Source: an uncultured Shewanella sp.
GTDB taxonomy: Bacteria > Pseudomonadota > Gammaproteobacteria > Enterobacterales > Shewanellaceae
DNA: 64,000 nucleotides
Assembly (NCBI RefSeq): GCF_947501225.1
Contig: NZ_CANMUW010000003.1
Span: 310,001-374,000 of the forward strand
Reading direction: 5' to 3'
A model generated the notes under the pieces. That model was not told where the DNA came from and did not search any database. It was given only the letters and a program-made list of their open reading frames with translations. The position numbers and the translations under genes were made by a program. Shown piece after piece: positions 1-64,000 of this stretch (position 1 is the stretch's first letter; every line of letters begins with the position of its first letter).

Positions 1-513
1 TTAGCGGCGCTTTTTCTACTCCTGCCCCTGCTGCGTAACGGCTTGCAGCTGGGCTCAGGGTACAGCCTGTTTGCCGCTATCTGCATGTTGGTGCTGCTTA
101 TTCTACCCGTTATCTGTGTCATGTTGGATAACATTACCGCGCCGTTATGGCAGCAATATGCACTGGGCGCTCAGGCGCTGGGGGTTAGCCCCGAGCAAAC
201 TTATGTGCATGTGATTTTACCCCGTTGCAGGGTCAACATCTGTGGCGCGGCGTTGCTCGGGTTTAACCGGGCTATCGGAGATACTATGCTGCCTTTGATG
301 CTGGCAGGTAATGCCACGCAGTTGCCTTCAGGCGTTTTCGATGCGATTCGAAGCCTGACCGCGCATATCGCCTTGGTGATCGCGACCGATCAAGGTAGTG
401 AAGTCTATAACTCACTGTTTGCCGCCGGCATGCTGCTGTTAATATGTAGTGCTTGTATCTGCTTGCTATCACGTCATCTTGTGGGGCGACACCAGTTGGT
501 GCAGTCGAGATGA
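1..513 (+). CDS. pstC: Phosphate ABC transporter permease, PstC-type (5' end missing)
   Basis: Inner-membrane permease subunit of a Pst-type phosphate importer. The frame is open to base 1, so the start lies outside the window and only about 170 C-terminal residues are seen. They contain hydrophobic segments, the cytoplasmic coupling loop that contacts the ATPase (GAQALGVSPEQ), and the stretch IGDTMLPLMLAGN, which resembles the end of Pst permeases. Its TGA overlaps the ATG of the next permease by 4 bp, indicating translational coupling. The family call is firm. Phosphate as the substrate is inferred from all three linked components. Confidence 0.8.
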   Translation, partial: LAALFLLLPLLRNGLQLGSGYSLFAAICMLVLLILPVICVMLDNITAPLWQQYALGAQALGVSPEQTYVHVILPRCRVNICGAALLGFNRAIGDTMLPLMLAGNATQLPSGVFDAIRSLTAHIALVIATDQGSEVYNSLFAAGMLLLICSACICLLSRHLVGRHQLVQSR

Positions 514-1409
514 GCCGTCTTATAGGTTATTGGGGCAAGCTGTGTGCCCTTGCGTTAATGAGTGTCATGATGACTCTGATAGGTTTCATCATGTTCAAGG
601 CTCTGCCGACGTTAGAGCTTCGACTCTTCTTCGGTGATACGCCGCCACTTGCCGCAGTGCTTGGCCGACAACCCGTATGGGAGGGAATATGGCCCGCCTG
701 TGTAGGTACGCTTACCGTGGTTTTTTCTGCGGTAACTCTGGCTTCGTTGCCAGGAGTTGCCAGCGGTATCTGGCTCGCTGGTGCGCCGGACAAGCCCGCT
801 CAGAAACTGTTTAGCCTGGCCGTCGATATTCTGGCCGGGATCCCATCCATCCTGATGGGCTTGTTTGGCTTTAGCCTGATTTTAATTCTGCGCAGCAGCT
901 TCTTTCCCGAGGCTAATGCGAGCCTGCTGCTTGCGGCGAGCTGTCTGGCTCTGCTGATCCTCCCCTATATTGCCTGCGCGACGCAAAACGCCTTGATCAG
1001 CTTGCCAAAGCAGCTGACTGTCACGGGAGCCGCCTTAGGGATGACCCAGTGGCAAATCACTTATCGTCTGCTGCTGCCGCAAGCGGGGAGGGGAATAATG
1101 AGTGGACTCATGCTGGCGATAGGCAGGGCGGCTGAAGATACCGCCGTGATAATGTTAACCGGCGCCGTTGCAAATGCGGGATTACCCGCTGGATTACTGC
1201 AGCGATTCGAAGCCCTGCCATTCACCATTTTTTACTACAGTGCCCAGTATCAATCTAAGCAGGAACTCAGCATGGCTTTCGGCGCAGCATTAGTCCTGCT
1301 TACGCTGACCAGCGTTATCTTTACCCTGCTCGCCGCACTTGTGAGGCGCCCTAACCTTAGTATGTTTAGAGTGGCCAGTGGCCATTTAAGGAGTGTAAGT
1401 GTCAGATGA
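510..1409 (+). CDS. pstA: Phosphate ABC transporter permease, PstA-type
   Basis: Second permease of the importer, 299 aa with about six membrane segments. The ATG at 510 was chosen because it sits in the ATGA overlap with the upstream permease; an in-frame start 57 bases earlier would run deep into that gene. The coupling loop (GAALGMTQWQITYRLLLPQA) and the following stretch RAAEDTAVIMLTG match the PstA family. The gene ends 11 bp inside the ATPase gene. With pstC and pstB it forms an operon. No PstS binding protein is seen on the visible side, and no phoU follows pstB. Confidence 0.85.
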   Translation: MSRLIGYWGKLCALALMSVMMTLIGFIMFKALPTLELRLFFGDTPPLAAVLGRQPVWEGIWPACVGTLTVVFSAVTLASLPGVASGIWLAGAPDKPAQKLFSLAVDILAGIPSILMGLFGFSLILILRSSFFPEANASLLLAASCLALLILPYIACATQNALISLPKQLTVTGAALGMTQWQITYRLLLPQAGRGIMSGLMLAIGRAAEDTAVIMLTGAVANAGLPAGLLQRFEALPFTIFYYSAQYQSKQELSMAFGAALVLLTLTSVIFTLLAALVRRPNLSMFRVASGHLRSVSVR

Positions 1410-2124
1410 TGTGAGAGATCCGCAAGGTGATCTAATTGGACACATGCGGGGAGTCACTATTCGTTTTGCCGCTAAAACCGTACTCAGGGATGTGAATATA
1501 CGGTTGCACAAGGGACAGTTACATATGTTGAGCGGTCCCTCAGGCTGTGGCAAGACGACCCTGTTGCGGGCATTGAACAGGCTTAACGACTGTTTCGACA
1601 AGCATGAGGTGAACGGCAATATCTGTCTGAAGTTGTCAGCAGGTGAGATCGATGTCAATCAGCTTGCCGATAAACAGCTGCCTCTGCTGCGCCGCAAGGT
1701 CGGCATGGTATTTCAAAACCCTAACCTGTTACCGGGTAGCATCATAGAGAACCTGACATTGCCGCTTAAGGTCGTGGCGGGATTAGATTCGACTCGAGCC
1801 ATGGCACGCTGTGAGGAGGTGTTGATGCAGGTGAGGTTATGGGATGAGGTCAAGGAGAGACTCAATGCCGATGCCACCTCGCTATCCGGCGGCCAGCAGC
1901 AAAGGTTATGCCTGGCCAGAACCTTAGTACTTGAGCCTGAGATACTGCTGCTGGATGAACCTACCGCTTCTCTCGATCCATATAATACCGAGGTGATAGA
2001 GCAGTTGTTGGCGTCATTGAAGCAGCAGTACACCATGGTGATGGTGTCACACTGTCCCGCCCAGACTAAGCGGCTGGCGGATAAGAGCTTCAAGCTGGAG
2101 CGGCAGCAGGTTATCAGTGAGTAG
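1399..2124 (+). CDS. pstB: Phosphate ABC transporter ATP-binding protein, PstB-type
   Basis: Cytoplasmic ATPase that powers the importer, 241 aa. Walker A is GPSGCGKTT (about residues 49-57), the ABC signature is LSGGQQQR, and Walker B runs into DEPTASLDP; the run after the signature is typical of PstB. The GTG start at 1399 is supported by AAGGAG ending 5 bases upstream. The gene overlaps the end of pstA by 11 bp. It is last in the operon and is followed by a hairpin with a T run. The usual phoU is absent downstream, so this may be a secondary Pst set. Confidence 0.87.
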   Translation: MSDDVRDPQGDLIGHMRGVTIRFAAKTVLRDVNIRLHKGQLHMLSGPSGCGKTTLLRALNRLNDCFDKHEVNGNICLKLSAGEIDVNQLADKQLPLLRRKVGMVFQNPNLLPGSIIENLTLPLKVVAGLDSTRAMARCEEVLMQVRLWDEVKERLNADATSLSGGQQQRLCLARTLVLEPEILLLDEPTASLDPYNTEVIEQLLASLKQQYTMVMVSHCPAQTKRLADKSFKLERQQVISE

Positions 2125-2173
2125 TTTCCTCCTCTCAAGCCAACATCTGCAATTAAGCTTATCCAATAGGTTT

Positions 2174-2223
2174 ACCACCGAAACAATTAACCATCAGTGA
2201 TCGTGTATCATAGGTGGTTTTTT
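2174..2223 (+). terminator. Probable terminator of the pst operon
   Basis: ACCACC at 2174-2179 pairs with GGTGGT at 2213-2218, followed by a run of T. An inner TGAT/ATCA stem lies within the long loop. It starts 50 bases after the pstB stop. Confidence 0.5.
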
Positions 2224-2270
2224 ATTATCTGAAGTACGCTTTCTGAAGTATATGATTGTCGCCTGATTAA

Positions 2271-2471
2271 GTAACACAAATTGCCCTGTCCGCCGATGCG
2301 ACACTTAACATCAGTCACGAACTCTTTATCGAGCTCGTCATAGGTAGTGCCGGGTTATCGGACCTGCTGTTTTCCGGTGAGATGAGTATTGAGGGAAGTA
2401 AGCTCGGGCTGGTAAATTTTCTTACCTTGCTGGATAAGCCTGAAGGTGTGTTTAATATCGTGACGCCCTAG
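2271..2471 (+). pseudogene. 3' remnant of an alkyl/aryl-sulfatase gene (SCP2-like C-terminal domain)
   Basis: An open frame of about 66 codons with no start and an in-frame TAA just upstream (2268-2270). Its translation reads like the extreme C-terminus of linear alkylsulfatases (metallo-beta-lactamase superfamily, SdsA/BDS1 type): ADATLNIS, then DLLFSGEMSIEGSK, then a terminal LLDKPEGVFNIVTP and stop. In intact enzymes this is the SCP2-like lipid-binding domain, preceded by about 550 residues that are absent here. A good hairpin still follows the stop. This looks like the tail of a deleted gene. The family assignment is from recalled consensus. Confidence 0.7.
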
Positions 2472-2480
2472 CTTCACATC

Positions 2481-2515
2481 GATGAGCCCATCATCTACCG
2501 GGCTCATCTTGTTCA
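2481..2515 (+). terminator. Hairpin terminator after the alkylsulfatase remnant
   Basis: GATGAGCCC (2481-2489) pairs perfectly with GGGCTCATC (2500-2508) across a 10-base loop, with a T-rich tail. It also lies just past the stop of the opposing methyltransferase gene, so it may serve both strands. Confidence 0.6.
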
Positions 2516-2552
2516 TTTAACCCTCTACTCTTTAACCATTAACCTTTGATTC

Positions 2553-3566
2553 TTAATCGATCTTAAGGGCAACGATCTTAAGTGGGTGGTTACCGTCAAA
2601 GGAGGGGAAGTCTTCATGGCAATTAATCCAGCTATGGCCGGTTACCGTTCGTCCCTGTTTTTCGACGCAACGAACCAGTGCATTAAACCAGCTTTCGCGT
2701 TCGACCTTAGCCACATTGTTGCAACAGACTATGGTGCCCCCCCTCTTAGTGGTTAACAGCGCCGGCTTGAACAGGCTCTGATAATCGTTGATCAGATCCA
2801 CTATCCCGAATGGGCTCTTGGCAAAACGTGGTGGATCGAGAAAGACCAGATCGAATTGGGTCGCCGGAAGCTTAGGGTAGGCGGGAAGCTTCTGGTTACG
2901 TCGTCCACCGACTTTGAGGCCGGCGAGTTGGCGTAGTGCCGGGAATGCATCGCTCTGAATGAACTCACAGACCTGGCTGACACCGTTGAGCTCGGCGTTT
3001 TTCCTGCCCGCTGCCAGTGCGAATGAGGAGAAGTCTACGTTGACGACTCGCTTGGCGCCGCCGACTGCCGCCGCTGTACCTATGCCGCAGGTATATGAGA
3101 ATAGGTTGAGTACCGTCTTGTCCCTGCTGTTAGCCTTAACAAATTCACGACCGACTCGCATATCCAGAAACAGCAGCGGGTCTTGCCCTTCGTGGCGCAG
3201 TTTAGTGGTGAACTTGATGCCGTTTTCCTGCATCACCTGATCCGATTGGGCGAAGCTCTCTGTTTCAGCATCCAGGCTATTGAGCACGCGAGAGTTTTTG
3301 TTCGAGCGATCGTTATAGACGATTGGCAGTTCGGCTAACTGCAAGAGTGAGGTTCGGAGCTGCTTGAGCTCATCTTCGCTCAGTGTTTGATGAAAGGTCT
3401 GAATCAGCCAAGCATCGCCATACCTGTCGATATTTAAGCCATTAACCCCCTCGACCGTACCATGGAATACCCGGAAGCAGTCGGTATTGTCAGCCTTAAA
3501 TCGGGCTAAGAGGTCTTGACGCTTTTCTAAAGCGTTGGCGAGTAGTGATGGAATCGACATGGTCAT
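2553..3566 (-). CDS. Class I SAM-dependent methyltransferase, RlmI-like
   Basis: A 337-aa protein related to the 23S rRNA cytosine methyltransferase RlmI/YccW, but without the N-terminal PUA domain expected there. Visible motifs: the SAM-binding loop NLFSYTCGIGTAA (about residue 155), the acidic loop VVNVDFSS, and the catalytic DPPRFAKS. The Asp-Pro-Pro motif is typical of RNA or protein N- and C-methyltransferases. Transcribed alone. The likely substrate is RNA, but the base modified cannot be read from sequence, so no symbol is given. Confidence 0.8.
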   Translation of the reverse strand: MTMSIPSLLANALEKRQDLLARFKADNTDCFRVFHGTVEGVNGLNIDRYGDAWLIQTFHQTLSEDELKQLRTSLLQLAELPIVYNDRSNKNSRVLNSLDAETESFAQSDQVMQENGIKFTTKLRHEGQDPLLFLDMRVGREFVKANSRDKTVLNLFSYTCGIGTAAAVGGAKRVVNVDFSSFALAAGRKNAELNGVSQVCEFIQSDAFPALRQLAGLKVGGRRNQKLPAYPKLPATQFDLVFLDPPRFAKSPFGIVDLINDYQSLFKPALLTTKRGGTIVCCNNVAKVERESWFNALVRCVEKQGRTVTGHSWINCHEDFPSFDGNHPLKIVALKID

Positions 3567-3746
3567 AATGCTCGTATTAACTGCCGAAGATAGCCGGCAA
3601 GTACTAAATTTGCGCGCATGATAGCAAACATCAGACGATAAATAACCTAGACTCGTTATCGGGGGCTAATTCCCCTCACCTTTTTGACAGCTTACCGTGC
3701 TTAGGCCGTTTAGCAGTGAGCACAGAGAATATGAAGAGTAGACCGG

Positions 3747-4325
3747 ATGAAAATAGTACTGGTACATGGGATCTTCAATACAGGCAGTGTGCTTTACTGG
3801 ATGAAACGCCAGTTAGAAGCGCAGGGGTATGAGTGTTTCACGCCGACTATTGCACCGCTCGATGGTCGCCACGGCATCGAATATGCCAGTGCGAGCCTCA
3901 AGCAGCAGATAGAGGCGCGCTTCGGTGATAAGGAGCCGATCAGCCTGGTAGGTTTCAGTATGGGAGGGATCGTCGTTCGCCACTACCTGCAGATGCTCGG
4001 CGGCGCCGGGCGCACGGTAAACTTTTTTACCCTGTCGACACCCCATAGAGGCAGCTACTGGGCCTATCTTCCCTATCCGTCGAAGGGGATGAGGCAGCTC
4101 AGGCCCGGGAGCAAGCTGTTGCGAACTCTCGATGCCAACGATGCCAGCCTGGAGGGGGTCAATGTGTTTTCATACTGGACGCCGATAGATTTCACCATAG
4201 TGCCCAGCTCCAGCTCTTTCTGGCCGGTTGCTGAGAATAAAAAATTCTTTATCCTGCTGCACCTGTCGGTCATCTTCAGCCGAAAAATCGTTAACGAGAT
4301 CCTGGGGCAACTCAATCAGAGTTAA
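3747..4325 (+). CDS. Small lipase/esterase-like alpha/beta hydrolase
   Basis: A 192-aa protein of the lipase/PGAP1-like alpha/beta-hydrolase group. It opens with a strand and oxyanion turn (MKIVLVHGIFNTG) and carries the nucleophile elbow GFSMGG at residues 69-74, with Ser71 as nucleophile. A late LLHLSVIFS segment (about residues 171-179) supplies a plausible catalytic His. No signal peptide is seen, so it is probably cytoplasmic. It stands alone between the methyltransferase and rarD. The natural substrate is unknown; lipid or carboxylic ester hydrolysis is inferred from fold only. Confidence 0.75.
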   Translation: MKIVLVHGIFNTGSVLYWMKRQLEAQGYECFTPTIAPLDGRHGIEYASASLKQQIEARFGDKEPISLVGFSMGGIVVRHYLQMLGGAGRTVNFFTLSTPHRGSYWAYLPYPSKGMRQLRPGSKLLRTLDANDASLEGVNVFSYWTPIDFTIVPSSSSFWPVAENKKFFILLHLSVIFSRKIVNEILGQLNQS

Positions 4326-4383
4326 ATGCCGTTAACCATAGCTGGCAAGAGCAACTTTCTCCAGCCATTACCTCCTCCAGCCA

Positions 4384-5307
4384 TTAGTTGTGCCGTCTGT
4401 GGGTAAATACCCTCAGGCTGGGCAAGGCCTCCAGCGAGCAGAGAAGTAGTCCTGTCCAGATCAGCGCAAAACTTATCGCCTTTACCTGATCGAAGTGCTC
4501 ATTGAACAGGAGTACGGCTAACAGGAAGTGCATGCTGGGTTCGATATATTGCATCAGGCCTATCATAGACAGGCTGGTGCGGCTGATGGCTAAGGCGAAG
4601 AAGATTAGCGGTAACAGGGTAACCGGCGCCGTCCCCATATAGAGCAGCAGTTGTGACAGTTCACCATTGATCGCAACGCTCTGATCTGAACTCCATAACC
4701 AAATGATGTAGAGCGCCGCAAACGGCATTAACAGCATGGCTTCTAAGGTCACCGATGTCAGCGAGTCGAAACGGATAAACTTCTTACACAGCCCATATAG
4801 GGCAAAAAATCCCCCCATGCTAAGCGCCAGCCAGGGCAGCTCACCATAGCTGTATACCATGTAGCCGATACCAGCCACCCCCAGCATGACGGCCGCTTTC
4901 TGAGCCGGGGTGAGCCTATCTTTGAGAAAGAGTACGCCTAGTCCGATGGCGAAGAGGGGGTTGATAAAGAAGCCCAAACTTGCCGCTAACACCTGGCCGT
5001 GGGTGATAGCCCAGGTGAAACTATACCAGGAGACGCACATGATAAGTGTTGCCAACCCGCACAGCGCGAGGGAGCGTTTATCGGATAACACCTGCTTCAG
5101 TGTCGGCATTTTGCGACGCAACAGCACAAAGACCAATGCCATAAAGGGCACGGAGAAGAGAATGCGAAATGCCAGCATCTCATTGATAACTGCGCCGGGG
5201 ATGAATTGATAGTAGAGCGGCATCAAGCCCCATAGAAGGAATGAAAGAGCCGCGAGGGAGTTACCCTGAACAGATGAGTGAACTTGACCGATAGGAGTAG
5301 ATTGCAT
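4384..5307 (-). CDS. rarD: RarD, EamA-family inner-membrane transporter
   Basis: A 307-aa polytopic protein with about ten membrane helices in two EamA-type halves. Typical RarD landmarks are the N-terminal GLMPLYYQFIPG, then AFRILFSVPFMALV, and a late LMQYIEPSMHFLLAV. The family was named for a chloramphenicol-sensitivity phenotype in Pseudomonas; its true substrate remains unclear. It is monocistronic and divergent from the FG-GAP gene, with about 350 bases between them. Confidence 0.88.
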   Translation of the reverse strand: MQSTPIGQVHSSVQGNSLAALSFLLWGLMPLYYQFIPGAVINEMLAFRILFSVPFMALVFVLLRRKMPTLKQVLSDKRSLALCGLATLIMCVSWYSFTWAITHGQVLAASLGFFINPLFAIGLGVLFLKDRLTPAQKAAVMLGVAGIGYMVYSYGELPWLALSMGGFFALYGLCKKFIRFDSLTSVTLEAMLLMPFAALYIIWLWSSDQSVAINGELSQLLLYMGTAPVTLLPLIFFALAISRTSLSMIGLMQYIEPSMHFLLAVLLFNEHFDQVKAISFALIWTGLLLCSLEALPSLRVFTHRRHN

Positions 5308-5656
5308 ATGCCAGCTGTTTGAGATGAATTAAGGTCGTAAAACGCGGCAATTCTCTCATTGAATCGAGCGAGGGGATGTGAGGCAGATCACTCAAATATA
5401 TCGACTCTTTCCGGAAACCTGTTTATTTAATTGCAGTGTAAACAGTGTGTTGGTGAGATTTGGGGAGAAGGTTACCCAAAGGTTTACCCCCTGTGGTGAT
5501 ATTATCTGCATCATCGAAAGCCTATTGGGGCCCGCTTAGTTTGTAACAGTCCGTTAACCGAGCTTCCATTTCTCTTCAGAGTCGATAGATTATACCGATT
5601 GGTATTAGTCGTTAGTTATATTTCTATATTCATGATTGAAAGGGAGTCGGCAATTA
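5308..5656. other. Divergent intergenic region, rarD / FG-GAP gene
   Basis: About 350 bases with no convincing coding frame. It must hold the promoters of both flanking genes. The only distinct element seen is the near-palindrome ATACCGATTGGTAT at 5592-5605, which recurs at 44125. Confidence 0.6.
5592..5605. repeat. Near-palindromic motif ATACCGATTGGTAT, copy 1
   Basis: Arms ATACC and GGTAT flank a 4-base centre. The same 14 bases occur at 44125-44138, and the identity extends downstream in interrupted form (T, then GTCG). Both copies sit 35-55 bases upstream of a start codon on the plus strand. It could be a regulator site or a small dispersed repeat. Confidence 0.55.
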
Positions 5657-7207
5657 ATGGGAAGTATGGGAAAAGGATTTACAGAGCGGGCTCTGGTGAT
5701 TGCGGTGGGTCTGACCTCTCTGCTGAGTTCTCTGGGGGCTATTGCCGCCGATGGAGATGAGCCGGTCACTATTGAGGAGCATGCCATTCAGGCGCCGTTT
5801 AAACTGACTCACCCTGTGCTTCCGGTCGACCTTCTTGCCGAAGAGGGGAAGGAGCTTGTCACCTTTGGCGTGGATGATAATCGACAAAAGTGGTTAGGGA
5901 TATACAGATTAAACACAGAGAATCAACGTTATAGCCTATATCAGAAGTTACTGCTGCCACCTTCGTTTTACTCTTTCGATATCAGCGATGAGAGTGACGA
6001 TAGCCGGAAGAAACAGGCTCTCTACTTTCTCTCGAGTGAGCATCTGGTTCAGTATGTGCCGGAAAACAGTGCCGCCCCCTTCAAAGTCATCGCTCAGATC
6101 CGCTCAATTACCTTGAAAAAACGCCCGGATTTCATCAGTCGTGGAGAGTTTGTACGGGACCTTAATGGCGATAAACGTGCCGATATTCTGATCAGCGATT
6201 TTACTCAGGTCAGGCTGCTTATCGCCAGAGAGGGAGGCGAATTTGAAGATCAGACCCTGCCTATCACCCCGCAGGTTAATGTGGACAACCGTGGCGCAGA
6301 ATATATCGAATCTACCCTCTATGTCAGCGATGCCGATTTCGATGGACGTGAGGATATCATCAAGATTGCCGAAGGTGAGTTAGAGGTATATTCACAGGAT
6401 GATACCGGTATGTTTAACCCCGTGCCCGGCTATATCCCCGTCAGGCAAGCTATCAGTGGTGTCGATTGGTGGAACAAGCGTGATGCCTTCGGTGAGCCGT
6501 TAGATCAAAGCTCACTGGTATACAGGAAGGTGGAGGAGGTCAGGGATGTTAACAGGGACGGTATTACCGATCTTGTCCTCAGGTACACCAAGAGCTCGGG
6601 GGTACTCGACAGGGTCAACGATTATGAGCTGTTTCTCGGTGAAAACCGGCAGGGTAAGCTGGTATTTCCGGCTAAGGCGAGCAGTGTTGTGCGCGCCGAG
6701 GGGACGTTGACGGATCTTGAGTTTATCGATATCGATAATGATGACAAGCTCGAGGTGATGGTGGCAGGTTTCGATATCGGGTTATCACAGATCATCGGCG
6801 CGCTGGTATCGGGGAGTATCGATCAGGATGTCCATCTGTTTAAGATGGACAGTAACAATCACTTCCCCGCCAAACCCAATGTAACCCAGGAGGTCGAGCT
6901 CAGCTTTAGCCTGACCTCGGGTCAGAGTGGCAGTCCTGTCGTTGAGCTTGCCGATATCAACGGTGATGAGTTACAGGACCTCCTGCTCTCAGACGGTACA
7001 GACAGATTAAAGATATTTCTGGGGGCTCGAGACGGCAAACTGTTTGAGAGTCGCAGCGAGCAGTTTGATACCCTATTGCCACAGGAGGGAGGCATGCTGT
7101 CCAGTGATGATCTCAATGGCGATGGTAAAGACGACCTCTTGATTAAGTTCGGACGTCAGGACGACGATAAGTTATTAAACCAATTTAAGGTACTCATCTC
7201 CCGTTAG
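5657..7207 (+). CDS. Secreted FG-GAP/VCBS-repeat protein
   Basis: A 516-aa exported protein. The ATG at 5657 was preferred because AGGGAG lies 11 bases upstream and it leads straight into a signal peptide ending near GAIAADG. The body carries at least six Asp-rich Ca-binding-like loops of FG-GAP/VCBS type: DLNGDKRADILI, DADFDGREDIIK, DVNRDGITDLVL, DIDNDDKLEVMV, DINGDELQDLLL and DLNGDGKDDLLI. Such repeats build beta-propellers in periplasmic or surface proteins. No enzyme domain is seen. It is probably transcribed alone. The role is unknown; binding or adhesion is only inferred. Confidence 0.75.
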   Translation: MGSMGKGFTERALVIAVGLTSLLSSLGAIAADGDEPVTIEEHAIQAPFKLTHPVLPVDLLAEEGKELVTFGVDDNRQKWLGIYRLNTENQRYSLYQKLLLPPSFYSFDISDESDDSRKKQALYFLSSEHLVQYVPENSAAPFKVIAQIRSITLKKRPDFISRGEFVRDLNGDKRADILISDFTQVRLLIAREGGEFEDQTLPITPQVNVDNRGAEYIESTLYVSDADFDGREDIIKIAEGELEVYSQDDTGMFNPVPGYIPVRQAISGVDWWNKRDAFGEPLDQSSLVYRKVEEVRDVNRDGITDLVLRYTKSSGVLDRVNDYELFLGENRQGKLVFPAKASSVVRAEGTLTDLEFIDIDNDDKLEVMVAGFDIGLSQIIGALVSGSIDQDVHLFKMDSNNHFPAKPNVTQEVELSFSLTSGQSGSPVVELADINGDELQDLLLSDGTDRLKIFLGARDGKLFESRSEQFDTLLPQEGGMLSSDDLNGDGKDDLLIKFGRQDDDKLLNQFKVLISR

Positions 7208-7296
7208 CGGATATGTAAAGGGCTTTGGTCACTGACTGTTGAGCCCTTTAGACTGCGGTGCAGGACAAGAAACAGAACCGTCGGGTTAACAAATAG

Positions 7297-7318
7297 CAGC
7301 GCCGTGAGGCGCTGTTTC
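7297..7318 (+). terminator. Probable terminator after the FG-GAP gene
   Basis: CAGCGCC (7297-7303), loop GTGA, GGCGCTG (7308-7314), then TTTC. A further inverted repeat, AAAGGGCT/AGCCCTTT (7217-7249), precedes it but lacks a T run. Confidence 0.5.
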
Positions 7319-7470
7319 AGCCCGGATTTACTTTTCCATTCTCTTTATCACAAATCTATAAGTTTCATTACCCTCTATTACTCTCCCTTACAGTTCTTGA
7401 CGCTCGTTATTGGTCATAAGTAACAACCAGGTAAATGGTTATAACAATTGGTGAACAGAGGGAGTTTATT

Positions 7471-8841
7471 TTGAAAACATCTTTTTTATGGCAGACACTC
7501 ATCCTATCAGGTGCGTTGCTGGGGATGACAGGGTGTAGCAGTGATGATGAGGACACTACGTCAGATGCGAGCTATATTCAGTTTTATAACGCTTCGCCTA
7601 ACAGCACGGCGGCCCGGCTTTCGATGGATGAATATGAGTATACCGGTGTGGATTTCGCCGACTCCATGGCGAGGTACTCCTACACTACGGGAAGTGTGGA
7701 GTTGGCCATTATCGGAAATGATGAGCACGGGGATGATCTGACCATCTATGAACAGAGTCTGGAGATGGTAGATGGTGAAGAGCACCTGTTCATGCTGGTG
7801 GGTGATTACCACTCTCCCGAGTTTTGGGATATTAGTTATCAAAGAGGGGAGATGGATGAACTGAACAGCGATGAGGATGAGGATTACAGCAAGATGCAAC
7901 TCCTGGTTGCCCATGCAGCGATGAATAGTGCGGGGTTCGATGTCTATATCGGCATAGAAGGGAGAGAGTTTATCGATGCAACCTTGCTGGGCGAGGTGAA
8001 CTATAAGGAGTACTCCGACTCTGTGATATTCGACACGGGAGACTATACCCTCTACCTGACTGAGCCCGGCTCCAGAGAACCGATTTACACGACGGCGAAT
8101 ATGTCTCTATCGACTAATACCGTCTATAAGTTAATTATCCGGGAGAGCTTCGGGCCCGGAACTCCCGGCATCACCATAGACAGTGTCGACTCAACCTCGA
8201 CGCCTGTAAACTACGCCAATATCGATGCCCATGCCGAGTTCAGGGTGTTTAACGGCCTGAGTGAGCAGGGGAGTATCGACGTAGAGATGACGAGTCATTC
8301 AAGTGCCATTGAGCTTGCTGGTATCGCAGTGGGTCAGGTCTCAGAGTTCAGAGAGATAGCGTTCGATGATTACGGGGTGAGTATTGAGGCTAGCGACTCG
8401 GCAGAGGTGCTCGCGAATAACCTTCTGGTGACCTTTAATCAGGATGAAAGTCGCTCCATCTTTGTCTATCAGGATGAGGAGGGAGGGGTGAAAGGGATGA
8501 CCTTTACCCAAGATCTCAGACCCAGGGCATTCGAGTATCAGATGAACTTCGCAAACCTGGTGCACGAGTTCGAGGATCTTACCGTATATTTCGTCCGCTC
8601 CAGTGAAACCATAGAGTCGGCTGAGTATAAGCTGGATGATGTCGACTTCGCCGAGTTGAATGCGCTGACCATACCGTCAGGGGAGTATGAGATAAGTGTC
8701 GTTCAGCAAGATGACAGTGATAACCTGACCCTGCTCTACCAGTCCGAGCTGCTCACGCTGGAGGGAGGAGGGCATTACTCTATGGCCCTGATCAAGGATA
8801 GTACTATGTCGTTAGGATATAAGCTGTCTCTGTTTCAATAG
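7471..8841 (+). CDS. DUF4397-type lipoprotein
   Basis: A 456-aa lipoprotein. The TTG at 7471 was chosen because AGGGAG lies just upstream and the product then begins with a compact signal sequence ending GMTGC, giving lipidated Cys22; an ATG 36 bases earlier would lengthen the signal without benefit. The body has repeated beta-rich modules beginning like YIQFYNASPNS and EFRVFNGLSEQG, the pattern of DUF4397 domains. It is acidic and has no catalytic motif. It may be functionally related to the FG-GAP protein upstream, though about 260 bases and a hairpin separate them. Confidence 0.7.
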   Translation: MKTSFLWQTLILSGALLGMTGCSSDDEDTTSDASYIQFYNASPNSTAARLSMDEYEYTGVDFADSMARYSYTTGSVELAIIGNDEHGDDLTIYEQSLEMVDGEEHLFMLVGDYHSPEFWDISYQRGEMDELNSDEDEDYSKMQLLVAHAAMNSAGFDVYIGIEGREFIDATLLGEVNYKEYSDSVIFDTGDYTLYLTEPGSREPIYTTANMSLSTNTVYKLIIRESFGPGTPGITIDSVDSTSTPVNYANIDAHAEFRVFNGLSEQGSIDVEMTSHSSAIELAGIAVGQVSEFREIAFDDYGVSIEASDSAEVLANNLLVTFNQDESRSIFVYQDEEGGVKGMTFTQDLRPRAFEYQMNFANLVHEFEDLTVYFVRSSETIESAEYKLDDVDFAELNALTIPSGEYEISVVQQDDSDNLTLLYQSELLTLEGGGHYSMALIKDSTMSLGYKLSLFQ

Positions 8842-8865
8842 GGATTAGAAGCCGTCGCTGCTGAG

Positions 8866-8889
8866 GCAGAGTATTTGCTCTGCTTTTTT
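8866..8889 (+). terminator. Terminator after the DUF4397 gene
   Basis: GCAGAG (8866-8871) pairs with CTCTGC (8878-8883), followed by six T. It lies between two converging genes. Confidence 0.72.
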
Positions 8890-8904
8890 GTTGCCCCCTT
8901 ACTC

Positions 8905-9870
8905 TTAAACTTTTTCCGCCTCAGTGGAGTTACGCATCAGGTTGAGCAGCAGGGGGCTGGCGAGCAGGTCTTGCCTCTGCAAAGAGAAGGAGACGTAAGC
9001 ATACCGTTTGCCGTTATATCTGGCACCATCTAGTCTGTCGGTGAGTCGCTCTCCGGTGGCAATCTGAACACCGGTCAGAAAGTCCATCAGCTTGATCCCT
9101 ATGTCAGATCTTGCCCGGTAACCTAAGCCCAGAGTCAGCGGGTTCTCTATCAGGCTCAGCAACAGGTGTGTAAGGTAGTCCTCGGCAATGTGTCGTCCTC
9201 CAAGGTAAGCGCTGAGTATGTAACTCGAAGCCGCCTGCTTGCTATCGACCAGGTATGCAGGTGTGAGCTCAGTATCTTCCATCTGACCCGTAAGCAACGA
9301 GTTTAAGGTTTCAGGACTGACCCTTACCATTATGATATGACCGATGAGCACGCCGTCGACCTGATAGAAGGTCACCTCGGTAGAGGGGTGTTCGACCAGC
9401 TCAGTGATAAAGCCCGGCTGCCAGCATTCACGCTGGCGAGTGAGGTTACTATGGTAGTGAGTGACCCAGCGTATCATCTGCGCGGCATTATCGGCGTGCT
9501 TGTTGACCTTATCGAAGCTGAAATTGTCGCTGGAGATGTAGGGGTGTGCCCCCATCACATGGTTGTAACTGGTTTGCTGATCCAGCATCTTCTGAAAAGC
9601 CGAGATAGAGGGGAGCTGTTTTAACTCAAATTCTGGATTAGATAGCAGCAGATGAGGTTCATCTGCAAAATATTCCATCAAGGCTATCTGACGCCGTATG
9701 TTGGGACTGACCTTGCCTCGCTCCCAGCGGCTGATCGCCAGAGAATCGATATCGGCGAACAGCTCGCCATAGGCCTGTAACTCGAGTGCCAACCCCTCTT
9801 GTGAGAGCCCTCTTTGAGTTCGTCTATTTATGAGGTAATCATCTATTCCTGAAAATTGATCCCTGCTCAT
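8905..9870 (-). CDS. XRE-family transcriptional regulator with a large C-terminal domain
   Basis: A 321-aa protein. Residues about 9-65 form a Cro/C1-type helix-turn-helix: INRRTQRGLSQEGLALEL, then LAISRWERGKVSPN, in which SRWERG is the typical turn after the recognition helix. The remaining 250 residues have no motif I recognise; they contain conserved-looking EVTFYQVDGVLIGHIIMV and a TLGLGYRARSDIGI segment that might be sensory. It is divergent from the glycine-zipper lipoprotein gene, with an inverted repeat between them, so it may control that gene and itself. Confidence 0.75.
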   Translation of the reverse strand: MSRDQFSGIDDYLINRRTQRGLSQEGLALELQAYGELFADIDSLAISRWERGKVSPNIRRQIALMEYFADEPHLLLSNPEFELKQLPSISAFQKMLDQQTSYNHVMGAHPYISSDNFSFDKVNKHADNAAQMIRWVTHYHSNLTRQRECWQPGFITELVEHPSTEVTFYQVDGVLIGHIIMVRVSPETLNSLLTGQMEDTELTPAYLVDSKQAASSYILSAYLGGRHIAEDYLTHLLLSLIENPLTLGLGYRARSDIGIKLMDFLTGVQIATGERLTDRLDGARYNGKRYAYVSFSLQRQDLLASPLLLNLMRNSTEAEKV

Positions 9871-9955
9871 ATCTCTTCCTTGTTTTTCACATCAGAAACC
9901 GCTGCCGCTACTAGGCATGAGCTAATTTTTTTTTCGCTGTCATGCCCTGATACAA

Positions 9956-9976
9956 ATTTAATCAATCTGATTAAAT
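9956..9976. promoter_or_regulatory. Inverted repeat, candidate operator in XRE / lipoprotein intergenic region
   Basis: ATTTAATC (9956-9963) and its exact reverse complement GATTAAAT (9969-9976) are separated by 5 bases. The site is about 50 bases upstream of the lipoprotein start and 86 bases from the regulator start. Spacing and size suit a Cro-like dimer. Assignment to this regulator is inference. Confidence 0.5.
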
Positions 9977-10026
9977 AGCCTTACTGACTCACTGATAATG
10001 TACCGCTTTTTACTGAGGAACACACT

Positions 10027-10833
10027 ATGAAAAACATGAGAAAAACCTTACTTGCAGCCCTGTGCGTTTCACTCCTGAGTGGCTGTGCGAGTACCAATGA
10101 CGGTGAGCAGGATCGCAATCGTGGATTGAAAACAGGTGCAGCCGGTGGTGCCATCTTAGGGTTAGCCTTAGGCGCTGCAGCAGGTGATGCCAGCCTGGCT
10201 GCTAAGGGGGCTATGGTTGGTGCTGCGGCTGGTGGTGCAGCAGGTGCCGCGGCGGATTATCAAAATGACAGGGAAGATCACCGCAATGCAAACGGCAGCA
10301 AGAACATCAACATTAATGGCTTAGGGAATGGCACAACGCCAAATGCGCCACAGCTGAGCGGTGTGCCACAGAGCTGGGACAGACTGAATGACTTTTCCGG
10401 AGATTGGCAGATCAATGTCTGGGCATTGCTTGATGACGGAAACCGCATCGAGGCCACCGGCATGGCGAAGGGAAGTCTGGCTAAGACCACAGTGGCTCAG
10501 CTGCAGTTTGAGCAGCTCAATGTCGATGGCGTTGCCCATGAGCTAACCGGCCAGATCCAACTTGGCTATACTCCGGCAGGCGGCTATAGCCTGGAGACAG
10601 ATTTCAGCAACAATGAAATGATGCGCTTCTCCGGTGAATTTCAGGGCAGTAGTCAAAGATACAGTTACTACCCGGTCGGTGTAGAGGGGCAGACCCTTTC
10701 CGGTGATGAGCGTAACAATATGCGAGTCGAGCTACGCTTTGCCGGCAAAGATGTGTTCCTTGTCGATACCTATACTCAGGTAAAGGGCACCGAAGTGCAG
10801 ATACAATCTTACCGTTTTACCCGTCAGGGATAA
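10027..10833 (+). CDS. Glycine-zipper outer-membrane lipoprotein
   Basis: A 268-aa lipoprotein. The signal peptide ends in LLSGC with lipid-acceptor Cys20. Residues about 38-80 are a Gly/Ala-rich glycine zipper (GAILGLALGAAAG, GAMVGAAAGGAAGAAA), the kind found in SlyB/Rcp-type lipoproteins. The C-terminal 150 residues are beta-rich and open with WDRLNDFSGDWQINVW. I do not recognise that domain. The gene stands alone, divergent from an XRE regulator, and ends at a strong hairpin shared with the converging kinase gene. Confidence 0.72.
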   Translation: MKNMRKTLLAALCVSLLSGCASTNDGEQDRNRGLKTGAAGGAILGLALGAAAGDASLAAKGAMVGAAAGGAAGAAADYQNDREDHRNANGSKNININGLGNGTTPNAPQLSGVPQSWDRLNDFSGDWQINVWALLDDGNRIEATGMAKGSLAKTTVAQLQFEQLNVDGVAHELTGQIQLGYTPAGGYSLETDFSNNEMMRFSGEFQGSSQRYSYYPVGVEGQTLSGDERNNMRVELRFAGKDVFLVDTYTQVKGTEVQIQSYRFTRQG

Positions 10834-10860
10834 GAGCCGGATGGCGTCTGTCGATACCGA

Positions 10861-10893
10861 AGAGAAACGAGCCCATTGACTCGTTTCTCTCTT
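10861..10893. terminator. Bidirectional terminator, lipoprotein gene / sensor kinase
   Basis: AGAGAAACGAG (10861-10871) and CTCGTTTCTCT (10880-10890) form a perfect 11-bp stem with an 8-base loop between converging genes. Confidence 0.62.
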
Positions 10894-10897
10894 TCCG

Positions 10898-12163
10898 CTA
10901 TTGGTTAAATTCGAGTGTTGCGATACATCCCGTGTGCGCAGCCGGTGATAGTGTAAACTGCCAGTCGTAGCGCTGACACAGGGCATCGATGATCAGCAGG
11001 CCCAGTCCGTGTCCCTTGGTGGACTGCTCTGACTCGTTGAGCCCGCTGCCATGATCGGTGACCTTGATCTGGTCATGGGCCACATCTATGACTATCACGC
11101 CGGATTCGCTGGCATTGATGGCGTTGTTGAGCAGGTTAATCAGCAGCATTCGCAGTACCGACTCACTCGGCTGTATCTTAGGCTCACACTGCATATTCAG
11201 GGTTATTGTCAGGCCTTTGCTGTCTGCCAGGGGGTGTACATACTCAATGATATGTTCAATCTCAGCTCTGGTTATCACCCTCAACCCCGCATCCTCTTTG
11301 GCTTGCTCCTGTTTTACAAGACTCAGCAGTGCCTCAATCGTATGCTGCATATCTGTCGCAGCCTTGGCTATCCTTTCTCTCTGCCGTGACTGATATTCGG
11401 GATCAGTTTTCTGTTTGAGTAACCAGGTCGCACCCCGGATGACGGTTAGTGGCGTTCTCAACTCGTGGCTGGCATATCGGGCGAAGGCCTGCTCCTGGCG
11501 AATCAATTTCTCATTTTGTTGACGATAACTGTTCAGGCTATCCGCCAACTCGTTAAACTCAGTGGCTGAATCACGGGGGACAGAGAAGTGGGCATTGGGA
11601 TCTGTGGATTTCAGCTGCTGACTCAATTGGGTTACCGGCGTTATCAGCCTGCGGGTGACCTTGATAATGGCGAAGCCGAACAGTAAAAAAAGCACCAACA
11701 TGACGACAAGCGATATCAGGTTTATGTTGCGCCACTCCGTGGGAGATAGCTCCACATGTTCGGCATTCATGATGAGCAGCAGAGGGAAGCGTTTACCCTC
11801 ATGGGTGTACTCGGTGCGGTAAAGGAAGAGATCTTCGAAGCCGCCATCGTGGATCTCATCGAGAAAGCCTAAGGGGTATTGAGTTAATGCCAAATATTTA
11901 TTGGGTAGATCTTCGATTCGATTGTATGCGCGGATGGTGGTTGTGATGATCAAGGGGGAGCTGGCTCCATGCTTAAACTGCACTATGGCCGTTCCGGCAC
12001 TATTTTGTAGTGTCCTGCTATTTAGCTCATCTTCCAGCCAGTAGAGCATCGCCTGACTAAATACAAAGAGGGTGGCACCGACGACAACAGCAATAGAAGC
12101 AAAGTAGATACTAAGCTTACTGGTCATGGTGTTGACGGGACTTTTTTTTCCGGGCTTTCTCAT
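10898..12163 (-). CDS. Membrane sensor histidine kinase (HAMP, HisKA, HATPase)
   Basis: Sensor partner of the adjacent OmpR-type regulator, 421 aa. Layout: one membrane helix (about 16-40), a periplasmic domain of about 105 residues, a second helix (about 149-168), a HAMP linker, then a HisKA box YASHELRTPLT with phospho-acceptor His233. The ATPase boxes are LLINLLNNAINAS and DHGSGLNESE with GHGLGLLI. Its ATG overlaps the regulator stop by one base (TGATG), so translation is coupled. The general architecture resembles envelope-stress kinases such as CarS/PmrB. The signal is unknown; the divergent glycosyltransferase operon suggests an envelope stimulus. Confidence 0.88.
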   Translation of the reverse strand: MRKPGKKSPVNTMTSKLSIYFASIAVVVGATLFVFSQAMLYWLEDELNSRTLQNSAGTAIVQFKHGASSPLIITTTIRAYNRIEDLPNKYLALTQYPLGFLDEIHDGGFEDLFLYRTEYTHEGKRFPLLLIMNAEHVELSPTEWRNINLISLVVMLVLFLLFGFAIIKVTRRLITPVTQLSQQLKSTDPNAHFSVPRDSATEFNELADSLNSYRQQNEKLIRQEQAFARYASHELRTPLTVIRGATWLLKQKTDPEYQSRQRERIAKAATDMQHTIEALLSLVKQEQAKEDAGLRVITRAEIEHIIEYVHPLADSKGLTITLNMQCEPKIQPSESVLRMLLINLLNNAINASESGVIVIDVAHDQIKVTDHGSGLNESEQSTKGHGLGLLIIDALCQRYDWQFTLSPAAHTGCIATLEFNQ

Positions 12164-12849
12164 CAGTTATTCGTTAGCTCAAGTTTAAAACCAATTTTCG
12201 GCACAGTGATGAGAATCGGGGTGTCGAAGGGTTTATCGAGTTGATTGCGCAGTTGATACATATGGCTGCGTAAAATGTCATTACCCGGTGGAGTGTCGCC
12301 CCAAAGCTCCTCGATAAGCTCCTCGCGTTTAACGATATTGGGGGCCCTATGCATGAGGTAGTGCAGAATTTGGTAGCAGGCCGGGGTGAGTGCGAGTTTT
12401 TTACCATCGCGATAAACCAGGTGTTTAGCGGTATCGAGCTCCAGAGAACCAAACTTGAGCACCCCCTGAGCGACCTTTCCCTGATGTCGGTTAATTAAGG
12501 CTGTGACCCTGGCATTGAGCACGTCCAGATCGAAGGGTTTGGCCAGGTAGTCGTCGGCGCCTGAGGCAAAGCCATTTAGCAGATCTTGTTTATCATCCAG
12601 TGCCGTTAACATGAGGATCGGTGTCGTGCAGCCCACATGCCTGAGTTGCCTGGCGACGGTTAATCCATCCATCTTAGGTAACATCAGATCCAGAATTATC
12701 AGGTCGAAGTTCCCTTCGAGTGCCAGCTTATAGCCGAGCTCACCATTCGCTGCGAAATCGACGTCGGCGCCCTGAGCCTCAAAAAAGTCGGCCAGTATGC
12801 CTGCCACATCCGGGCTGTCTTCGACGATGAGTAGTTGTGTTAAAGCCAT
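12163..12849 (-). CDS. OmpR-family response regulator
   Basis: A 228-aa two-domain regulator. The receiver domain has acidic residues ED at 10-11, phospho-acceptor Asp54 in LIILDLMLPKMDG and the conserved Lys in YLAKPFD. The C-terminal half is an OmpR/PhoB winged helix, including KREELIEELWGD and RSHMYQLRNQLDKPF. It is first in a regulator-kinase operon and divergent from the GT2-GT39-GtrA operon across 126 bases. That arrangement, as in other lipid A modification loci, makes the glycosyltransferases its likely targets (inference). Confidence 0.9.
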   Translation of the reverse strand: MALTQLLIVEDSPDVAGILADFFEAQGADVDFAANGELGYKLALEGNFDLIILDLMLPKMDGLTVARQLRHVGCTTPILMLTALDDKQDLLNGFASGADDYLAKPFDLDVLNARVTALINRHQGKVAQGVLKFGSLELDTAKHLVYRDGKKLALTPACYQILHYLMHRAPNIVKREELIEELWGDTPPGNDILRSHMYQLRNQLDKPFDTPILITVPKIGFKLELTNN

Positions 12850-12937
12850 CTGCTTCTCTGGTTCACTGTAGGAGTTAATTATTACACAAATTTGTAGAAG
12901 AAATGTCGATGATAATTAATTCACAGGGTTAGCTGTA

Positions 12938-12970
12938 TGTTTGCCTCAGTTTTTGTTTATTGAAGGTTTC
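12938..12970 (+). promoter_or_regulatory. PhoP-box-like direct repeats upstream of the glycosyltransferase operon
   Basis: Two tandem hexamer pairs with 5-base spacers: TGTTTG-N5-GTTTTT (12938-12954) and TGTTTA-N5-GGTTTC (12954-12970). The second matches the PhoP consensus, two KGTTTA half-sites, at 11 of 12 bases. It lies almost against the ATG at 12976 and overlaps the ribosome-binding region, an awkward place for activation, so confidence is low. Confidence 0.3.
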
Positions 12971-12975
12971 TAACT

Positions 12976-14019
12976 ATGGCAAAACCAGAGTCCAACCAGC
13001 GCGGTGATGGTCAGATCTGTCTCTCTATTCTTATTCCTGTTTACAATGAGGCCGAGGTGCTTCGGCCACTGATCTCCCGTTTAAGTAAGGTGTTATCGGC
13101 CATCCCCGAGTCCAGTGAAATCGTGTTTATCGATGATGGCAGTTGCGATAATACCTGGGAGTTGCTGCAGCGGTTACCCGTCACATCCAGTGAGCATCAA
13201 TGTATTCGTCTGAGCAGAAACTTTGGCAAAGAGGCGGCGATGACGGCGGGGTTAGAGCAGGCTAGAGGCTTGGCGGTTATCTTGCTCGATGCCGATCTTC
13301 AGGACCCGCCGGAGCTGATCCCACAGATGCTTGAGGCTTGGAGAGAGGGATTCGATGTCGTCAATATGAAACGAAGAAAACGTTTGGGGGAGTCATGGTT
13401 CAAGCGTTTCTCCGCCGCGGCGTTTTACCGGGTCATTAACGCTATGGCTGAGTCTCCGGTGCCGGAGAATGTCGGAGACTTCAGGCTGATAAGCCGTCAG
13501 GTTGTAGACAGCATCAATGCCCTGCCCGAAAGAAATCGGTTTATGAAAGGGATATTAAGCTGGCCGGGCTTTGCTCAGACCGAGATCCTGTTCGATCGTG
13601 ACCCCCGCCACCTGGGAGAGACTAAATGGAACTACAGTAAGCTCATCGGCTTGGCTATGGATGGCATCACCTCTTTCAGTATAAAGCCTCTGCGTCTGGC
13701 GACATGGGCCGGGTTGCTCACCGCCCTGTCGGCTTTTTCCTATGGAGGCTGGGTCTTTTTGAAGACGGTTCTATGGGGAGAGACAGTGGCGGGATACCCC
13801 TCACTGATGATAGTTCAGGTCGCTCTCGCCGGTGTTCAGCTGCTGGCGCTGGGATTGATAGGTGAGTATTTAGGTAGGGTATTCATGGAGGTCAAGCAGA
13901 GGCCTGTCTATCTGATCAGCGAGGTGGAGCAGCAACACAGCAGCCGTCATGGTGTAAACCTTGGATTGAGCCTCAGTGAGTCGGGCGAGAACATTCGTTA
14001 CCTGGAGCCGACACGATGA
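12976..14019 (+). CDS. Family 2 glycosyltransferase, ArnC/DPM1-like
   Basis: Inner-membrane polyprenyl-phosphate glycosyltransferase, 347 aa. The N-terminal GT-A domain shows ILIPVYNEAEVL, the nucleotide-binding FIDDGSCDNTW, and the metal-binding DADLQDPPELI. Two membrane helices near residues 235-300 anchor the C-terminus, as in ArnC, GtrB and DPM1. Such enzymes load a sugar onto undecaprenyl phosphate. It is followed by an ArnT-like GT39 (4-bp overlap) and GtrA. Together they suggest load, flip and transfer of a sugar onto lipid A or another envelope acceptor. The sugar is unknown. Confidence 0.85.
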   Translation: MAKPESNQRGDGQICLSILIPVYNEAEVLRPLISRLSKVLSAIPESSEIVFIDDGSCDNTWELLQRLPVTSSEHQCIRLSRNFGKEAAMTAGLEQARGLAVILLDADLQDPPELIPQMLEAWREGFDVVNMKRRKRLGESWFKRFSAAAFYRVINAMAESPVPENVGDFRLISRQVVDSINALPERNRFMKGILSWPGFAQTEILFDRDPRHLGETKWNYSKLIGLAMDGITSFSIKPLRLATWAGLLTALSAFSYGGWVFLKTVLWGETVAGYPSLMIVQVALAGVQLLALGLIGEYLGRVFMEVKQRPVYLISEVEQQHSSRHGVNLGLSLSESGENIRYLEPTR

Positions 14020-15410
14020 TCGATAGATTGAAGTCCCTATCCCCAGCAGAGTACTCACTGGGAGTGTTAATCGCAGTATTATCTGTACGCCTGGTATCAC
14101 TTGCCCTATATCCGCTGATGGATACCACAGAGGCGAGGTATGGTGAGATGGCCAGATTGATGGTGGAAACCGGCAACTGGCTTACGCCATTGTTTGATTA
14201 CGGAGTACCTTTCTGGGGCAAACCGCCCCTGCATACCTGGATGAGCGCGGCCGGCATCGAACTATTCGGTATATCGGAGTTTGCGGTGCGCTTCCCCCAC
14301 TGGTTGGCCGCCGTCGGGGTTTTAGCCCTGGCAGGATATTTTGCTAAACAGCTTCGGATGTCGGCGGTGCAGTTGGCTATTTTGCTCGCTACCACCTCTG
14401 TCTTCTATGTCAGCGCCGGTGCGGTTATGACCGATATGGCGCTCACCTTAGGCATGACGCTGGCCATGGTTGGTTTCTACCTCTGCTGGATGGGGCGGGG
14501 CGTTTGGGGTTATGCAGGCTTTGTTGGCTTAACCATCGGGCTGCTGGCAAAGGGGCCCGTAGTGCTGGTTCTGATGGGATTGGCCGTAGGCCCTTGGTTG
14601 CTATGGCAATATGGCCCGGTAAAGCCGTGGAAGTTACTCTGTCACAGAGTTCCTCTGTTATCCGGAGTCGCACTTATGTTGCTGCTCAGTCTGCCCTGGT
14701 ACTTGATGGCCGAGCAGGCAACGCCGGGCTTCTTGCAGTACTTTATTGTCGGGGAGCATTGGCTGAGGTTTGTCGATAGCGGATGGCAGGGGGACCTGTA
14801 TGGCTCGGCTCATGACGAAGTCAGGGGGACTATCTGGTTGTTCTTTGCCGTATCGGCCCTGCCTTGGTCTCTGTTTATTCCCAGGGCACTATGGCGTCTG
14901 TGGCAACCGGGATCGGGTTTCGATAAGCCGACTAAATTCTTTATCTGTTGGATGTTATCGCCGCTTATCCTGTTTACCTTCGCCGGAAATATCTTGCCAG
15001 CCTATGTATTGCCCGGCATCCCCGGCATGGGGCTGCTGTTAGCCTATGCATGGCGCGGTGAGAGGATACCTAAGCTCGAGCCCATAGCGCTTACTGTCAG
15101 CGTGTTAATACTGGTGGCCGTTGTCGTGATCAATCTCGGGCCGGTCAGGGAGAAGAGTGATAAGTGGTTGCTCGCTCAAAGAGCTCCGGCTCTTGCGACC
15201 TATTACTGGAAAGATAACCGTTTCTCATCGAGATTCTACAGCCTGGGAAAAGCCGGGCTGCTCGAGAGCGAGGAGGAGCTGAATAAGGCCGCAGCAGCGC
15301 CGTTTTACCTGGTCGTAAGAGATAAGAACCGGGACGACCTGAAACGCTTCTCTGAATGTATCGATACCGCTAAAACCGATGAAAAGAGTCTGCTTCTATG
15401 CGGCAGATAG
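14016..15410 (+). CDS. ArnT-like family 39 glycosyltransferase
   Basis: Integral membrane transferase of the GT39/PMT superfamily, 464 aa with about ten to twelve helices. The early periplasmic loop has DTTEARYGEMARLMVETG, matching the first-loop acidic motif of ArnT, followed by GVPFWGKPPLHTWM. These enzymes take a sugar from undecaprenyl phosphate on the periplasmic side. It overlaps the GT2 gene by 4 bp and the GtrA gene by 13 bp. The acceptor cannot be decided from sequence; lipid A is the usual one. At 464 aa it is shorter than E. coli ArnT (550), lacking much of the C-terminal periplasmic domain. Confidence 0.82.
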   Translation: MIDRLKSLSPAEYSLGVLIAVLSVRLVSLALYPLMDTTEARYGEMARLMVETGNWLTPLFDYGVPFWGKPPLHTWMSAAGIELFGISEFAVRFPHWLAAVGVLALAGYFAKQLRMSAVQLAILLATTSVFYVSAGAVMTDMALTLGMTLAMVGFYLCWMGRGVWGYAGFVGLTIGLLAKGPVVLVLMGLAVGPWLLWQYGPVKPWKLLCHRVPLLSGVALMLLLSLPWYLMAEQATPGFLQYFIVGEHWLRFVDSGWQGDLYGSAHDEVRGTIWLFFAVSALPWSLFIPRALWRLWQPGSGFDKPTKFFICWMLSPLILFTFAGNILPAYVLPGIPGMGLLLAYAWRGERIPKLEPIALTVSVLILVAVVVINLGPVREKSDKWLLAQRAPALATYYWKDNRFSSRFYSLGKAGLLESEEELNKAAAAPFYLVVRDKNRDDLKRFSECIDTAKTDEKSLLLCGR

Positions 15411-15826
15411 CGCTTGTACTAAACAGAGTCAGTTCGCACCTGACTCTGACTCAGCTTAAGTTTTTAATGGTAGGAGGGGGGAGCTTTGTGGTCGATATGC
15501 TGCTGTTCCTCTACCTTTCTCAGCACCTGGCGTGGCCGATGGTGCAGGCCAGAGTGATGGCTTTTTTTGTGGCGCTGACACTGACCTGGATGGGAAACAG
15601 ATTATTTACCTTCTCTGACCGAAAGAGGCGCCCCAAAGGAGAGCAGTTTGTGATGGCTGTTATTCTCGCCTGCGGTGCAGCCTCTGTTAATCTCGGCGTT
15701 TTTTATCTGCTGAGTGAACTGAGCAGGCCCACAGAAGTTACCGCCCCGATCTATCTGGCATCAGGCGTGTTGTCTGGGTTGGTGGTTAACTGGCTGGGGT
15801 CAAATTATCTGGTGTTTAGCAATTAA
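15398..15826 (+). CDS. GtrA-family membrane protein (putative lipid-linked sugar flippase)
   Basis: A 142-aa protein with four membrane helices. Family signs are QLKFLMVGGGSFVVDMLLF at the start, MGNRLFTF after helix 2, and a closing GLVVNWLGSNYLVF. GtrA proteins are thought to flip undecaprenyl-phosphate sugars. The ATG at 15398 overlaps the GT39 gene by 13 bp, making it the third gene of the operon. The trio is what a complete load-flip-transfer route needs. Confidence 0.82.
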   Translation: MRQIALVLNRVSSHLTLTQLKFLMVGGGSFVVDMLLFLYLSQHLAWPMVQARVMAFFVALTLTWMGNRLFTFSDRKRRPKGEQFVMAVILACGAASVNLGVFYLLSELSRPTEVTAPIYLASGVLSGLVVNWLGSNYLVFSN

Positions 15827-15968
15827 AATGGTATTGCTGGCAATAGCGCGTCGATATGAGACAATGATGTTTTAGCTTTTAGAGTCAAGGTGGGGAGCTT
15901 TATGGCCTTCACTCTATTTATGCTTTTTGATAACCTGATTTTTTTTGTTGGGCAGGCTTGGAGTAGAC

Positions 15969-16649
15969 ATGCTTATTTCTAAAAATTCTTTTGTTGTGAA
16001 GGCTGTTTTGGGGTGTTCATTAATGGTTTTAGCCGGTTGTCAAACGACTAACCCCTATAGCAATGAGAGTCAAAATGCCAAGGCTACCAATGGTGCCCTG
16101 ATAGGGGCCATTGCCGGTGCCGCTATCGGTGTTGCCTCATCGAGCCGCAGCGATCGTGGCAAGGGCGCGTTAATTGGCGCCGCATCGGGTGCCGCACTCG
16201 GTGGTGGTATCGGCTATTACATGGATACTCAGGAGGCTGAACTGAGAAAGCAGCTTCAGTCGACCGGTGTCAGTGTGACCCGAAATGGTGACAACATCGT
16301 GTTGAATATGCCCAATGAGGTGACCTTTGGCGTGGATCAGACCGACCTCAGTCCAGGCGCTAAAAATGTGCTGAACAGCGTCGCCTTGGTAGCGAAAGAG
16401 TACGACCAAACCCAGTTGAACGTGCTTGGTTATACCGACAGTTCAGGGGCTGAGTCATATAACTTAAGACTATCGAAAATTCGTGCTATCGAAGTGGCTA
16501 ACTACTTAGTGGCGCAGAAGATCGAATACGCCAGAGTGAAATCTGAAGGGCTTGGTGAGTCAGGCCCCATCGCGACCAATGCAACGGCCGAAGGCCGGGC
16601 ACAAAACCGCAGAGTCGAAATTGTGCTAAGCCCGCTGCCACAGAGCTAA
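15969..16649 (+). CDS. OmpA-family lipoprotein with glycine zipper
   Basis: A 226-aa outer-membrane lipoprotein. The ATG at 15969 is preceded by GGAG and gives a signal peptide ending LAGC (Cys24). Next comes a glycine zipper (GALIGAIAGAAIGVA, GALIGAASGAALGGGIGYY) and then a C-terminal OmpA-like peptidoglycan-binding domain (about 110-222), including LNVLGYTDSSGAESYNLRLS and the closing GRAQNRRVEIVLSP. The Asp and Arg that contact diaminopimelate are present. It resembles the YiaD family. It is transcribed alone and ends at a strong terminator. Confidence 0.85.
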   Translation: MLISKNSFVVKAVLGCSLMVLAGCQTTNPYSNESQNAKATNGALIGAIAGAAIGVASSSRSDRGKGALIGAASGAALGGGIGYYMDTQEAELRKQLQSTGVSVTRNGDNIVLNMPNEVTFGVDQTDLSPGAKNVLNSVALVAKEYDQTQLNVLGYTDSSGAESYNLRLSKIRAIEVANYLVAQKIEYARVKSEGLGESGPIATNATAEGRAQNRRVEIVLSPLPQS

Positions 16650-16685
16650 GTCTTCAGCTGAGAGATATGAGAGATAAAAAATATC

Positions 16686-16711
16686 AGGCTGCCAATTGGC
16701 AGCCTTTTTTT
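16686..16711 (+). terminator. Terminator of the OmpA-like lipoprotein gene
   Basis: AGGCTGCC (16686-16693), loop AATT, GGCAGCCT (16698-16705), then a T run. Confidence 0.85.
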
Positions 16712-16789
16712 ACTTGTCCGATAACAAGTTTCAAATATCTTTTTAGATTGGGTTCATCAACCTAGTTTGGTCTTGGATTTACTCCTAGG

Positions 16790-17070
16790 AAACCATAGCC
16801 ATACTTGTACCAATTGCTTGCAGCAGGCTAATGTGCAAACACTTCAGTGACACGCCACAAGCACAGTCTGACCGCCATGGATGGTGAGAATGCCGTAAAA
16901 TGTAGGGAACATTTTCGGCCCTGTGGGCTCTGCGACATCAAGCTGCCTCCGTGCTTAAATGCCAGTTCGGTATCCCTACCTCTCGCTCAGTGAGTTTCAC
17001 AATGTGAAACTTCGCCCTGATGCCGAAGGTCACTGCCGCGTTTGCACCTGAGTGTTCATCTCTTCGACTT
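16790..17070 (+). repeat. Dispersed intergenic repeat, copy A
   Basis: This fills most of a 590-base gap without a gene. It contains the hairpin AAAATGT-aggga-ACATTTT (16897-16915) and a stretch running from GGGCTCTGCG through TGCCAGTTCGGTATCCCTA to GTTTGCACCT. That stretch matches, at roughly 70-75% by eye, the block at about 50280-50415. No transposase frame or clear target duplication is seen. Confidence 0.65.
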
Positions 17071-17236
17071 TGGGTGGCTGGTACTTTGTAACTCACTTGT
17101 GGACAAAAACGTGTTTCAAGTTGGCCTAGTGAATGTCTGGAAATGGCACAGAATTACCGCCTTTAGCAACTAAATCTCTACTACGTTCTCCCCTGATAGT
17201 GATAAAATCTCCGCATCAGAATTACCGAGAAACTCT

Positions 17237-17575
17237 ATGTTTATCCATCATGTTAACGGCATCGACTGGCTGGTGATTACAGCTTTTGAAGAACTGAAAA
17301 CTATATTTATCGAAGAAGCCGGTGCGATCCCCTTTTGCTTCTCTACCGCCAGCGAATTGAACCTGATTGATCAAGCCAAGCGCACTTATGGATATTTGCC
17401 TACACTCAGCGGCGTAATCACCGATACCGGCACTTTTCAAAGCCAGGGTAACGAAGAAGATTTGAACCCACAGCTTGCCTGCCTAGTTGAGGGGCGTGGT
17501 CGGGTGTTTATCTATCACGGCGGCTTTGTGGCTTTTGTGGATGACGAGCAAACCTTTATTACCCGAATGGACTGA
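17237..17575 (+). CDS. Small protein of unknown function
   Basis: A 112-aa soluble protein beginning MFIHHVNGIDWLVI. No signal peptide or membrane helix is seen and I recognise no family. It is acidic, with the stretches ELKTIFIEEAGAIPFCF, GVITDTGTFQSQGNEEDLNP and VFIYHGGFVAFVDDE. Codon use looks like its neighbours, which favours a real gene. It is isolated between two copies of the dispersed repeat (A and C), with no partner. A Shine-Dalgarno-like GAGAAAC precedes the ATG. Confidence 0.6.
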   Translation: MFIHHVNGIDWLVITAFEELKTIFIEEAGAIPFCFSTASELNLIDQAKRTYGYLPTLSGVITDTGTFQSQGNEEDLNPQLACLVEGRGRVFIYHGGFVAFVDDEQTFITRMD

Positions 17576-17779
17576 AAATTATTCAGTAAGTTGAAATCAG
17601 CGAATTGGCATCCCTAGCCGTTCATCCGCAAGCGTTTCGTTTATTAACAGGGTGCGAATTGAATGGAGCCGGATCCTAGCTTCAATAAGAAAAGCAATGC
17701 TGCGGTTAACTGGCGAGCTATACCCCTAGCAAGGAATGGGGCAGTAGTGAGTTACGAAGCCTAGCAATAAAACCTTAAT

Positions 17780-18030
17780 CGAAGAGACAAAATCCCCCAG
17801 TGTAGATGCGGCTGTGACCGTCCGTGACAGGGATATCACGGCCGAGACTATAGGGATATACTCGTGTCGTGTCACAGAAGTATCTGCACATAAGCGAGCC
17901 GCAGGCTATTAGTCCATATGAAGGTAAAACCTTCACAAAAACTCTCCAATACCTACTCAGCCAGAAGCTAAACCAGAAAATGTATTCAGCCTTCATTCGA
18001 AGGCTAACAAACTTCGTCACAGACCGATCC
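17780..18030 (-). repeat. Dispersed intergenic repeat, copy C (inverted)
   Basis: This lies in a 600-base gap without a gene. On the minus strand, 29 bases at 17882-17910 are identical to 50077-50105 on the plus strand (core GCCTGCGGCTCGCTTATGTG). Further blocks recur in the same order, including CCGTGATATCCCTGTCACGG and GCCGCATCTACAC. It is therefore an inverted copy of the element near 50.1-50.4 kb. Confidence 0.65.
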
Positions 18031-18174
18031 CCCTAAGCCCTGGATGGACATTTTGTCGCGCACTGGCGTCAGACCGGAGAGCTGACTCTCAGTTCGAAGA
18101 GGTCAGCGTAACCGGCTATTGATACACACTTTACCCTGTGGCCTGATAGCGTTTTGGGTTTTAAACGAACAGTG

Positions 18175-18981
18175 ATGATGAAAATTAAAATGAATAAGTG
18201 GATAGCAACCACACTGCTATTGACGCCATTGATGGTGAACGGTGCGCCGTTAGAGTTTAGGGCAGCGGGGAGTCTGAAGGCTGCGATGACAGAGCTGATT
18301 GGCGAGTATCAGAAGGCGACACCACTCGAGGTCGAGGCTCAATTTGCCCCATCCGGGTTATTGAGAAAGCGTATCGAGCAGGGAGAGCATGTGGATGTGT
18401 ATGCTTCGGCCAACATGAAGCATCCCTTAGCCTTGAGAGAGGCGGGCAGAGGTGGCCCGGTCGTCATGTTTGCCCGCAACAAACTGTGTGCCATCGCGCA
18501 GCCTGAGGTCGCTGTCGATAGCGAGACGCTGCTGGACAGATTGCTTGATCCGAAAGTCAGGGTAGGTACCTCAACTCCCAAAGCCGATCCGGCCGGAGAT
18601 TACGCGTGGAAGCTGTTCGATAAGGCTGACAAACTCTCACCTGGCGCGACGTCCTTGCTGCAGACAAAAGCACTGCAGCTTACCGGCGGACCGGATAGTG
18701 CTAAGGCGCCCAAAGGAAGAAACCCCTATGGCTGGGTGATGGAAAACAAACGCGCCGATATCTTTCTGACCTACTGCACCAATGCCGTGTTAGCACGCAA
18801 AGAGGTGCCGGGTCTGCAGATCATCTCTGTGCCTGAGGCGCTATCCGTTGGCGCTAACTACGGTCTGATGGTGCTGAATAAAGAGATGAGCGAAGCGCCG
18901 GACTTGGCGATGTATATTCTCTCTGAACAGGGGCAGCAGATCCTGGCAAGCTATGGTTTCGATGTGCCCTTACAGCCTTAA
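18175..18981 (+). CDS. ModA-like periplasmic substrate-binding protein
   Basis: A 268-aa periplasmic protein related to molybdate-binding ModA. The ATG at 18175 is one of three close candidates (18175, 18178, 18190); all give a signal peptide cut after VNGA. Family signs are FRAAGSLKAAMTELIGEY (first oxyanion-binding Ser), FAPSGLLRKRIEQGEHVDVY (second Ser) and a late KADIFLTYC-like hinge (RADIFLTYC). The usual permease and ATPase genes (modB, modC) are absent on both sides, so it may be an orphan serving a distant transporter or binding another ligand. Confidence 0.75.
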   Translation: MMKIKMNKWIATTLLLTPLMVNGAPLEFRAAGSLKAAMTELIGEYQKATPLEVEAQFAPSGLLRKRIEQGEHVDVYASANMKHPLALREAGRGGPVVMFARNKLCAIAQPEVAVDSETLLDRLLDPKVRVGTSTPKADPAGDYAWKLFDKADKLSPGATSLLQTKALQLTGGPDSAKAPKGRNPYGWVMENKRADIFLTYCTNAVLARKEVPGLQIISVPEALSVGANYGLMVLNKEMSEAPDLAMYILSEQGQQILASYGFDVPLQP

Positions 18982-19010
18982 GCCGATGGGCTAGTCTATC
19001 TTAGCGGAGT

Positions 19011-19039
19011 CGAGCCCTGAAGTGTCACTTCAGGGCTCG
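19011..19039. terminator. Strong hairpin between converging genes
   Basis: CGAGCCCTGAAGTG and its exact complement CACTTCAGGGCTCG form a 14-bp stem around one base. It lies between the ModA-like gene and mgtE, which converge. There is no long T run on either strand, but stem stability and position suggest bidirectional termination. Confidence 0.55.
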
Positions 19040-19056
19040 GGTTTGGGGAGTAATGG

Positions 19057-20421
19057 TTAATTCAGCAGGAAGAAGGTCGCCAGCCCCAGGAAAGCGAACA
19101 GACCGATGACGTCCGTTACTGTGGTGAGCACCATTCCCCCCGCGAGAGCCGGATCTATGTTCATCTTCTTCAGCAGCAGGGGAATACTGGCTCCCGCAAA
19201 GCCCGCCACCGTCATGTTAATCAGCATGGCACCACCGATGAGCGCACCGAGCGCGATATCATCTTTCCAGAGCCATATTGCCGCAAAGACTAAGACAGAC
19301 CAGAGCAGGCCATTGAGGAAGCCGATGGCGAGTTCTTTACCGATCAACCAACGAGAGTTACTCTGACCAACCTGACCCAGCGCTATACCGCGGATCACCA
19401 GGGCTAATGTCTGATTTCCGGCTACCCCGCCCATACTAGGCACGATCGTCATCAGAATCGCTATCGTAGCAAACTGCTCCAGTGTGCCCTCGAACATGTT
19501 ACTCACCGAGGCCGCCAACAGTGCGGCAAAGAGGTTGATGGTCAACCATAGTGACCGCTGCAGTGTACTCTTTACGACCGGGCCGAAGGTATCGACGTCA
19601 TCATCCATACCCGCCATCCCCATCATGGAGTGCTCGGCATCTTCCCTGATGACGTCGACGACGTCATCGATGGTGATACGGCCGAGCAGGCGATTATCTT
19701 CACCGATAACCGGCGCCGAGACCCAGTCATGGCGCTCAAACAGCTGTGCCACTTCGCTGTCAGACATGCCTACCGGTATCCCCTCCAGCTCCGATGCCAT
19801 GATGTCACGGACCGAGGCGTTGGGATCGCAGGTGAGCAGATCGGCGATTCTGACACCGCCGAGTAAACGGTCGTGTTTGTCGACCACATAGAGGGTATCG
19901 GTTGCCTCCGGCAGCTCACCCCTTATTCTCAGGTAGCGCAGGATAACATCTATGTTCACATCGGGGCGCAGGGTGACGGTATCTGTGTTCATGATACTGC
20001 CGGCTGTATCATCAGGATATGAGAGCGCCTGTTCGACCCGGGCCCTGTCCTGAATGGTCATCGACTGCAGTACCTGGTTAAATACGCTGTCAGGAAGGCT
20101 TCGCAGGATATAGGCGAGATCGTCGGTATCCATGCCAGCCGCCGCCTTTGCGACTCGCTCAGGACTCATCTGCTTGATGAGGCTGTCTTTAAGCTCTTCA
20201 CCCAGTTCATCGAGGATCTCACCGGTATGATCCTGATCTATGAGTTGCCACAAGACTTGACGGGTTCTGGGCGGAGAAGACTCTAGGATTAGAGCGACGT
20301 CAGAGGCGGCCATATCATGAAGCATATTTCTTACATGAACGAACATACCGCTGCCAAGGGCTTGGGTCAGCTGGTTTAAACGTTGGTCTGTTAGTTCGTT
20401 GTCGAGTACTTCAATCGGCAT
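19057..20421 (-). CDS. mgtE: Magnesium transporter MgtE
   Basis: Mg2+ channel of the inner membrane, 454 aa, the full length of the family. An N-terminal superhelical MgtE_N domain (about 20-130) includes LAYILRSLPDSVFNQVL. Two CBS domains follow (about 135-260), with DTAGSIMNTDTVTLRP and RITIDDVVDVIREDAEHS. The C-terminal part has five helices with the pore-lining GGVAGNQTLALVIRGIALGQ. The cytoplasmic domains gate the pore by Mg2+ level. Transcribed on its own, converging on the ModA-like gene. Confidence 0.93.
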   Translation of the reverse strand: MPIEVLDNELTDQRLNQLTQALGSGMFVHVRNMLHDMAASDVALILESSPPRTRQVLWQLIDQDHTGEILDELGEELKDSLIKQMSPERVAKAAAGMDTDDLAYILRSLPDSVFNQVLQSMTIQDRARVEQALSYPDDTAGSIMNTDTVTLRPDVNIDVILRYLRIRGELPEATDTLYVVDKHDRLLGGVRIADLLTCDPNASVRDIMASELEGIPVGMSDSEVAQLFERHDWVSAPVIGEDNRLLGRITIDDVVDVIREDAEHSMMGMAGMDDDVDTFGPVVKSTLQRSLWLTINLFAALLAASVSNMFEGTLEQFATIAILMTIVPSMGGVAGNQTLALVIRGIALGQVGQSNSRWLIGKELAIGFLNGLLWSVLVFAAIWLWKDDIALGALIGGAMLINMTVAGFAGASIPLLLKKMNIDPALAGGMVLTTVTDVIGLFAFLGLATFFLLN

Positions 20422-20532
20422 CGCTTATCCCCCCTCAGAGTGTGAAATTGGTAGTTTGTTGTTTGTGAACAGGAGAGTAAGTCAGATGCTTAGTCAGTTC
20501 TGCTTGTTGTAGAGCCGAGTATACTCAGCTTA

Positions 20533-20808
20533 TTAACTCACCTCATCAAATTTTGCATTAATGAGGGCGCAGATGGCATTGAGTGCCGCATCTGCATCTT
20601 TACCTTCCGCGAGAAGGGTGATGGTTTTCCCCATGCCGGTTTCCAGCATGAGTAATCCTAGCACACTTGCTGCTGAGGCTTTTTTATCACCTTGTATTAT
20701 CGTGACCTGAGCATCGAACTCAGATGCAAGAATGGCAAGCTTTGTGGCTGCCCGGGCGTGTAAGCCTAACTTGTTACAGATGGTGACCCGACGTTCCAGT
20801 TTAGGCAT
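20533..20808 (-). CDS. ptsO: Phosphocarrier NPr (HPr family) of the nitrogen PTS
   Basis: A 91-aa HPr paralogue that passes phosphate to PtsN. The active-site block [14 protein letters not shown] carries His17. The regulatory region [15 protein letters not shown] is of NPr type. It overlaps the 3' end of rapZ by 8 bp and is the last gene of the rpoN-hpf-ptsN-rapZ-ptsO run, as in E. coli. Confidence 0.93.
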
Positions 20809-21649
20809 TGCTCAATTCACGATGGCGAGCCTTAACCATATGCTTGCTGTTACCGAATAGTTTCGCTAACTGGTCGGTGACATAGACAGATCTATGCTGG
20901 CCACCGGTACAACCTATGGCGATAGTCAGGTAGCTGCGGTTGTTGCGTTCCAGGTGGGGCAGCCAGGTTTCCAACAGGTTTTCAATCTGCCAGATAAATT
21001 TGTTAACCAATGGCTGCTGGCTCAAAAACAGCTGTACCGGCTCATCGAGGCCCGTCATGGGTCTGAGATCCGGCTCCCAATGAGGGTTGGGCAGGAAGCG
21101 AACATCGAACATGAAGTCGGCTTCGGCAGGCATGCCGTATTTGAAGCCGAAAGACTCGAAATTAATCACAAGCTCTTTATCGACCGTACCCAACAGGATT
21201 TCTCGGACCTTATTACTCAGGTCATAGATATTGAGGTTCGAGGTGTCGATATAGTGATCTACCAACTTAGAAACAGGTTCCAGCAGTAGCCTTTCATGTT
21301 CGATCGCCTCCTTCAACGAGGTCTTGCTTCGCGATAACGGGTGGAGACGACGGGTCTCGCTGTAGCGTTTAAGCAGGACTTCATCGGTGGAGTTGAGGAA
21401 GAAACTTAGCAGCTCAGTATCGGCAGGCAGGTTAGATAGCTGCTTCTCCAGCTCCTTCTCCTGCTCGGGCATGTTGCGCACATCCACACTGATCGCGACA
21501 AGTTCATTACTCCCCTTAAGCTGGTCGAGCAATGAGTCCATGAGCGGCAGAGGCAGGTTATCGACACAATAGTATCCAAGGTCCTCTAGAACCCTAAGGG
21601 CGACAGATTTTCCTGATCCGGAACGACCGGATACCATAACCAATTTCAT
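20801..21649 (-). CDS. rapZ: RNase adapter protein RapZ
   Basis: A 282-aa protein that in enterobacteria binds GlcNAc-6-phosphate or small RNAs and directs RNase E to GlmZ. The N-terminal P-loop GRSGSGKS (residues 8-15) and VDNLPLPL are diagnostic. The C-terminal domain has [20 protein letters not shown] and [15 protein letters not shown]. It overlaps ptsN by 4 bp and ptsO by 8 bp, so the three are translated together. Confidence 0.93.
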
Positions 21650-22089
21650 TGAGTAATTACCTGATAGAGTTCTGATTCATCATGTGTTTTTCGTAACTGC
21701 TTTACTATCTGTTTATCATTGAGTTTCTCTGCCATTGATGACAGGGTGCTCAAATGTTGCTCGCATTGATCTGCAGGCACTAACAGGGCAAATAGTATAT
21801 CTACCGGTTGCTTATCGATGGCGTCGAAGGATATGGGAGCCTCGCACTTAATCAGTACGGCAACTGGTTGAGTTATATTGGTCAGTCTTCCATGAGGAAT
21901 TGCTATACCGTTACCTATTCCCGTGCTGCCCATCTTCTCTCTGGCCAAGAGGCTTTCAAATATCTCTTGAGAGGTAAGGGTTGGGTACTGGACAGCGGCG
22001 AGATCGCTGATGAGTTCCAGTACCTTTTTCTTACTGCCCGGAGTGGCGCAGGTTGTGCACTCCGGCTGCAGGATCTTACTTAGTTCCAT
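21646..22089 (-). CDS. ptsN: Nitrogen PTS enzyme IIA (EIIA-Ntr)
   Basis: A 147-aa regulatory EIIA protein, the output of the PtsP-NPr relay, linked to nitrogen and potassium control. The phospho-acceptor is His66 in [13 protein letters not shown]. Start and length fit the family. Only 2 bases separate it from hpf upstream and it overlaps rapZ downstream, so it belongs to the rpoN operon. Confidence 0.93.
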
Positions 22090-22091
22090 CG

Positions 22092-22379
22092 TTAGTGTTT
22101 TGTCAGCTTCTCTTTATGTTTAATTACCTGACGATCCAGCTTGTCTATCAGGGAGTCAATTGCGGCATACATGTCCGCATTTTCAGAAGTTGCAAAGACC
22201 TCACCACCGGAAAGATGGAGCTTCGCTTCCGCTTTTTGCTGCATTTTCTGAACATTTAAAATAACGTGCACATTATTGATCTGATCGAAATGCCGTTCAA
22301 GTTTAGTAAACTTTTCTTCAACGTATCGACGCAGCGATGTTGTAATTTCAATGTGGTGCCCAGTTAGGTTTATTTGCAT
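22092..22379 (-). CDS. hpf: Ribosome hibernation-promoting factor (short HPF)
   Basis: A 95-aa short-form HPF/YfiA-family protein. It starts MQINLTGHHIEITTSLRRYV and carries the family's EEKFTKLERHFDQI helix and a DMYAAIDSLIDKLDRQ segment. It binds the 30S decoding region in stationary phase and promotes 100S dimers. It has no C-terminal dimerisation domain, so it is not the long form. It lies 65 bases downstream of rpoN. Confidence 0.93.
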   Translation of the reverse strand: MQINLTGHHIEITTSLRRYVEEKFTKLERHFDQINNVHVILNVQKMQQKAEAKLHLSGGEVFATSENADMYAAIDSLIDKLDRQVIKHKEKLTKH

Positions 22380-22444
22380 AGAAATACTCCTCCGTTTCCG
22401 ATTGTGTTATGTAAACTTAATTTAGCTTTGATCTCAATAACGTT

Positions 22445-23938
22445 TTATAAGCTCTTACGTTGGTTCGATGGGGGGATAAGCATGGCTTCACGATATTTGG
22501 CAATAGTACGCCTCGCGACCTTGATCCCCTGTTCACCCAGTAGAGTCGCCATCTTGCTATCGCTCAAGGGCTTCTTCTGGTTCTCTGCTGCAACCAGCTT
22601 CTTAATGAAAGCGCGTATCGCTGTCGACGAACACTCCCCTCCATCGTCGGTACCGACATGGCTGGAGAAGAAATACTTCAACTCAAATATCCCTCTGGGA
22701 GTATGCATATATTTCTGTGTAGTGACGCGGGAGATGGTCGACTCATGCATCTCAACTGCTTCGGCGATATCATTGAGCACCATAGGTTTCATCGCCTCTT
22801 CACCATATTCAAAGAAGCCTTGCTGAAACTTGACTATGCAGTTGGATACCTTGAGCAGGGTTTCGTTGCGGCTCTCCAGACTCTTGATAAACCACTTAGC
22901 TTCCTGCAGGTGACCACGAATGTATTGTCCGTCGGCCTGATTCTTGGTGCTTTTAGCCATAGATGCATAGTGCTGATTAACATTGATCTTGGGCATGTAA
23001 TCCGGGTTTAATTCGACGACCCATCTGCCTTTCTGCTTTGTCACCGTCACATCCGGAATAACATACTCATCGCGACCCGGGGTAATAGCCAGGCCCGGAC
23101 GAGGGTTGAGAGTCTGGATCAGTGCGATCGCCTCTCTGAGATCATCCTCTTTTAACTTCGTCTTGCGCATCAACAGGCGGAAGTCACGTCCGGCGATGAG
23201 ATCCAGATGCTCCTTGATCAACAGTCGTGCATTGTCGATATGTGGCGTTGTATCGGCGTATTGAGCGAGCTGAATAGAGAGGCACTCACTGAGATCTCTG
23301 GCGGCAATGCCGATAGGATCGAAGTGCTGCACTCGCTTGAGTACGGCCTCAATCTCATCGAGCTCAATTTCCGGATCGCCCATGGCCTCCAGAATGTCAT
23401 CGACGCTCTGAGTCAGGTATCCACGTTCGTCGATGGCATCGATGATCGCTGTGGCTATTGCAAGGTCATTATCGGAGAAGGGGGTGAGATTTTTTTGCCA
23501 TTCAAGGTGTTCATACAGGCCTTCACTTGTTTCTCCCTGAAAAGGCATGTCATCGTCGCGCATAGCCCCGGAGCTGGAGTTAGGGGTCGCCGTGTAGACC
23601 TCATCCCAGGTGGTGTCCACGGGAAGCTCTTCCGGCATGGAGTCCTGGGTAAGCGCGTCCGATGTTTCTATAGCTGAGTTATCCTGAGCGGTTTCTGTTT
23701 CGCTATCAGTGTCGGCCGTGGCGCTGTATTCAGGCTCATCATTGGTTTTGCTATCATTGCTGACGGGCTCTGCATCGACTTGCTCTTCATCCAGCTCCAG
23801 TAATGGATTGGAATCTAATGCTTGTTGGATCTCTTGTTGCAGTTCCAGCGACGAAAGCTGCAGTAGGCGTATTGCCTGTTGCAGCTGTGGTGTCATGGTT
23901 AACTGCTGACCCATTTTGAGCTGGAGTGACGCTTTCAT
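22445..23938 (-). CDS. rpoN: RNA polymerase sigma-54 factor RpoN
   Basis: A 497-aa alternative sigma factor for enhancer-dependent promoters. The N-terminal Gln/Leu-rich activator region ([20 protein letters not shown]) is followed by an acidic region II (about 50-110) and the core-binding domain. The C-terminal RpoN box is [12 protein letters not shown], with the helix-turn-helix before it ([16 protein letters not shown]). It lies between lptB and hpf, the standard gammaproteobacterial place. The window itself holds a good sigma-54 promoter candidate at 63486. Confidence 0.95.
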
Positions 23939-24079
23939 TTACCGCTATTCCCTTCTTTTGTAATTATAAAATGAGAAAGCCTGCTAAATATTTTTTGGGG
24001 ATTTCTCTGATCCCTTAACTCATCACCTTTAAGGGAGTATTGACTGAACAACGACTCGAAAAGTGATCCCATAGATTAA

Positions 24080-24811
24080 CTATAGCTTGAATTGTTCACC
24101 TAAGTACACAGCACGCACTTGTTGATTGTCTAAGATTTCAGCCGGGGTGCCTTCGGCGATTAAGTTTCCGTGACTCACAATATAGGCATGCTCACAAACG
24201 TCTAATGTTTCCCGTACGTTGTGGTCTGTGATCAATACACCCAGGCCCCGACTCTTGAGTTGCAGGATGATCTTCTTAATATCGATAACCGAAATCGGGT
24301 CAACACCCGCAAAGGGTTCATCGAGCAGGATAAATTTGGGGTTGGCTGCTAATGCCCGGGCTATCTCCACACGCCGGCGCTCACCACCTGATAACGCCAT
24401 CCCCTGACTGTCACGGATATGGGTGATATGAAACTCTTCCAGCAGATGTTCGAGCTGCTCTTCTCGCTCATTGTTACTCATCTCTGAGCGGGTCTGTAAC
24501 ACTGCCATTATGTTATCTCTGACCGAGAGCTTGCGGAAAATGCTGGCCTCCTGCGGCAGGTAGCCTATCCCTTTTCGGGCGCGCAGGTGCATTGGGTCCA
24601 GGGTCAGGTCATCTTCATCGATAAAGATACGCCCCTTATCACTCTGCACTAAGCCTACTACCATATAGAAGGTGGTTGTCTTGCCGGCACCATTGGGGCC
24701 CAAAAGACCGACAATTTGACCGGTTTTGACCGAGAGACTGACATCCTGTACTACGGCACGACTCTTATAACTCTTGGCAAGGTTAACGGCCTTTAGCGTC
24801 ATCTCGCTCAT
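24080..24811 (-). CDS. lptB: LPS export ABC ATPase LptB
   Basis: A 243-aa ATPase that drives LPS extraction from the inner membrane with LptFG. Walker A is GPNGAGKTT, the signature is LSGGERRR, and Walker B is [13 protein letters not shown]. It overlaps the end of lptA by 4 bp. Length and C-terminus match E. coli LptB. Confidence 0.95.
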
Positions 24812-25407
24812 TTTTGCTCCTGCTTAGTTGCCGGTTGCGTTGCTTGAATCTCTTCATTGACCTTGGTCTCATCGACCGGAGGCTCAGGTTCAGGCTGTGG
24901 TTCAGGTTTTGTCTCTTCCTGATAGTTTTCAGGCTGGATGATGGTGATCACTCTGTCACTGCCGGTACTTTCTGCTATCAACTGCTGCTTAGCTATGTTG
25001 TAGCGGATCTGATTACCCGTTACCTGACTGCCGTCTTGCTCCAGTGTGGCCTCGCCTATGAGGGTCAGGGTTCGGCTGGAGAGTTCGTAGCGGATCTCTT
25101 TGGCACTGGCGGATGCCGGGCGGCCATCTTCCATGATTTGTGAATAGGTGGCTGGGCTCCCTGTGGCTACCAATATCTTTCCGCCACCCTCCTCTTTAGT
25201 GAAAGCCCTGAGCTCGTCGGCCAGGATCTTAACCGAGCCCTGGGTGACCTCTACCGGGCCATTGAAGATGATCTGGTTGTTTTTAATATCCGCTTCCTGG
25301 CTCGCGGCTGTAATTTTCACTTCCTGTTTCAGGTCGTCCAGCTTGGCCATACCACTAAAACTGATCAGTGATAATAAAACGATGATGGCTAGATTATTTT
25401 GCTTCAT
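24808..25407 (-). CDS. lptA: LPS periplasmic bridge protein LptA
   Basis: A 199-aa periplasmic OstA-fold protein that polymerises into the LPS bridge. The ATG at 25407 is preferred to a TTG 12 bases upstream because AAGGA lies 4-5 bases before it. It gives a signal peptide ending FSGMA. The core has [19 protein letters not shown] and ADELRAF. The last 35 residues are an unusual Pro/Glu/Gln-rich tail ([13 protein letters not shown]) not needed for the fold. The start lies inside the end of lptC (14-bp overlap). Confidence 0.92.
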
Positions 25408-25951
25408 ATATTCCTTCAACCTGACTGGTTAATTGCACGCTCTGAGCATTAAGGTCTGCGTAGAGCCCAACGCCTTTAATCATAAAGTCGTTGCCTGTGA
25501 CGTAGATGTCACGGTCTGATGTCATGATCATGGTATTGAGATCTAACTCCAGGTAAGTTGTTTTGATTGTCTGTACTGGCTCTTCCGGGCTGATAGAGTC
25601 AATAATAACATCCTTCTCGAGAATCACTTTACCCGAATTTTTGTTTAGTGTTCCCTGAGACGACTGGAGGCGCCATTGAGCCTGCCCATTATCAGGGTAG
25701 ACCAGATATATTGGCTGAGTGAAGTAGGTCATATTGGCCTCTTCAAAGTGCTCCATATGGGTCGCAGTTACCCGGCTGTTGACCAAGCCTAACTCATTAT
25801 ACTCTACGCTTCGCAGATTATCGGCGACATAGTCCGGCTTGAGTGTGGCGTCTATCGCCACCTCTTCATCGCCTCTTTTAGATTGCACCTGCCAGTAAAG
25901 CAGCAGAGCAGTGCCAAAGAAGGCAATAATGGCCAAGGTCACTCTATTCAT
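25394..25951 (-). CDS. lptC: LPS export protein LptC
   Basis: A 185-aa bitopic protein with one N-terminal helix (about 5-22) and a periplasmic OstA-like domain that hands LPS from LptBFG to LptA. Recognisable pieces are GLVNSRVTATHMEHF, LQSSQGTLNKNSGKVILEKDV and MIMTSDRDIYVTG. The start overlaps the end of kdsC by 4 bp. Confidence 0.93.
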   Translation of the reverse strand: MNRVTLAIIAFFGTALLLYWQVQSKRGDEEVAIDATLKPDYVADNLRSVEYNELGLVNSRVTATHMEHFEEANMTYFTQPIYLVYPDNGQAQWRLQSSQGTLNKNSGKVILEKDVIIDSISPEEPVQTIKTTYLELDLNTMIMTSDRDIYVTGNDFMIKGVGLYADLNAQSVQLTSQVEGIYEAK

Positions 25952-26499
25952 ATACTCATTCCATGAGCGGTTTCAAACTTATCCTGACTGAGCAACAGCA
26001 GGTCTGTCAATTCGCGCAGGGCACCATGGCCGCCACGAATATGGGTGGTGAAGTCGACATGCTGCTTAACATATGGATGGCCATCGGCGACACAAACAGA
26101 TAAGCCAACCTGCTTCATAACCGGAAGGTCGACCATATCATCACCTATGTAGGCGACCTGTTGTGGTGTCACATTATAAAGAGACAGTAGCTCCCTGTAA
26201 GGCACCATCTTGTCATCTACACCCTGGTAGATATGGGTGACGCCCAGCGCCGTCATACGATCTTCGACTATCTGGGATTTACGTCCGGTGATGATGGCGA
26301 CAGGAATATCGCTGGTTAACAGGGATCTCACACCGTACCCGTCTCGGGTGTGAAAGGTTTTTAACTCTTCACCGCCGTTGCTCATATAAACCAGTCCATC
26401 GGAGAAGACACCATCAACATCACAGATGAGTAACTTGATTTTTTTTGCTTTTTGCCAAACATCATCACTGATGGGACCGTAAAAACCTTGATGTGACAT
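25948..26499 (-). CDS. kdsC: 3-deoxy-D-manno-octulosonate 8-phosphate phosphatase KdsC
   Basis: HAD-superfamily phosphatase, 183 aa, which removes phosphate from Kdo-8-phosphate before CMP-Kdo formation. The catalytic DxD is in LLICDVDGVFSDG; further motifs are IITGRKS and YIGDDMVDLPVM. It lacks a cap domain and works as a tetramer in this family. Downstream of kdsD and overlapping lptC, in one LPS operon. Confidence 0.93.
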   Translation of the reverse strand: MSHQGFYGPISDDVWQKAKKIKLLICDVDGVFSDGLVYMSNGGEELKTFHTRDGYGVRSLLTSDIPVAIITGRKSQIVEDRMTALGVTHIYQGVDDKMVPYRELLSLYNVTPQQVAYIGDDMVDLPVMKQVGLSVCVADGHPYVKQHVDFTTHIRGGHGALRELTDLLLLSQDKFETAHGMSI

Positions 26500-26586
26500 G
26501 TTAAGCGCCTCCCGCTTTAAATGTGCCTGAATTTTTAAACCTGCAGTAATACAGTGTTTGACGTACCAAACCTAGCGCAGCCACGG

Positions 26587-27564
26587 CTAGATCACTCCCG
26601 CTTTCACCATATCAAGCATATTCAATGCACCGATCGGCTGTTGCTGTTCATCGATCACAATTAATCCGTTAATGTCTTTCTCTTCCATCACCTTCAATGC
26701 CTGGGCGGCTAAGATGTTGTCTGATACCGTGACACAGCCCCGGCTCATCACATCACTTATCGAGGTCTTTCTGAGATTCACTTCCGCGTCGATAACCCTG
26801 CGCAGATCGCCATCGGTAAAGATGCCGACCAATTTACTCTTCTCATCGACTACGGCCGTCATTCCCAGCCCCTTCTTTGAGATCTCATAGAGTGCATCTG
26901 TGATACAGATATTATGGCTGACCAGAGGAAGCTCGGAACCTTTATGCATAACATCGCTGACTTTTAGCAGCAGTTTTCGTCCCAGGCTGCCACCGGGATG
27001 GGAGAGGGCGAAGTCATCTTTGGTGAACCCGCGGGCTTGTAGCAGTGCGACGGCCAGTGCGTCTCCCATGACCAAGGTGGCTGTGGTGCTGGAGGTCGGT
27101 GCCAGCCCTAAGGGACAGGCCTCCTCCGGCACTTCGATGCACAGGTGAACGATGGATAACTTGGCCATATTCGATTCGGGTTTACCGGTAACGGCAATGA
27201 CAGGAAGCCCCATACGTTTGATCACCGGCATCAGGGTCAGAATTTCGCTGGCTTCTCCCGAATTCGAGATAGCTAAGATGATATCATTTTCACTCAAAAC
27301 GCCCAGATCGCCATGGCTCGCTTCACCCGGATGGACGAAGAAAGCGGGGGTGCCTGTGCTGGCCAGGGTGGCCGAGATCTTGTTACCGATATGACCGGAC
27401 TTACCCATTCCCATCACTATGACCTTGCCGGTACACTCGAGAATTAACTGGCACGCATGGGCAAACTCGGTCGAATCCACATATTGATATAAGTTGTCGA
27501 GGGCATTTCTCTCGATATCGATAACATTTCTGCCCCATTGGCGTAATTGAGCTTTTTCTACCAT
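26587..27564 (-). CDS. kdsD: Arabinose-5-phosphate isomerase KdsD
   Basis: A 325-aa isomerase converting ribulose-5-phosphate to arabinose-5-phosphate, the first step to Kdo. The N-terminal SIS domain has VMGMGKSGHIGNKISATLAS and FFVHPGEASHGDLG. Two CBS domains follow (about 205-325), including AVVDEKSKLVGIFTDGDLRR. Located between yrbG and kdsC. Confidence 0.94.
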   Translation of the reverse strand: MVEKAQLRQWGRNVIDIERNALDNLYQYVDSTEFAHACQLILECTGKVIVMGMGKSGHIGNKISATLASTGTPAFFVHPGEASHGDLGVLSENDIILAISNSGEASEILTLMPVIKRMGLPVIAVTGKPESNMAKLSIVHLCIEVPEEACPLGLAPTSSTTATLVMGDALAVALLQARGFTKDDFALSHPGGSLGRKLLLKVSDVMHKGSELPLVSHNICITDALYEISKKGLGMTAVVDEKSKLVGIFTDGDLRRVIDAEVNLRKTSISDVMSRGCVTVSDNILAAQALKVMEEKDINGLIVIDEQQQPIGALNMLDMVKAGVI

Positions 27565-27588
27565 TTTGATCTCTCTGTTTATTCAGCT

Positions 27589-27606
27589 TAACCCCTTTCG
27601 GGGTTA
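27589..27606 (-). other. Hairpin at the yrbG stop, before kdsD
   Basis: TAACCCC and GGGGTTA form a 7-bp stem with a TTTC loop (GAAA tetraloop on the transcribed strand). It includes the yrbG stop codon and lies 24 bases before kdsD. There is no T run after it, so it is more likely an mRNA-stabilising or partial attenuation hairpin than a full terminator. Confidence 0.45.
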
Positions 27607-28563
27607 TGCAAGAAAAAGGACTAACTGGTACACAATAAAAGTACTAAGTAAAACAACACCATGCCAAGGTTTTAGCTGGCGAACACGCCCGCTAAGTAGT
27701 ATGAGAATGGCCAAAGCGCTGCTGGTTGCGAGTACCATATAAAAATCACGTGTGCTGGCGGCGGTATCGACCTCTCCCGGTGCGATCATGCCGGGTAATG
27801 CCAGTACGGCGAGGATGTTGAATAGGTTTGAGCCTACGATATTACCTATGGCAAGATCGTCCTCTTTCTTGAGTACTCCGGCCACACAGGCTGCAAGCTC
27901 AGGCAAACTGGTGCCGATAGCGATAATTGTCAGGCCTATAACAAGATCCGAAAGTTGATAGGCTTTGGCTATTCCGACGGCCCCCTGAACCATCCAGTCT
28001 GCCGAAAGAGGCAGTAAAACGATACCTACGATCAGCCAGAGCACAGCTTTATATGTCGGAACGCCTTTAGGGATCTCGTCGTCGGCCTCATCTTCCAGAG
28101 GATCATGGTTTTTATTGGTTAATCCATGCCAGATAAGATATCCCATGAGGGTCAGAAACAGTCCCATCAGCATGAAGCCTTCGACACGACTGAGAAAACC
28201 GTCATGGAGGAAGTAACCGACGATAACGGTCGCGCCCAGCATCATAGGAATTTCACGCAGCAGGGTTTGCGAGCTGACAGAGATAGCCCCCAACAGTGCC
28301 GTAACACCTAAAATAAGCGTGATATTGGCGATATTAGACCCCAATACATTGCCTATCGCTGTGTCTGTCATCCCCTCCAGGGATGCCGTTGCAGCAACAA
28401 ACATCTCAGGGGCTGAACTGCCCATCGCGACTATGGTTAACCCTATGAGCATAGGGGGGAGTCCGAGATTTCTGGCGAAGGCTGCTGCACCATAGACAAA
28501 CTTGTCAGCACTCCACACCAGGGCACCCAATCCAGCGATAAGCATGAAAATATTAAATAACAT
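27604..28563 (-). CDS. yrbG: YrbG-type calcium/sodium antiporter
   Basis: A 319-aa inner-membrane CaCA-family exchanger with two inverted halves of about five helices. The two alpha-repeat signatures are GSSAPEMFVAATAS and GTSLPELAACVAG, each followed by a GNVLGSN or GNIVGSN loop. The ATG at 28563 is preferred over one 72 bases upstream because it yields the family's normal N-terminus (MLFNIFMLIAGLGALVW). It is first of the yrbG-kdsD-kdsC-lptCAB run and divergent from mlaF. Confidence 0.9.
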   Translation of the reverse strand: MLFNIFMLIAGLGALVWSADKFVYGAAAFARNLGLPPMLIGLTIVAMGSSAPEMFVAATASLEGMTDTAIGNVLGSNIANITLILGVTALLGAISVSSQTLLREIPMMLGATVIVGYFLHDGFLSRVEGFMLMGLFLTLMGYLIWHGLTNKNHDPLEDEADDEIPKGVPTYKAVLWLIVGIVLLPLSADWMVQGAVGIAKAYQLSDLVIGLTIIAIGTSLPELAACVAGVLKKEDDLAIGNIVGSNLFNILAVLALPGMIAPGEVDTAASTRDFYMVLATSSALAILILLSGRVRQLKPWHGVVLLSTFIVYQLVLFLA

Positions 28564-28831
28564 CAAATTATATTCTAAAGATAGTCTGACGCGCATTTTC
28601 GCCGGAAATGAGCAAAATTGAAAGTATTGAGGCAAGATAGTGTCGATTCAGTTGTGCCGAATAGGGCAATTACGTACAATTTGTCTCTTTTCTCTCGCCG
28701 GACTTTTCAATTTTATGGAGTGCGCGCGATATGGGGTCATAAAGTCGATATCAGCGAAGCCGCTTGGGTTTCTCTGCCTGTCGTCTGTCTGACGCGTCGT
28801 CTTCTCACCCGTTGTTATTGATGGAAGTGAA

Positions 28832-29647
28832 ATGAATCAAAAGGTGTCAATTGAGCCGAAATCATTAGTCGAGATCCGGAATCTTAATTTTAGCCGGGGC
28901 GAACATCTGATTTTTGATGATATCAGCCTGTCGATTCCCAAGGGCAAGGTTACCGCGATCATGGGACCCAGTGGGATAGGCAAAACGACACTGTTGAAAT
29001 TGATGGGGGGGCAGCTGATACCTGACTCCGGAACTGTGTTATTCGATGGCGAAGATGTGCATTTATGTCCCAGGGAACGGTTATTTTCGATACGCAAACG
29101 AATGAGCATGTTGTTTCAAAGCGGCGCCCTCTTTACCGACATGAATGTGTTCGACAATGTGGCATTTGCCTTGAGAGAGCACTCGGGCTTATCTGAAAAA
29201 ATTATCAGACGAATAGTGCTGATGAAGCTTGAGGCAGTTGGACTCAGGGGCACCGCATCTATGATGCCCAGTGAACTCTCCGGAGGAATGCAACGCAGGG
29301 CGGCCTTGGCAAGAGCGATAGCGCTTGAACCTGAGATGGTGATGTATGATGAACCCTTTGCCGGGCAGGATCCTGTATCTATGGGGGTGTTGGTTAAGTT
29401 GATTCGGGAACTGTCAGATGCACTTGCGCTCACCTCCGTGGTGATATCTCATGATGTGCAGGAGGTCCTGAGCATCGCCGATTATGTCTATGTGATGGCC
29501 GATAAACGGATCATCGCACATGGGACTCCCGCAGAGTTAAAAGTTGCAGAAAACCCAAAGCTTAAGCAATTTATAGGTGGAGAGCCGGATGGACCTGTGC
29601 CATTCCATTATCCTGCCAGAGATTATCAGAAGGAGTTGTTGGGATAG
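28832..29647 (+). CDS. mlaF: Phospholipid transport ATPase MlaF
   Basis: A 271-aa ATPase of the Mla system, which keeps the outer membrane asymmetric by phospholipid trafficking. Walker A is GPSGIGKTT, the signature is LSGGMQRR, and Walker B is [12 protein letters not shown]. The C-terminal extension ([13 protein letters not shown]) is the MlaF handle that contacts MlaB. It begins the mlaFEDCB-ibaG-murA run. Confidence 0.94.
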
Positions 29648-29699
29648 ATATGATGGAGTTAATCCTGTGTGCGGCATCTATCACTCGAGGTCGTGGTAT

Positions 29700-30482
29700 A
29701 TGACTATGATTAATCAATTAGCGGCCCTTGGTCGCTACACCATAGATTTTGTTATCGGCTTGGGGCGCGCCGGCTTAATGCTATGGGGGGCGATAGCACG
29801 TAAACCCAGGCTAAAAGGCTTTCCCCTGTTTGTCAGACAGTTATACATTGTCGGCGTGCAATCTATGGTGCTGATTTTTGTCTCCGGCCTGTTTATCGGC
29901 ATGGTGTTAGCGCTTCAGGGCTATAACATCTTAGTCGGTTTTGGTACCGAGGAGAGCCTGGGACCTATGGTGGCCCTGAGTCTGCTCAGAGAGCTTGGCC
30001 CTGTGGTTACGGCGCTGCTGTTTGCCGGCCGGGCCGGTTCGGCGCTCACAGCCGAAATCGGGCTGATGAAGAGCACCGAGCAGTTATCCAGCCTGGAGAT
30101 GATGGCCATCGATCCTTTGAGGCAGATAATTGCACCCAGGTTTTGGGCCGGTGTGGTGAGTCTGCCTCTGCTTGCCCTGATCTTTACCGCAGTGGGGATC
30201 TATGGCGGGCATATGGTCGGCGTTGAGTGGAAAGGGATAGATAGCGGCAGTTTCTGGTCGATTCTTCAGGCGTCTGTCGAATGGAGAGAGGATATCGTTA
30301 ACTGCCTGATTAAGAGTCTGGTGTTTGCCGTTGTAGTGACCTGGATCGCCCTGTATCGGGGCTATCAAGTGATCCCTAATCCGGAGGGGATCAGTAAGGC
30401 AACAACGCAAACTGTTGTTCAGTCCAGTCTGGCCGTGTTGGCGCTGGACTTCCTGCTGACAGCGCTGATGTTTGGTCGTTAA
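29700..30482 (+). CDS. mlaE: Phospholipid transport permease MlaE
   Basis: A 260-aa permease, exactly the usual length. The ATG at 29700 is preferred over an upstream in-frame start inside mlaF, since it gives [18 protein letters not shown]. Family motifs are [32 protein letters not shown], and the final [20 protein letters not shown]. Confidence 0.93.
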
Positions 30483-30534
30483 TGGATGAGCATGGATATC
30501 GGACGATATCCAAACATAGAGTGGAAGTGAGAGT

Positions 30535-31005
30535 ATGTTAACTCGTAGAATTGAAGTTTTAGTGGGGCTGTTCCTGATATCGGGATTCGCCGCATTTTTA
30601 GTATTGGTGTTTAATGTTGCTAATGTTGAAGTAAAGACGGGTAATAGTAGCTATACCCTCTATGCCAAATTCAGCAATATTGGAGGCTTGAAGGTTCGCT
30701 CACCGGTTAAAGTCGGTGGTGTGGTTGTAGGAAGGGTGAGTGCCATCACACTCGATTCGTCAGAGCTGGTGCCGGTCGTCGAACTCTCTATGGATAAGGA
30801 GTTTAACCAATTTCCTGAGACCAGTAGCTTGTCTATCTTGACCTCAGGCTTGTTGGGTGAGCAGTTTTTGGGGCTGACGCCCGGTTTCGTGGATGAGGAT
30901 ATTGCCATGCTGGCCGACGGTGATCGTATCGATGATACGCATTCGGCACTGGTATTGGAGGATTTGATCGGTCAGTTCCTCTATAGCACCTCCTCAAAGG
31001 ATTAA
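30535..31005 (+). CDS. mlaD: Mla substrate-binding MCE protein MlaD
   Basis: A 156-aa protein with one N-terminal helix (about 8-27) and an MCE domain that forms a hexameric ring in the periplasm. Diagnostic pieces are FSNIGGLKVRSPVKVGGVVVGRV and LTSGLLGEQFLGLTPG. It is shorter at the C-terminus than E. coli MlaD (183). Confidence 0.93.
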   Translation: MLTRRIEVLVGLFLISGFAAFLVLVFNVANVEVKTGNSSYTLYAKFSNIGGLKVRSPVKVGGVVVGRVSAITLDSSELVPVVELSMDKEFNQFPETSSLSILTSGLLGEQFLGLTPGFVDEDIAMLADGDRIDDTHSALVLEDLIGQFLYSTSSKD

Positions 31006-31008
31006 GAG

Positions 31009-31671
31009 ATGAGAATGTATAAGCATATTATTAAATTCGGAGCCTCAGTTTTGCTGCTGATTTCTAGTGTCGGCGCCCATAGTGAAGCTGTCGAAGTGAA
31101 CACCATGGATCCCTATGATATGGTGGAAACTGTTGCAAATAATACTTTTGACAGATTTCATCATGATATTGACATAATTAAGTCCAATCCTGACCACCTT
31201 AAGGTGATAGTCTCGGATGAGTTGATGCCTTATATCGATTATAAGTATGCTTCTTATAAGGTTATGGGCTCTTACTTAAAGAAGACTACAAAAGATCAGA
31301 GGGAGCGTTTCGTCACGGCGTTTCAGGGGTATTTAATCTCTACCTATGCCCAAGCGTTTACTGAGTATACAGATCAGAAGGTCAGGTTTGCTCCTCCTTC
31401 GGATTTCACCCATGAAAAGATGGTGAATGTGAATGTGCAGATAATTGAGCCGGGACGTCCTCCTATCAAGCTGCAGTTCAGGGTTCGCCGTCTCAAAGAT
31501 GATAGCTGGAAGGCGTTCGATCTTGTGGCTGAAGGTGTGAGTCTGTTGGCATCGAAGAGCTCTGAAATTTCAAACCTGATTCGTCAGAAGGGGATAGATA
31601 GTGTGATTCTCGATCTGGAGGAACGCACTAAGGGGCATATTATTCGTGACCCTAAAGGGAAAAAGGTCTAA
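31009..31671 (+). CDS. mlaC: Periplasmic phospholipid shuttle MlaC
   Basis: A 220-aa soluble carrier between MlaA and MlaFEDB. The signal peptide ends near SVGAHSEA. The body shows ELMPYIDYKYASYKVMGSYL, QRERFVTAFQGYLISTYAQA and a late GVSLLASKSSEISNLIRQKG. It lies 3 bases after mlaD, and its stop codon directly abuts the mlaB start. Confidence 0.93.
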   Translation: MRMYKHIIKFGASVLLLISSVGAHSEAVEVNTMDPYDMVETVANNTFDRFHHDIDIIKSNPDHLKVIVSDELMPYIDYKYASYKVMGSYLKKTTKDQRERFVTAFQGYLISTYAQAFTEYTDQKVRFAPPSDFTHEKMVNVNVQIIEPGRPPIKLQFRVRRLKDDSWKAFDLVAEGVSLLASKSSEISNLIRQKGIDSVILDLEERTKGHIIRDPKGKKV

Positions 31672-31974
31672 GTGGCAGATTTTATTGAAGATGGCGCAGT
31701 GTGCCGGGTAAGCGGTCGCCTGTCTCAAACTGAAGTTTTGCAACTTTGGAGTGAGAGAAGCACCCTGTTGAGCAAAGGTGTTCAAGTTATTGACCTGTCG
31801 GCACTCTCTTATAGCGATAGTGCCGGCGTCGCCTTTCTTCTGGAGCTGGTTAGCCTGGCTCGGGCTGATAACAGGAAGCTTGTGCTGAGCTCGCCATCGA
31901 CTCAATTATTAAAATTGATCGGTTTATATGATTTAGAACTCTTCTTCCGCGAAGAGGCAGAACAAGGTAGATAG
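31672..31974 (+). CDS. mlaB: STAS-domain protein MlaB
   Basis: A 100-aa cytoplasmic STAS protein that stabilises the MlaFE complex. The STAS loop is VIDLSALSYSDSAGVAFLLE, with the conserved Ser in DSAG. The GTG start at 31672 directly follows the mlaC stop. Confidence 0.9.
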   Translation: MADFIEDGAVCRVSGRLSQTEVLQLWSERSTLLSKGVQVIDLSALSYSDSAGVAFLLELVSLARADNRKLVLSSPSTQLLKLIGLYDLELFFREEAEQGR

Positions 31975-31978
31975 AACC

Positions 31979-33503
<1,525 letters not shown>

Positions 33504-33526
33504 TCCTGCGGCCATCTTGATATGAA

Positions 33527-33558
33527 GCCACCGATGATCTCATCGGTGGCTTTTTTTT
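33527..33558 (+). terminator. Terminator after murA
   Basis: GCCACCGATG (33527-33536) and CATCGGTGGC (33541-33550) form a perfect stem with an ATCT loop, followed by eight T. Confidence 0.9.
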
Positions 33559-33639
33559 GCCTGTACCACCCGGTCACATCTTTATCGTGATGGGTATCAG
33601 ATCACTATGAATGTTAGCTGTTTGTGGTAAGTTCGGTTT

Positions 33640-35031
33640 ATGCCGACATTTATTACCTTTAATATCTATCTGTTTTACGGCCTGGTATTTTTTTCGATAG
33701 GCTGTGTGGTTGTATTTCGAAACTTCAAATACAGTCAACTGAAAATCGCCCCCATCCTGTGGGCGCTGGCGCTGTTTGGCTTTTCCCATGCTTTTCATGA
33801 ATGGTCGGAGTTATACCTGCTGGTATTCAGCGATGATATACCCGGCAAGTTTCAGATAATGGCCGAGTGGCTCAGGCTGTTGAAGTTGTTTCTCTCCTAC
33901 GCTTTCTTGATGGTGTTTGCCTGGCTGCTATTCGGTATCGGCTCCAGGTGGGTCGCTAAGGTTGGACACAGTGTGGTTACAGCGACGCTTCTGGCTTACT
34001 TAGGCACCGTTATCTACTTTTCCCATGCTATCTATCTCGCCGAAGATACTTTCAGAGAAGCCACCTTCTATACCCGTCTCTTCTTAGGTTTCGGCAGTGC
34101 CCTTCTGGCTGCAATCGGCATCGCTCTCTATGGCTATAAGCTGATGCGGGAGCAGCATCAGTATGGCAGTTACTTCATAGCAACCGGGGTTGGCTTGCTC
34201 TGCTACGGGGTGATGTCGGGTTTAGTACCGACCGATCTGCATCACAGCATTCCTGTGTTCAGAACCTTAGCCGGGGCTTTGATTCTCGTGACGCTGTTTA
34301 AGGCATTAAAAGTGTTCGATATCGAGAAAGAGTTAGCCACAGAGGCTAAGCTTAAACGCGCTATCGAAGCCGATAAGTATAAAGCCATTGGTCATCTGGC
34401 CATGGGGATGGCTCATGAGATCAACAATCCTCTGGCTTCATCTACCTTAGCCCTTGATATATTTCAGCGAAAGTCTCCGGATTTGGATGAGCAGCAACTG
34501 GAATATATTAAGCGGATCGGTCTTGGGATCGAGCGTGCCTCGGAGATCAGTAAGGAGCTACTCGCCTACGCTCGCCCGGCAAAGGGGGACACCTCTGTCG
34601 TGTCTCTTTGTGAGGTCATCAGCGCCTCCATTCACCTCCTGTCCCATAAGCATCACAGCCACAGGATCAATATCCAATGCGATGAAGGTATCACCATGAT
34701 AGGGCAGAAGGTTAAGCTGGAGGAGTTGCTGATCAATCTGCTCACCAACTCCATGGATGCCTCTCAGTCTGGCAGCGAGATAGCCATTAGGGTCGGTGAG
34801 TGCGACAGATATGTTAAGTTGACTGTTGAGGATTGGGGCGCAGGGATGGATGCTGAGAGCCTGTTAAGGGCTACAGAGCTGTTTTACTCTACCAAGCCGA
34901 TAGGCCAGGGCACCGGACTTGGTCTTGCTATATGCGAGCAGATAGTGGCGCTTCACAGGGGAGTGATGAATATCACGAGTGAGCAAGGTCAGGGGACACG
35001 GATCGAGATCTCCTTCCCGAAGTCGGATTGA
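33640..35031 (+). CDS. Seven-helix membrane sensor histidine kinase (NtrB-like core)
   Basis: A 463-aa kinase. About seven hydrophobic helices fill residues 5-222, with short His-bearing loops such as GFSHAFHEWSELYL and TDLHHSIP. A short linker leads to a HisKA domain, GHLAMGMAHEINNPLASS, with His259; HEINNPL is the NtrB/HK4 type. Then come the ATPase boxes LLINLLTNSMDAS, DWGAGMD and GQGTGLGLAIC. There is no PAS or HAMP domain. It lies 183 bases upstream of a response regulator in the same direction. The signal is unknown; an integral-membrane sensor without a periplasmic domain suggests a membrane or redox cue (inference). Confidence 0.85.
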   Translation: MPTFITFNIYLFYGLVFFSIGCVVVFRNFKYSQLKIAPILWALALFGFSHAFHEWSELYLLVFSDDIPGKFQIMAEWLRLLKLFLSYAFLMVFAWLLFGIGSRWVAKVGHSVVTATLLAYLGTVIYFSHAIYLAEDTFREATFYTRLFLGFGSALLAAIGIALYGYKLMREQHQYGSYFIATGVGLLCYGVMSGLVPTDLHHSIPVFRTLAGALILVTLFKALKVFDIEKELATEAKLKRAIEADKYKAIGHLAMGMAHEINNPLASSTLALDIFQRKSPDLDEQQLEYIKRIGLGIERASEISKELLAYARPAKGDTSVVSLCEVISASIHLLSHKHHSHRINIQCDEGITMIGQKVKLEELLINLLTNSMDASQSGSEIAIRVGECDRYVKLTVEDWGAGMDAESLLRATELFYSTKPIGQGTGLGLAICEQIVALHRGVMNITSEQGQGTRIEISFPKSD

Positions 35032-35214
35032 TACGAGAAAGAGGGGGGAGTCAGGCCTCCCTTTTCCGGCTCTGACATTGGCCGGAGAGGTAAACGACCC
35101 TGTTTGCCCCAAGTTTGGTACCCGTTCAATAACCAGTGGTTGGACAGGACGTTATCTCAATAATTTGATATGGTTTTGCATCATAATTGCTGTTGCTTTT
35201 TAAGGGAGTGGTGA

Positions 35215-35847
35215 ATGACATGTGTGTTGATTGCGGAAGATGATACGGATCTTCGCACGAATATGGTCGATATTTTAGAGCTCGACGGCTTCGAGGTGGT
35301 AGCGGTCCCCAGCGCCGAGGAAGCCATTCTGGCCTGTAAGACTCACTCTTTCGATATCGCCTTGATGGATCTTGTGATGTCGGGGATGACAGGTGTAGAG
35401 GCCATCTCTAATCTGAGGCAGGAAAATCCCTTCATGGCCGTAGTCATTGTCACAGCCTATGCCACCGTTGATACGGCGGTGGATGCAATGAAGAAGGGGG
35501 CCGACAGTGTGCTGACAAAGCCATTTAAGAGTGCCGATCTTATTATGACGATACGGCGCAGCATAGCCGAAAAGCAGCTGCTTAAATCCAATTCAGACAT
35601 AGACTCAGACAGTGTCTACTCTGCGCTGGCTAATCCGCTGCGTCGTGAGACATTAAAATCGTTGGGCTGCCATAAAGAGCTGAAATTTATGGATCTGTGT
35701 CGTCTGGTTGGCGTGGAAGATCATACTAAGTTTAACTTCCATCTGCGTCAGCTTAAGAAAGCCGGCCTGGTGATGCAAAACGAGAGGAAGATCTATATTT
35801 TGACAAATACAGGTCAATTTGTGTTACAACATCATAACCTTTCCTAG
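35215..35847 (+). CDS. Response regulator with ArsR-like winged-helix output
   Basis: A 210-aa regulator. The receiver has acidic EDD at residues 8-10, phospho-acceptor Asp52 in IALMDLVMSGMTG, and Lys in VLTKPFKSADL. The output (about 138-205) is not of OmpR, NarL or NtrC type but resembles ArsR/HTH_20: ALANPLRRETLKSLG, LCRLVGVEDHTKFNFHLRQL and KKAGLVMQNERKIYILT. This receiver/output pairing is uncommon. The partner is most likely the kinase just upstream. The likely target is the cytochrome gene downstream, where an inverted repeat sits between them (inference). Confidence 0.82.
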   Translation: MTCVLIAEDDTDLRTNMVDILELDGFEVVAVPSAEEAILACKTHSFDIALMDLVMSGMTGVEAISNLRQENPFMAVVIVTAYATVDTAVDAMKKGADSVLTKPFKSADLIMTIRRSIAEKQLLKSNSDIDSDSVYSALANPLRRETLKSLGCHKELKFMDLCRLVGVEDHTKFNFHLRQLKKAGLVMQNERKIYILTNTGQFVLQHHNLS

Positions 35848-35896
35848 TGCGTCAAATCCTTTTAAAACAATGTCCTACCTAAATCATGATAACTAT

Positions 35897-35925
35897 AGTT
35901 CACAACTTTAATCAGGTTGTGAACT
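35897..35925. promoter_or_regulatory. Inverted repeat between response regulator and octaheme cytochrome
   Basis: AGTTCACAAC (35897-35906) and GTTGTGAACT (35916-35925) are exact complements around 9 bases. It lies 120 bases upstream of the cytochrome start and 50 after the regulator stop. No T run follows, which argues against a terminator. The half-sites read TCACA outward to TGTGA, the reverse of a CRP site. Candidate operator for the adjacent regulator. Confidence 0.45.
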
Positions 35926-36043
35926 CCCCTTATCTATCCCTTTAGGGGTAACTCCTCAATACTGGATACATGTCCAGAGAGACATATTAATCGCCCTCCC
36001 TGCAATGTTGGCGATATCAAAAAAGCCAAGTGAGGATGAACTT

Positions 36044-37714
36044 ATGAACGCACATATTCCATATAAAAAATTAATACTCGCCAGTATGATAACCATGTTG
36101 GTTGCTTGCGGTAGTGACAACGATAATGGTGAAACACCGCTACCGGTAAATAATGCCCCGGTGGCAGTAGGTGACGCCGCTACGGTCACCGTATCTGAAG
36201 TTGTGACCATAGATGTATTGGCCAATGATACCGATGCCGATGGCGATAGCTTATCTCTGGTATCCGTCGACTCAGATAGTGCGGTTATCAACAATGGGAA
36301 AATTGACTTCACTGCAGGTGAAACGGCAGGCGAAGTTAAGTTTAACTACACCATCACCGACGGTACCGATGAGGCGACGGGTGAAGTTACCGTAACGGTC
36401 GAAGCCCTGCCTGAGCCTGAAGTTCTCGCTTATGTCGGCTCTGCAGCCTGTGCAACCTGTCACAGTGGTAAGCATGAAACATTCTCTAAAACGGGTCACA
36501 ACTTTAAGATCCTTAAAAATTCAGGCAATGAGCAGCCTGCATTCCCTTACACTCCGGAAGCAACCATTACCGGCGCTATCGATCTCTTGGTCGACTCAAC
36601 ACCTAACAACGATCTGGGTGCACCAACAAGTTACGATGAGGTCTCCTATACTGTCGGTGGATACCATTGGAAGATGCGTTGGTTAGATGCCGACGGTTAC
36701 ATCGTTACCGGTAACAATGTTCAGTATAATATTCGCAATGCGGCCGGTGAGTTAAATATTCCGGATAACCATCCGGGCGATGCCGATGTTATGGGCGATT
36801 ACAAGAGCAGTGAGTTTAATTATAAATATAGCTGTGGTAACTGCCATACAACCGGTTGGAAGCGTACGACCGATGTAGCCGGTGGCGATACACGTAATCC
36901 GGATCGTCAGGACGGTCTTCCAGGCATGAACGGTACTTTTGCAGAGCAGGGCGTTCAGTGTGAATCTTGTCATGGTGCGGGTAGTTTCCATGTCAAAGCA
37001 CCGTCTAAAGACAATATCACCAAGATTGCAGTTGCACGTACTACCGATGATTTCTTAGCCGAAGATATGGCTTACGGTAAGGCGGTAACCTGTGCCGAGT
37101 GTCATACCCGTGACGGTGAGAAAGATTATCCATCATTTGTCAGCGCTTATAACGGTGCCTTCCCCAACGGCAGTAAAGTGGGTGGCCGCATCATCTCAAG
37201 TGGCGGACTATCAAAGCATCACCAAACCGCCGATGAGATGTTAGGTGTTGTTCCTGAAGACCATGGTACTTATAAAGCCGGTGATGAAATTGGTCCTAAG
37301 AGTGACTGGTCATGTACTACTTGTCATGATTCTCACAAGTCTACCGTGAATAAAGATAGTGCCGATGGCCTTCACACCGGAGCAGTTAAAGCCTGTACAG
37401 ACTGTCATACTGATAAAGAGTTTGCTCAGAATACACATGCTGAAACTTTCCATGCAGCGGCCGAATGTACAGACTGTCATATGCCGAAACTGGCTAAGAG
37501 TGCTATTAAGACCGCACCAAGACAGGGTGGAGCAGCAGTAGTCTTCGGTGATGTGAAGTCTCACCTGTTCACTATCGACCTGGACCCAACTGCTAAGCAG
37601 TTCACAGAAGATGGTAAGTACCAGATGCCTTGGGCAACTGCCGAGTTCACTTGTGGTAACTGTCATGCTGACTATAACGAGAGAGCCGTGGCTCTGCCTA
37701 AGATTCACAAGTAA
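36044..37714 (+). CDS. Octaheme c-type cytochrome lipoprotein with N-terminal cadherin-like domain
   Basis: A 556-aa exported electron-transfer protein. The ATG at 36044 has GAGGAT upstream and gives a signal peptide with lipobox LVAC (Cys22). Residues about 38-120 form a beta-sandwich repeat (APVAVGDAATVTVSE, VLANDTDADGDSLSL) as in cadherin-like/VCBS proteins. The rest carries eight CXXCH sites: CATCH, CGNCH, CESCH, CAECH, CTTCH, CTDCH, CTDCH and CGNCH. GSAACATCHSGKHETF resembles the start of cytochrome c-554-type proteins. Location is the periplasmic or outer face of a membrane. A reductase role is not shown; electron transfer is supported. Follows a two-component pair. Confidence 0.85.
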   Translation: MNAHIPYKKLILASMITMLVACGSDNDNGETPLPVNNAPVAVGDAATVTVSEVVTIDVLANDTDADGDSLSLVSVDSDSAVINNGKIDFTAGETAGEVKFNYTITDGTDEATGEVTVTVEALPEPEVLAYVGSAACATCHSGKHETFSKTGHNFKILKNSGNEQPAFPYTPEATITGAIDLLVDSTPNNDLGAPTSYDEVSYTVGGYHWKMRWLDADGYIVTGNNVQYNIRNAAGELNIPDNHPGDADVMGDYKSSEFNYKYSCGNCHTTGWKRTTDVAGGDTRNPDRQDGLPGMNGTFAEQGVQCESCHGAGSFHVKAPSKDNITKIAVARTTDDFLAEDMAYGKAVTCAECHTRDGEKDYPSFVSAYNGAFPNGSKVGGRIISSGGLSKHHQTADEMLGVVPEDHGTYKAGDEIGPKSDWSCTTCHDSHKSTVNKDSADGLHTGAVKACTDCHTDKEFAQNTHAETFHAAAECTDCHMPKLAKSAIKTAPRQGGAAVVFGDVKSHLFTIDLDPTAKQFTEDGKYQMPWATAEFTCGNCHADYNERAVALPKIHK

Positions 37715-37760
37715 TTACTATAACTATAATCGTCTGTTAATTTAGTTCCTTTCCCAACAA

Positions 37761-37794
37761 GCCACCCCATATTGCAGGGGGTGGCTTTTTTTTA
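37761..37794 (+). terminator. Terminator after the octaheme cytochrome gene
   Basis: GCCACCCC (37761-37768) pairs with GGGGTGGC (37778-37785), followed by eight T. Confidence 0.88.
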
Positions 37795-37828
37795 TTTCCT
37801 GTCTTGTCCCGGAATGAAGCTAGCCAGG

Positions 37829-37900
37829 AGCTACTATATTCCTCATGTAGGAGCGGCTTTAGCCGCGAATGTTTGAGGAGCTAGGAACCAGGGGCTCGGA
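37829..37900 (+). repeat. REP-like repeat, copy 1
   Basis: Contains the 26 bases at 37846-37871 with stem GCGGCTTTAGCCGC. The same 26 bases occur at 54513-54538. The flanks are also alike: GAGCTAC upstream, and a degenerate AGG..CTAG downstream. The core matches the widespread gammaproteobacterial REP type GTAGGAGCGGCTTTAGCCGC. Confidence 0.8.
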
Positions 37901-37980
37901 CTCACCATGAAACTTTATTAATTATTTTACCGGCCTGATTCGGCTAATCTATAGAGACAAACGTTGAGATGGAGTTATCT

Positions 37981-38148
37981 ATGAATATATGGTTGAGGGT
38001 GGGGGTATTAGTTGTGCTGCTTGTCGGTGCACTACTCTGCTATGGGGCGAGTTTCTCGACCGGGGCGATAGTTTTCATTGTGTTGGGAGTAGTGTTTGAG
38101 CTTGCATTCTGGGTTGGGCTGTTTAAAACGACGACGCACAACTCTTAA
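37981..38148 (+). CDS. Small two-helix membrane protein, unknown
   Basis: A 55-aa product, MNIWLRVGVLVVLLVGALLC at its start, with two hydrophobic helices (about 5-24 and 26-48) and a short polar tail KTTTHNS. GGAG lies about 6 bases before the ATG, which supports translation. Inner membrane by prediction. I recognise no family. It stands alone between the cytochrome gene and degS, after a REP-like element. Confidence 0.6.
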   Translation: MNIWLRVGVLVVLLVGALLCYGASFSTGAIVFIVLGVVFELAFWVGLFKTTTHNS

Positions 38149-38220
38149 CTGTATTCTTGTGCAAGCTTGAGTTCTGAGCGGGGTGGGCGCTGAGCTGAGA
38201 AAGCGGCTCGAGGAGGAAGG

Positions 38221-38251
38221 AAAAAGCTGCCACCCGATGATGAGCGGCAGC
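38221..38251 (-). terminator. Terminator after degS
   Basis: On the minus strand GCTGCC pairs with GGCAGC across a 14-base loop, followed by five T. It starts 27 bases past the degS stop. Confidence 0.68.
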
Positions 38252-38278
38252 CCGTATGGCTAACTAATATTGCAGGGC

Positions 38279-39364
38279 TTACTGCTCTGCTGCTGAGATA
38301 TTCTCACCTATGATGACCGGGACTTCGTAGTACTTGCCCTTACGGATAATCGTCATCGTTACCTGTTTACCCGGTGTCGTTTCGGCAATTCTATCCATCA
38401 GCATCTCAACGCCGGGTACGATTTCGCCCTCATACTTAGTGATCACATCTCTCGGTGCCAGCTGAGCCAGAGCCGCCGGTCCCTTGGGATCTACGCCAGT
38501 TATCATGACACCGGTCAGATCGGGAAGGTTGAGTATCTGAGCCATCATGGAGCTGATGGGTTCACCGGTAATACCTAAGGCACCACGTATCACACGGCCA
38601 TCTTTGATAAGCTTCCCCATAATGCTATGGGCCAGCTTTATAGGGATGGCGAAGTTGATGCCATGTCCACCGCCCTCTCCACCGATCTGGAATGCCGCCG
38701 TGTTGATGCCGATAAGCTGGCCGCTGGTATCGATCAACGCCCCTCCTGAGTTACCCGCATTAATTGCCGCATCGGTTTGCAGGAAGTCGAGATAGCCGGA
38801 GCTCAAGCCGTTACGTCCCGTAGCGCTGATGATGCCCTGGGTGATGGTTTGCCCAAGGTTATAGGGATTACCTATGGCCAGCACGACGTCACCGACCTGG
38901 GCCGGTACATCCAGGTTAATCGGGACGATTGGCAGATTTCCCCCCTCAATCTTCAGTACCGCGAGATCTGTGATGGAGTCAGAGCCAACCACCTCCGATG
39001 TGAACTTTCGGCCATCCTGAAGGGCGACAACGATCTCGTCGGCCTTCTTTATCACATGGTAGTTGGTGAGAATATAGCCCTCATTACTCATGATAACGCC
39101 GGAGCCAAGGCCCTGTAGCGAACCCGAGTTCAGAGGTCGGTTACGGTTAACACTCAGGCTGTAGATATTGACCACCGCCGGTGCGGCCCGGCGAACGGCA
39201 TTGGAAAAAGAGAGCTCGAAGCCATTATCGCCACGTTTCTGGAAAAAAAGATTCGATGTGTCCTTATTGCTCAACATCGGGGTAACAAACAGAAAGACAG
39301 CAGCCATTATCAGGCCAAAGATAACCGCCTTGCCGACATATAATAGTGTGTCTTTTAGAGCCAT
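38279..39364 (-). CDS. degS: Outer-membrane stress protease DegS
   Basis: A 361-aa inner-membrane-anchored serine protease that senses misfolded porins and cuts RseA to release sigma-E. One N-terminal helix (about 11-28), then a trypsin-like domain with His in LTNYHVIKKADE, Asp in SITDLAVLKIE and Ser in NAGNSGGALID. A single PDZ domain (about 255-350) follows. Single PDZ plus membrane anchor separates it from DegQ. Downstream of degQ, with hairpins between. Confidence 0.93.
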   Translation of the reverse strand: MALKDTLLYVGKAVIFGLIMAAVFLFVTPMLSNKDTSNLFFQKRGDNGFELSFSNAVRRAAPAVVNIYSLSVNRNRPLNSGSLQGLGSGVIMSNEGYILTNYHVIKKADEIVVALQDGRKFTSEVVGSDSITDLAVLKIEGGNLPIVPINLDVPAQVGDVVLAIGNPYNLGQTITQGIISATGRNGLSSGYLDFLQTDAAINAGNSGGALIDTSGQLIGINTAAFQIGGEGGGHGINFAIPIKLAHSIMGKLIKDGRVIRGALGITGEPISSMMAQILNLPDLTGVMITGVDPKGPAALAQLAPRDVITKYEGEIVPGVEMLMDRIAETTPGKQVTMTIIRKGKYYEVPVIIGENISAAEQ

Positions 39365-39429
39365 ATTGGGAAGATGCAGATAAAATTTGAGCTAGATTAA
39401 CATGTTTAGTGCTAATAAGCATAAAGGAT

Positions 39430-39491
39430 AAGCATGAAGGGGGCTCCCTCATGCTTATCGACTAAGTTAAAGCCGGGGGCTATGCCCCCGG
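39430..39491 (-). terminator. Tandem hairpins between degQ and degS
   Basis: AAGCATGA/TCATGCTT (39430-39457) and CCGGGGGC/GCCCCCGG (39473-39491) are both perfect stems. On the minus strand the first is followed by GCTTTAAC rather than a full T run, so termination after degQ may be partial. Confidence 0.5.
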
Positions 39492-39503
39492 TTCAGGTCG
39501 TTA

Positions 39504-40856
39504 TCACCTTAGTACCAGATAGAGGCTGCTCTTGCCGCGCTTTAGCTTAAGGGCAACAGCGCCCTGCTGCTCTTTGAGCGCTGCCTTGAGAGACTTGAGA
39601 TCGTCGATAGAGGAGCGGTTAACACCGACTATGATATCCCCCTTTTGTAAACCGCTGGCTGCGGCAGGTGAGTTTTGAGCCACATCGGTTATCTCTACAC
39701 CACCATCTTTATTCTCTAAGCTGGCACCCGCGAGCATAGGATGAACGGCACCGGCAGCAGTTTCAGTCGTCTGACTGGCTTCGCCCAAAATAGCCGTAAC
39801 TGTCTTTTCATCCCCATCTCTGATCAAGCCGAATTTTACCTTCGCGCCGGCGCCCATGGTTGCGACCTTGGCCCTGAGCTCCTGGAAGCTCTTTATCTTA
39901 CGTTCATTGACGCTGGTGATGATATCACCGGCCTTGATCCCCGCCTTATCAGCGGCACTATCAGCCATAACCTGATCGACAAAACCACCATGCTGGGTAT
40001 CTAAACCGAATGCCTGTGCCAGTTCGCTGGTCAGATCCCTACCCGATACTCCCAGTACGCCACGACGGACCTCACCATGTTCGATGATCTGATCGACTAA
40101 GTTATTGACCATATTGGCGGGTATGGCGAAGCCTATACCCACATTGCCGCCGCCAGGGGCCACAATCGCTGTGTTGATCCCGATGAGATCGCCATTTAAG
40201 TTAACCAGGGCCCCACCTGAGTTACCGCTGTTGATGGCCGCATCTGTTTGAATGAAGTTTTCAAGCATCTCGATACCGAGTCCGGAGCGACCCATAGCAC
40301 TGACAATGCCCGAGGTTACAGTTTGGCCCAGGCCAAAGGGGTTACCGATCGCGACCGCAAAGTCACCGACTCTGAGTTCATCCGAGTCGGCACGTTTGAC
40401 GGCAACCAGATTGTCGGCTTTTATCTGTATGAGAGCGATATCGGATTCGGCATCGGATCCGATCAATTCAGCTTCGATCTCCCGTCCGTCATGCAGACCG
40501 ATGAGTATCTCATCGGCACCCTCGATGACATGGTTGTTGGTAACGATATAACCTTTATCGGCGTCGATGATCACCCCTGAGCCTAAACCACGGAAGGGGC
40601 GCTCCTGAACTTGCTCTCTTGGAGCGTTAGGGCCGAAAAAGTAGCGGAACGCATCGGGGATCTTTTTCTTGGAAACATGGGTTCCGGATACGGCGACCGC
40701 AACTACTGCCGGAGTGGTGCGTTCGAGCATAGGTGCCAGACTAGGTACGCTCTGTCCATTTACGGCCATTGGAATCGCGGCCTGGGATGTTGCAGGCATC
40801 ATGGTCAGCGATGCTGTAAGAATGGCTGCGGAAAGTAAGCTTAATTTTGTTTTCAT
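39504..40856 (-). CDS. degQ: Periplasmic serine protease/chaperone DegQ (Do family)
   Basis: A 450-aa secreted HtrA protease. The signal peptide ends at ATSQA. The catalytic domain has His in TNNHVIEGADE, Asp in AESDIALIQIK and Ser in NSGNSGGALVN. Two PDZ domains (about 255-345 and 365-450) follow, giving the DegP/DegQ architecture. The short LA loop and the degQ-degS pairing favour DegQ. Clears unfolded envelope proteins. Confidence 0.92.
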   Translation of the reverse strand: MKTKLSLLSAAILTASLTMMPATSQAAIPMAVNGQSVPSLAPMLERTTPAVVAVAVSGTHVSKKKIPDAFRYFFGPNAPREQVQERPFRGLGSGVIIDADKGYIVTNNHVIEGADEILIGLHDGREIEAELIGSDAESDIALIQIKADNLVAVKRADSDELRVGDFAVAIGNPFGLGQTVTSGIVSAMGRSGLGIEMLENFIQTDAAINSGNSGGALVNLNGDLIGINTAIVAPGGGNVGIGFAIPANMVNNLVDQIIEHGEVRRGVLGVSGRDLTSELAQAFGLDTQHGGFVDQVMADSAADKAGIKAGDIITSVNERKIKSFQELRAKVATMGAGAKVKFGLIRDGDEKTVTAILGEASQTTETAAGAVHPMLAGASLENKDGGVEITDVAQNSPAAASGLQKGDIIVGVNRSSIDDLKSLKAALKEQQGAVALKLKRGKSSLYLVLR

Positions 40857-40993
40857 CTATTCATGGCTCCAATATCAGAAATGGAATTATGATCTCTTGT
40901 TTATAACATTGTCATTTCAAGAGATATTAAAGGTCAATTGTTACTGATTCCGACTCTAAGCATAGGATGAAAGTTCATGTTTATTAACAAAGG

Positions 40994-41368
40994 TTAATTA
41001 TTTTGATTTATGATGATGACATTGTCGCCATCAAGCTGCTCATCGGCCTCGCTCAATGGTGCATCCGATGGCTCTGCAGCGCTAAAAGTCGGCAAAGGTT
41101 TTGCCTTGTTTTTTGGGGCTAGGGTATTTGCCGCCTCATTCCACTGCTTATTGACCTTGTTTAACTGCTCTGTGAGTTCGGCAAGTTGTTTATAGTGTCC
41201 CTCAAAATGGTCGGTGACCTCCTGCTTATGCTGGCTCAGCTCCAGACGTGTCTGCTCCAGTGCCTTTCCCTTACTGGTGGACTCATGATTACGGGCAACT
41301 ATGGTTCTGCCTACATAGCCTAACACTATGCCTAACACAAAAGTTGCAATGACTAACGGCCATTCCAT
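40994..41368 (-). CDS. zapG: Cell-division-associated protein ZapG (YhcB, DUF1043)
   Basis: A 124-aa inner-membrane protein with an N-terminal helix (MEWPLVIATFVLGIVLGYVG) and a coiled coil (about 30-80, LEQTRLELSQHKQEVTDHFEGHY). The DHFEGHY-like block is typical of DUF1043. The tail is acidic. In E. coli YhcB links division and envelope synthesis. Next to degQ and divergent from zapE, as in E. coli. Confidence 0.9.
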   Translation of the reverse strand: MEWPLVIATFVLGIVLGYVGRTIVARNHESTSKGKALEQTRLELSQHKQEVTDHFEGHYKQLAELTEQLNKVNKQWNEAANTLAPKNKAKPLPTFSAAEPSDAPLSEADEQLDGDNVIIINQNN

Positions 41369-41685
41369 ATAACACTCCTCTGTGATGCAGTTATGAACAT
41401 CACTAATAAAATATCACTTACAAAACTAAGTACATTGGCGAATCTTGCCATGATACCATATATAGTTACAGCCTATCGGTAGCGTGAGGTTCCCCGAGCG
41501 GAGCCTCAATGGCATACCGTTTTAAATAAGAATAATGAGTCCTGCAATTTATGTTGCCCAATAGATGGCGCCAATGCAGGAGCGATTAACCACTCTGAGC
41601 GCAGTTACCTCTGACGGGCTGGATCCGGCGTGTTGCTGTTGGTTAAAGATAGTAGTGAACTCAGGGATAAAAGAGAATATTTTAC
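41369..41685. other. Divergent intergenic region, zapG / zapE
   Basis: About 317 bases. It has an imperfect 8-bp hairpin, GAGGTTCC/GGAGCCTC (41485-41506). No gene is seen. Confidence 0.5.
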
Positions 41686-42792
41686 GTGTCCGATTTAACA
41701 CCATGGCAGCATTACCAGCAAGACTTAAGCCGAGATGACTTCTCTCACGACAGCGCTCAGGAGCAGGCGGTCAGAAGCTTGCAACGTGTATATGATGAGT
41801 TGCAGCTCCTCAATGCCAAGCCCGGTGTATTTGGTCGGTTAACCTCACTGCTGGGGACCAAGCCTCAGGCGGTTCAGGGACTCTATCTGTGGGGAGGCGT
41901 TGGGCGCGGTAAAACCTATCTTATGGACACCTTCTACGACTCTCTTCCCGGTAACAGGAAGCTAAGGGCCCATTTTCATCGCTTCATGCACCAAATTCAT
42001 AGTGAGCTTGATGGGTTGAAAGGGCAGAGAGATCCCTTGCTGATCATTGCCAAGCGGATGTCTGAGCGATATCAGGTCATCTGTTTCGATGAGTTTTTTG
42101 TGTCAGATATTACCGATGCCATGTTGCTCGGCACCCTGTTTCAGGCCCTGTTTAAAGAGGGGGTAGCACTGGTTGCAACCTCAAACATCATCCCCGATGA
42201 ACTCTATCGAAACGGCTTACAGAGGGCGCGCTTTCTGCCAGCTATCGCATTGATTAACAAACATTGTCAGGTCCTTAATGTTGACTCAGGGATCGATTAT
42301 CGCTTACGTACCCTGGAGCAGGCTGAGATCTATCACTTTCCACTCGACGCCCAGGCCGATGATAACCTTCTTACCTATTTCGACAAGCTGGCTCCGGAAT
42401 CTGAGGTGTCTGATGCGGATATCGATGTCGACGGCAGAAGTATCAGTATCCGAAAGCAGGCGCAAGGGGTGCTGCTCGCCGGTTTCAGGGAGCTTTGTGA
42501 TGGCCCCAGAAGCCAGAGAGACTATATGGAGATCGCCTGTCTCTACCATACCGTGTTGCTCAGTGGTGTAGAGCAGATGGGGGATAAGCAGACCGGTGAC
42601 GATATTGCGCGCCGTTTCTTAGCCATGGTCGACGAGTTTTATGAACGTAACGTAAAGTTGATCATCTCGGCAGAGGTGTCGTTGGAGGAGATCTACAGCG
42701 ATGGTCTGCTCAGTTTTGAGTTCAGGCGTTGTCGTTCGCGTTTGACCGAGATGCAATCTCATGATTATCTGGCTTTAGAGCACTTACCCTAA
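41686..42792 (+). CDS. zapE: Cell division ATPase ZapE (AFG1-like)
   Basis: A 368-aa AFG1/LACE1-type ATPase that affects Z-ring stability and is needed under low oxygen in E. coli. Walker A is WGGVGRGKTYLMDTFYD, followed by AHFHRFMHQIH. Walker B is VICFDEFFVSDITDAM, then ATSNIIPDELYRNGLQR. The GTG start at 41686 gives the normal N-terminus (MSDLTPWQHYQQD). Divergent from zapG. Confidence 0.93.
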   Translation: MSDLTPWQHYQQDLSRDDFSHDSAQEQAVRSLQRVYDELQLLNAKPGVFGRLTSLLGTKPQAVQGLYLWGGVGRGKTYLMDTFYDSLPGNRKLRAHFHRFMHQIHSELDGLKGQRDPLLIIAKRMSERYQVICFDEFFVSDITDAMLLGTLFQALFKEGVALVATSNIIPDELYRNGLQRARFLPAIALINKHCQVLNVDSGIDYRLRTLEQAEIYHFPLDAQADDNLLTYFDKLAPESEVSDADIDVDGRSISIRKQAQGVLLAGFRELCDGPRSQRDYMEIACLYHTVLLSGVEQMGDKQTGDDIARRFLAMVDEFYERNVKLIISAEVSLEEIYSDGLLSFEFRRCRSRLTEMQSHDYLALEHLP

Positions 42793-43170
42793 GCGAAATA
42801 GCTATTTATCTGAGTTTGCCTGGCCGCCTCCTGGCGGGAGAAGCGGATTTTATTGCGTTGTCGAGATTGTTAAAGCCGAAGCAAGCCGATGATTACACGG
42901 CCATAGCGCCATACTCCCGATAATCTTTTAAGCCTATTTTGAGCATATTGGGTGTGTAGACGAACAATGCAGATAATTTTAGTAAAAATTAGGTGATTTT
43001 TAGCTCAGCTTTGACTATAATCCGCCACCTGCCCTCGTTACTCCATCGATATGATGGAATTGTAAAGCCTAATTCTTTGCTCGAAGGGGCGGGGAATGGC
43101 ACTATTTGTGTTTTTGCCAATATTGGCAATGACATGTGAGACAGAATTTTTAACATTGGGTTTTTGTAAA
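42793..43170 (+). other. zapE-rplM intergenic region with rplM promoter and leader
   Basis: About 380 bases. A short CCGCC/GGCGG stem follows zapE (42824-42837). A good -10, TATAAT, at 43016-43021 lies about 150 bases before rplM, with only a weak -35 near 42993. The leader between them is long enough for autogenous control, which is known for L13 in E. coli, but no specific structure was assigned. Confidence 0.45.
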
Positions 43171-43602
43171 ATGAAGACTACTTTTACTGCTACACCAGAG
43201 ACAGTCACTCGCGAGTGGTTTGTCGTCGACGCCGAAGGTAAAACTTTGGGTCGTATCGCTACTGAAATTGCTACACGTCTACGTGGTAAGCATAAGCCAG
43301 AGTATACGCCTCATGTCGATACCGGCGACTACATCATCGTTATCAACGCTGAGAAAGTTGCTGTAACTGGTAATAAAGCAAAAGGCAAAGTGTACTACTC
43401 GCATTCGGGTTTCATCGGTGGCATCAAGCAGATCACCTTTGAAAAGCTGCAGGATCATAAGCCTGAAATGATTATCGAGAAAGCAGTTAAGGGTATGTTA
43501 CCTAAAGGTCCTTTAGGACGTGCCATGTTCCGTAAGCTTAAAGTTTACGCTGGTACAGAACATAACCACGCTGCACAACAACCTCAAGTTCTTGATATCT
43601 AA
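43171..43602 (+). CDS. rplM: 50S ribosomal protein L13
   Basis: A 143-aa large-subunit protein. The ATG at 43171 matches the family start ([20 protein letters not shown]); an in-frame ATG 75 bases earlier would add an unsupported hydrophobic leader. Core motifs are [20 protein letters not shown] and [18 protein letters not shown]. It forms the usual rplM-rpsI operon, 14 bases before rpsI. Confidence 0.96.
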
Positions 43603-43616
43603 ACGGGATTAAGCTA

Positions 43617-44009
43617 ATGGCTGCAACTCAGTACTACGGCACAGGCCGTCGCAAAACATCTACAGCTCGCGTATTCGCTAAAGCTGGTAGTGGCAACATC
43701 GTTGTTAATCAACTTCCACTAGATCAGTATTTTGGTCGTGAAACTGCTCGTATGGTTGTTCGTCAACCACTAGAGCTAGTTGAAATGACTGAAAAACTAG
43801 ACATCTATGTAACTGTAAAGGGCGGTGGTATCACTGGCCAAGCAGGTGCAATCCGTCACGGTATCACCCGTGCACTGATGGAGCTTGATGAAGCTCTACG
43901 TCCATCTCTACGTGCCGCTGGTTTCGTTACCCGTGATGCTCGTAAAGTTGAGCGTAAGAAAGTTGGTCTACGTAAAGCACGTCGTAAGCCACAGTTCTCA
44001 AAGCGTTAA
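43617..44009 (+). CDS. rpsI: 30S ribosomal protein S9
   Basis: A 130-aa small-subunit protein. It starts [20 protein letters not shown] and has the classic basic tail [16 protein letters not shown], whose last Arg touches P-site tRNA. Ends 20 bases before a strong terminator. Confidence 0.97.
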
Positions 44010-44031
44010 TATTTACGCTACCGAGAGTTCA

Positions 44032-44059
44032 AAAAACCCAGCTTTTGCTGGGTTTTTTA
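44032..44059. terminator. Terminator of the rplM-rpsI operon
   Basis: CCCAGC (44038-44043), TTTT loop, GCTGGG (44048-44053), with A and T runs on both sides. Confidence 0.92.
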
Positions 44060-44124
44060 TTGCCTGAAATTTACAACTGCAACTCTTCTCTGTTTTTCCC
44101 TGCCTATTTTGTTACTCTAAACTC

Positions 44125-44138
44125 ATACCGATTGGTAT
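44125..44138. repeat. Near-palindromic motif ATACCGATTGGTAT, copy 2
   Basis: Identical to 5592-5605, with further matching bases downstream. It lies 34 bases upstream of the yjeT-like start, in the promoter zone. Confidence 0.55.
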
Positions 44139-44171
44139 TCGTCGATCGTTCTGGATTGGAAACACTTAATT

Positions 44172-44360
44172 ATGTCTTTGCAGCTAATCATGATTGCCCT
44201 GGGAATTGTGCTGATTATCGAAGGAATCGGACCTCTTTTATTTCCTAATCGATGGAGAGCCTATTTAAAAGAGATTTCCAATCAAAATCAGCAACTTCTG
44301 CAACGTTTGGGTGGTGGATTAGTAACCGCAGGCATTGTTTTGTTGATTATTTTTTCATAA
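44172..44360 (+). CDS. DUF2065 (YjeT-like) small membrane protein
   Basis: A 62-aa protein with two hydrophobic helices (about 3-22 and 42-61). The start MSLQLIMIALGIVLIIEGIG and the middle FPNRWRAYLKEIS match the DUF2065/YjeT family, commonly found next to purA or hflC. Function unknown. It lies 66 bases before purA and may share its transcript. Confidence 0.85.
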   Translation: MSLQLIMIALGIVLIIEGIGPLLFPNRWRAYLKEISNQNQQLLQRLGGGLVTAGIVLLIIFS

Positions 44361-44393
44361 AAAACTTGCCTATGGCCCCTAAAGATCTGCTAA

Positions 44394-45722
<1,329 letters not shown>

Positions 45723-45730
45723 TAGTTAGA

Positions 45731-45754
45731 GGCCGCATAAAGCGGCCTTTTTAT
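45731..45754 (+). terminator. Terminator after purA
   Basis: AGGCCGC (45731-45737) pairs with GCGGCCT (45743-45749), followed by a T run. Confidence 0.9.
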
Positions 45755-45801
45755 TGCGCTTTAGCTACGGCGTAAACCGGCGTGCCAAATTCAGGTAGGG
45801 C

Positions 45802-45828
45802 TCAAGAAATGCGTTATACTGCCGATGA
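45802..45828 (+). promoter_or_regulatory. Candidate sigma-28 (FliA) promoter of motX
   Basis: TCAA (45802-45805), 15 bases, then GCCGATGA (45821-45828). The sigma-28 consensus is TAAA-N15-GCCGATAA, giving 3 of 4 and 7 of 8 matches with exact spacing. It lies about 95 bases before the motX start. A sigma-70 -10 (TATACT) overlaps and is an alternative. Confidence 0.5.
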
Positions 45829-45921
45829 GATCAAGTATCGATGAGACAGAATACTTAAGATAGTTCAGAGTATCCTGTCTGATCACTACTTATATGAATG
45901 AATTTGTTGTTGAGAGAATCC

Positions 45922-46581
45922 ATGATAAGAGAAGTGCTAAAGGGTTCGATTGGAACCGTACAGCGGTATCTGCTGGTTGCGATACTTTCGTTATCGCCAC
46001 TGCTTAGCTGGGCCGAAACTAAGGCGTTAGATATCTATAGTCAGGAGCAGCTGATCGAGCTTATTCGTACGAAGCAGTATCTCACCCGGGTACAGGGTGA
46101 TGATTGTCAGCTGGTTCAGGATATTGAAGCCAGAGCCGAAGTACTGAAACTACCGCTCTATCAGTACTTATGGGCAGAGATGCTCAATTATGGGATCTGT
46201 GTAAAGGCGAACCCACCCAGAGGGATCTCCCTGCTGCGAAATTCTGCAGAGCAGGGCAGTGCCGAAGCGATGGTGAGAATTGCCGAGTATTACCATGACG
46301 GTAAATTTGTGATCCAGGATAAAGAGCGTGCGATTCATTATGTTTTGCCCGCAGCAGCCAATGGCGATCTGCCGGCCCGTATGATGTTAGTCAGGTTGTT
46401 TGGTGAAGGCTATGGTAGTCCCAGAGACTACGAGATGGCTTATCACTGGCTGTATAACGATGTATTTAGTGATGTGGCGACCAAGAATGAAGCCATTGAA
46501 TTATTGAAGGTGCTCGAAGAGAAGATGCCGCCCAGCTCAGTAGCCAGGGCAAAACAGGAGCACCTGAGATCCCGTAAATAG
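45922..46581 (+). CDS. motX: Sodium-driven flagellar motor protein MotX
   Basis: A 219-aa periplasmic protein of the T ring that holds the polar flagellar stator. The ATG at 45922 has GAGAGAA just before it; an in-frame ATG 24 bases upstream lacks a ribosome site. The signal peptide ends near LLSWA. The block CQLVQDIEARAEVLKLPLYQY is diagnostic of MotX, followed by Sel1-like repeats (AEQGSAEAMVRIAEYY, AANGDLPARMMLVRLFGEG) and AYHWLYNDVFSD. Isolated from other flagellar genes here, between purA and rnr, as in other Shewanella. Confidence 0.85.
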   Translation: MIREVLKGSIGTVQRYLLVAILSLSPLLSWAETKALDIYSQEQLIELIRTKQYLTRVQGDDCQLVQDIEARAEVLKLPLYQYLWAEMLNYGICVKANPPRGISLLRNSAEQGSAEAMVRIAEYYHDGKFVIQDKERAIHYVLPAAANGDLPARMMLVRLFGEGYGSPRDYEMAYHWLYNDVFSDVATKNEAIELLKVLEEKMPPSSVARAKQEHLRSRK

Positions 46582-46645
46582 TGCCAATTACAGATAGCTG
46601 ATTGGTGTGTTCCAGAATGTTCTGGACAAAAATTTGAGATATTGA

Positions 46646-49129
46646 ATGATCAAAGATCCGCATTTGAAGCGTGAACAAGAAAATTACGAAAACCCCATTC
46701 CCAGCCGCGAGTATATTTTAGAGTACTTGCGCTCCGAAAAGTCACCCCTGAATCGTGAACGTATAGCGACAGCGCTTAAGCTCGAAGGCGAAGAGCAGCT
46801 TGAAGCGCTGCGAAGACGCCTGCGCGCCATGGAGCGAGACGGCCAGTTGGTGTTTACCCGTGGTCAGTCCTACGGATTACCCGAGAGAATGGATCTGTTA
46901 AGTGGCACCGTTATTGGCCACAGGGATGGCTTTGGCTTCCTTAAGCTCGATGAAGGCGGTGATGACCTCTTCATTAATAACCGTGATATGTTGATGTATT
47001 TCCACGGTGACAAGGTGCTGGCGCAGAAGGCCGGTGTCGATCGTAAGGGGCGCCGTGAAGCCAGGTTAGTGCGTCTGGTACAACAGAGAACCGCCGCATT
47101 GGTTGGCCGATTCCACCTCGACTCGGGCATGGCCTTTGTCATTGCCGATGACCGCCGGATCACTCAGGAGATCCTCATCCCAGATGAGGACCGTAACGGT
47201 GCCCGTCAAGGCGACGTGGTCGTGATAGAGCTCACCCGCAGACCGGGACGTTATGTTAAGGCCGCCGGTAAAGTTACCGAAGTGCTGGGTAAGCAGATGG
47301 CGCCGGGGATGGAGATCGAAATTGCGCTACGCAACTACGATCTGCCTCACACCTGGTCGGGTCTGATAGAGAAGAAGCTGAGAGCGATACCCGATGAAGT
47401 GCCGGAGAAGGATAAAGAGGGGCGGATAGACCTACGCCATCTGCCTCTGGTGACTATCGATGGTGAAGATGCCCGCGATTTCGATGATGCCGTATATGCC
47501 GAGACGAAAAAAAGCGGTGGCTGGCGTCTGTGGGTTGCCATTGCCGATGTGAGTCACTATGTGCGGACAGAGTCGGCGCTCGACAGAGAGGCACGTAGCC
47601 GGGGTAACTCGGTTTATTTCCCCTCCCAGGTGATCCCTATGCTGCCGGAGAAGATCTCAAACGGATTATGCTCCCTGATGCCAGAGGTCGATCGCTTGTG
47701 TATGGTTGCCGAGATGACAATATCGGCTGCGGGTAAACTGTCGGGTTACAAGTTCTATCCTGCCGTGATGCATTCTCATGCCCGTCTTACCTATACCCAG
47801 GTGGCGGACATGCTCGAAGGTGGCGAGGTGAGTGATAAACTCAAGCCTATCTTCCCGCATCTTCAGACGCTGCAGTCGCTCTACCTGACACTGGATGAGA
47901 CCCGCGCCGCTCGAGGTGCCATCGCATTCGAGACGACTGAGACTCAGTTCATTTTTAATGATGACAGAAAGATAGACAGCATAGTGCCAAGGAGCCGCAA
48001 CCAGGCCCATAAGATCATCGAAGAGTGTATGATCTTAGCCAACGTCGCCTCGGCTAAGTTTGTCAAGAAACATAAGGGTGAAGTGCTCTATCGTGTGCAC
48101 GAAGCGCCGTCGGAGCAGAAGCTCACTAACTTCAAGGATTTCCTTAAAGAGCGCGGTCTGACGCTCAATGGTGGTCTGGAGCCTGAGCCCGCCGATTACC
48201 AAGCTCTGATGGAGCAGGTCGCCGACAGACCCGATGCCGAGCTTATTCAGGTGATGCTGCTTCGCTCTATGCGTCAGGCAACCTATACGCCGGACAATGA
48301 TGGTCACTTCGGTTTAGCCCTTGAAGCTTACTCTCACTTTACCTCACCGATTCGTCGCTATCCGGACCTGATATTGCATCGTGTCATCCGTTATCTGTTA
48401 GCGAAGGAGCGTGGAGAGGCGAAAGATAAGTGGACCCCCGATGGCGGGTACAACTATCAGATCGAAGATCTGGACCTGTTAGGCGAAGAGTGTTCGACCA
48501 CGGAAAGGCGTGCCGATGAAGCCACACGCGATGTGAGTGACTGGCTCAAGTGTGAGTTTATGCAGGACCATGTGGGTGACACATTCGAGGCTGTCATCGC
48601 CTCCGTGACCCATTTCGGCATGTTTGTTCGCTTAGATAAGCTGTTTATCGATGGCTTAGTTCATATCTCCAGTCTGGGCAGCGATTACTATCAGTATGAT
48701 AATATGCGCCAGCGTCTGGTGGGTGAAGCCTCCGGTCAGGTGTATCAGCTCGGCGATGCGGTAACGGTTAAGGTTGCCGGAGTTAACCTCGATGATCGTC
48801 AGATAGATCTCATGATGGAGGCCGATGCCTCCCGTAAGCCTCGCTCCCGTCGGGGGAAGAAACCTATGACGGCCAGAGAGAGAGCCAATATCGAAGGGGC
48901 TAAGCTGTCTGCCGACAGAGATAAGGGTGACAAGCCTAAGGGTAAGCGACGCGGCTCGGGTAAGGATAGTAAAGCCGGCTCGAGCAAGGCTAAGTCCGGC
49001 TCGGCGAAGCGATCCGGCAGAAAGAGTACGGCAAAGAAAACATCAGTTAAGAAGGGGGCAGTAAAGAAAACTGGCCCTAAATCGACTTCTAAAAAGAAGA
49101 GTTCAGCTAAGCGTAAGGCGAGTAAGTAA
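46646..49129 (+). CDS. rnr: Ribonuclease R
   Basis: An 827-aa 3'-5' exoribonuclease that degrades structured RNA and matures rRNA. Order: an N-terminal helix-turn-helix (residues 20-80), two cold-shock domains, and the RNB catalytic domain with the metal-binding [14 protein letters not shown] (about residue 270). Next are an S1 domain (about 640-720) and a Lys/Ser-rich basic tail of about 100 residues. The S1 block is [20 protein letters not shown]. Next to rlmB with a 3-base gap, a conserved pair. Confidence 0.95.
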
Positions 49130-49132
49130 CAG

Positions 49133-49873
49133 ATGAAAAAACAAGATATCACCTTTGGTATTCACGCTGTCGAAGCGGTACTAAAACACAGCCCCGAGCG
49201 TGTCATCGAGCTTTGGATACTCCAGGGCCGTGATGATCAGCGTCTGACCCCGATCCTGGAGATCGCGGCGCAGTATGGTGTATCGGTACAGCAGGCGTCA
49301 CGAAAAGTGTTAGATGATAAGTCGGGCAGTGGCCAGCACCAAGGTGTGTTAGCACGCGTCAAAGCTGTCAAGCAACTTAATGATAATGATCTGGCCGCAT
49401 TGGTAGAGAAGACGCAGACGCCTTTCCTGCTGATCTTAGATGGGGTAACAGACCCGCATAACCTGGGTGCCTGTCTGCGTAATGCCGATGCCGCCGGCGT
49501 GCATGGTGTCATCGTTCCACGTGATAACTCTGTAGGCCTGACACCAACGGTCAGCAAGGTTGCCTGCGGCGCCGCAGAAGTGGTGCCACTGTTTCAGGTG
49601 ACAAACCTGGCGCGCACCATGAAGAGTCTGCAGGAGAAGGGCGTATGGATTGTCGGTGCCGCCGGTGAAGCCGAGCACGATCTCTATAAGGCCGATCTTA
49701 AAGGCTCTCTGGCGATTGCCATGGGAGCCGAAGACAAGGGACTACGCCGTTTGACCCGCGAGAGCTGCGATTCACTGGCCTCGATTCCTATGTCAGGCTC
49801 TGTGTCCAGTCTGAACGTCTCGGTCGCAACCGGTATCTGCCTGTTTGAGGCTGTACGACAAAGAATAGGATAA
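49133..49873 (+). CDS. rlmB: 23S rRNA (guanosine-2'-O)-methyltransferase RlmB
   Basis: A 246-aa SPOUT methyltransferase that modifies G2251 of 23S rRNA in E. coli. It starts [20 protein letters not shown]; the SPOUT knot motifs are [34 protein letters not shown], and [22 protein letters not shown]. Co-transcribed with rnr. Confidence 0.95.
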
Positions 49874-49927
49874 GTTTCTGAAAACTTAACTATCGTCATT
49901 TTGGGGCTTGTACTCCATAATGTATCT

Positions 49928-49963
49928 AATGCCGATGTGGTCGATGCCCCATCGGCATTTTTG
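49928..49963 (+). terminator. Terminator after rlmB
   Basis: AATGCCGATG (49928-49937) and CATCGGCATT (49950-49959) form a perfect stem, followed by T. Confidence 0.87.
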
Positions 49964-50069
49964 TGTCTGGAACACTTATGCCAATTTCCCATGGAAGGAG
50001 AGAAATTGGCTTTGTTTCGGCCTCATGGGCCGTGATTACTTTTAGGGATTTTTTAGCGTTAACCTTTAT

Positions 50070-50420
50070 GGTTATGAATAGCCTGCGGCTCGCTTATGTG
50101 CAGATGCTTCTTCGGGACGGTGAATAGAAACCAGAGGTTTCTGTGCTTATGAACGAGAGGGCGAATATGGTGAAAACCATTTGCTATGAACGTGAGACAA
50201 GGATGTTGAGCTGGCATTTATGCAGGAAGCAATTGGATGCCGAACTGGCTTTTAGATATGTATATCGTTGTGGACCCTTCCTTGGGCGCTCTGCGATTTC
50301 AAACTACCTCCCTGTTTAACTGCCAGTTCGATATCCCTATCTCTCGGTCGGAGAGTTTCACCTTGTGAAACCTCGCCATGCCATCAACGTCCGTGGCCGC
50401 ATCTACACCTAGATATTCAA
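50070..50420 (+). repeat. Dispersed intergenic repeat, copy B
   Basis: This occupies most of a 780-base gap. The first part (50077-50105) is an exact 29-base match to the reverse complement of 17882-17910. The later part (about 50280-50415) resembles copy A at 16.9-17.06 kb. It thus unites copies A and C as parts of one element type. No transposase gene is seen. Confidence 0.68.
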
Positions 50421-50657
50421 AAGAAGAGTTCCTATCTTCGATTTAGCTTTATTCATTTCTTAGTTAAGCCTTATGCAGACCTCATAAACCCCGATGCATA
50501 TTTTTATCGGACAGTTCTGAGTGTTTTTATTAACGAAATGAAAAATAACTTTTTTGCAGCAATGAGTTGTAGATGATAGCTTTACCTAACTGAAAACGCG
50601 GCCAAGAGTATTATCGTGCTGCTATTGAATAAGCCGTTATTCGTCTAGGAGGCATCG

Positions 50658-50909
50658 GTGTTTTTTGAAATCTTTATGTTGGCTTATTTTCCAATAGGTA
50701 CATTTTGCTTGAACAAGTGGCGAAAGCGCATCTATACATCAAGTCGTGAACGAAGAGGTTTGTATCTATTAGTTTCGATTATCATGGCTGCAGTGCCATT
50801 TATTTACGTTAGTAGTATTCAAGTAGAACGTACCGCTTTAGGTGTTGTACTTGTAGGTATTGGCTTGTTCTGGTTTGCTATTGTAGGTTCTCGTAGTTCA
50901 GTCACATAA
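50658..50909 (+). CDS. Small membrane protein, orphan, in attC-like cassette 1
   Basis: An 83-aa protein with three hydrophobic stretches (about 3-18, 35-51 and 60-77) and a basic loop KWRKRIYTSSRERRG. The GTG start at 50658 is supported by a perfect AGGAGG 5 bases upstream. I recognise no family. The gene is more AT-rich than its neighbours, and an imperfect palindrome resembling an integron attC site begins at its stop codon. It is probably a mobile cassette gene. Confidence 0.6.
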   Translation: MFFEIFMLAYFPIGTFCLNKWRKRIYTSSRERRGLYLLVSIIMAAVPFIYVSSIQVERTALGVVLVGIGLFWFAIVGSRSSVT

Positions 50910-51000
50910 CAAGATAATAAGTAAGGATAAAAAGGAGTTGGCTGTTTTCGTTTCTTAATATTCTAGCTAACAATTTTTTGCCCATTATTAGAGCTTATAA
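50906..51000 (+). repeat. attC-like imperfect palindrome 1
   Basis: Begins ATAACAAG at the stop codon of the preceding gene and ends AGCTTATAA. Opposed segments pair: GTTGGCT (50937-50943) with AGCTAAC (50965-50971) at one mismatch; AAAAA with TTTTT; ATAATA with TATTA. This is the layout of VCR/superintegron-type attC sites, and the core text resembles ones I recall from Vibrio and Shewanella cassettes. The terminal GTTRRRY core is degenerate. Confidence 0.5.
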
Positions 51001-51016
51001 ACCATAGGGAAGTGTC

Positions 51017-51364
51017 GTGAAAAAATTTTTTATTAGTGCAATACTCGTACTTAGTTCTAGCGTATCAGCCAACGCATATAAGAGTGAATTTGTTGATGTT
51101 TCCATTCAAATTCAAGAAGGTAAAGAAAGTTTCAGGCTCGTTTGTCAACCCAAAGTGCCTGTAGGGGAGCTACCCAAAAATTGGGTTAGCTCTTGTAATG
51201 ATATTGGCAAGAAGCTTTTGGAGTTAGCTGTCGACAAAGGAATGAAAGTAGCATTAATTGACAAAGTATTTGGTATGGCTGGTGATTTTGCTCAAAAAGC
51301 TTCTAGTGAGCTACCAAAGAATATAGTCCCCAAACAAATTGTTAGCCGGGAGTTTGGAGGTTAA
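51017..51364 (+). CDS. Small secreted protein, orphan, in attC-like cassette 2
   Basis: A 115-aa protein with a signal peptide (KKFFISAILVLSSSVSANA), so periplasmic or exported. The mature part has two Cys (CQPKVPVGELPKNW and SSCNDIGKK) that could form a disulphide, and ends KQIVSREFGG. No family recognised. GTG start at 51017, preceded by AGGGAAG. AT-rich. A second attC-like palindrome begins 5 bases after its stop. Confidence 0.58.
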   Translation: MKKFFISAILVLSSSVSANAYKSEFVDVSIQIQEGKESFRLVCQPKVPVGELPKNWVSSCNDIGKKLLELAVDKGMKVALIDKVFGMAGDFAQKASSELPKNIVPKQIVSREFGG

Positions 51365-51369
51365 CGGTT

Positions 51370-51460
51370 TATAACAAGGCAATTAAATAGCGGACTCGTA
51401 ACAGTAAGATCGATTCCGTTTCGCTTCACATCTTAACCAACTATTACTGCGGAGTTACCG
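51370..51460 (+). repeat. attC-like imperfect palindrome 2
   Basis: Starts TATAACAAGGCAATTAAAT and ends GCGGAGTTACCG. Pairing: ACTC with GAGT, CAGTAA (before 51418) with TTACTG (51445-51450), AAGAT with ATCTT. It shares the start ATAACAAG, the central TTTCGCTT/GTTTC block and the AAC..TATT segment with palindrome 1. Strongly reminiscent of integron attC sites; the 3' core is degenerate. Confidence 0.55.
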
Positions 51461-51710
51461 GATATTCGATTGCCATATTTTTCCTAATCTAAATCTCACG
51501 GGCTAGAGGAAAAGCTCTAACGTAGGTTTGTCCCAAAATGAGTTGTAACAGAAGACTTTAAATCTAAAAGACAAACACTTAGATATAAACGCGGCTGTGA
51601 CTACTCATCGTATTGATACATCCTTTTGCAGTCTCTGCTATGTCACCTACTGGTGAACATGGCATCTGTAGCTATTTAGATGCTGCCAAATCGAAGAGGT
51701 AGAATATCGA

Positions 51711-51800
51711 GTGTAAGTGGACTCGAGGACTTCGATTTCAGGGATGAAATCGTAGAGCGCCCATGGAAGGGTTTACAGCGTGACGAGAGGGCACTTACAC
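51711..51800. repeat. Small inverted-repeat element D
   Basis: Ends GTGTAAGTG (51711-51719) and CACTTACAC (51792-51800) are exact complements. Inside is a perfect hairpin, CGATTTC-agggat-GAAATCG (51733-51752), followed by CCATGGAAGGG. The same hairpin-plus-CCATGGA style occurs in copy A near 16.88-16.92 kb. The rest of the 580-base gap has no gene. Confidence 0.55.
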
Positions 51801-51943
51801 ATAACCCCGCTGGAGGCGATTGATATCAAAGAGGTTCGGCTACCAATATCAGAGTAAACGTCAAAGTTAGCCAGATGAACCCACGGTAGATATTTCAGCA
51901 ACTTGAAATCCGACAAGTCACTCATCGACAAGAAACTATCAAC

Positions 51944-52708
51944 TTACTGGAATGTGTAGAGTAAGTTGAAGGTGGTTATCGTGTCTGTCTGCTTGGTGCC
52001 TTCGGGAACCACATCTGTGTACTTGACGTTGACCCCTATCTTGAAGGCCCAGTCCTGGAACAGGGTGTTCTTGTAGTTCATGTCTAAGGTGAGGGTGCTG
52101 TTGTCTTCACCGGCTTCGGCGGTGAGGTCGGCATTGAGACTGGTGTACTCCTGAAGCTTCTGCTCGAACTTTATCGCGGTACGTAGGATCACGTCTCTGT
52201 TGGCTTCGGGATCGGGTTCGGCGTCTGTCTCTATCGGCATGTTATAGCGGTAACCGGGGCCGACTTCCAGACTGAGTTTGGTGCTGTGATCGGATATGGC
52301 ATCGAAACCATAACCGGTCGATACGGTCGATATCTGAGTGTAACTACCGAAGCGATCTATGGTGAAGTCGCCGCGACCGAAGACATAACCTCCCCCCAAG
52401 TAGGCGGTATCATTGTCGAGCTTGTAACTGGACTGGATCTGAATGTCGTACTTCTCTGAGGTGGTTTTTTCATCATCTGCCGCAAAGTAGGCCTTTACCG
52501 TCCCCTCCTGCTTCATCTTCTTCGTATCGTAGACGAGTTTAGTTCTGCCATTAAAGCTTGTGGAGTCGGTGTTACCGGTATTGAGTTGAAAGCCCGCTTC
52601 TACTTCGGCGGTAAAGTCACTTGGTGGCTCTTGATAATCCGGTGGAACTAAGGCCTGGGCCGACATAGGGAGTGTTAAAAAAAGTGCTGCTATGGCTCTA
52701 AACATCAT
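51944..52708 (-). CDS. DUF481 outer-membrane beta-barrel protein
   Basis: A 254-aa exported protein of the DUF481 (YdiY, salt-induced outer-membrane protein) family. The signal peptide ends at SAQA. Repeated amphipathic strands of barrel type follow, for example EVEAGFQLNTGNTDSTSFNGR near the start and SLEVGPGYRYN in the middle. The C-terminus FNLLYTFQ is close to the aromatic ending used for outer-membrane insertion. Function unknown. Stands between the accessory patch and the rpsF operon, divergent from it. Confidence 0.82.
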   Translation of the reverse strand: MMFRAIAALFLTLPMSAQALVPPDYQEPPSDFTAEVEAGFQLNTGNTDSTSFNGRTKLVYDTKKMKQEGTVKAYFAADDEKTTSEKYDIQIQSSYKLDNDTAYLGGGYVFGRGDFTIDRFGSYTQISTVSTGYGFDAISDHSTKLSLEVGPGYRYNMPIETDAEPDPEANRDVILRTAIKFEQKLQEYTSLNADLTAEAGEDNSTLTLDMNYKNTLFQDWAFKIGVNVKYTDVVPEGTKQTDTITTFNLLYTFQ

Positions 52709-52810
52709 TTTCTTACTATTATTTTTTAATGCGGTGAGGTTCTACTTTGGCGAGCCAATATCATACCTATATTGCCAGGCATCGGCAAAGTGAATATTGC
52801 CAGAAAACGG

Positions 52811-52839
52811 TTGAATTAATGCTTCGCTTTGTGTAATAT
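52811..52839 (+). promoter_or_regulatory. Sigma-70 promoter of the rpsF-priB-rpsR-rplI operon
   Basis: TTGAAT (52811-52816), 17 bases, TAATAT (52834-52839). It lies about 95 bases before rpsF. Confidence 0.65.
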
Positions 52840-52875
52840 TCCGCGGCTTAAATCAGTCACTTTATTTAGTTCCTT

Positions 52876-52910
52876 GCCTCTATTTGGTCTGACTGAGCCA
52901 ACAACGAGGC
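52876..52910 (+). promoter_or_regulatory. Leader hairpin before rpsF
   Basis: GCCTC (52876-52880) pairs with GAGGC (52906-52910), with an inner TTTGG/CCAA helix. An ACCG follows before the ribosome site. The S6:S18 complex is known to bind its own leader through a structured CCG-bearing element in many bacteria. This hairpin is a candidate, not proven to fit that model. Confidence 0.35.
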
Positions 52911-52933
52911 TAGATAACCGTAAGGAGCAAAAA

Positions 52934-53341
52934 ATGCGTCATTATGAAATCGTATTTTTGGTTCACCCTGATCAGAGTGAACAAGTACCTGGTATGATTG
53001 AGCGTTACACGGGTATTCTTACCCAAGCTGGCGGTCAGATCCACCGTTTAGAAGATTGGGGCCGTCGTCAACTGGCTTACCCAATTATCGAACTGCACAA
53101 GGCTCACTATGTTCTTATGAACGTAGAAGCAACTGCGGAGTCGGTTGAAGAGCTAGAAACAGCTTTCCGTTTCAACGACGCTGTTCTGCGTAGCATGGTT
53201 ATGCGTACTAAAGCTGCCATCACTGAAGCATCTCCAATGGCTAAAGCGAAAGACGAGCGTGATTCACGTCGTTCTAGCGAAGGCGAGCGTCGTAGTGCGC
53301 CTGCTGAAGCAACTGAAGAAGTTAAAGAATCAGCTGAGTAA
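52934..53341 (+). CDS. rpsF: 30S ribosomal protein S6
   Basis: A 135-aa protein. The ATG at 52934 follows AAGGAG and gives [20 protein letters not shown]. The core [14 protein letters not shown] is diagnostic. The C-terminus is a charged, Glu/Ser-rich tail ([20 protein letters not shown]), the region RimK extends with glutamates in E. coli. First gene of the operon, 8 bases before priB. Confidence 0.96.
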
Positions 53342-53349
53342 GTTTTTCT

Positions 53350-53894
<545 letters not shown>

Positions 53895-53921
53895 TACCGC
53901 ATAAATTTAGAGGAATTAATA

Positions 53922-54374
53922 ATGAACGTTATTTTACTTGATAAAATCGCTAACCTAGGAAACCTAGGTGACCAAGTTGCAGTTAAAGCTGGTTACGCAC
54001 GTAACTACCTTCTGCCACAAGGTAAAGCTGTTGTTGCTAACGCTGCTAACACTGAAGTTTTTGAAGCACGTCGTGCTGAATTAGAAGCTAAGTTAGCTGC
54101 TGACCTGGCTGCTGCTAACGAGCGCGCTGAGAAGATCAACGCACTTGAAACTATCGTTATCGCTTCTAAAGCTGGTGACGAAGGTAAGCTGTTCGGTTCA
54201 ATTGGTAACCGTGACATCGCTGACGCAGTTACAGCTGCTGGTGCTGAACTTGCTAAGAGCGAAGTTCGTCTTCCACTGGGTGCTATCCGCACTACTGGTG
54301 AATTCGAAGTTGAAGTTCAGGTTCACACTGAAGTTAAAGCTATTGTTAAGCTTTCTGTTATTGCAGAAGACTAA
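53922..54374 (+). CDS. rplI: 50S ribosomal protein L9
   Basis: A 150-aa protein with the N-terminal rRNA-binding domain ([32 protein letters not shown]), the long central helix (Ala/Glu-rich, about 41-75) and the C-terminal domain. Last gene of the operon; a strong terminator lies about 60 bases after it. Confidence 0.97.
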
Positions 54375-54434
54375 TACATTAGTTTAAAGCTAAAGGACTT
54401 ATATGCTCAGGCATTGAGTTTGCAGCTTTAAAAG

Positions 54435-54471
54435 AAAACACCGCACTAATCTGATTAGGCGGTGTTTTTTT
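54435..54471 (+). terminator. Terminator of the rpsF operon
   Basis: AACACCGC (54437-54444) and GCGGTGTT (54459-54466), with an inner CTAAT/ATTAG stem around CTG, then a T run. Confidence 0.9.
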
Positions 54472-54495
54472 ATGGCTGGAATATACTGAGCTACG

Positions 54496-54570
54496 AGCTA
54501 CGACATTTCCCGTGTAGGAGCGGCTTTAGCCGCGAATGATTCAGGGACTAGATACAGGAGTGGGTAACGT
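54496..54570 (+). repeat. REP-like repeat, copy 2
   Basis: Same 26-base core as 37846-37871, here at 54513-54538, with similar flanks from GAGCTAC onward. It sits in the 400-base gap between rplI and the peptidase gene. Confidence 0.8.
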
Positions 54571-54599
54571 TAGGCTGATAGGGCCGCGTCGGTTCCTGT

Positions 54600-54740
54600 T
54601 CCCGACATAAGCGACATTCCCACCATTCATGGTGGTCAGATGGCTTTATCTTTCCTGTTAGAGCGAAGCTCATCTAATAGGCGAAGCCGTCCGCGGAGCG
54701 ATAGGCCAAAGGCCGTCATCTCTGTTTTTATATCTGTTTC
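54600..54740. repeat. Hairpin-rich intergenic stretch
   Basis: Contains the perfect hairpin CCACCAT-tc-ATGGTGG (54620-54635) and GGCC-aaa-GGCC near 54713. It looks like part of a dispersed intergenic repeat, but no second copy is seen in this window. Confidence 0.4.
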
Positions 54741-54778
54741 TGGAAAGTTCAGGGCCTGGGAGTCAGGCCCCTCCAATC

Positions 54779-57001
54779 TTAATTTCTGACCAGCTCCAAC
54801 TCCTGGAGCAGGTTATCTGCGTGGTCGACCTCATCCATCATCCATAGGATGTAGCGGAAGTCTACATGTACGGCACGGGTAATGGTTGGGTTGAAGAACC
54901 AGTCTTTAGTGATCGCTTCATAGGTGGAGTCGAAGTTCAGCCCCACCAGTTCGCCCTTGCCGTTAAATACCGGCGAGCCTGAGTTGCCGCCCGTGGTATC
55001 GACACTGGAGAGGAAGTTAACCGGTACCGAGTTAAACTCTTGTGGCTTATCCTGGCATGAAAACAGCCTGCATATCCAGGAACTTGGATCTTTGATCACA
55101 GAGTCTACCTTATGAGTTCCATAGCGCTGCTCAGCGATGGCATCGAGTACCTTCTTCGGTGCGTTGAAGGGTTCAACACCTGTGTGCTTAGCGGCGATCC
55201 CCTCAAGGCGTGTGAAAGGCTGCTTATAAAGTGCATCACGGGACTGATAGCCGTCAACCATGCCGTAGGTGATGCGCAACGTGCCGTTTGCATCCGGGTA
55301 TACCGGCCAGCCATTGGCTTTGTTGTAGGCGATGACAGCCTTCATATAACCGGGTCTTGCCTGAGAAAGCTCACCAAGCAGGGTCTTCTTCTGCTTCTCC
55401 TGTGCCATATTGCTGTCATAGAGGGCGACAGCCAGGCGTATGAAGGGGTCAGAGCTTGTTTCAAATGCCTCGGCATCTGCCTGCATCCAGGCGAGACGTT
55501 TATCTTGATCCGTCAGTGAGGTAAGGGAGTAGAGACCATCGAGCTTATCAGACAGGCTTACGGTTTTGTCGTCAAAGTTGAGCATGGCGTCGAATGCGTC
55601 AACGCGGTTCTTCTGCTCCATGTAGGCATTAAGATCTTGTAACCATAATCTCTTATCTACCGAGATATCGAAGCTGGAATCGATACGTTTAAGGCGTGCC
55701 TTAAACATCTTCATGTCCCGCTCCTGATAACCCTCTTCACGCTCGCTGTCGGGCTTGGTTTTCTCTTTTGCCAAACGGTAGAGCTTATTGGCAACGCCGA
55801 GCAGGGCACTGGACTGGGCATTTTCGAAGTAGTAACGAGACTGCATGCCGGTGCGTTTTTTATCTAACAGAGATTCAAGTTGCTCGAACTGGGTTTGATA
55901 GGAACGGTAGGTGGCATCGCCTGCAAGCCATTGCAGGAACGCATCTTCACGACTCTGCTTGATGCCGGTAATATCTGTGGCTCTGAATCCGTCGAGCAGG
56001 CCGTTATACTTCTTCATGCGGTTAGCCATAGAAGCCAAGGTTCCCGCATACTTAATTGCCACATCCGGATCGGCATCGCCCATAGACGCTATGGTATCGA
56101 TGCGAAGCTGGTAGCGTGAGGCGAGGGTGGGGTATAGCCAGTCACTGGCAAACTGCAGCTCACTGGTTAAACGGTAACGACTGGTGGAGCCCGGGTAGCC
56201 GGCTACGAAGACACCATCACCGGCTTTTACGCCATCGGCATTAATCTTCAGGTAACTCTTGGGGGTATAGGGGATATTGTCTTCGGAATAAGCGGCGGGT
56301 TGACCGTCTTTACCCACATAGGCGCGCAGGAAGGTGAAGTCACCCGAATGACGCGGGTACTCATAGTTATCGATATCGCCGCCATAGGAGCCCACGCTCT
56401 TTGGTGGTGCATAGACCAGGCGTACATCTCTGATGATCAGCTGTTTGATCAGGTAGTATTCGAGCCCGTTGTGGAAGCTGCGAACCGAGCAGCGGTAGTT
56501 CTCATCGCTCTCACACTCTTTGATAAGCGATTTTCTGTTGGATTGGATCTCTTCGTAACGTATCAGAGGGTCCTGGCTCAGGTTTTTTGTGACCAGGCCG
56601 GATACATCGGTTACCGCTTCTGTTATGTAGAGACGTTCGTTCGGACCCGCCGATGGCTCGGCACTTTTACTCTTCGCCAGAAAGCCATCGGCAATGTAAT
56701 TGTGCTCTTTTTTACTATTATATTGAATGGCTCGGTAGGCGCAGTGATGGTTTGTGACAACTAAGCCTTGGGGTGACACGAAACTGGCGGTACAATACCC
56801 CAGCCCTACAACCGCATTCATTGGATATTGAGTGAGATCGGCAAGTTGTTTTGCTGGTATCTCAATGCCTCTTTCGTTAAGTTTCTTTGCGATAGAGGGC
56901 ATTTGATAAGGTTGCCATTGGCCCTCATCTGCATGTGCGTCGATAGATGCCAATACGACACCAGATGACAGCACCACTGCTGAGATCAATGCATTGCGCA
57001 T
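54779..57001 (-). CDS. S46-family dipeptidyl-peptidase, DPP11-type
   Basis: A 740-aa secreted serine exopeptidase that removes dipeptides from peptide N-termini in the periplasm. The signal peptide ends near DAHA. The catalytic set is His86 (VVTNHHCAYR), Asp221 (YPRHSGDF) and Ser674 (TTGGNSGSP). The residue 18 positions after Ser674, which fixes specificity in S46 enzymes, is Ser (LNFDSTYE). Gly there marks DPP7, and Arg or Ser marks DPP11, so Asp/Glu at P1 is predicted. Transcribed alone, divergent from dnaB. The class is very secure; the subtype rests on one residue. Confidence 0.87.
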   Translation of the reverse strand: MRNALISAVVLSSGVVLASIDAHADEGQWQPYQMPSIAKKLNERGIEIPAKQLADLTQYPMNAVVGLGYCTASFVSPQGLVVTNHHCAYRAIQYNSKKEHNYIADGFLAKSKSAEPSAGPNERLYITEAVTDVSGLVTKNLSQDPLIRYEEIQSNRKSLIKECESDENYRCSVRSFHNGLEYYLIKQLIIRDVRLVYAPPKSVGSYGGDIDNYEYPRHSGDFTFLRAYVGKDGQPAAYSEDNIPYTPKSYLKINADGVKAGDGVFVAGYPGSTSRYRLTSELQFASDWLYPTLASRYQLRIDTIASMGDADPDVAIKYAGTLASMANRMKKYNGLLDGFRATDITGIKQSREDAFLQWLAGDATYRSYQTQFEQLESLLDKKRTGMQSRYYFENAQSSALLGVANKLYRLAKEKTKPDSEREEGYQERDMKMFKARLKRIDSSFDISVDKRLWLQDLNAYMEQKNRVDAFDAMLNFDDKTVSLSDKLDGLYSLTSLTDQDKRLAWMQADAEAFETSSDPFIRLAVALYDSNMAQEKQKKTLLGELSQARPGYMKAVIAYNKANGWPVYPDANGTLRITYGMVDGYQSRDALYKQPFTRLEGIAAKHTGVEPFNAPKKVLDAIAEQRYGTHKVDSVIKDPSSWICRLFSCQDKPQEFNSVPVNFLSSVDTTGGNSGSPVFNGKGELVGLNFDSTYEAITKDWFFNPTITRAVHVDFRYILWMMDEVDHADNLLQELELVRN

Positions 57002-57107
57002 GTTCGTTCCTTGTTTCTGTTGTATGGAGAGGAACTCATGGGTTCCGTTTTTGTTTGATCACGTTTTATACCATATTTTGCTTTACTGTTGGGAGTTTGG
57101 AAATTTA

Positions 57108-58514
57108 ATGTCACAACAAGGTGCCTTCAAGGCTAAAAAGAAGCCCACAGATATCCAGATGGATGCACTCAAGTTACCCCCGCACTCCCTTGAGGCGGAG
57201 CAGTCGGTACTCGGCGGCTTGATGCTGGATTCTGATGCATGGGATCGAGTGGCTGAATCCGTTGTGGCGGACGATTTCTATTCACGCTCACATCGCATGA
57301 TATTTACCGCGATGGAGACTCTGGTCGCTGCAGGTCAGCCAATAGATCTGATCACCGTTTCTGAACAGTTAGAAGTTGAAGACCAGCTGGAGGAGGCTGG
57401 TGGCTTCGCCTATTTGGGGGAGATAGCCAAGAATACCCCGAGTGCGGGTAATATTCTCTCCTATGGTGAGATTGTCCGTGAGCGTGCAATCGTGCGCGAG
57501 ATGATTAAGGTTGCCAATGAGATCGCCGATGCCGGTTTCAACCCTGAGGGGCGTAACTCAGGCGATCTGCTGGATCTGGCTGAGACAAAAGTCTTTAAGA
57601 TTGCCGAATCCCGAGCTAATGCCAACGAAGGTCCGGAGGGGATCAAGGTGATCCTCGAAAAGACGGTCGATAAGATCGAAGAGCTCTATAACAACCCAAC
57701 CAGTGGTGTGACCGGGGTTTCCAGTGGCTTTGGCGACCTCGATAAGATGACTGCGGGTTTTCAGTCCGGCGACCTGATTATCGTGGCGGCGCGTCCATCT
57801 ATGGGTAAAACAACCTTCGCGATGAACCTGTGTGAGGCGGCTGCGCTAAACGAAGATAAGCCGGTACTCATCTTCAGTCTCGAGATGCCCTCGGAACAGA
57901 TCATGATGCGTATGCTGGCATCCCTGGGCCGGGTCGATCAGACCAAGATCCGTACCGGTCAGCTGGACGATGATGATTGGGCTCGCGTCTCTTCGACCAT
58001 GGGGATCATGCTTGAGCAGGGTAAGATGTATATCGATGATGGTTCGGGTCTGACACCGACGGAAGTGCGAAGTCGAGCCCGTCGTATTGCCCGTGAATAT
58101 GGTGGTCTGTCGATGATCATGATCGATTACCTTCAGTTGATGCAGGTGCCGGCCCTCAAGGATAACCGTACCCTGGAGATCTCAGAGATCTCACGCTCGC
58201 TCAAGGCGTTGGCCAAAGAGCTTGAGATCCCGGTTATTGCACTTTCGCAGCTTAACCGTTCATTGGAGCAACGTGCCGATAAACGCCCGGTTAACTCAGA
58301 CCTTCGTGAATCGGGAGCGATTGAGCAAGATGCGGATTTGATCATGTTTATCTATCGTGATGAAGTGTATAACGATGACACCGAAGATAAAGGTACCGCA
58401 GAGATCATTATCGGTAAGCAACGTAACGGTCCTATCGGGCGGGTACGCCTGACATTCCAGGGCCAGTTCTCCCGTTTCGACAACTATGCCGGTCCGCAGT
58501 TCGAAGAGGATTAA
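57108..58514 (+). CDS. dnaB: Replicative DNA helicase DnaB
   Basis: A 468-aa hexameric helicase. The ATG at 57108 gives MSQQGAFKAKKKPTDIQMDA; an in-frame ATG 114 bases earlier would add an unrelated Cys-rich leader. The N-terminal domain has PPHSLEAEQSVLGGLMLD. The RecA-like domain has Walker A ARPSMGKTT, then MIMIDYLQLMQ and ALSQLNRSLEQRADKRP. The end GQFSRFDNYAGPQF is typical. No intein is present. Confidence 0.96.
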   Translation: MSQQGAFKAKKKPTDIQMDALKLPPHSLEAEQSVLGGLMLDSDAWDRVAESVVADDFYSRSHRMIFTAMETLVAAGQPIDLITVSEQLEVEDQLEEAGGFAYLGEIAKNTPSAGNILSYGEIVRERAIVREMIKVANEIADAGFNPEGRNSGDLLDLAETKVFKIAESRANANEGPEGIKVILEKTVDKIEELYNNPTSGVTGVSSGFGDLDKMTAGFQSGDLIIVAARPSMGKTTFAMNLCEAAALNEDKPVLIFSLEMPSEQIMMRMLASLGRVDQTKIRTGQLDDDDWARVSSTMGIMLEQGKMYIDDGSGLTPTEVRSRARRIAREYGGLSMIMIDYLQLMQVPALKDNRTLEISEISRSLKALAKELEIPVIALSQLNRSLEQRADKRPVNSDLRESGAIEQDADLIMFIYRDEVYNDDTEDKGTAEIIIGKQRNGPIGRVRLTFQGQFSRFDNYAGPQFEED

Positions 58515-58699
58515 TCGCGAGCTATTGTTGGTTTATCGACGGCAATAGTTGATGGTTACTCCGTCTAAAATTAAACTTGATTCACTTAGTTATCCCTCGA
58601 TTGATAACTAAGTGAACTCATTGTAGAGTCGACACTCATATCAGTTTTACAAGCCGGTACAAGCGTTGAGACTTGTTACTAACAGATTAAGGTTATCGT

Positions 58700-59776
58700 T
58701 TGAAACCCTTTCCCCGTGCAGAGATCAGCAGTAGAGCACTGAAGAACAACTTAGTGCGCCTTCGAGAAATAGCCCCCGAGAGTAAAGTCATGGCAGTCGT
58801 AAAGGCCAATGGCTATGGTCACGGCTTATTAAATGTCGCCAATTGTCTGAATGATGCGGACGGGTTCGGGCTCGCGCGTTTAGAGGAGGCGCTGGCGTTA
58901 AGAGAGGGCGGGGTTAAGTCAAAGCTGCTCCTGTTGGAGGGCTTCTTCAGGCAGGCCGATTTAACCACTCTGGTTGAACACGATATCGATACCGTTATTC
59001 ATAACGAAGTTCAACTCGAGATGCTGGAGAGTGCCAGCCTGTCAAAGCCGGTAACCGTATGGTTGAAAATAGACTCAGGAATGCATCGGTTAGGTTTCAC
59101 TCCCGAGCAATTTGAATCTGTCTACTCCCGCCTTAAGGCCTGTCCACAAGTTGCTAAGCCTATAAACCTGATGTCTCATTTCGCCTGTGCCGATGAGCCT
59201 GATAACGATTCGACAAAGATTCAGATGAATCTCTTCAATGAGCTTATCAAAGGTCTGCCCGGTGACCGGAGTCTGGCGAACTCGGCCGGTACCCTCTATT
59301 GGCCTGCCAGTCAGGCCGATTGGATAAGACCCGGTATCGCCCTGTATGGCGTCTCTCCCGTGACAGGGGATCTTGGGGGCAATCATGGCCTGATGCCGGC
59401 TATGGATCTGGTCTCGGAGCTTATCGCCGTTCGCGATCATAAGGCCGGTGAGCCTGTGGGTTATGGCAGCTATTGGTGTGCCAAAGAAGATACTAAGCTG
59501 GGCGTTGTGGCTATCGGTTATGGCGATGGCTATCCGCGAAACGCCCCCGAGGGCACACCCGTTTGGATCAATGGCCGGCTGGTGCCGATCGTAGGTCGGG
59601 TCTCTATGGATATGTTGACCGTAGATCTGGGGCTTAATGCCAGCGACCGTATCGGAGATGACGCCATTTTATGGGGAAAAGCACTACCGGTAGAGGAGGT
59701 GGCGGAACACATAGGTACCATCGCTTATGAGCTCGTGACCAAGTTAACCCCTCGCGTTGCCGTATGCTTAGATTAA
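58700..59776 (+). CDS. alr: Alanine racemase
   Basis: A 358-aa PLP enzyme that supplies D-alanine for peptidoglycan. The TTG start at 58700 follows AAGG and gives [18 protein letters not shown]. The PLP Lys35 is in [11 protein letters not shown]. The second catalytic base Tyr is in [21 protein letters not shown] and [12 protein letters not shown] complete the family set. Downstream of dnaB, as in E. coli. Confidence 0.94.
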
Positions 59777-59860
59777 GCATATAGAATAATCTCCTTTGTA
59801 GTATCGTAAGGTGGCGGGGATGCCCCGAGCGATAGCTGTCTATATAAGGTATTGTTTTCA

Positions 59861-61183
59861 TTGAATATTAAGTCGTTATGCAAGAGTGCACTATTCATTT
59901 TCGCTGCCGCTACATCCCAGCTTACCCTGGCGGGTGAGACCCGGGAAGCCGTCGCCGCCGGTCACGAAACCTTAACCTCTCAAGCTGTAAAAGGCGGGCG
60001 TAATGATTACGACGCCGACTTCGTCGCAGTGCCATTTGTCTTCTCCACTGAAACTCTGAGTACGACTGTGGGGGGCGCCGGTGTTATTAAGCATGCCGGT
60101 CAGCCTCAAGCTTCAGTTTTCGGCATCGGCCTCTACAGTAGTAATGAAAGTTGGATCACCTATTTAGGGCTCAATAACTATCAGCTGCCCCATATGGAGC
60201 AGTGGCTCTTCTCCGGTGAATTTAGCCGTGCCAGTTATAAGGAGGGGATCTATTTCGTACCTGAAGGTGCCAACCGGGCGAGCAGAGGTGCCAATAGTGC
60301 AGATGCGATTGCGACCAACCGGGTTATTACGGTGGGCGATGAGTTTTATGCCAAGCTGCACCTTAAGTATGTACTTCCATGGGGAAAGGGAGCTAAGGGC
60401 GCCGCACGAAGTTTGATGCCCTCTCTGGCAACAGATCCTGTCACCTGGGACCCCAGAGAATCCGGTGTAACCAGTGTGCAGCTAACCCCCTTTATTCAAA
60501 CACAGGAGCTGTTGGGCTATGAGTCACTGCCGACTAAGGCACAGGGGCTAAAATTGAAGTTTGACTGGGATAACCGGGATAATGGAAAGAACAGCACCAA
60601 GGGAGGTCGCACAAGCCTGACCCTTAGTCGCGACTTTGGGGCCAATGGCGGTGGCAGTGATGAGAGGCAGAGCTGGACCACCTGGGAGTTTGAACAGAGT
60701 GCCTTCCTCTCTATGGGAGAGAGTGATTGGTTTTCCCAGCAGGTATTGGCTCTGAATGTGTATCTCGCAGATACCCCCACCTGGAATGACTATGACTCAG
60801 GTTCACAGGCGTATCAGCGTCCCCCCTCTTTTGCCGGTATATCTCTGGGTGGGTTCGATCACTTAAGGGGCTACTCCAGCAAACAGTTTTATGGTCGCAG
60901 CGCGCTTCTCTATTCGGCCGAGTACAGGGTACAGCCCCGCTGGCAGCCACTGCAAAGCTTACCCGTGTTCAATCTTTATGATATCCCCTGGTGGCAATGG
61001 GTCGTCTTTGCCGAAACGGGACAGGTGGCCGATGAATTCAGCGCCAGTGAACTGCATGAAGATATGAAGTGGACCTTAGGTGTCGGTGCAAGGTTTGAAG
61101 TTGAAAATGTGATCGTAAGAACTGAGTTTGCCTACGCAGAGGAGTCGACACAGTTCTGGATAATGGTTAACCAGCCCTTTTAA
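59861..61183 (+). CDS. Surface-antigen (BamA/TamA-like) outer-membrane barrel
   Basis: A 440-aa exported barrel protein. The TTG at 59861 is chosen because AAGG lies 11 bases upstream; a TTG at 59852 is too close to it. The signal peptide ends near LTLAGE. No POTRA domains are evident. The body reads like the C-terminal bacterial surface-antigen barrel: KLKFDWDNRDNGKNSTKGGR, ISLGGFDHLRGYSSKQFYG, and the end FWIMVNQPF with the terminal Phe for assembly. Role unknown; transport or adhesion cannot be told apart. Confidence 0.78.
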   Translation: MNIKSLCKSALFIFAAATSQLTLAGETREAVAAGHETLTSQAVKGGRNDYDADFVAVPFVFSTETLSTTVGGAGVIKHAGQPQASVFGIGLYSSNESWITYLGLNNYQLPHMEQWLFSGEFSRASYKEGIYFVPEGANRASRGANSADAIATNRVITVGDEFYAKLHLKYVLPWGKGAKGAARSLMPSLATDPVTWDPRESGVTSVQLTPFIQTQELLGYESLPTKAQGLKLKFDWDNRDNGKNSTKGGRTSLTLSRDFGANGGGSDERQSWTTWEFEQSAFLSMGESDWFSQQVLALNVYLADTPTWNDYDSGSQAYQRPPSFAGISLGGFDHLRGYSSKQFYGRSALLYSAEYRVQPRWQPLQSLPVFNLYDIPWWQWVVFAETGQVADEFSASELHEDMKWTLGVGARFEVENVIVRTEFAYAEESTQFWIMVNQPF

Positions 61184-61257
61184 GGCGGGTTGAGCCGGGG
61201 AGATGTATGCAGGGAGGTGCCCTACATACAAGTTGGCTGCGCCATGCTATGGGGTAG

Positions 61258-61722
61258 TTAAGTTTCGAAGCAAATTTCGATATAGGCAGTACCATAAGGG
61301 CTGGCGAAAGGCATGATTATCTTCTTACCGTTGGCTTTATGCGATATGCGGTGACCCAAGCCGGATACGACTACCGGGGTGGCCATCTCAAATTCATAGC
61401 CTTTATCGCCGAGAATATTCTTCGCGCCACCTGTGACCATGTTGGTGATCTCACCCACGAGATCGGTGATCTCTTCGTTGATCTCCCCCGGGTTCTCTCC
61501 CAACATGTTCTGCATTATCTCCAGGATAAGCCCCTGCTCGAAGGTGATCGAAAGCGAACCTTTAGTTTGCGGCCCCACCATGCCTATCAGACCCGATACA
61601 TCGCCTTTTGCCAGGTTGTCAGTTTTGATTTTTGGCTTACCGGGGGTGAGTTTCATATTTGCCATCGTCGAGACGACATTGAGCAGTGATTCGAGAAACG
61701 GGTTAATGAAATTAACATTCAT
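61258..61722 (-). CDS. cheX: Chemotaxis phosphatase CheX
   Basis: A 154-aa CheX/CheC-family protein that removes phosphate from CheY-type receivers. The catalytic helix has Glu and Asn in VGEITNMVTGGAKNIL. MGENPGEIN-like text here reads MLGENPGEINEEITD. KGSLSITFEQG is also typical. A single active-site helix, as in CheX. It is isolated from other chemotaxis genes. A perfect palindrome lies about 55 bases upstream of its start. Confidence 0.88.
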   Translation of the reverse strand: MNVNFINPFLESLLNVVSTMANMKLTPGKPKIKTDNLAKGDVSGLIGMVGPQTKGSLSITFEQGLILEIMQNMLGENPGEINEEITDLVGEITNMVTGGAKNILGDKGYEFEMATPVVVSGLGHRISHKANGKKIIMPFASPYGTAYIEICFET

Positions 61723-62288
61723 ATTGGATTATCCATAGTCTTAAATATTTTATGACGATAATTGCTGTCATTTTGAAGCTTGCCGGGCAAGCTTAAGTAT
61801 GAAATTCACTGTTCGGCACATGCTTTTAAAAGGTACCCGAGACTCTGGTATTGCAAACGACAAACAGAGGTGAGCCGTCGATTCGATGCTACGGCTTTTT
61901 AAAGCCGGTCAGTCATACCTCTTTATAAAGCTTAGGCTATTTTTGCATTGCCTTCAGCATTTTCTCCCCTGCATGGTACCGCTGTTGAGGCTGTTTCTAT
62001 TGATGCCATTCAGATATAGCTATTCATTATTCCATGGGTTATGGAGACCGTTCTGTGACTTCACTCCTAAAAGCCATCGATAACAGAGGTGATGGTTCGC
62101 ATTATTAAGTTCTGAACCGGGAATGGTGGGATATTTGATTGGATTGAGACAAACTTGTGTCAGCGGTGGCGTAATCCCCGGTGCATTTCATCTTCGGTCA
62201 GTGTAGAATGCGCGGCCACGCTCGTTTTATACTCAGAGCCGTATTAGTTTCATTAAAACTGTCACCGCAAAGCAGGCCAACATAAATT
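61723..62288. other. Divergent intergenic region, cheX / dusA
   Basis: About 565 bases. It holds the palindrome AAGCTTGCC-g-GGCAAGCTT (61776-61794) and a weak AGCCGT/ACGGCT hairpin with T near 61873-61901. A 65-codon frame at 61886-62083 was not accepted. Promoters of both genes must lie here, but none is clear. Confidence 0.5.
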
Positions 62289-63272
62289 ATGTCATCGACT
62301 AAGCCATCAAGGATTAACCGTACCTTCTCTATCGCGCCCATGCTGGATTGGACGGATCGTCACTACCGTTATATGGCGCGCCTGATGTCAACAGAGTTAC
62401 TCCTCTATACTGAGATGGTTACCACCGGAGCGATAATCCATGGAAAGGGTGACTACCTTGCCTATAACAGCGAGGAGCATCCTCTGGCGCTTCAACTTGG
62501 CGGTTCTAATGCTCATGATCTTGCGACCTGTGCCAAGCTCGCGGCAGAAAGGGGCTATGATGAGATAAACCTCAATGTTGGCTGCCCCTCTGACAGAGTG
62601 CAAAATGGTCGTTTCGGTGCATGCCTGATGGCTGAGCCTAAGCTTGTTGCCGAGTGCGTGACGGCGATGCGGGAGGTGGTGGATATTCCGGTAACGGTAA
62701 AAACCCGTATCGGAATCGATGAACAGGATAGCTATTCATTTCTTACCGAGTTTGTCGAGACTGTGCGTGATGCCGGTTGCGATACATTTATCGTGCACGC
62801 CAGAAAAGCCTGGTTACAAGGGTTGAGTCCCAAAGAGAATAGGGAGATACCGCCACTGGATTACGATCGTGTATATCAACTTAAGCAAGACTACCCTGAG
62901 TTGAGCATCTCGATTAATGGTGGTGTAAAGTCACTCGATGAGTGTCGTGCTCACCTGGAAAGGTTAGATGGTGTCATGGTCGGGCGTGAAGCCTATCAAA
63001 ACCCCTATATGTTAGCCGAAGTGGATCAGCAACTGTGCGGAAGTGACAGGCCCGTTTTGAGTCGGGATGCTGTTTTAGAGAAATTTATTCCCTATATAGA
63101 GAAACATCTTCAATCGGGTGGACGCCTGAATCATATCAGTCGTCATATGACCGGCTTGTTCCAGGGGGAGCCGGGGTCCCGCGCCTGGAGGCGTTATATT
63201 AGCGAAAATGCTCATAAGCCAAGGGCAGGTGTGGAAGTCATTGAGCAAGCAAGAAAAAATATGAGTCAGTAG
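62289..63272 (+). CDS. dusA: tRNA-dihydrouridine(20/20a) synthase DusA
   Basis: A 327-aa FMN enzyme that reduces U20/U20a in tRNA. It starts with the barrel strand [20 protein letters not shown]. The catalytic Cys lies in [20 protein letters not shown] (the second Cys is the usual acid). Lys and His of the FMN site are in VKTRIGID and [18 protein letters not shown]; the last block is diagnostic for DusA. Ends 17 bases before a terminator. Confidence 0.94.
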
Positions 63273-63289
63273 TTTGTCACTTCGTAATA

Positions 63290-63315
63290 AAAACCGCCTT
63301 TATGGCGGTTTTTTT
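63290..63315 (+). terminator. Terminator after dusA
   Basis: AAAACCGCC pairs with GGCGGTTTT around TTTAT, followed by further T. Confidence 0.9.
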
Positions 63316-63395
63316 GTTATATCTTGGCGGTTCTCATCGCAATATGGCTCCTGTTGGTAAATTTAACCAGCCCATGGTGAAATTTGCTAAAAGCG

Positions 63396-63408
63396 TATCA
63401 ACTCCTTC
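63396..63408 (+). promoter_or_regulatory. Candidate IHF site
   Basis: TATCAACTCCTTC matches the IHF consensus WATCAANNNNTTR at all but the last base. It lies about 80 bases upstream of the sigma-54 promoter candidate, a usual place for IHF bending. Confidence 0.35.
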
Positions 63409-63485
63409 GTCTGAATTGTTCTTCAAATGTTAATGAGAGTGTAAAAAACCTTCTGTATTAGTGTGTTACTTTGTTTGTGAAAAGT

Positions 63486-63503
63486 TGGCACGCTACTCGC
63501 AAT
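63486..63503 (+). promoter_or_regulatory. Candidate sigma-54 promoter
   Basis: TTGGCACGCTACTCGCAA has GG at 63488-63489 and GC at 63500-63501 with the obligatory 10-base gap. It differs from TGGCACG-N4-TTGCA at one position of the -12 box. It lies about 55 bases before the ATG at 63557. Confidence 0.7.
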
Positions 63504-63556
63504 ACCTTATGTGTAAATAGACTAGGTCATAAGACATCACAGAAAAGGAAGGCAAC

Positions 63557-63853
63557 ATGATTAATTCAACGTTAACCCGAATAGCTAAAGTATCACTAGC
63601 CGTGGCAGTACTTATGGGAGCGAGTGTCAGTGCTCAAGCCGATACGCTTATTCCTACCGATCTAACCAGTAATATCGAGCAGAATATCTCGGCACAGATG
63701 CAAGATATGATGCAGGTCGCTCAAAGAGAGTTGAGTATGTCACTGCAGGCACAGCTGTCAGATGTCATGTTTGAAGCCACTGCCGAAGACGATACTCAGT
63801 TGGCACAAGAGGCGACTGAGCAAGCCATAACAAGCGCGATGGTAAAGGAGTAA
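63557..63853 (+). CDS. Small periplasmic protein, unknown
   Basis: A 98-aa protein with a clear signal peptide cut after VSAQA. The mature 70 residues are acidic, without Cys, and predicted helical, rich in Gln, Met and Ala (NISAQMQDMMQVAQRE, LSMSLQAQLSDVMF). AAGGAAGG lies upstream of the ATG. No family recognised. It is preceded by a sigma-54 promoter candidate and followed 2 bases later by a 35-aa membrane protein, so it leads a small enhancer-dependent operon. A stress-response role such as phage shock is possible, but only from the promoter type. Confidence 0.65.
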   Translation: MINSTLTRIAKVSLAVAVLMGASVSAQADTLIPTDLTSNIEQNISAQMQDMMQVAQRELSMSLQAQLSDVMFEATAEDDTQLAQEATEQAITSAMVKE

Positions 63854-63855
63854 TT

Positions 63856-63963
63856 ATGTGGTTTACCTCTGAAATCGCGGCTTTGTTATTGACCCCTGTA
63901 TTTGGTTTTACCTTGTGTGCCGTACTTATCTGTACATTCAGGTGGGATAGGGTTCAAGACTGA
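63856..63963 (+). CDS. 35-aa single-helix membrane protein, unknown
   Basis: Starts 2 bases after the previous stop, with AAAGGAG (63844-63850) ideally placed before the ATG. The product MWFTSEIAALLLTPVFGFTL continues hydrophobic through CAVLICTF and ends with a charged RWDRVQD, so it is a single membrane helix with a cytoplasmic tail. No family recognised. The strong ribosome site and tight spacing support a real gene. Confidence 0.6.
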   Translation: MWFTSEIAALLLTPVFGFTLCAVLICTFRWDRVQD

Positions 63964-63997
63964 ATGCAGAGCGGCAGAATAGTTTACTGGGGGAAGT

Positions 63998-64000
63998 ATG
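63998..64000 (+). CDS. Start codon of a further gene cut by the window edge
   Basis: The last three bases are ATG, preceded by GGGGGAAGT, a good ribosome site. It follows the 35-aa gene by 34 bases and would be the third gene of the operon. Product unknown. Confidence 0.45.

Follow-up and report, generated by a model that had tools for sequence, protein, structure and literature searches.

A Decayed Cassette Array at One of Eleven Dispersed attI Copies in a Shewanella Genome without a Detected Integron Integrase

The block of small genes between rlmB and rpsF in an uncultured Shewanella sp. is probably a two-cassette array docked at a stray copy of an integron attI site, one of 11 in the genome, and would have been loaded in trans by an integrase since lost. 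The block lies in a 64,000-nucleotide stretch of DNA (the window) from genome G000, a draft assembly in 76 contigs with a completeness rating of 100%, and was compared across 97 genomes of the genus Shewanella, G000 counted in. With a GC content of about 0.36-0.40, against about 0.5 in the adjoining genes, it is AT-rich. The original prediction, made from the sequence alone, had proposed an integrase-less, decayed cassette array of the CALIN type at this place, and this reading is supported; the array is, however, no isolated leftover, as it stands at one of the attI copies dispersed through G000. The features are collected in Table 1.

Table 1. Features of the rlmB-rpsF block, in window positions; R1, R2 and R3 are the models described in the text.
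Feature	Position	Strand	Remarks
rlmB	49133-49873	+	Left neighbour; name from the original prediction and by eye
Left inverted-repeat end (IRL)	50373-50457	+	R3, C3:360373-360457, 68.7 bits, E 1.4e-18; one of 14 R3 training rows
attI copy (integron docking site), 176 nt	50465-50640	+	R2 128 bits, E 7.3e-37; own copy among the 35 training rows
Cassette 1, crossover to crossover	50637-50994	+	Gene and start region 83-84% identical in G011, G085
Cassette gene 1, orphan protein, 83 aa	50658-50909	+	Membrane-like by eye
attC 1, decayed	50904-51000	+	R1 63 bits, E 7.5e-13
Cassette 2, crossover to crossover	50995-51454	+	Gene 71-76% identical in G076, Aeromonas caviae
Cassette gene 2, orphan protein, 115 aa	51017-51364	+	Signal-peptide-like start by eye
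attC 2, decayed	51369-51460	+	R1 39 bits, E 5.3e-7; aligned with copies in L040, L041, L042
Right inverted-repeat end (IRR)	51685-51747	-	R3, C3:361685-361747, 27.9 bits, E 7.6e-6
DUF481 gene	51944-52708	-	Right neighbour, ahead of rpsF (rpsF named from the original prediction and by eye)

Results

Both small open reading frames claimed at this locus are present, and a palindrome-like stretch lies directly 3' of each. A covariance model (R1) was built here from 57 attC of congeners, with the window and the rlmB-rpsF loci left out; an iterated profile search had gathered 77 sites at the inclusion threshold, of which 57 were aligned. Over the 64-kb window, R1 gave exactly two matches up to E = 10, namely attC 1 and attC 2, which bears out the two palindromes both in their places and in their identity as attC. 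The pairing of their arms as a free fold did not stand, since the energies of the bottom strand were no better than those of shuffles (-1.8 kcal/mol, z +1.8 for attC 1; -7.8 kcal/mol, z -0.6 for attC 2). Intact relatives folded on the same strand reached -15 (L033, z -3.1), -17 (L039, z -4.3), -17 (L040, z -3.1) and -13.1 kcal/mol (L042, z -1.4), and for three further relatives in the fold comparison the top strand was folded. Given these folds, chance was excluded through homology and covariation instead. Compensatory changes were found in 11 of the 15 predicted R1 pairs (57 attC), with the hairpin structure kept at the family level. By blastn across the 97 genomes, palindrome 1 has matches adjoining integron integrase genes (among them 88% in G038:C13 and 86% in G028:C5), attC 1 being 83-88% identical to attC of intI-bearing arrays of other species, and palindrome 2 has matches of 83-86% in G038, G025 and G023. 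Judged by homology and covariation, and not by their own fold, both palindromes are real attC. The family is widespread in the genus, 96 of the 97 genomes being hit by R1 at least once at E <= 0.01 among the matches listed (41 candidates scored per genome).

Both sites are decayed members of this family and are predicted to be inactive. The degenerate core that had been claimed is confirmed for attC 1, which reads GAGC-TTA where intact relatives have GGGCGTTA, the G of the core GTT being gone; attC 2 keeps GTT, and about 14 nt are missing from its 3' arm. An Rfam search returned no attC family match, and a core-plus-arm attC pattern search was set aside as too insensitive and strand-blind. An Rfam match to the RpsF leader at 52853-52936, ahead of rpsF, scored 31.3 bits, below the family cut-off of 37.

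The two genes are integron cassettes with relatives elsewhere, as indicated by sequence comparison. Relatives of gene 1 in G011 and G085 lie at other loci, each opening with GTTATGTGTCT.GG, and in G011 a relative of attC 1 comes next too. The gene 1 protein had 20 matches, the named ones from Shewanella (3), Neptunomonas and Pseudoalteromonas, while the gene 2 protein had 41 including the window's own, with Aeromonas accounting for eight of the nine named ones (76% identity in Aeromonas caviae; 71% in G076). By eye, the Aeromonas caviae gene has the end of one attC upstream and TAACAAGGC downstream; R1 found no attC at this locus or behind the G076 relative. No family above the cut-off was found for either gene in Pfam, and nothing above the cut-off in PADLOC. 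Pairwise dN/dS came to 0.17-0.21 in three pairs of gene 1 and to 0.20 in two pairs of gene 2, so that both genes appear to be under purifying selection, at least across their wider history. The attI copy together with the cassettes (50462-51470) had no match among phages.

A fragment before gene 1, GCCGTTAT, had been taken as the possible end of a third attC. The fragment is real, but it is the 3' end of a 176-nt attI copy and not of an attC. A sequence model of attI (R2) was built from 35 copies, seven of them from G000, and the predicted crossover of the window copy lies between G50636 and T50637. Relatives of this copy in G014, G027, G028 and G038 stand between intI and the first cassette. 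Among the matches listed, an R2 match in the right orientation lies 170-184 nt from an intI match in at least eight genomes (G014:C5, G027:C137, G028:C13 and G038:C13, which are R2 training rows, and G054:C11, G080:C3, G086:C1 and G090:C12); in G018 and G088 it lies farther from a partial intI match, giving 10 genomes at a looser spacing. As R2 thus adjoins intI in only eight (10 at the looser spacing) of the 55 genomes with intI over the cut-off, among the matches listed, other integrase types must have other attI. Homology upstream of attI reaches what we take to be a LexA-like box, and in G028 it runs for 674 nt at 97.8%, into intI itself. At the other end, homology between attI copies stops at GTTA, model position 177-178, with few exceptions among the matches listed. 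The consensus fold of attI has no consensus pairs, as would be expected if, as described, attI is used double-stranded (PMC11023631). The spacing beside intI, the unfolded sequence and the end of homology between G and TT together identify the stretch as an attI copy. An earlier candidate, in which 50462-50640 was an ORF-less cassette (many copies start GTTATGC), was dropped because homology at intI loci continues upstream into the presumed LexA-like box. No match to the attI copy (50462-50642) was found among plasmids. Other integrons lead one to expect a promoter within attI; a simple sigma-70-like promoter scan of 50350-51600 found none, the mean for shuffles being 3.4.

The claim that the block is without an integrase agrees with the whole-genome search, in which no match to TIGR02249 in the draft G000 exceeds the integron-integrase cut-off (best 5.6e-22), although an integrase could lie in a contig gap. 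Across the genus the cut-off is exceeded in 55 of the 97 genomes, and every one of the 97 as well as each of 14 controls has weak matches. In G000, the cognate-type IntI of G028 has three matches of at most 46 bits, which is at the level of Xer only. The block accordingly has no functional intI next to attI, as a complete integron has, and does have the two attC (by the R1 model built here) and the missing integrase by which a CALIN is recognized. Remnants of intI were not detected in G000 despite its 11 attI. Elsewhere, at a locus designated f, residues 1-28 of the cognate intI are left in G011, 168 nt from attI, and residues 1-31 in G062, 174 nt from attI; a second copy in G028 (C2) retains residues 2-94 at 173 nt. 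This spacing of 168-174 nt is that of full integrons. A full intI is present in G062 too; it belongs to a different type, shares 42% identity with the cognate one and has no R2 match next to it. This clade seems to have lost the cognate integrase, and that loss would account for the decayed state of the attC in the window.

Copies of attI are dispersed through the genus. At E <= 0.001, R2 found at least one copy in 53 of the 97 genomes, G000 counted, with a maximum of at least 20 in G088 (27 candidates scored per genome); four of the 11 copies in G000 are outside the R2 training rows. Across the order, R2 matched seven of 197 genomes at E <= 1e-4, all Shewanella (one of 79 genera), and the exact attI core pattern occurred in 17 stretches among 84,980 species, again all Shewanella, so that the attI family appears confined to this genus.

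Thirty-eight stray copies, with no full intI beside them, were read; they were picked from blastn matches and are not a random sample. The GTT core is in place in 34 and is damaged or missing in L050, L123, L135 and L136. Behind 36 of the 38 stray attI, an open reading frame of 60 aa or more begins on the same strand no farther than 78 nt away (distances were counted from where the profile match ends, short of the crossover in L123, L135 and L136), compared with one of 38 in the divergent direction. Random positions have an ORF start within 150 nt in 48% of cases, which makes them a weak control; the informative parts are therefore the divergent control and the short distances. An attC of at least 25 bits follows on the same strand within 2 kb at 20 of the 38 copies, 13 reaching at least 40 bits and seven only 26-38 bits, and none lies upstream or on the other strand, apart from eight dropped shadow rows of strong sites. 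The stray arrays are short, with 0-3 attC found within 2 kb. At the 18 copies without such an attC, about 1 kb or less of contig remains in four cases (L050, L139, L140, L145). In G000, 17 attC matches (two at E 0.012-0.015) form 11 clusters, five of them headed by attI (the window, C1:153046, C11, C25 and a divergent one at C1:45897); attI was not detected at the other six.

Some stray copies have features of their own. L150 and L152 (G028) carry the identical CTTGACCTGCGG... directly after GTT, a shared ORF-less first piece with no ORF start within 150 nt. L154 (G027) is 98% identical to the intI-linked attI and begins inside the LexA-like box, and an ORF piece just upstream presumably represents the end of an IS1595-type transposase. 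Downstream of the stray attI of L118 (G000:C2), two ORFs on the minus strand (160-1152 and 1225-1545) have the same first 60 residues; they may encode a REP-type, repeat-associated transposase, but no Pfam family matches the longer one. L147, L148 and L040 (G038) and L151 and L152 (G028) are stray attI of another subfamily, which by eye have in common an upstream stretch of about 120 nt or longer, distinct from the intI leader. A second kind of copied unit thus seems to exist around the other-subfamily attI of G038 and G028.

Stray attI loci have flanking genes in common across species, which allows the sequences behind orthologous copies to be compared. At locus a (L120 in G000, L124 in G062, L130 in G011), the alignment extends from the left flank through attI to the crossover region, in two collinear pieces for L120/L124 and one unbroken piece for the other two pairs. 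The alignments break 9 nt (L120/L124), 3 nt (L120/L130) and 15-17 nt (L124/L130) after the crossover G; beyond the break, 805-848, 805-1633 and 845-1630 nt, in the same pair order, have no blastn or tblastx match, and the right flank then resumes at 88-90%. These three pairs are not mutually independent. At locus f (G011, G062), the break comes 4 nt after the G and the right flank is 92% identical, with short attC pieces only between. At locus b (G000, G062), where G000 has a damaged core, the break precedes the G of G062 by 2 nt; the right flank is 90% identical, and nothing is shared between the flanks of the two genomes. In all five genome pairs at the three orthologous loci, then, the alignment breaks within a span from 2 nt ahead of the crossover G to 17 nt past it, the genes between have no match at two loci (four pairs), and the right flanks resume at 88-92%, a pattern which suggests that cassettes were exchanged in place. 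As attI copies share about 175 nt, homologous recombination between stray attI could leave a similar break, and the break alone is no proof of an integrase. The breaks at the crossover are strong, if not final, evidence for integrase action. The locus a region of G028, where an attI of another subfamily lies about 1.2 kb from the shared flank, was not counted, since the different subfamily and the greater distance make an independent insertion possible. A tree of 42 attI copies had low resolution; copies group by locus at d and f and not at b, c and e, and the G062 copy of locus a stands apart from those of G000 and G011.

The rlmB-rpsF interval varies in a similar way among relatives, and the block is not fixed core DNA; given the R1 hits as well, neither of the two outcomes named in the original prediction as refuting it was observed. 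G092 has attI at the same place, followed by a 285-aa ORF; the aligned stretch stops 4 nt past the G, and a single match of 44 nt lies farther on. In this genome the left flank does not align continuously, and R1 detects no attC. G094 has two attC (72 and 27 bits) with two different ORFs, G013 has one R1 match (30 bits, E 1.9e-4), and G051 and G058 have one doubtful match each (E 0.017 and 0.17). Among the 18 relatives scanned with R1 at this locus, the 14 others had none at E <= 0.5.

The window unit has inverted ends on both sides, detected with a repeat-end model (R3) built from 14 left-end rows, right ends not being used. The same repeat end of 80-90 nt lies directly 5' of 15 of the 22 oriented stray attI (G000, G062, G011 and a few relatives), although 14 of these 15 ends trained the profile. 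A complementary end follows downstream in nine of the 22 (E <= 0.01, within 2.2 kb), and no copy in the other orientation was found downstream of these attI. R3 has 48 matches in G000 as a whole; with pairing by eye, seven of the 11 attC clusters of G000 lie between a plus and a minus end, and three more have one end. Most attI copies in this clade sit within such inverted-repeat-bounded units, whose neighbouring genes are, by eye, mostly convergent. At rlmB-rpsF, pairs of inverted ends with different cargo are present in 12 of 19 relatives, so that the repeats are more widely spread than the cassettes. In place of cassettes, the G011 unit at this locus has an ORF of 631 aa (L051 1332-3227) whose CxxCH motifs give it, by eye, the look of a multiheme cytochrome. 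Four units of G000 have no attC or attI match (C1:227731-228770, C1:461939-463278, C3:327012-327835, C15:16827-17630); their small ORFs may be other cargo or fully decayed cassettes.

Discussion

The arrangement in G000 would amount to a distributed integron, in which one trans-acting integrase serves many attI and has here been lost. A stray attI would accept circular cassettes through attC x attI recombination between G and TT, as an ordinary attI does. Each stray attI would take its own first cassette, so that many cassettes would stand together in the usually expressed first position. After loss of the cognate integrase, the attC would decay with the genes intact. For the genus at large, we lean slightly towards the view that one integrase serves a dozen or more attI at conserved intergenic loci and provides many expressed first cassettes, and that the scattered CALINs and SALINs are largely loaded attI and not debris.

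Alternatively, the stray loci might be former complete integrons from which intI was deleted, which would make the block an ordinary decayed CALIN with nothing acting in trans. Degradation of integrons has been put forward as the origin of integrase-less arrays (PMC9024848, PMC11023631), CALINs among them (PMC9024848), and the intI remnants beside attI at G028:C2 and at locus f of G011 and G062, as well as the start of L154 within the LexA-like box, point in this direction. However, G000 has eleven attI and no detected remnant, and many stray copies of the clade share one left junction to the inverted-repeat end, which makes them look like copies of an already intI-less element. The shortness of the stray arrays and the different genes found between species at the same attI also argue against deletion, which we consider unlikely as a general origin.

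It is quite unlikely that attI and the genes are cargo of an inverted-repeat-bounded, MITE-like element and were swapped not by an integrase but by transposition or by homologous recombination between attI copies or repeat ends. The inverted ends that flank seven of the 11 attC clusters of G000 fully and three more on one side are in keeping with such cargo, as are the rlmB-rpsF ends with different contents in 12 of 19 relatives, including the non-cassette 631-aa ORF of G011, and recombination inside attI would also break near the crossover. Yet the left break falls at the crossover and not at the repeat end in five of five pairs, and the stretches compared at orthologous loci are only 78-87% identical. 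Insertion of the cassettes at chance genomic attG-type sites is very improbable for this block. IntI reportedly uses attG sites of bacterial genomes for cassette insertion (cited in PMC12444791, PMC12901181), but the recipient here is a 176-nt element of an intI-linked attI family and not a short core; such insertion could hold for the six of 11 attC clusters of G000 without a detected attI.

Loading of stray attI by a trans-acting integrase would depart from the way in which integrons are described, namely as one attI beside one intI with the first cassettes alone expressed (PMC9024848, PMC11023631). The standard program is stated to detect no attI outside class 1 (PMC9024848), and the same arrangement could therefore be overlooked in other genera. 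In the literature searched, which covered few subscription papers, none of the titles and abstracts listed reported dispersed attI. Should stray attI act as docking sites, a single genome would offer many first positions, and the recurrence of integrase-less cassettes at conserved loci would become testable through the attI ahead of them.

Among known systems, the closest are the CALINs and 115 single attC reported for Shewanella in 2022 (PMC9229058). Like the block, these CALINs and SALINs, clustered and single attC without an integron integrase, are described as attC with orphan ORFs, scattered over the genome far from intI; the window array differs in being headed by an attI copy. In that paper attI comes up five times in the main text, with regard to the intI-linked site, a figure and a reference, and never for a stray copy. 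The CALINs of Xanthomonas are likewise integrase-less arrays at loci that recur across species, and CALINs are said there to be mobilisable in trans, while attI is not given in that account as the reason for the recurrence (PMC12444791). In Acinetobacter, integron material also lies between inverted-repeat elements, but as MITE-flanked class 1 integrons (PMC10969869), whereas the Shewanella units are intI-less attI in many chromosomal copies. Delta-attI-type cassettes, in which stray attI pieces recombine, bear a likeness to the stray attI of Shewanella; those pieces are mostly 14-18 nt and replace attC in mobile integrons (PMC12901181), in contrast to whole attI at separate loci here. The sedentary chromosomal integron of Shewanella (intI-attI-array) has the same attI and attC families as the block, with one attI and intI there, compared with many attI and no intI in G000. 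CALINs in Shewanella are thus already known, and the larger finding here is the dispersed, loaded attI, a variant of the integron.
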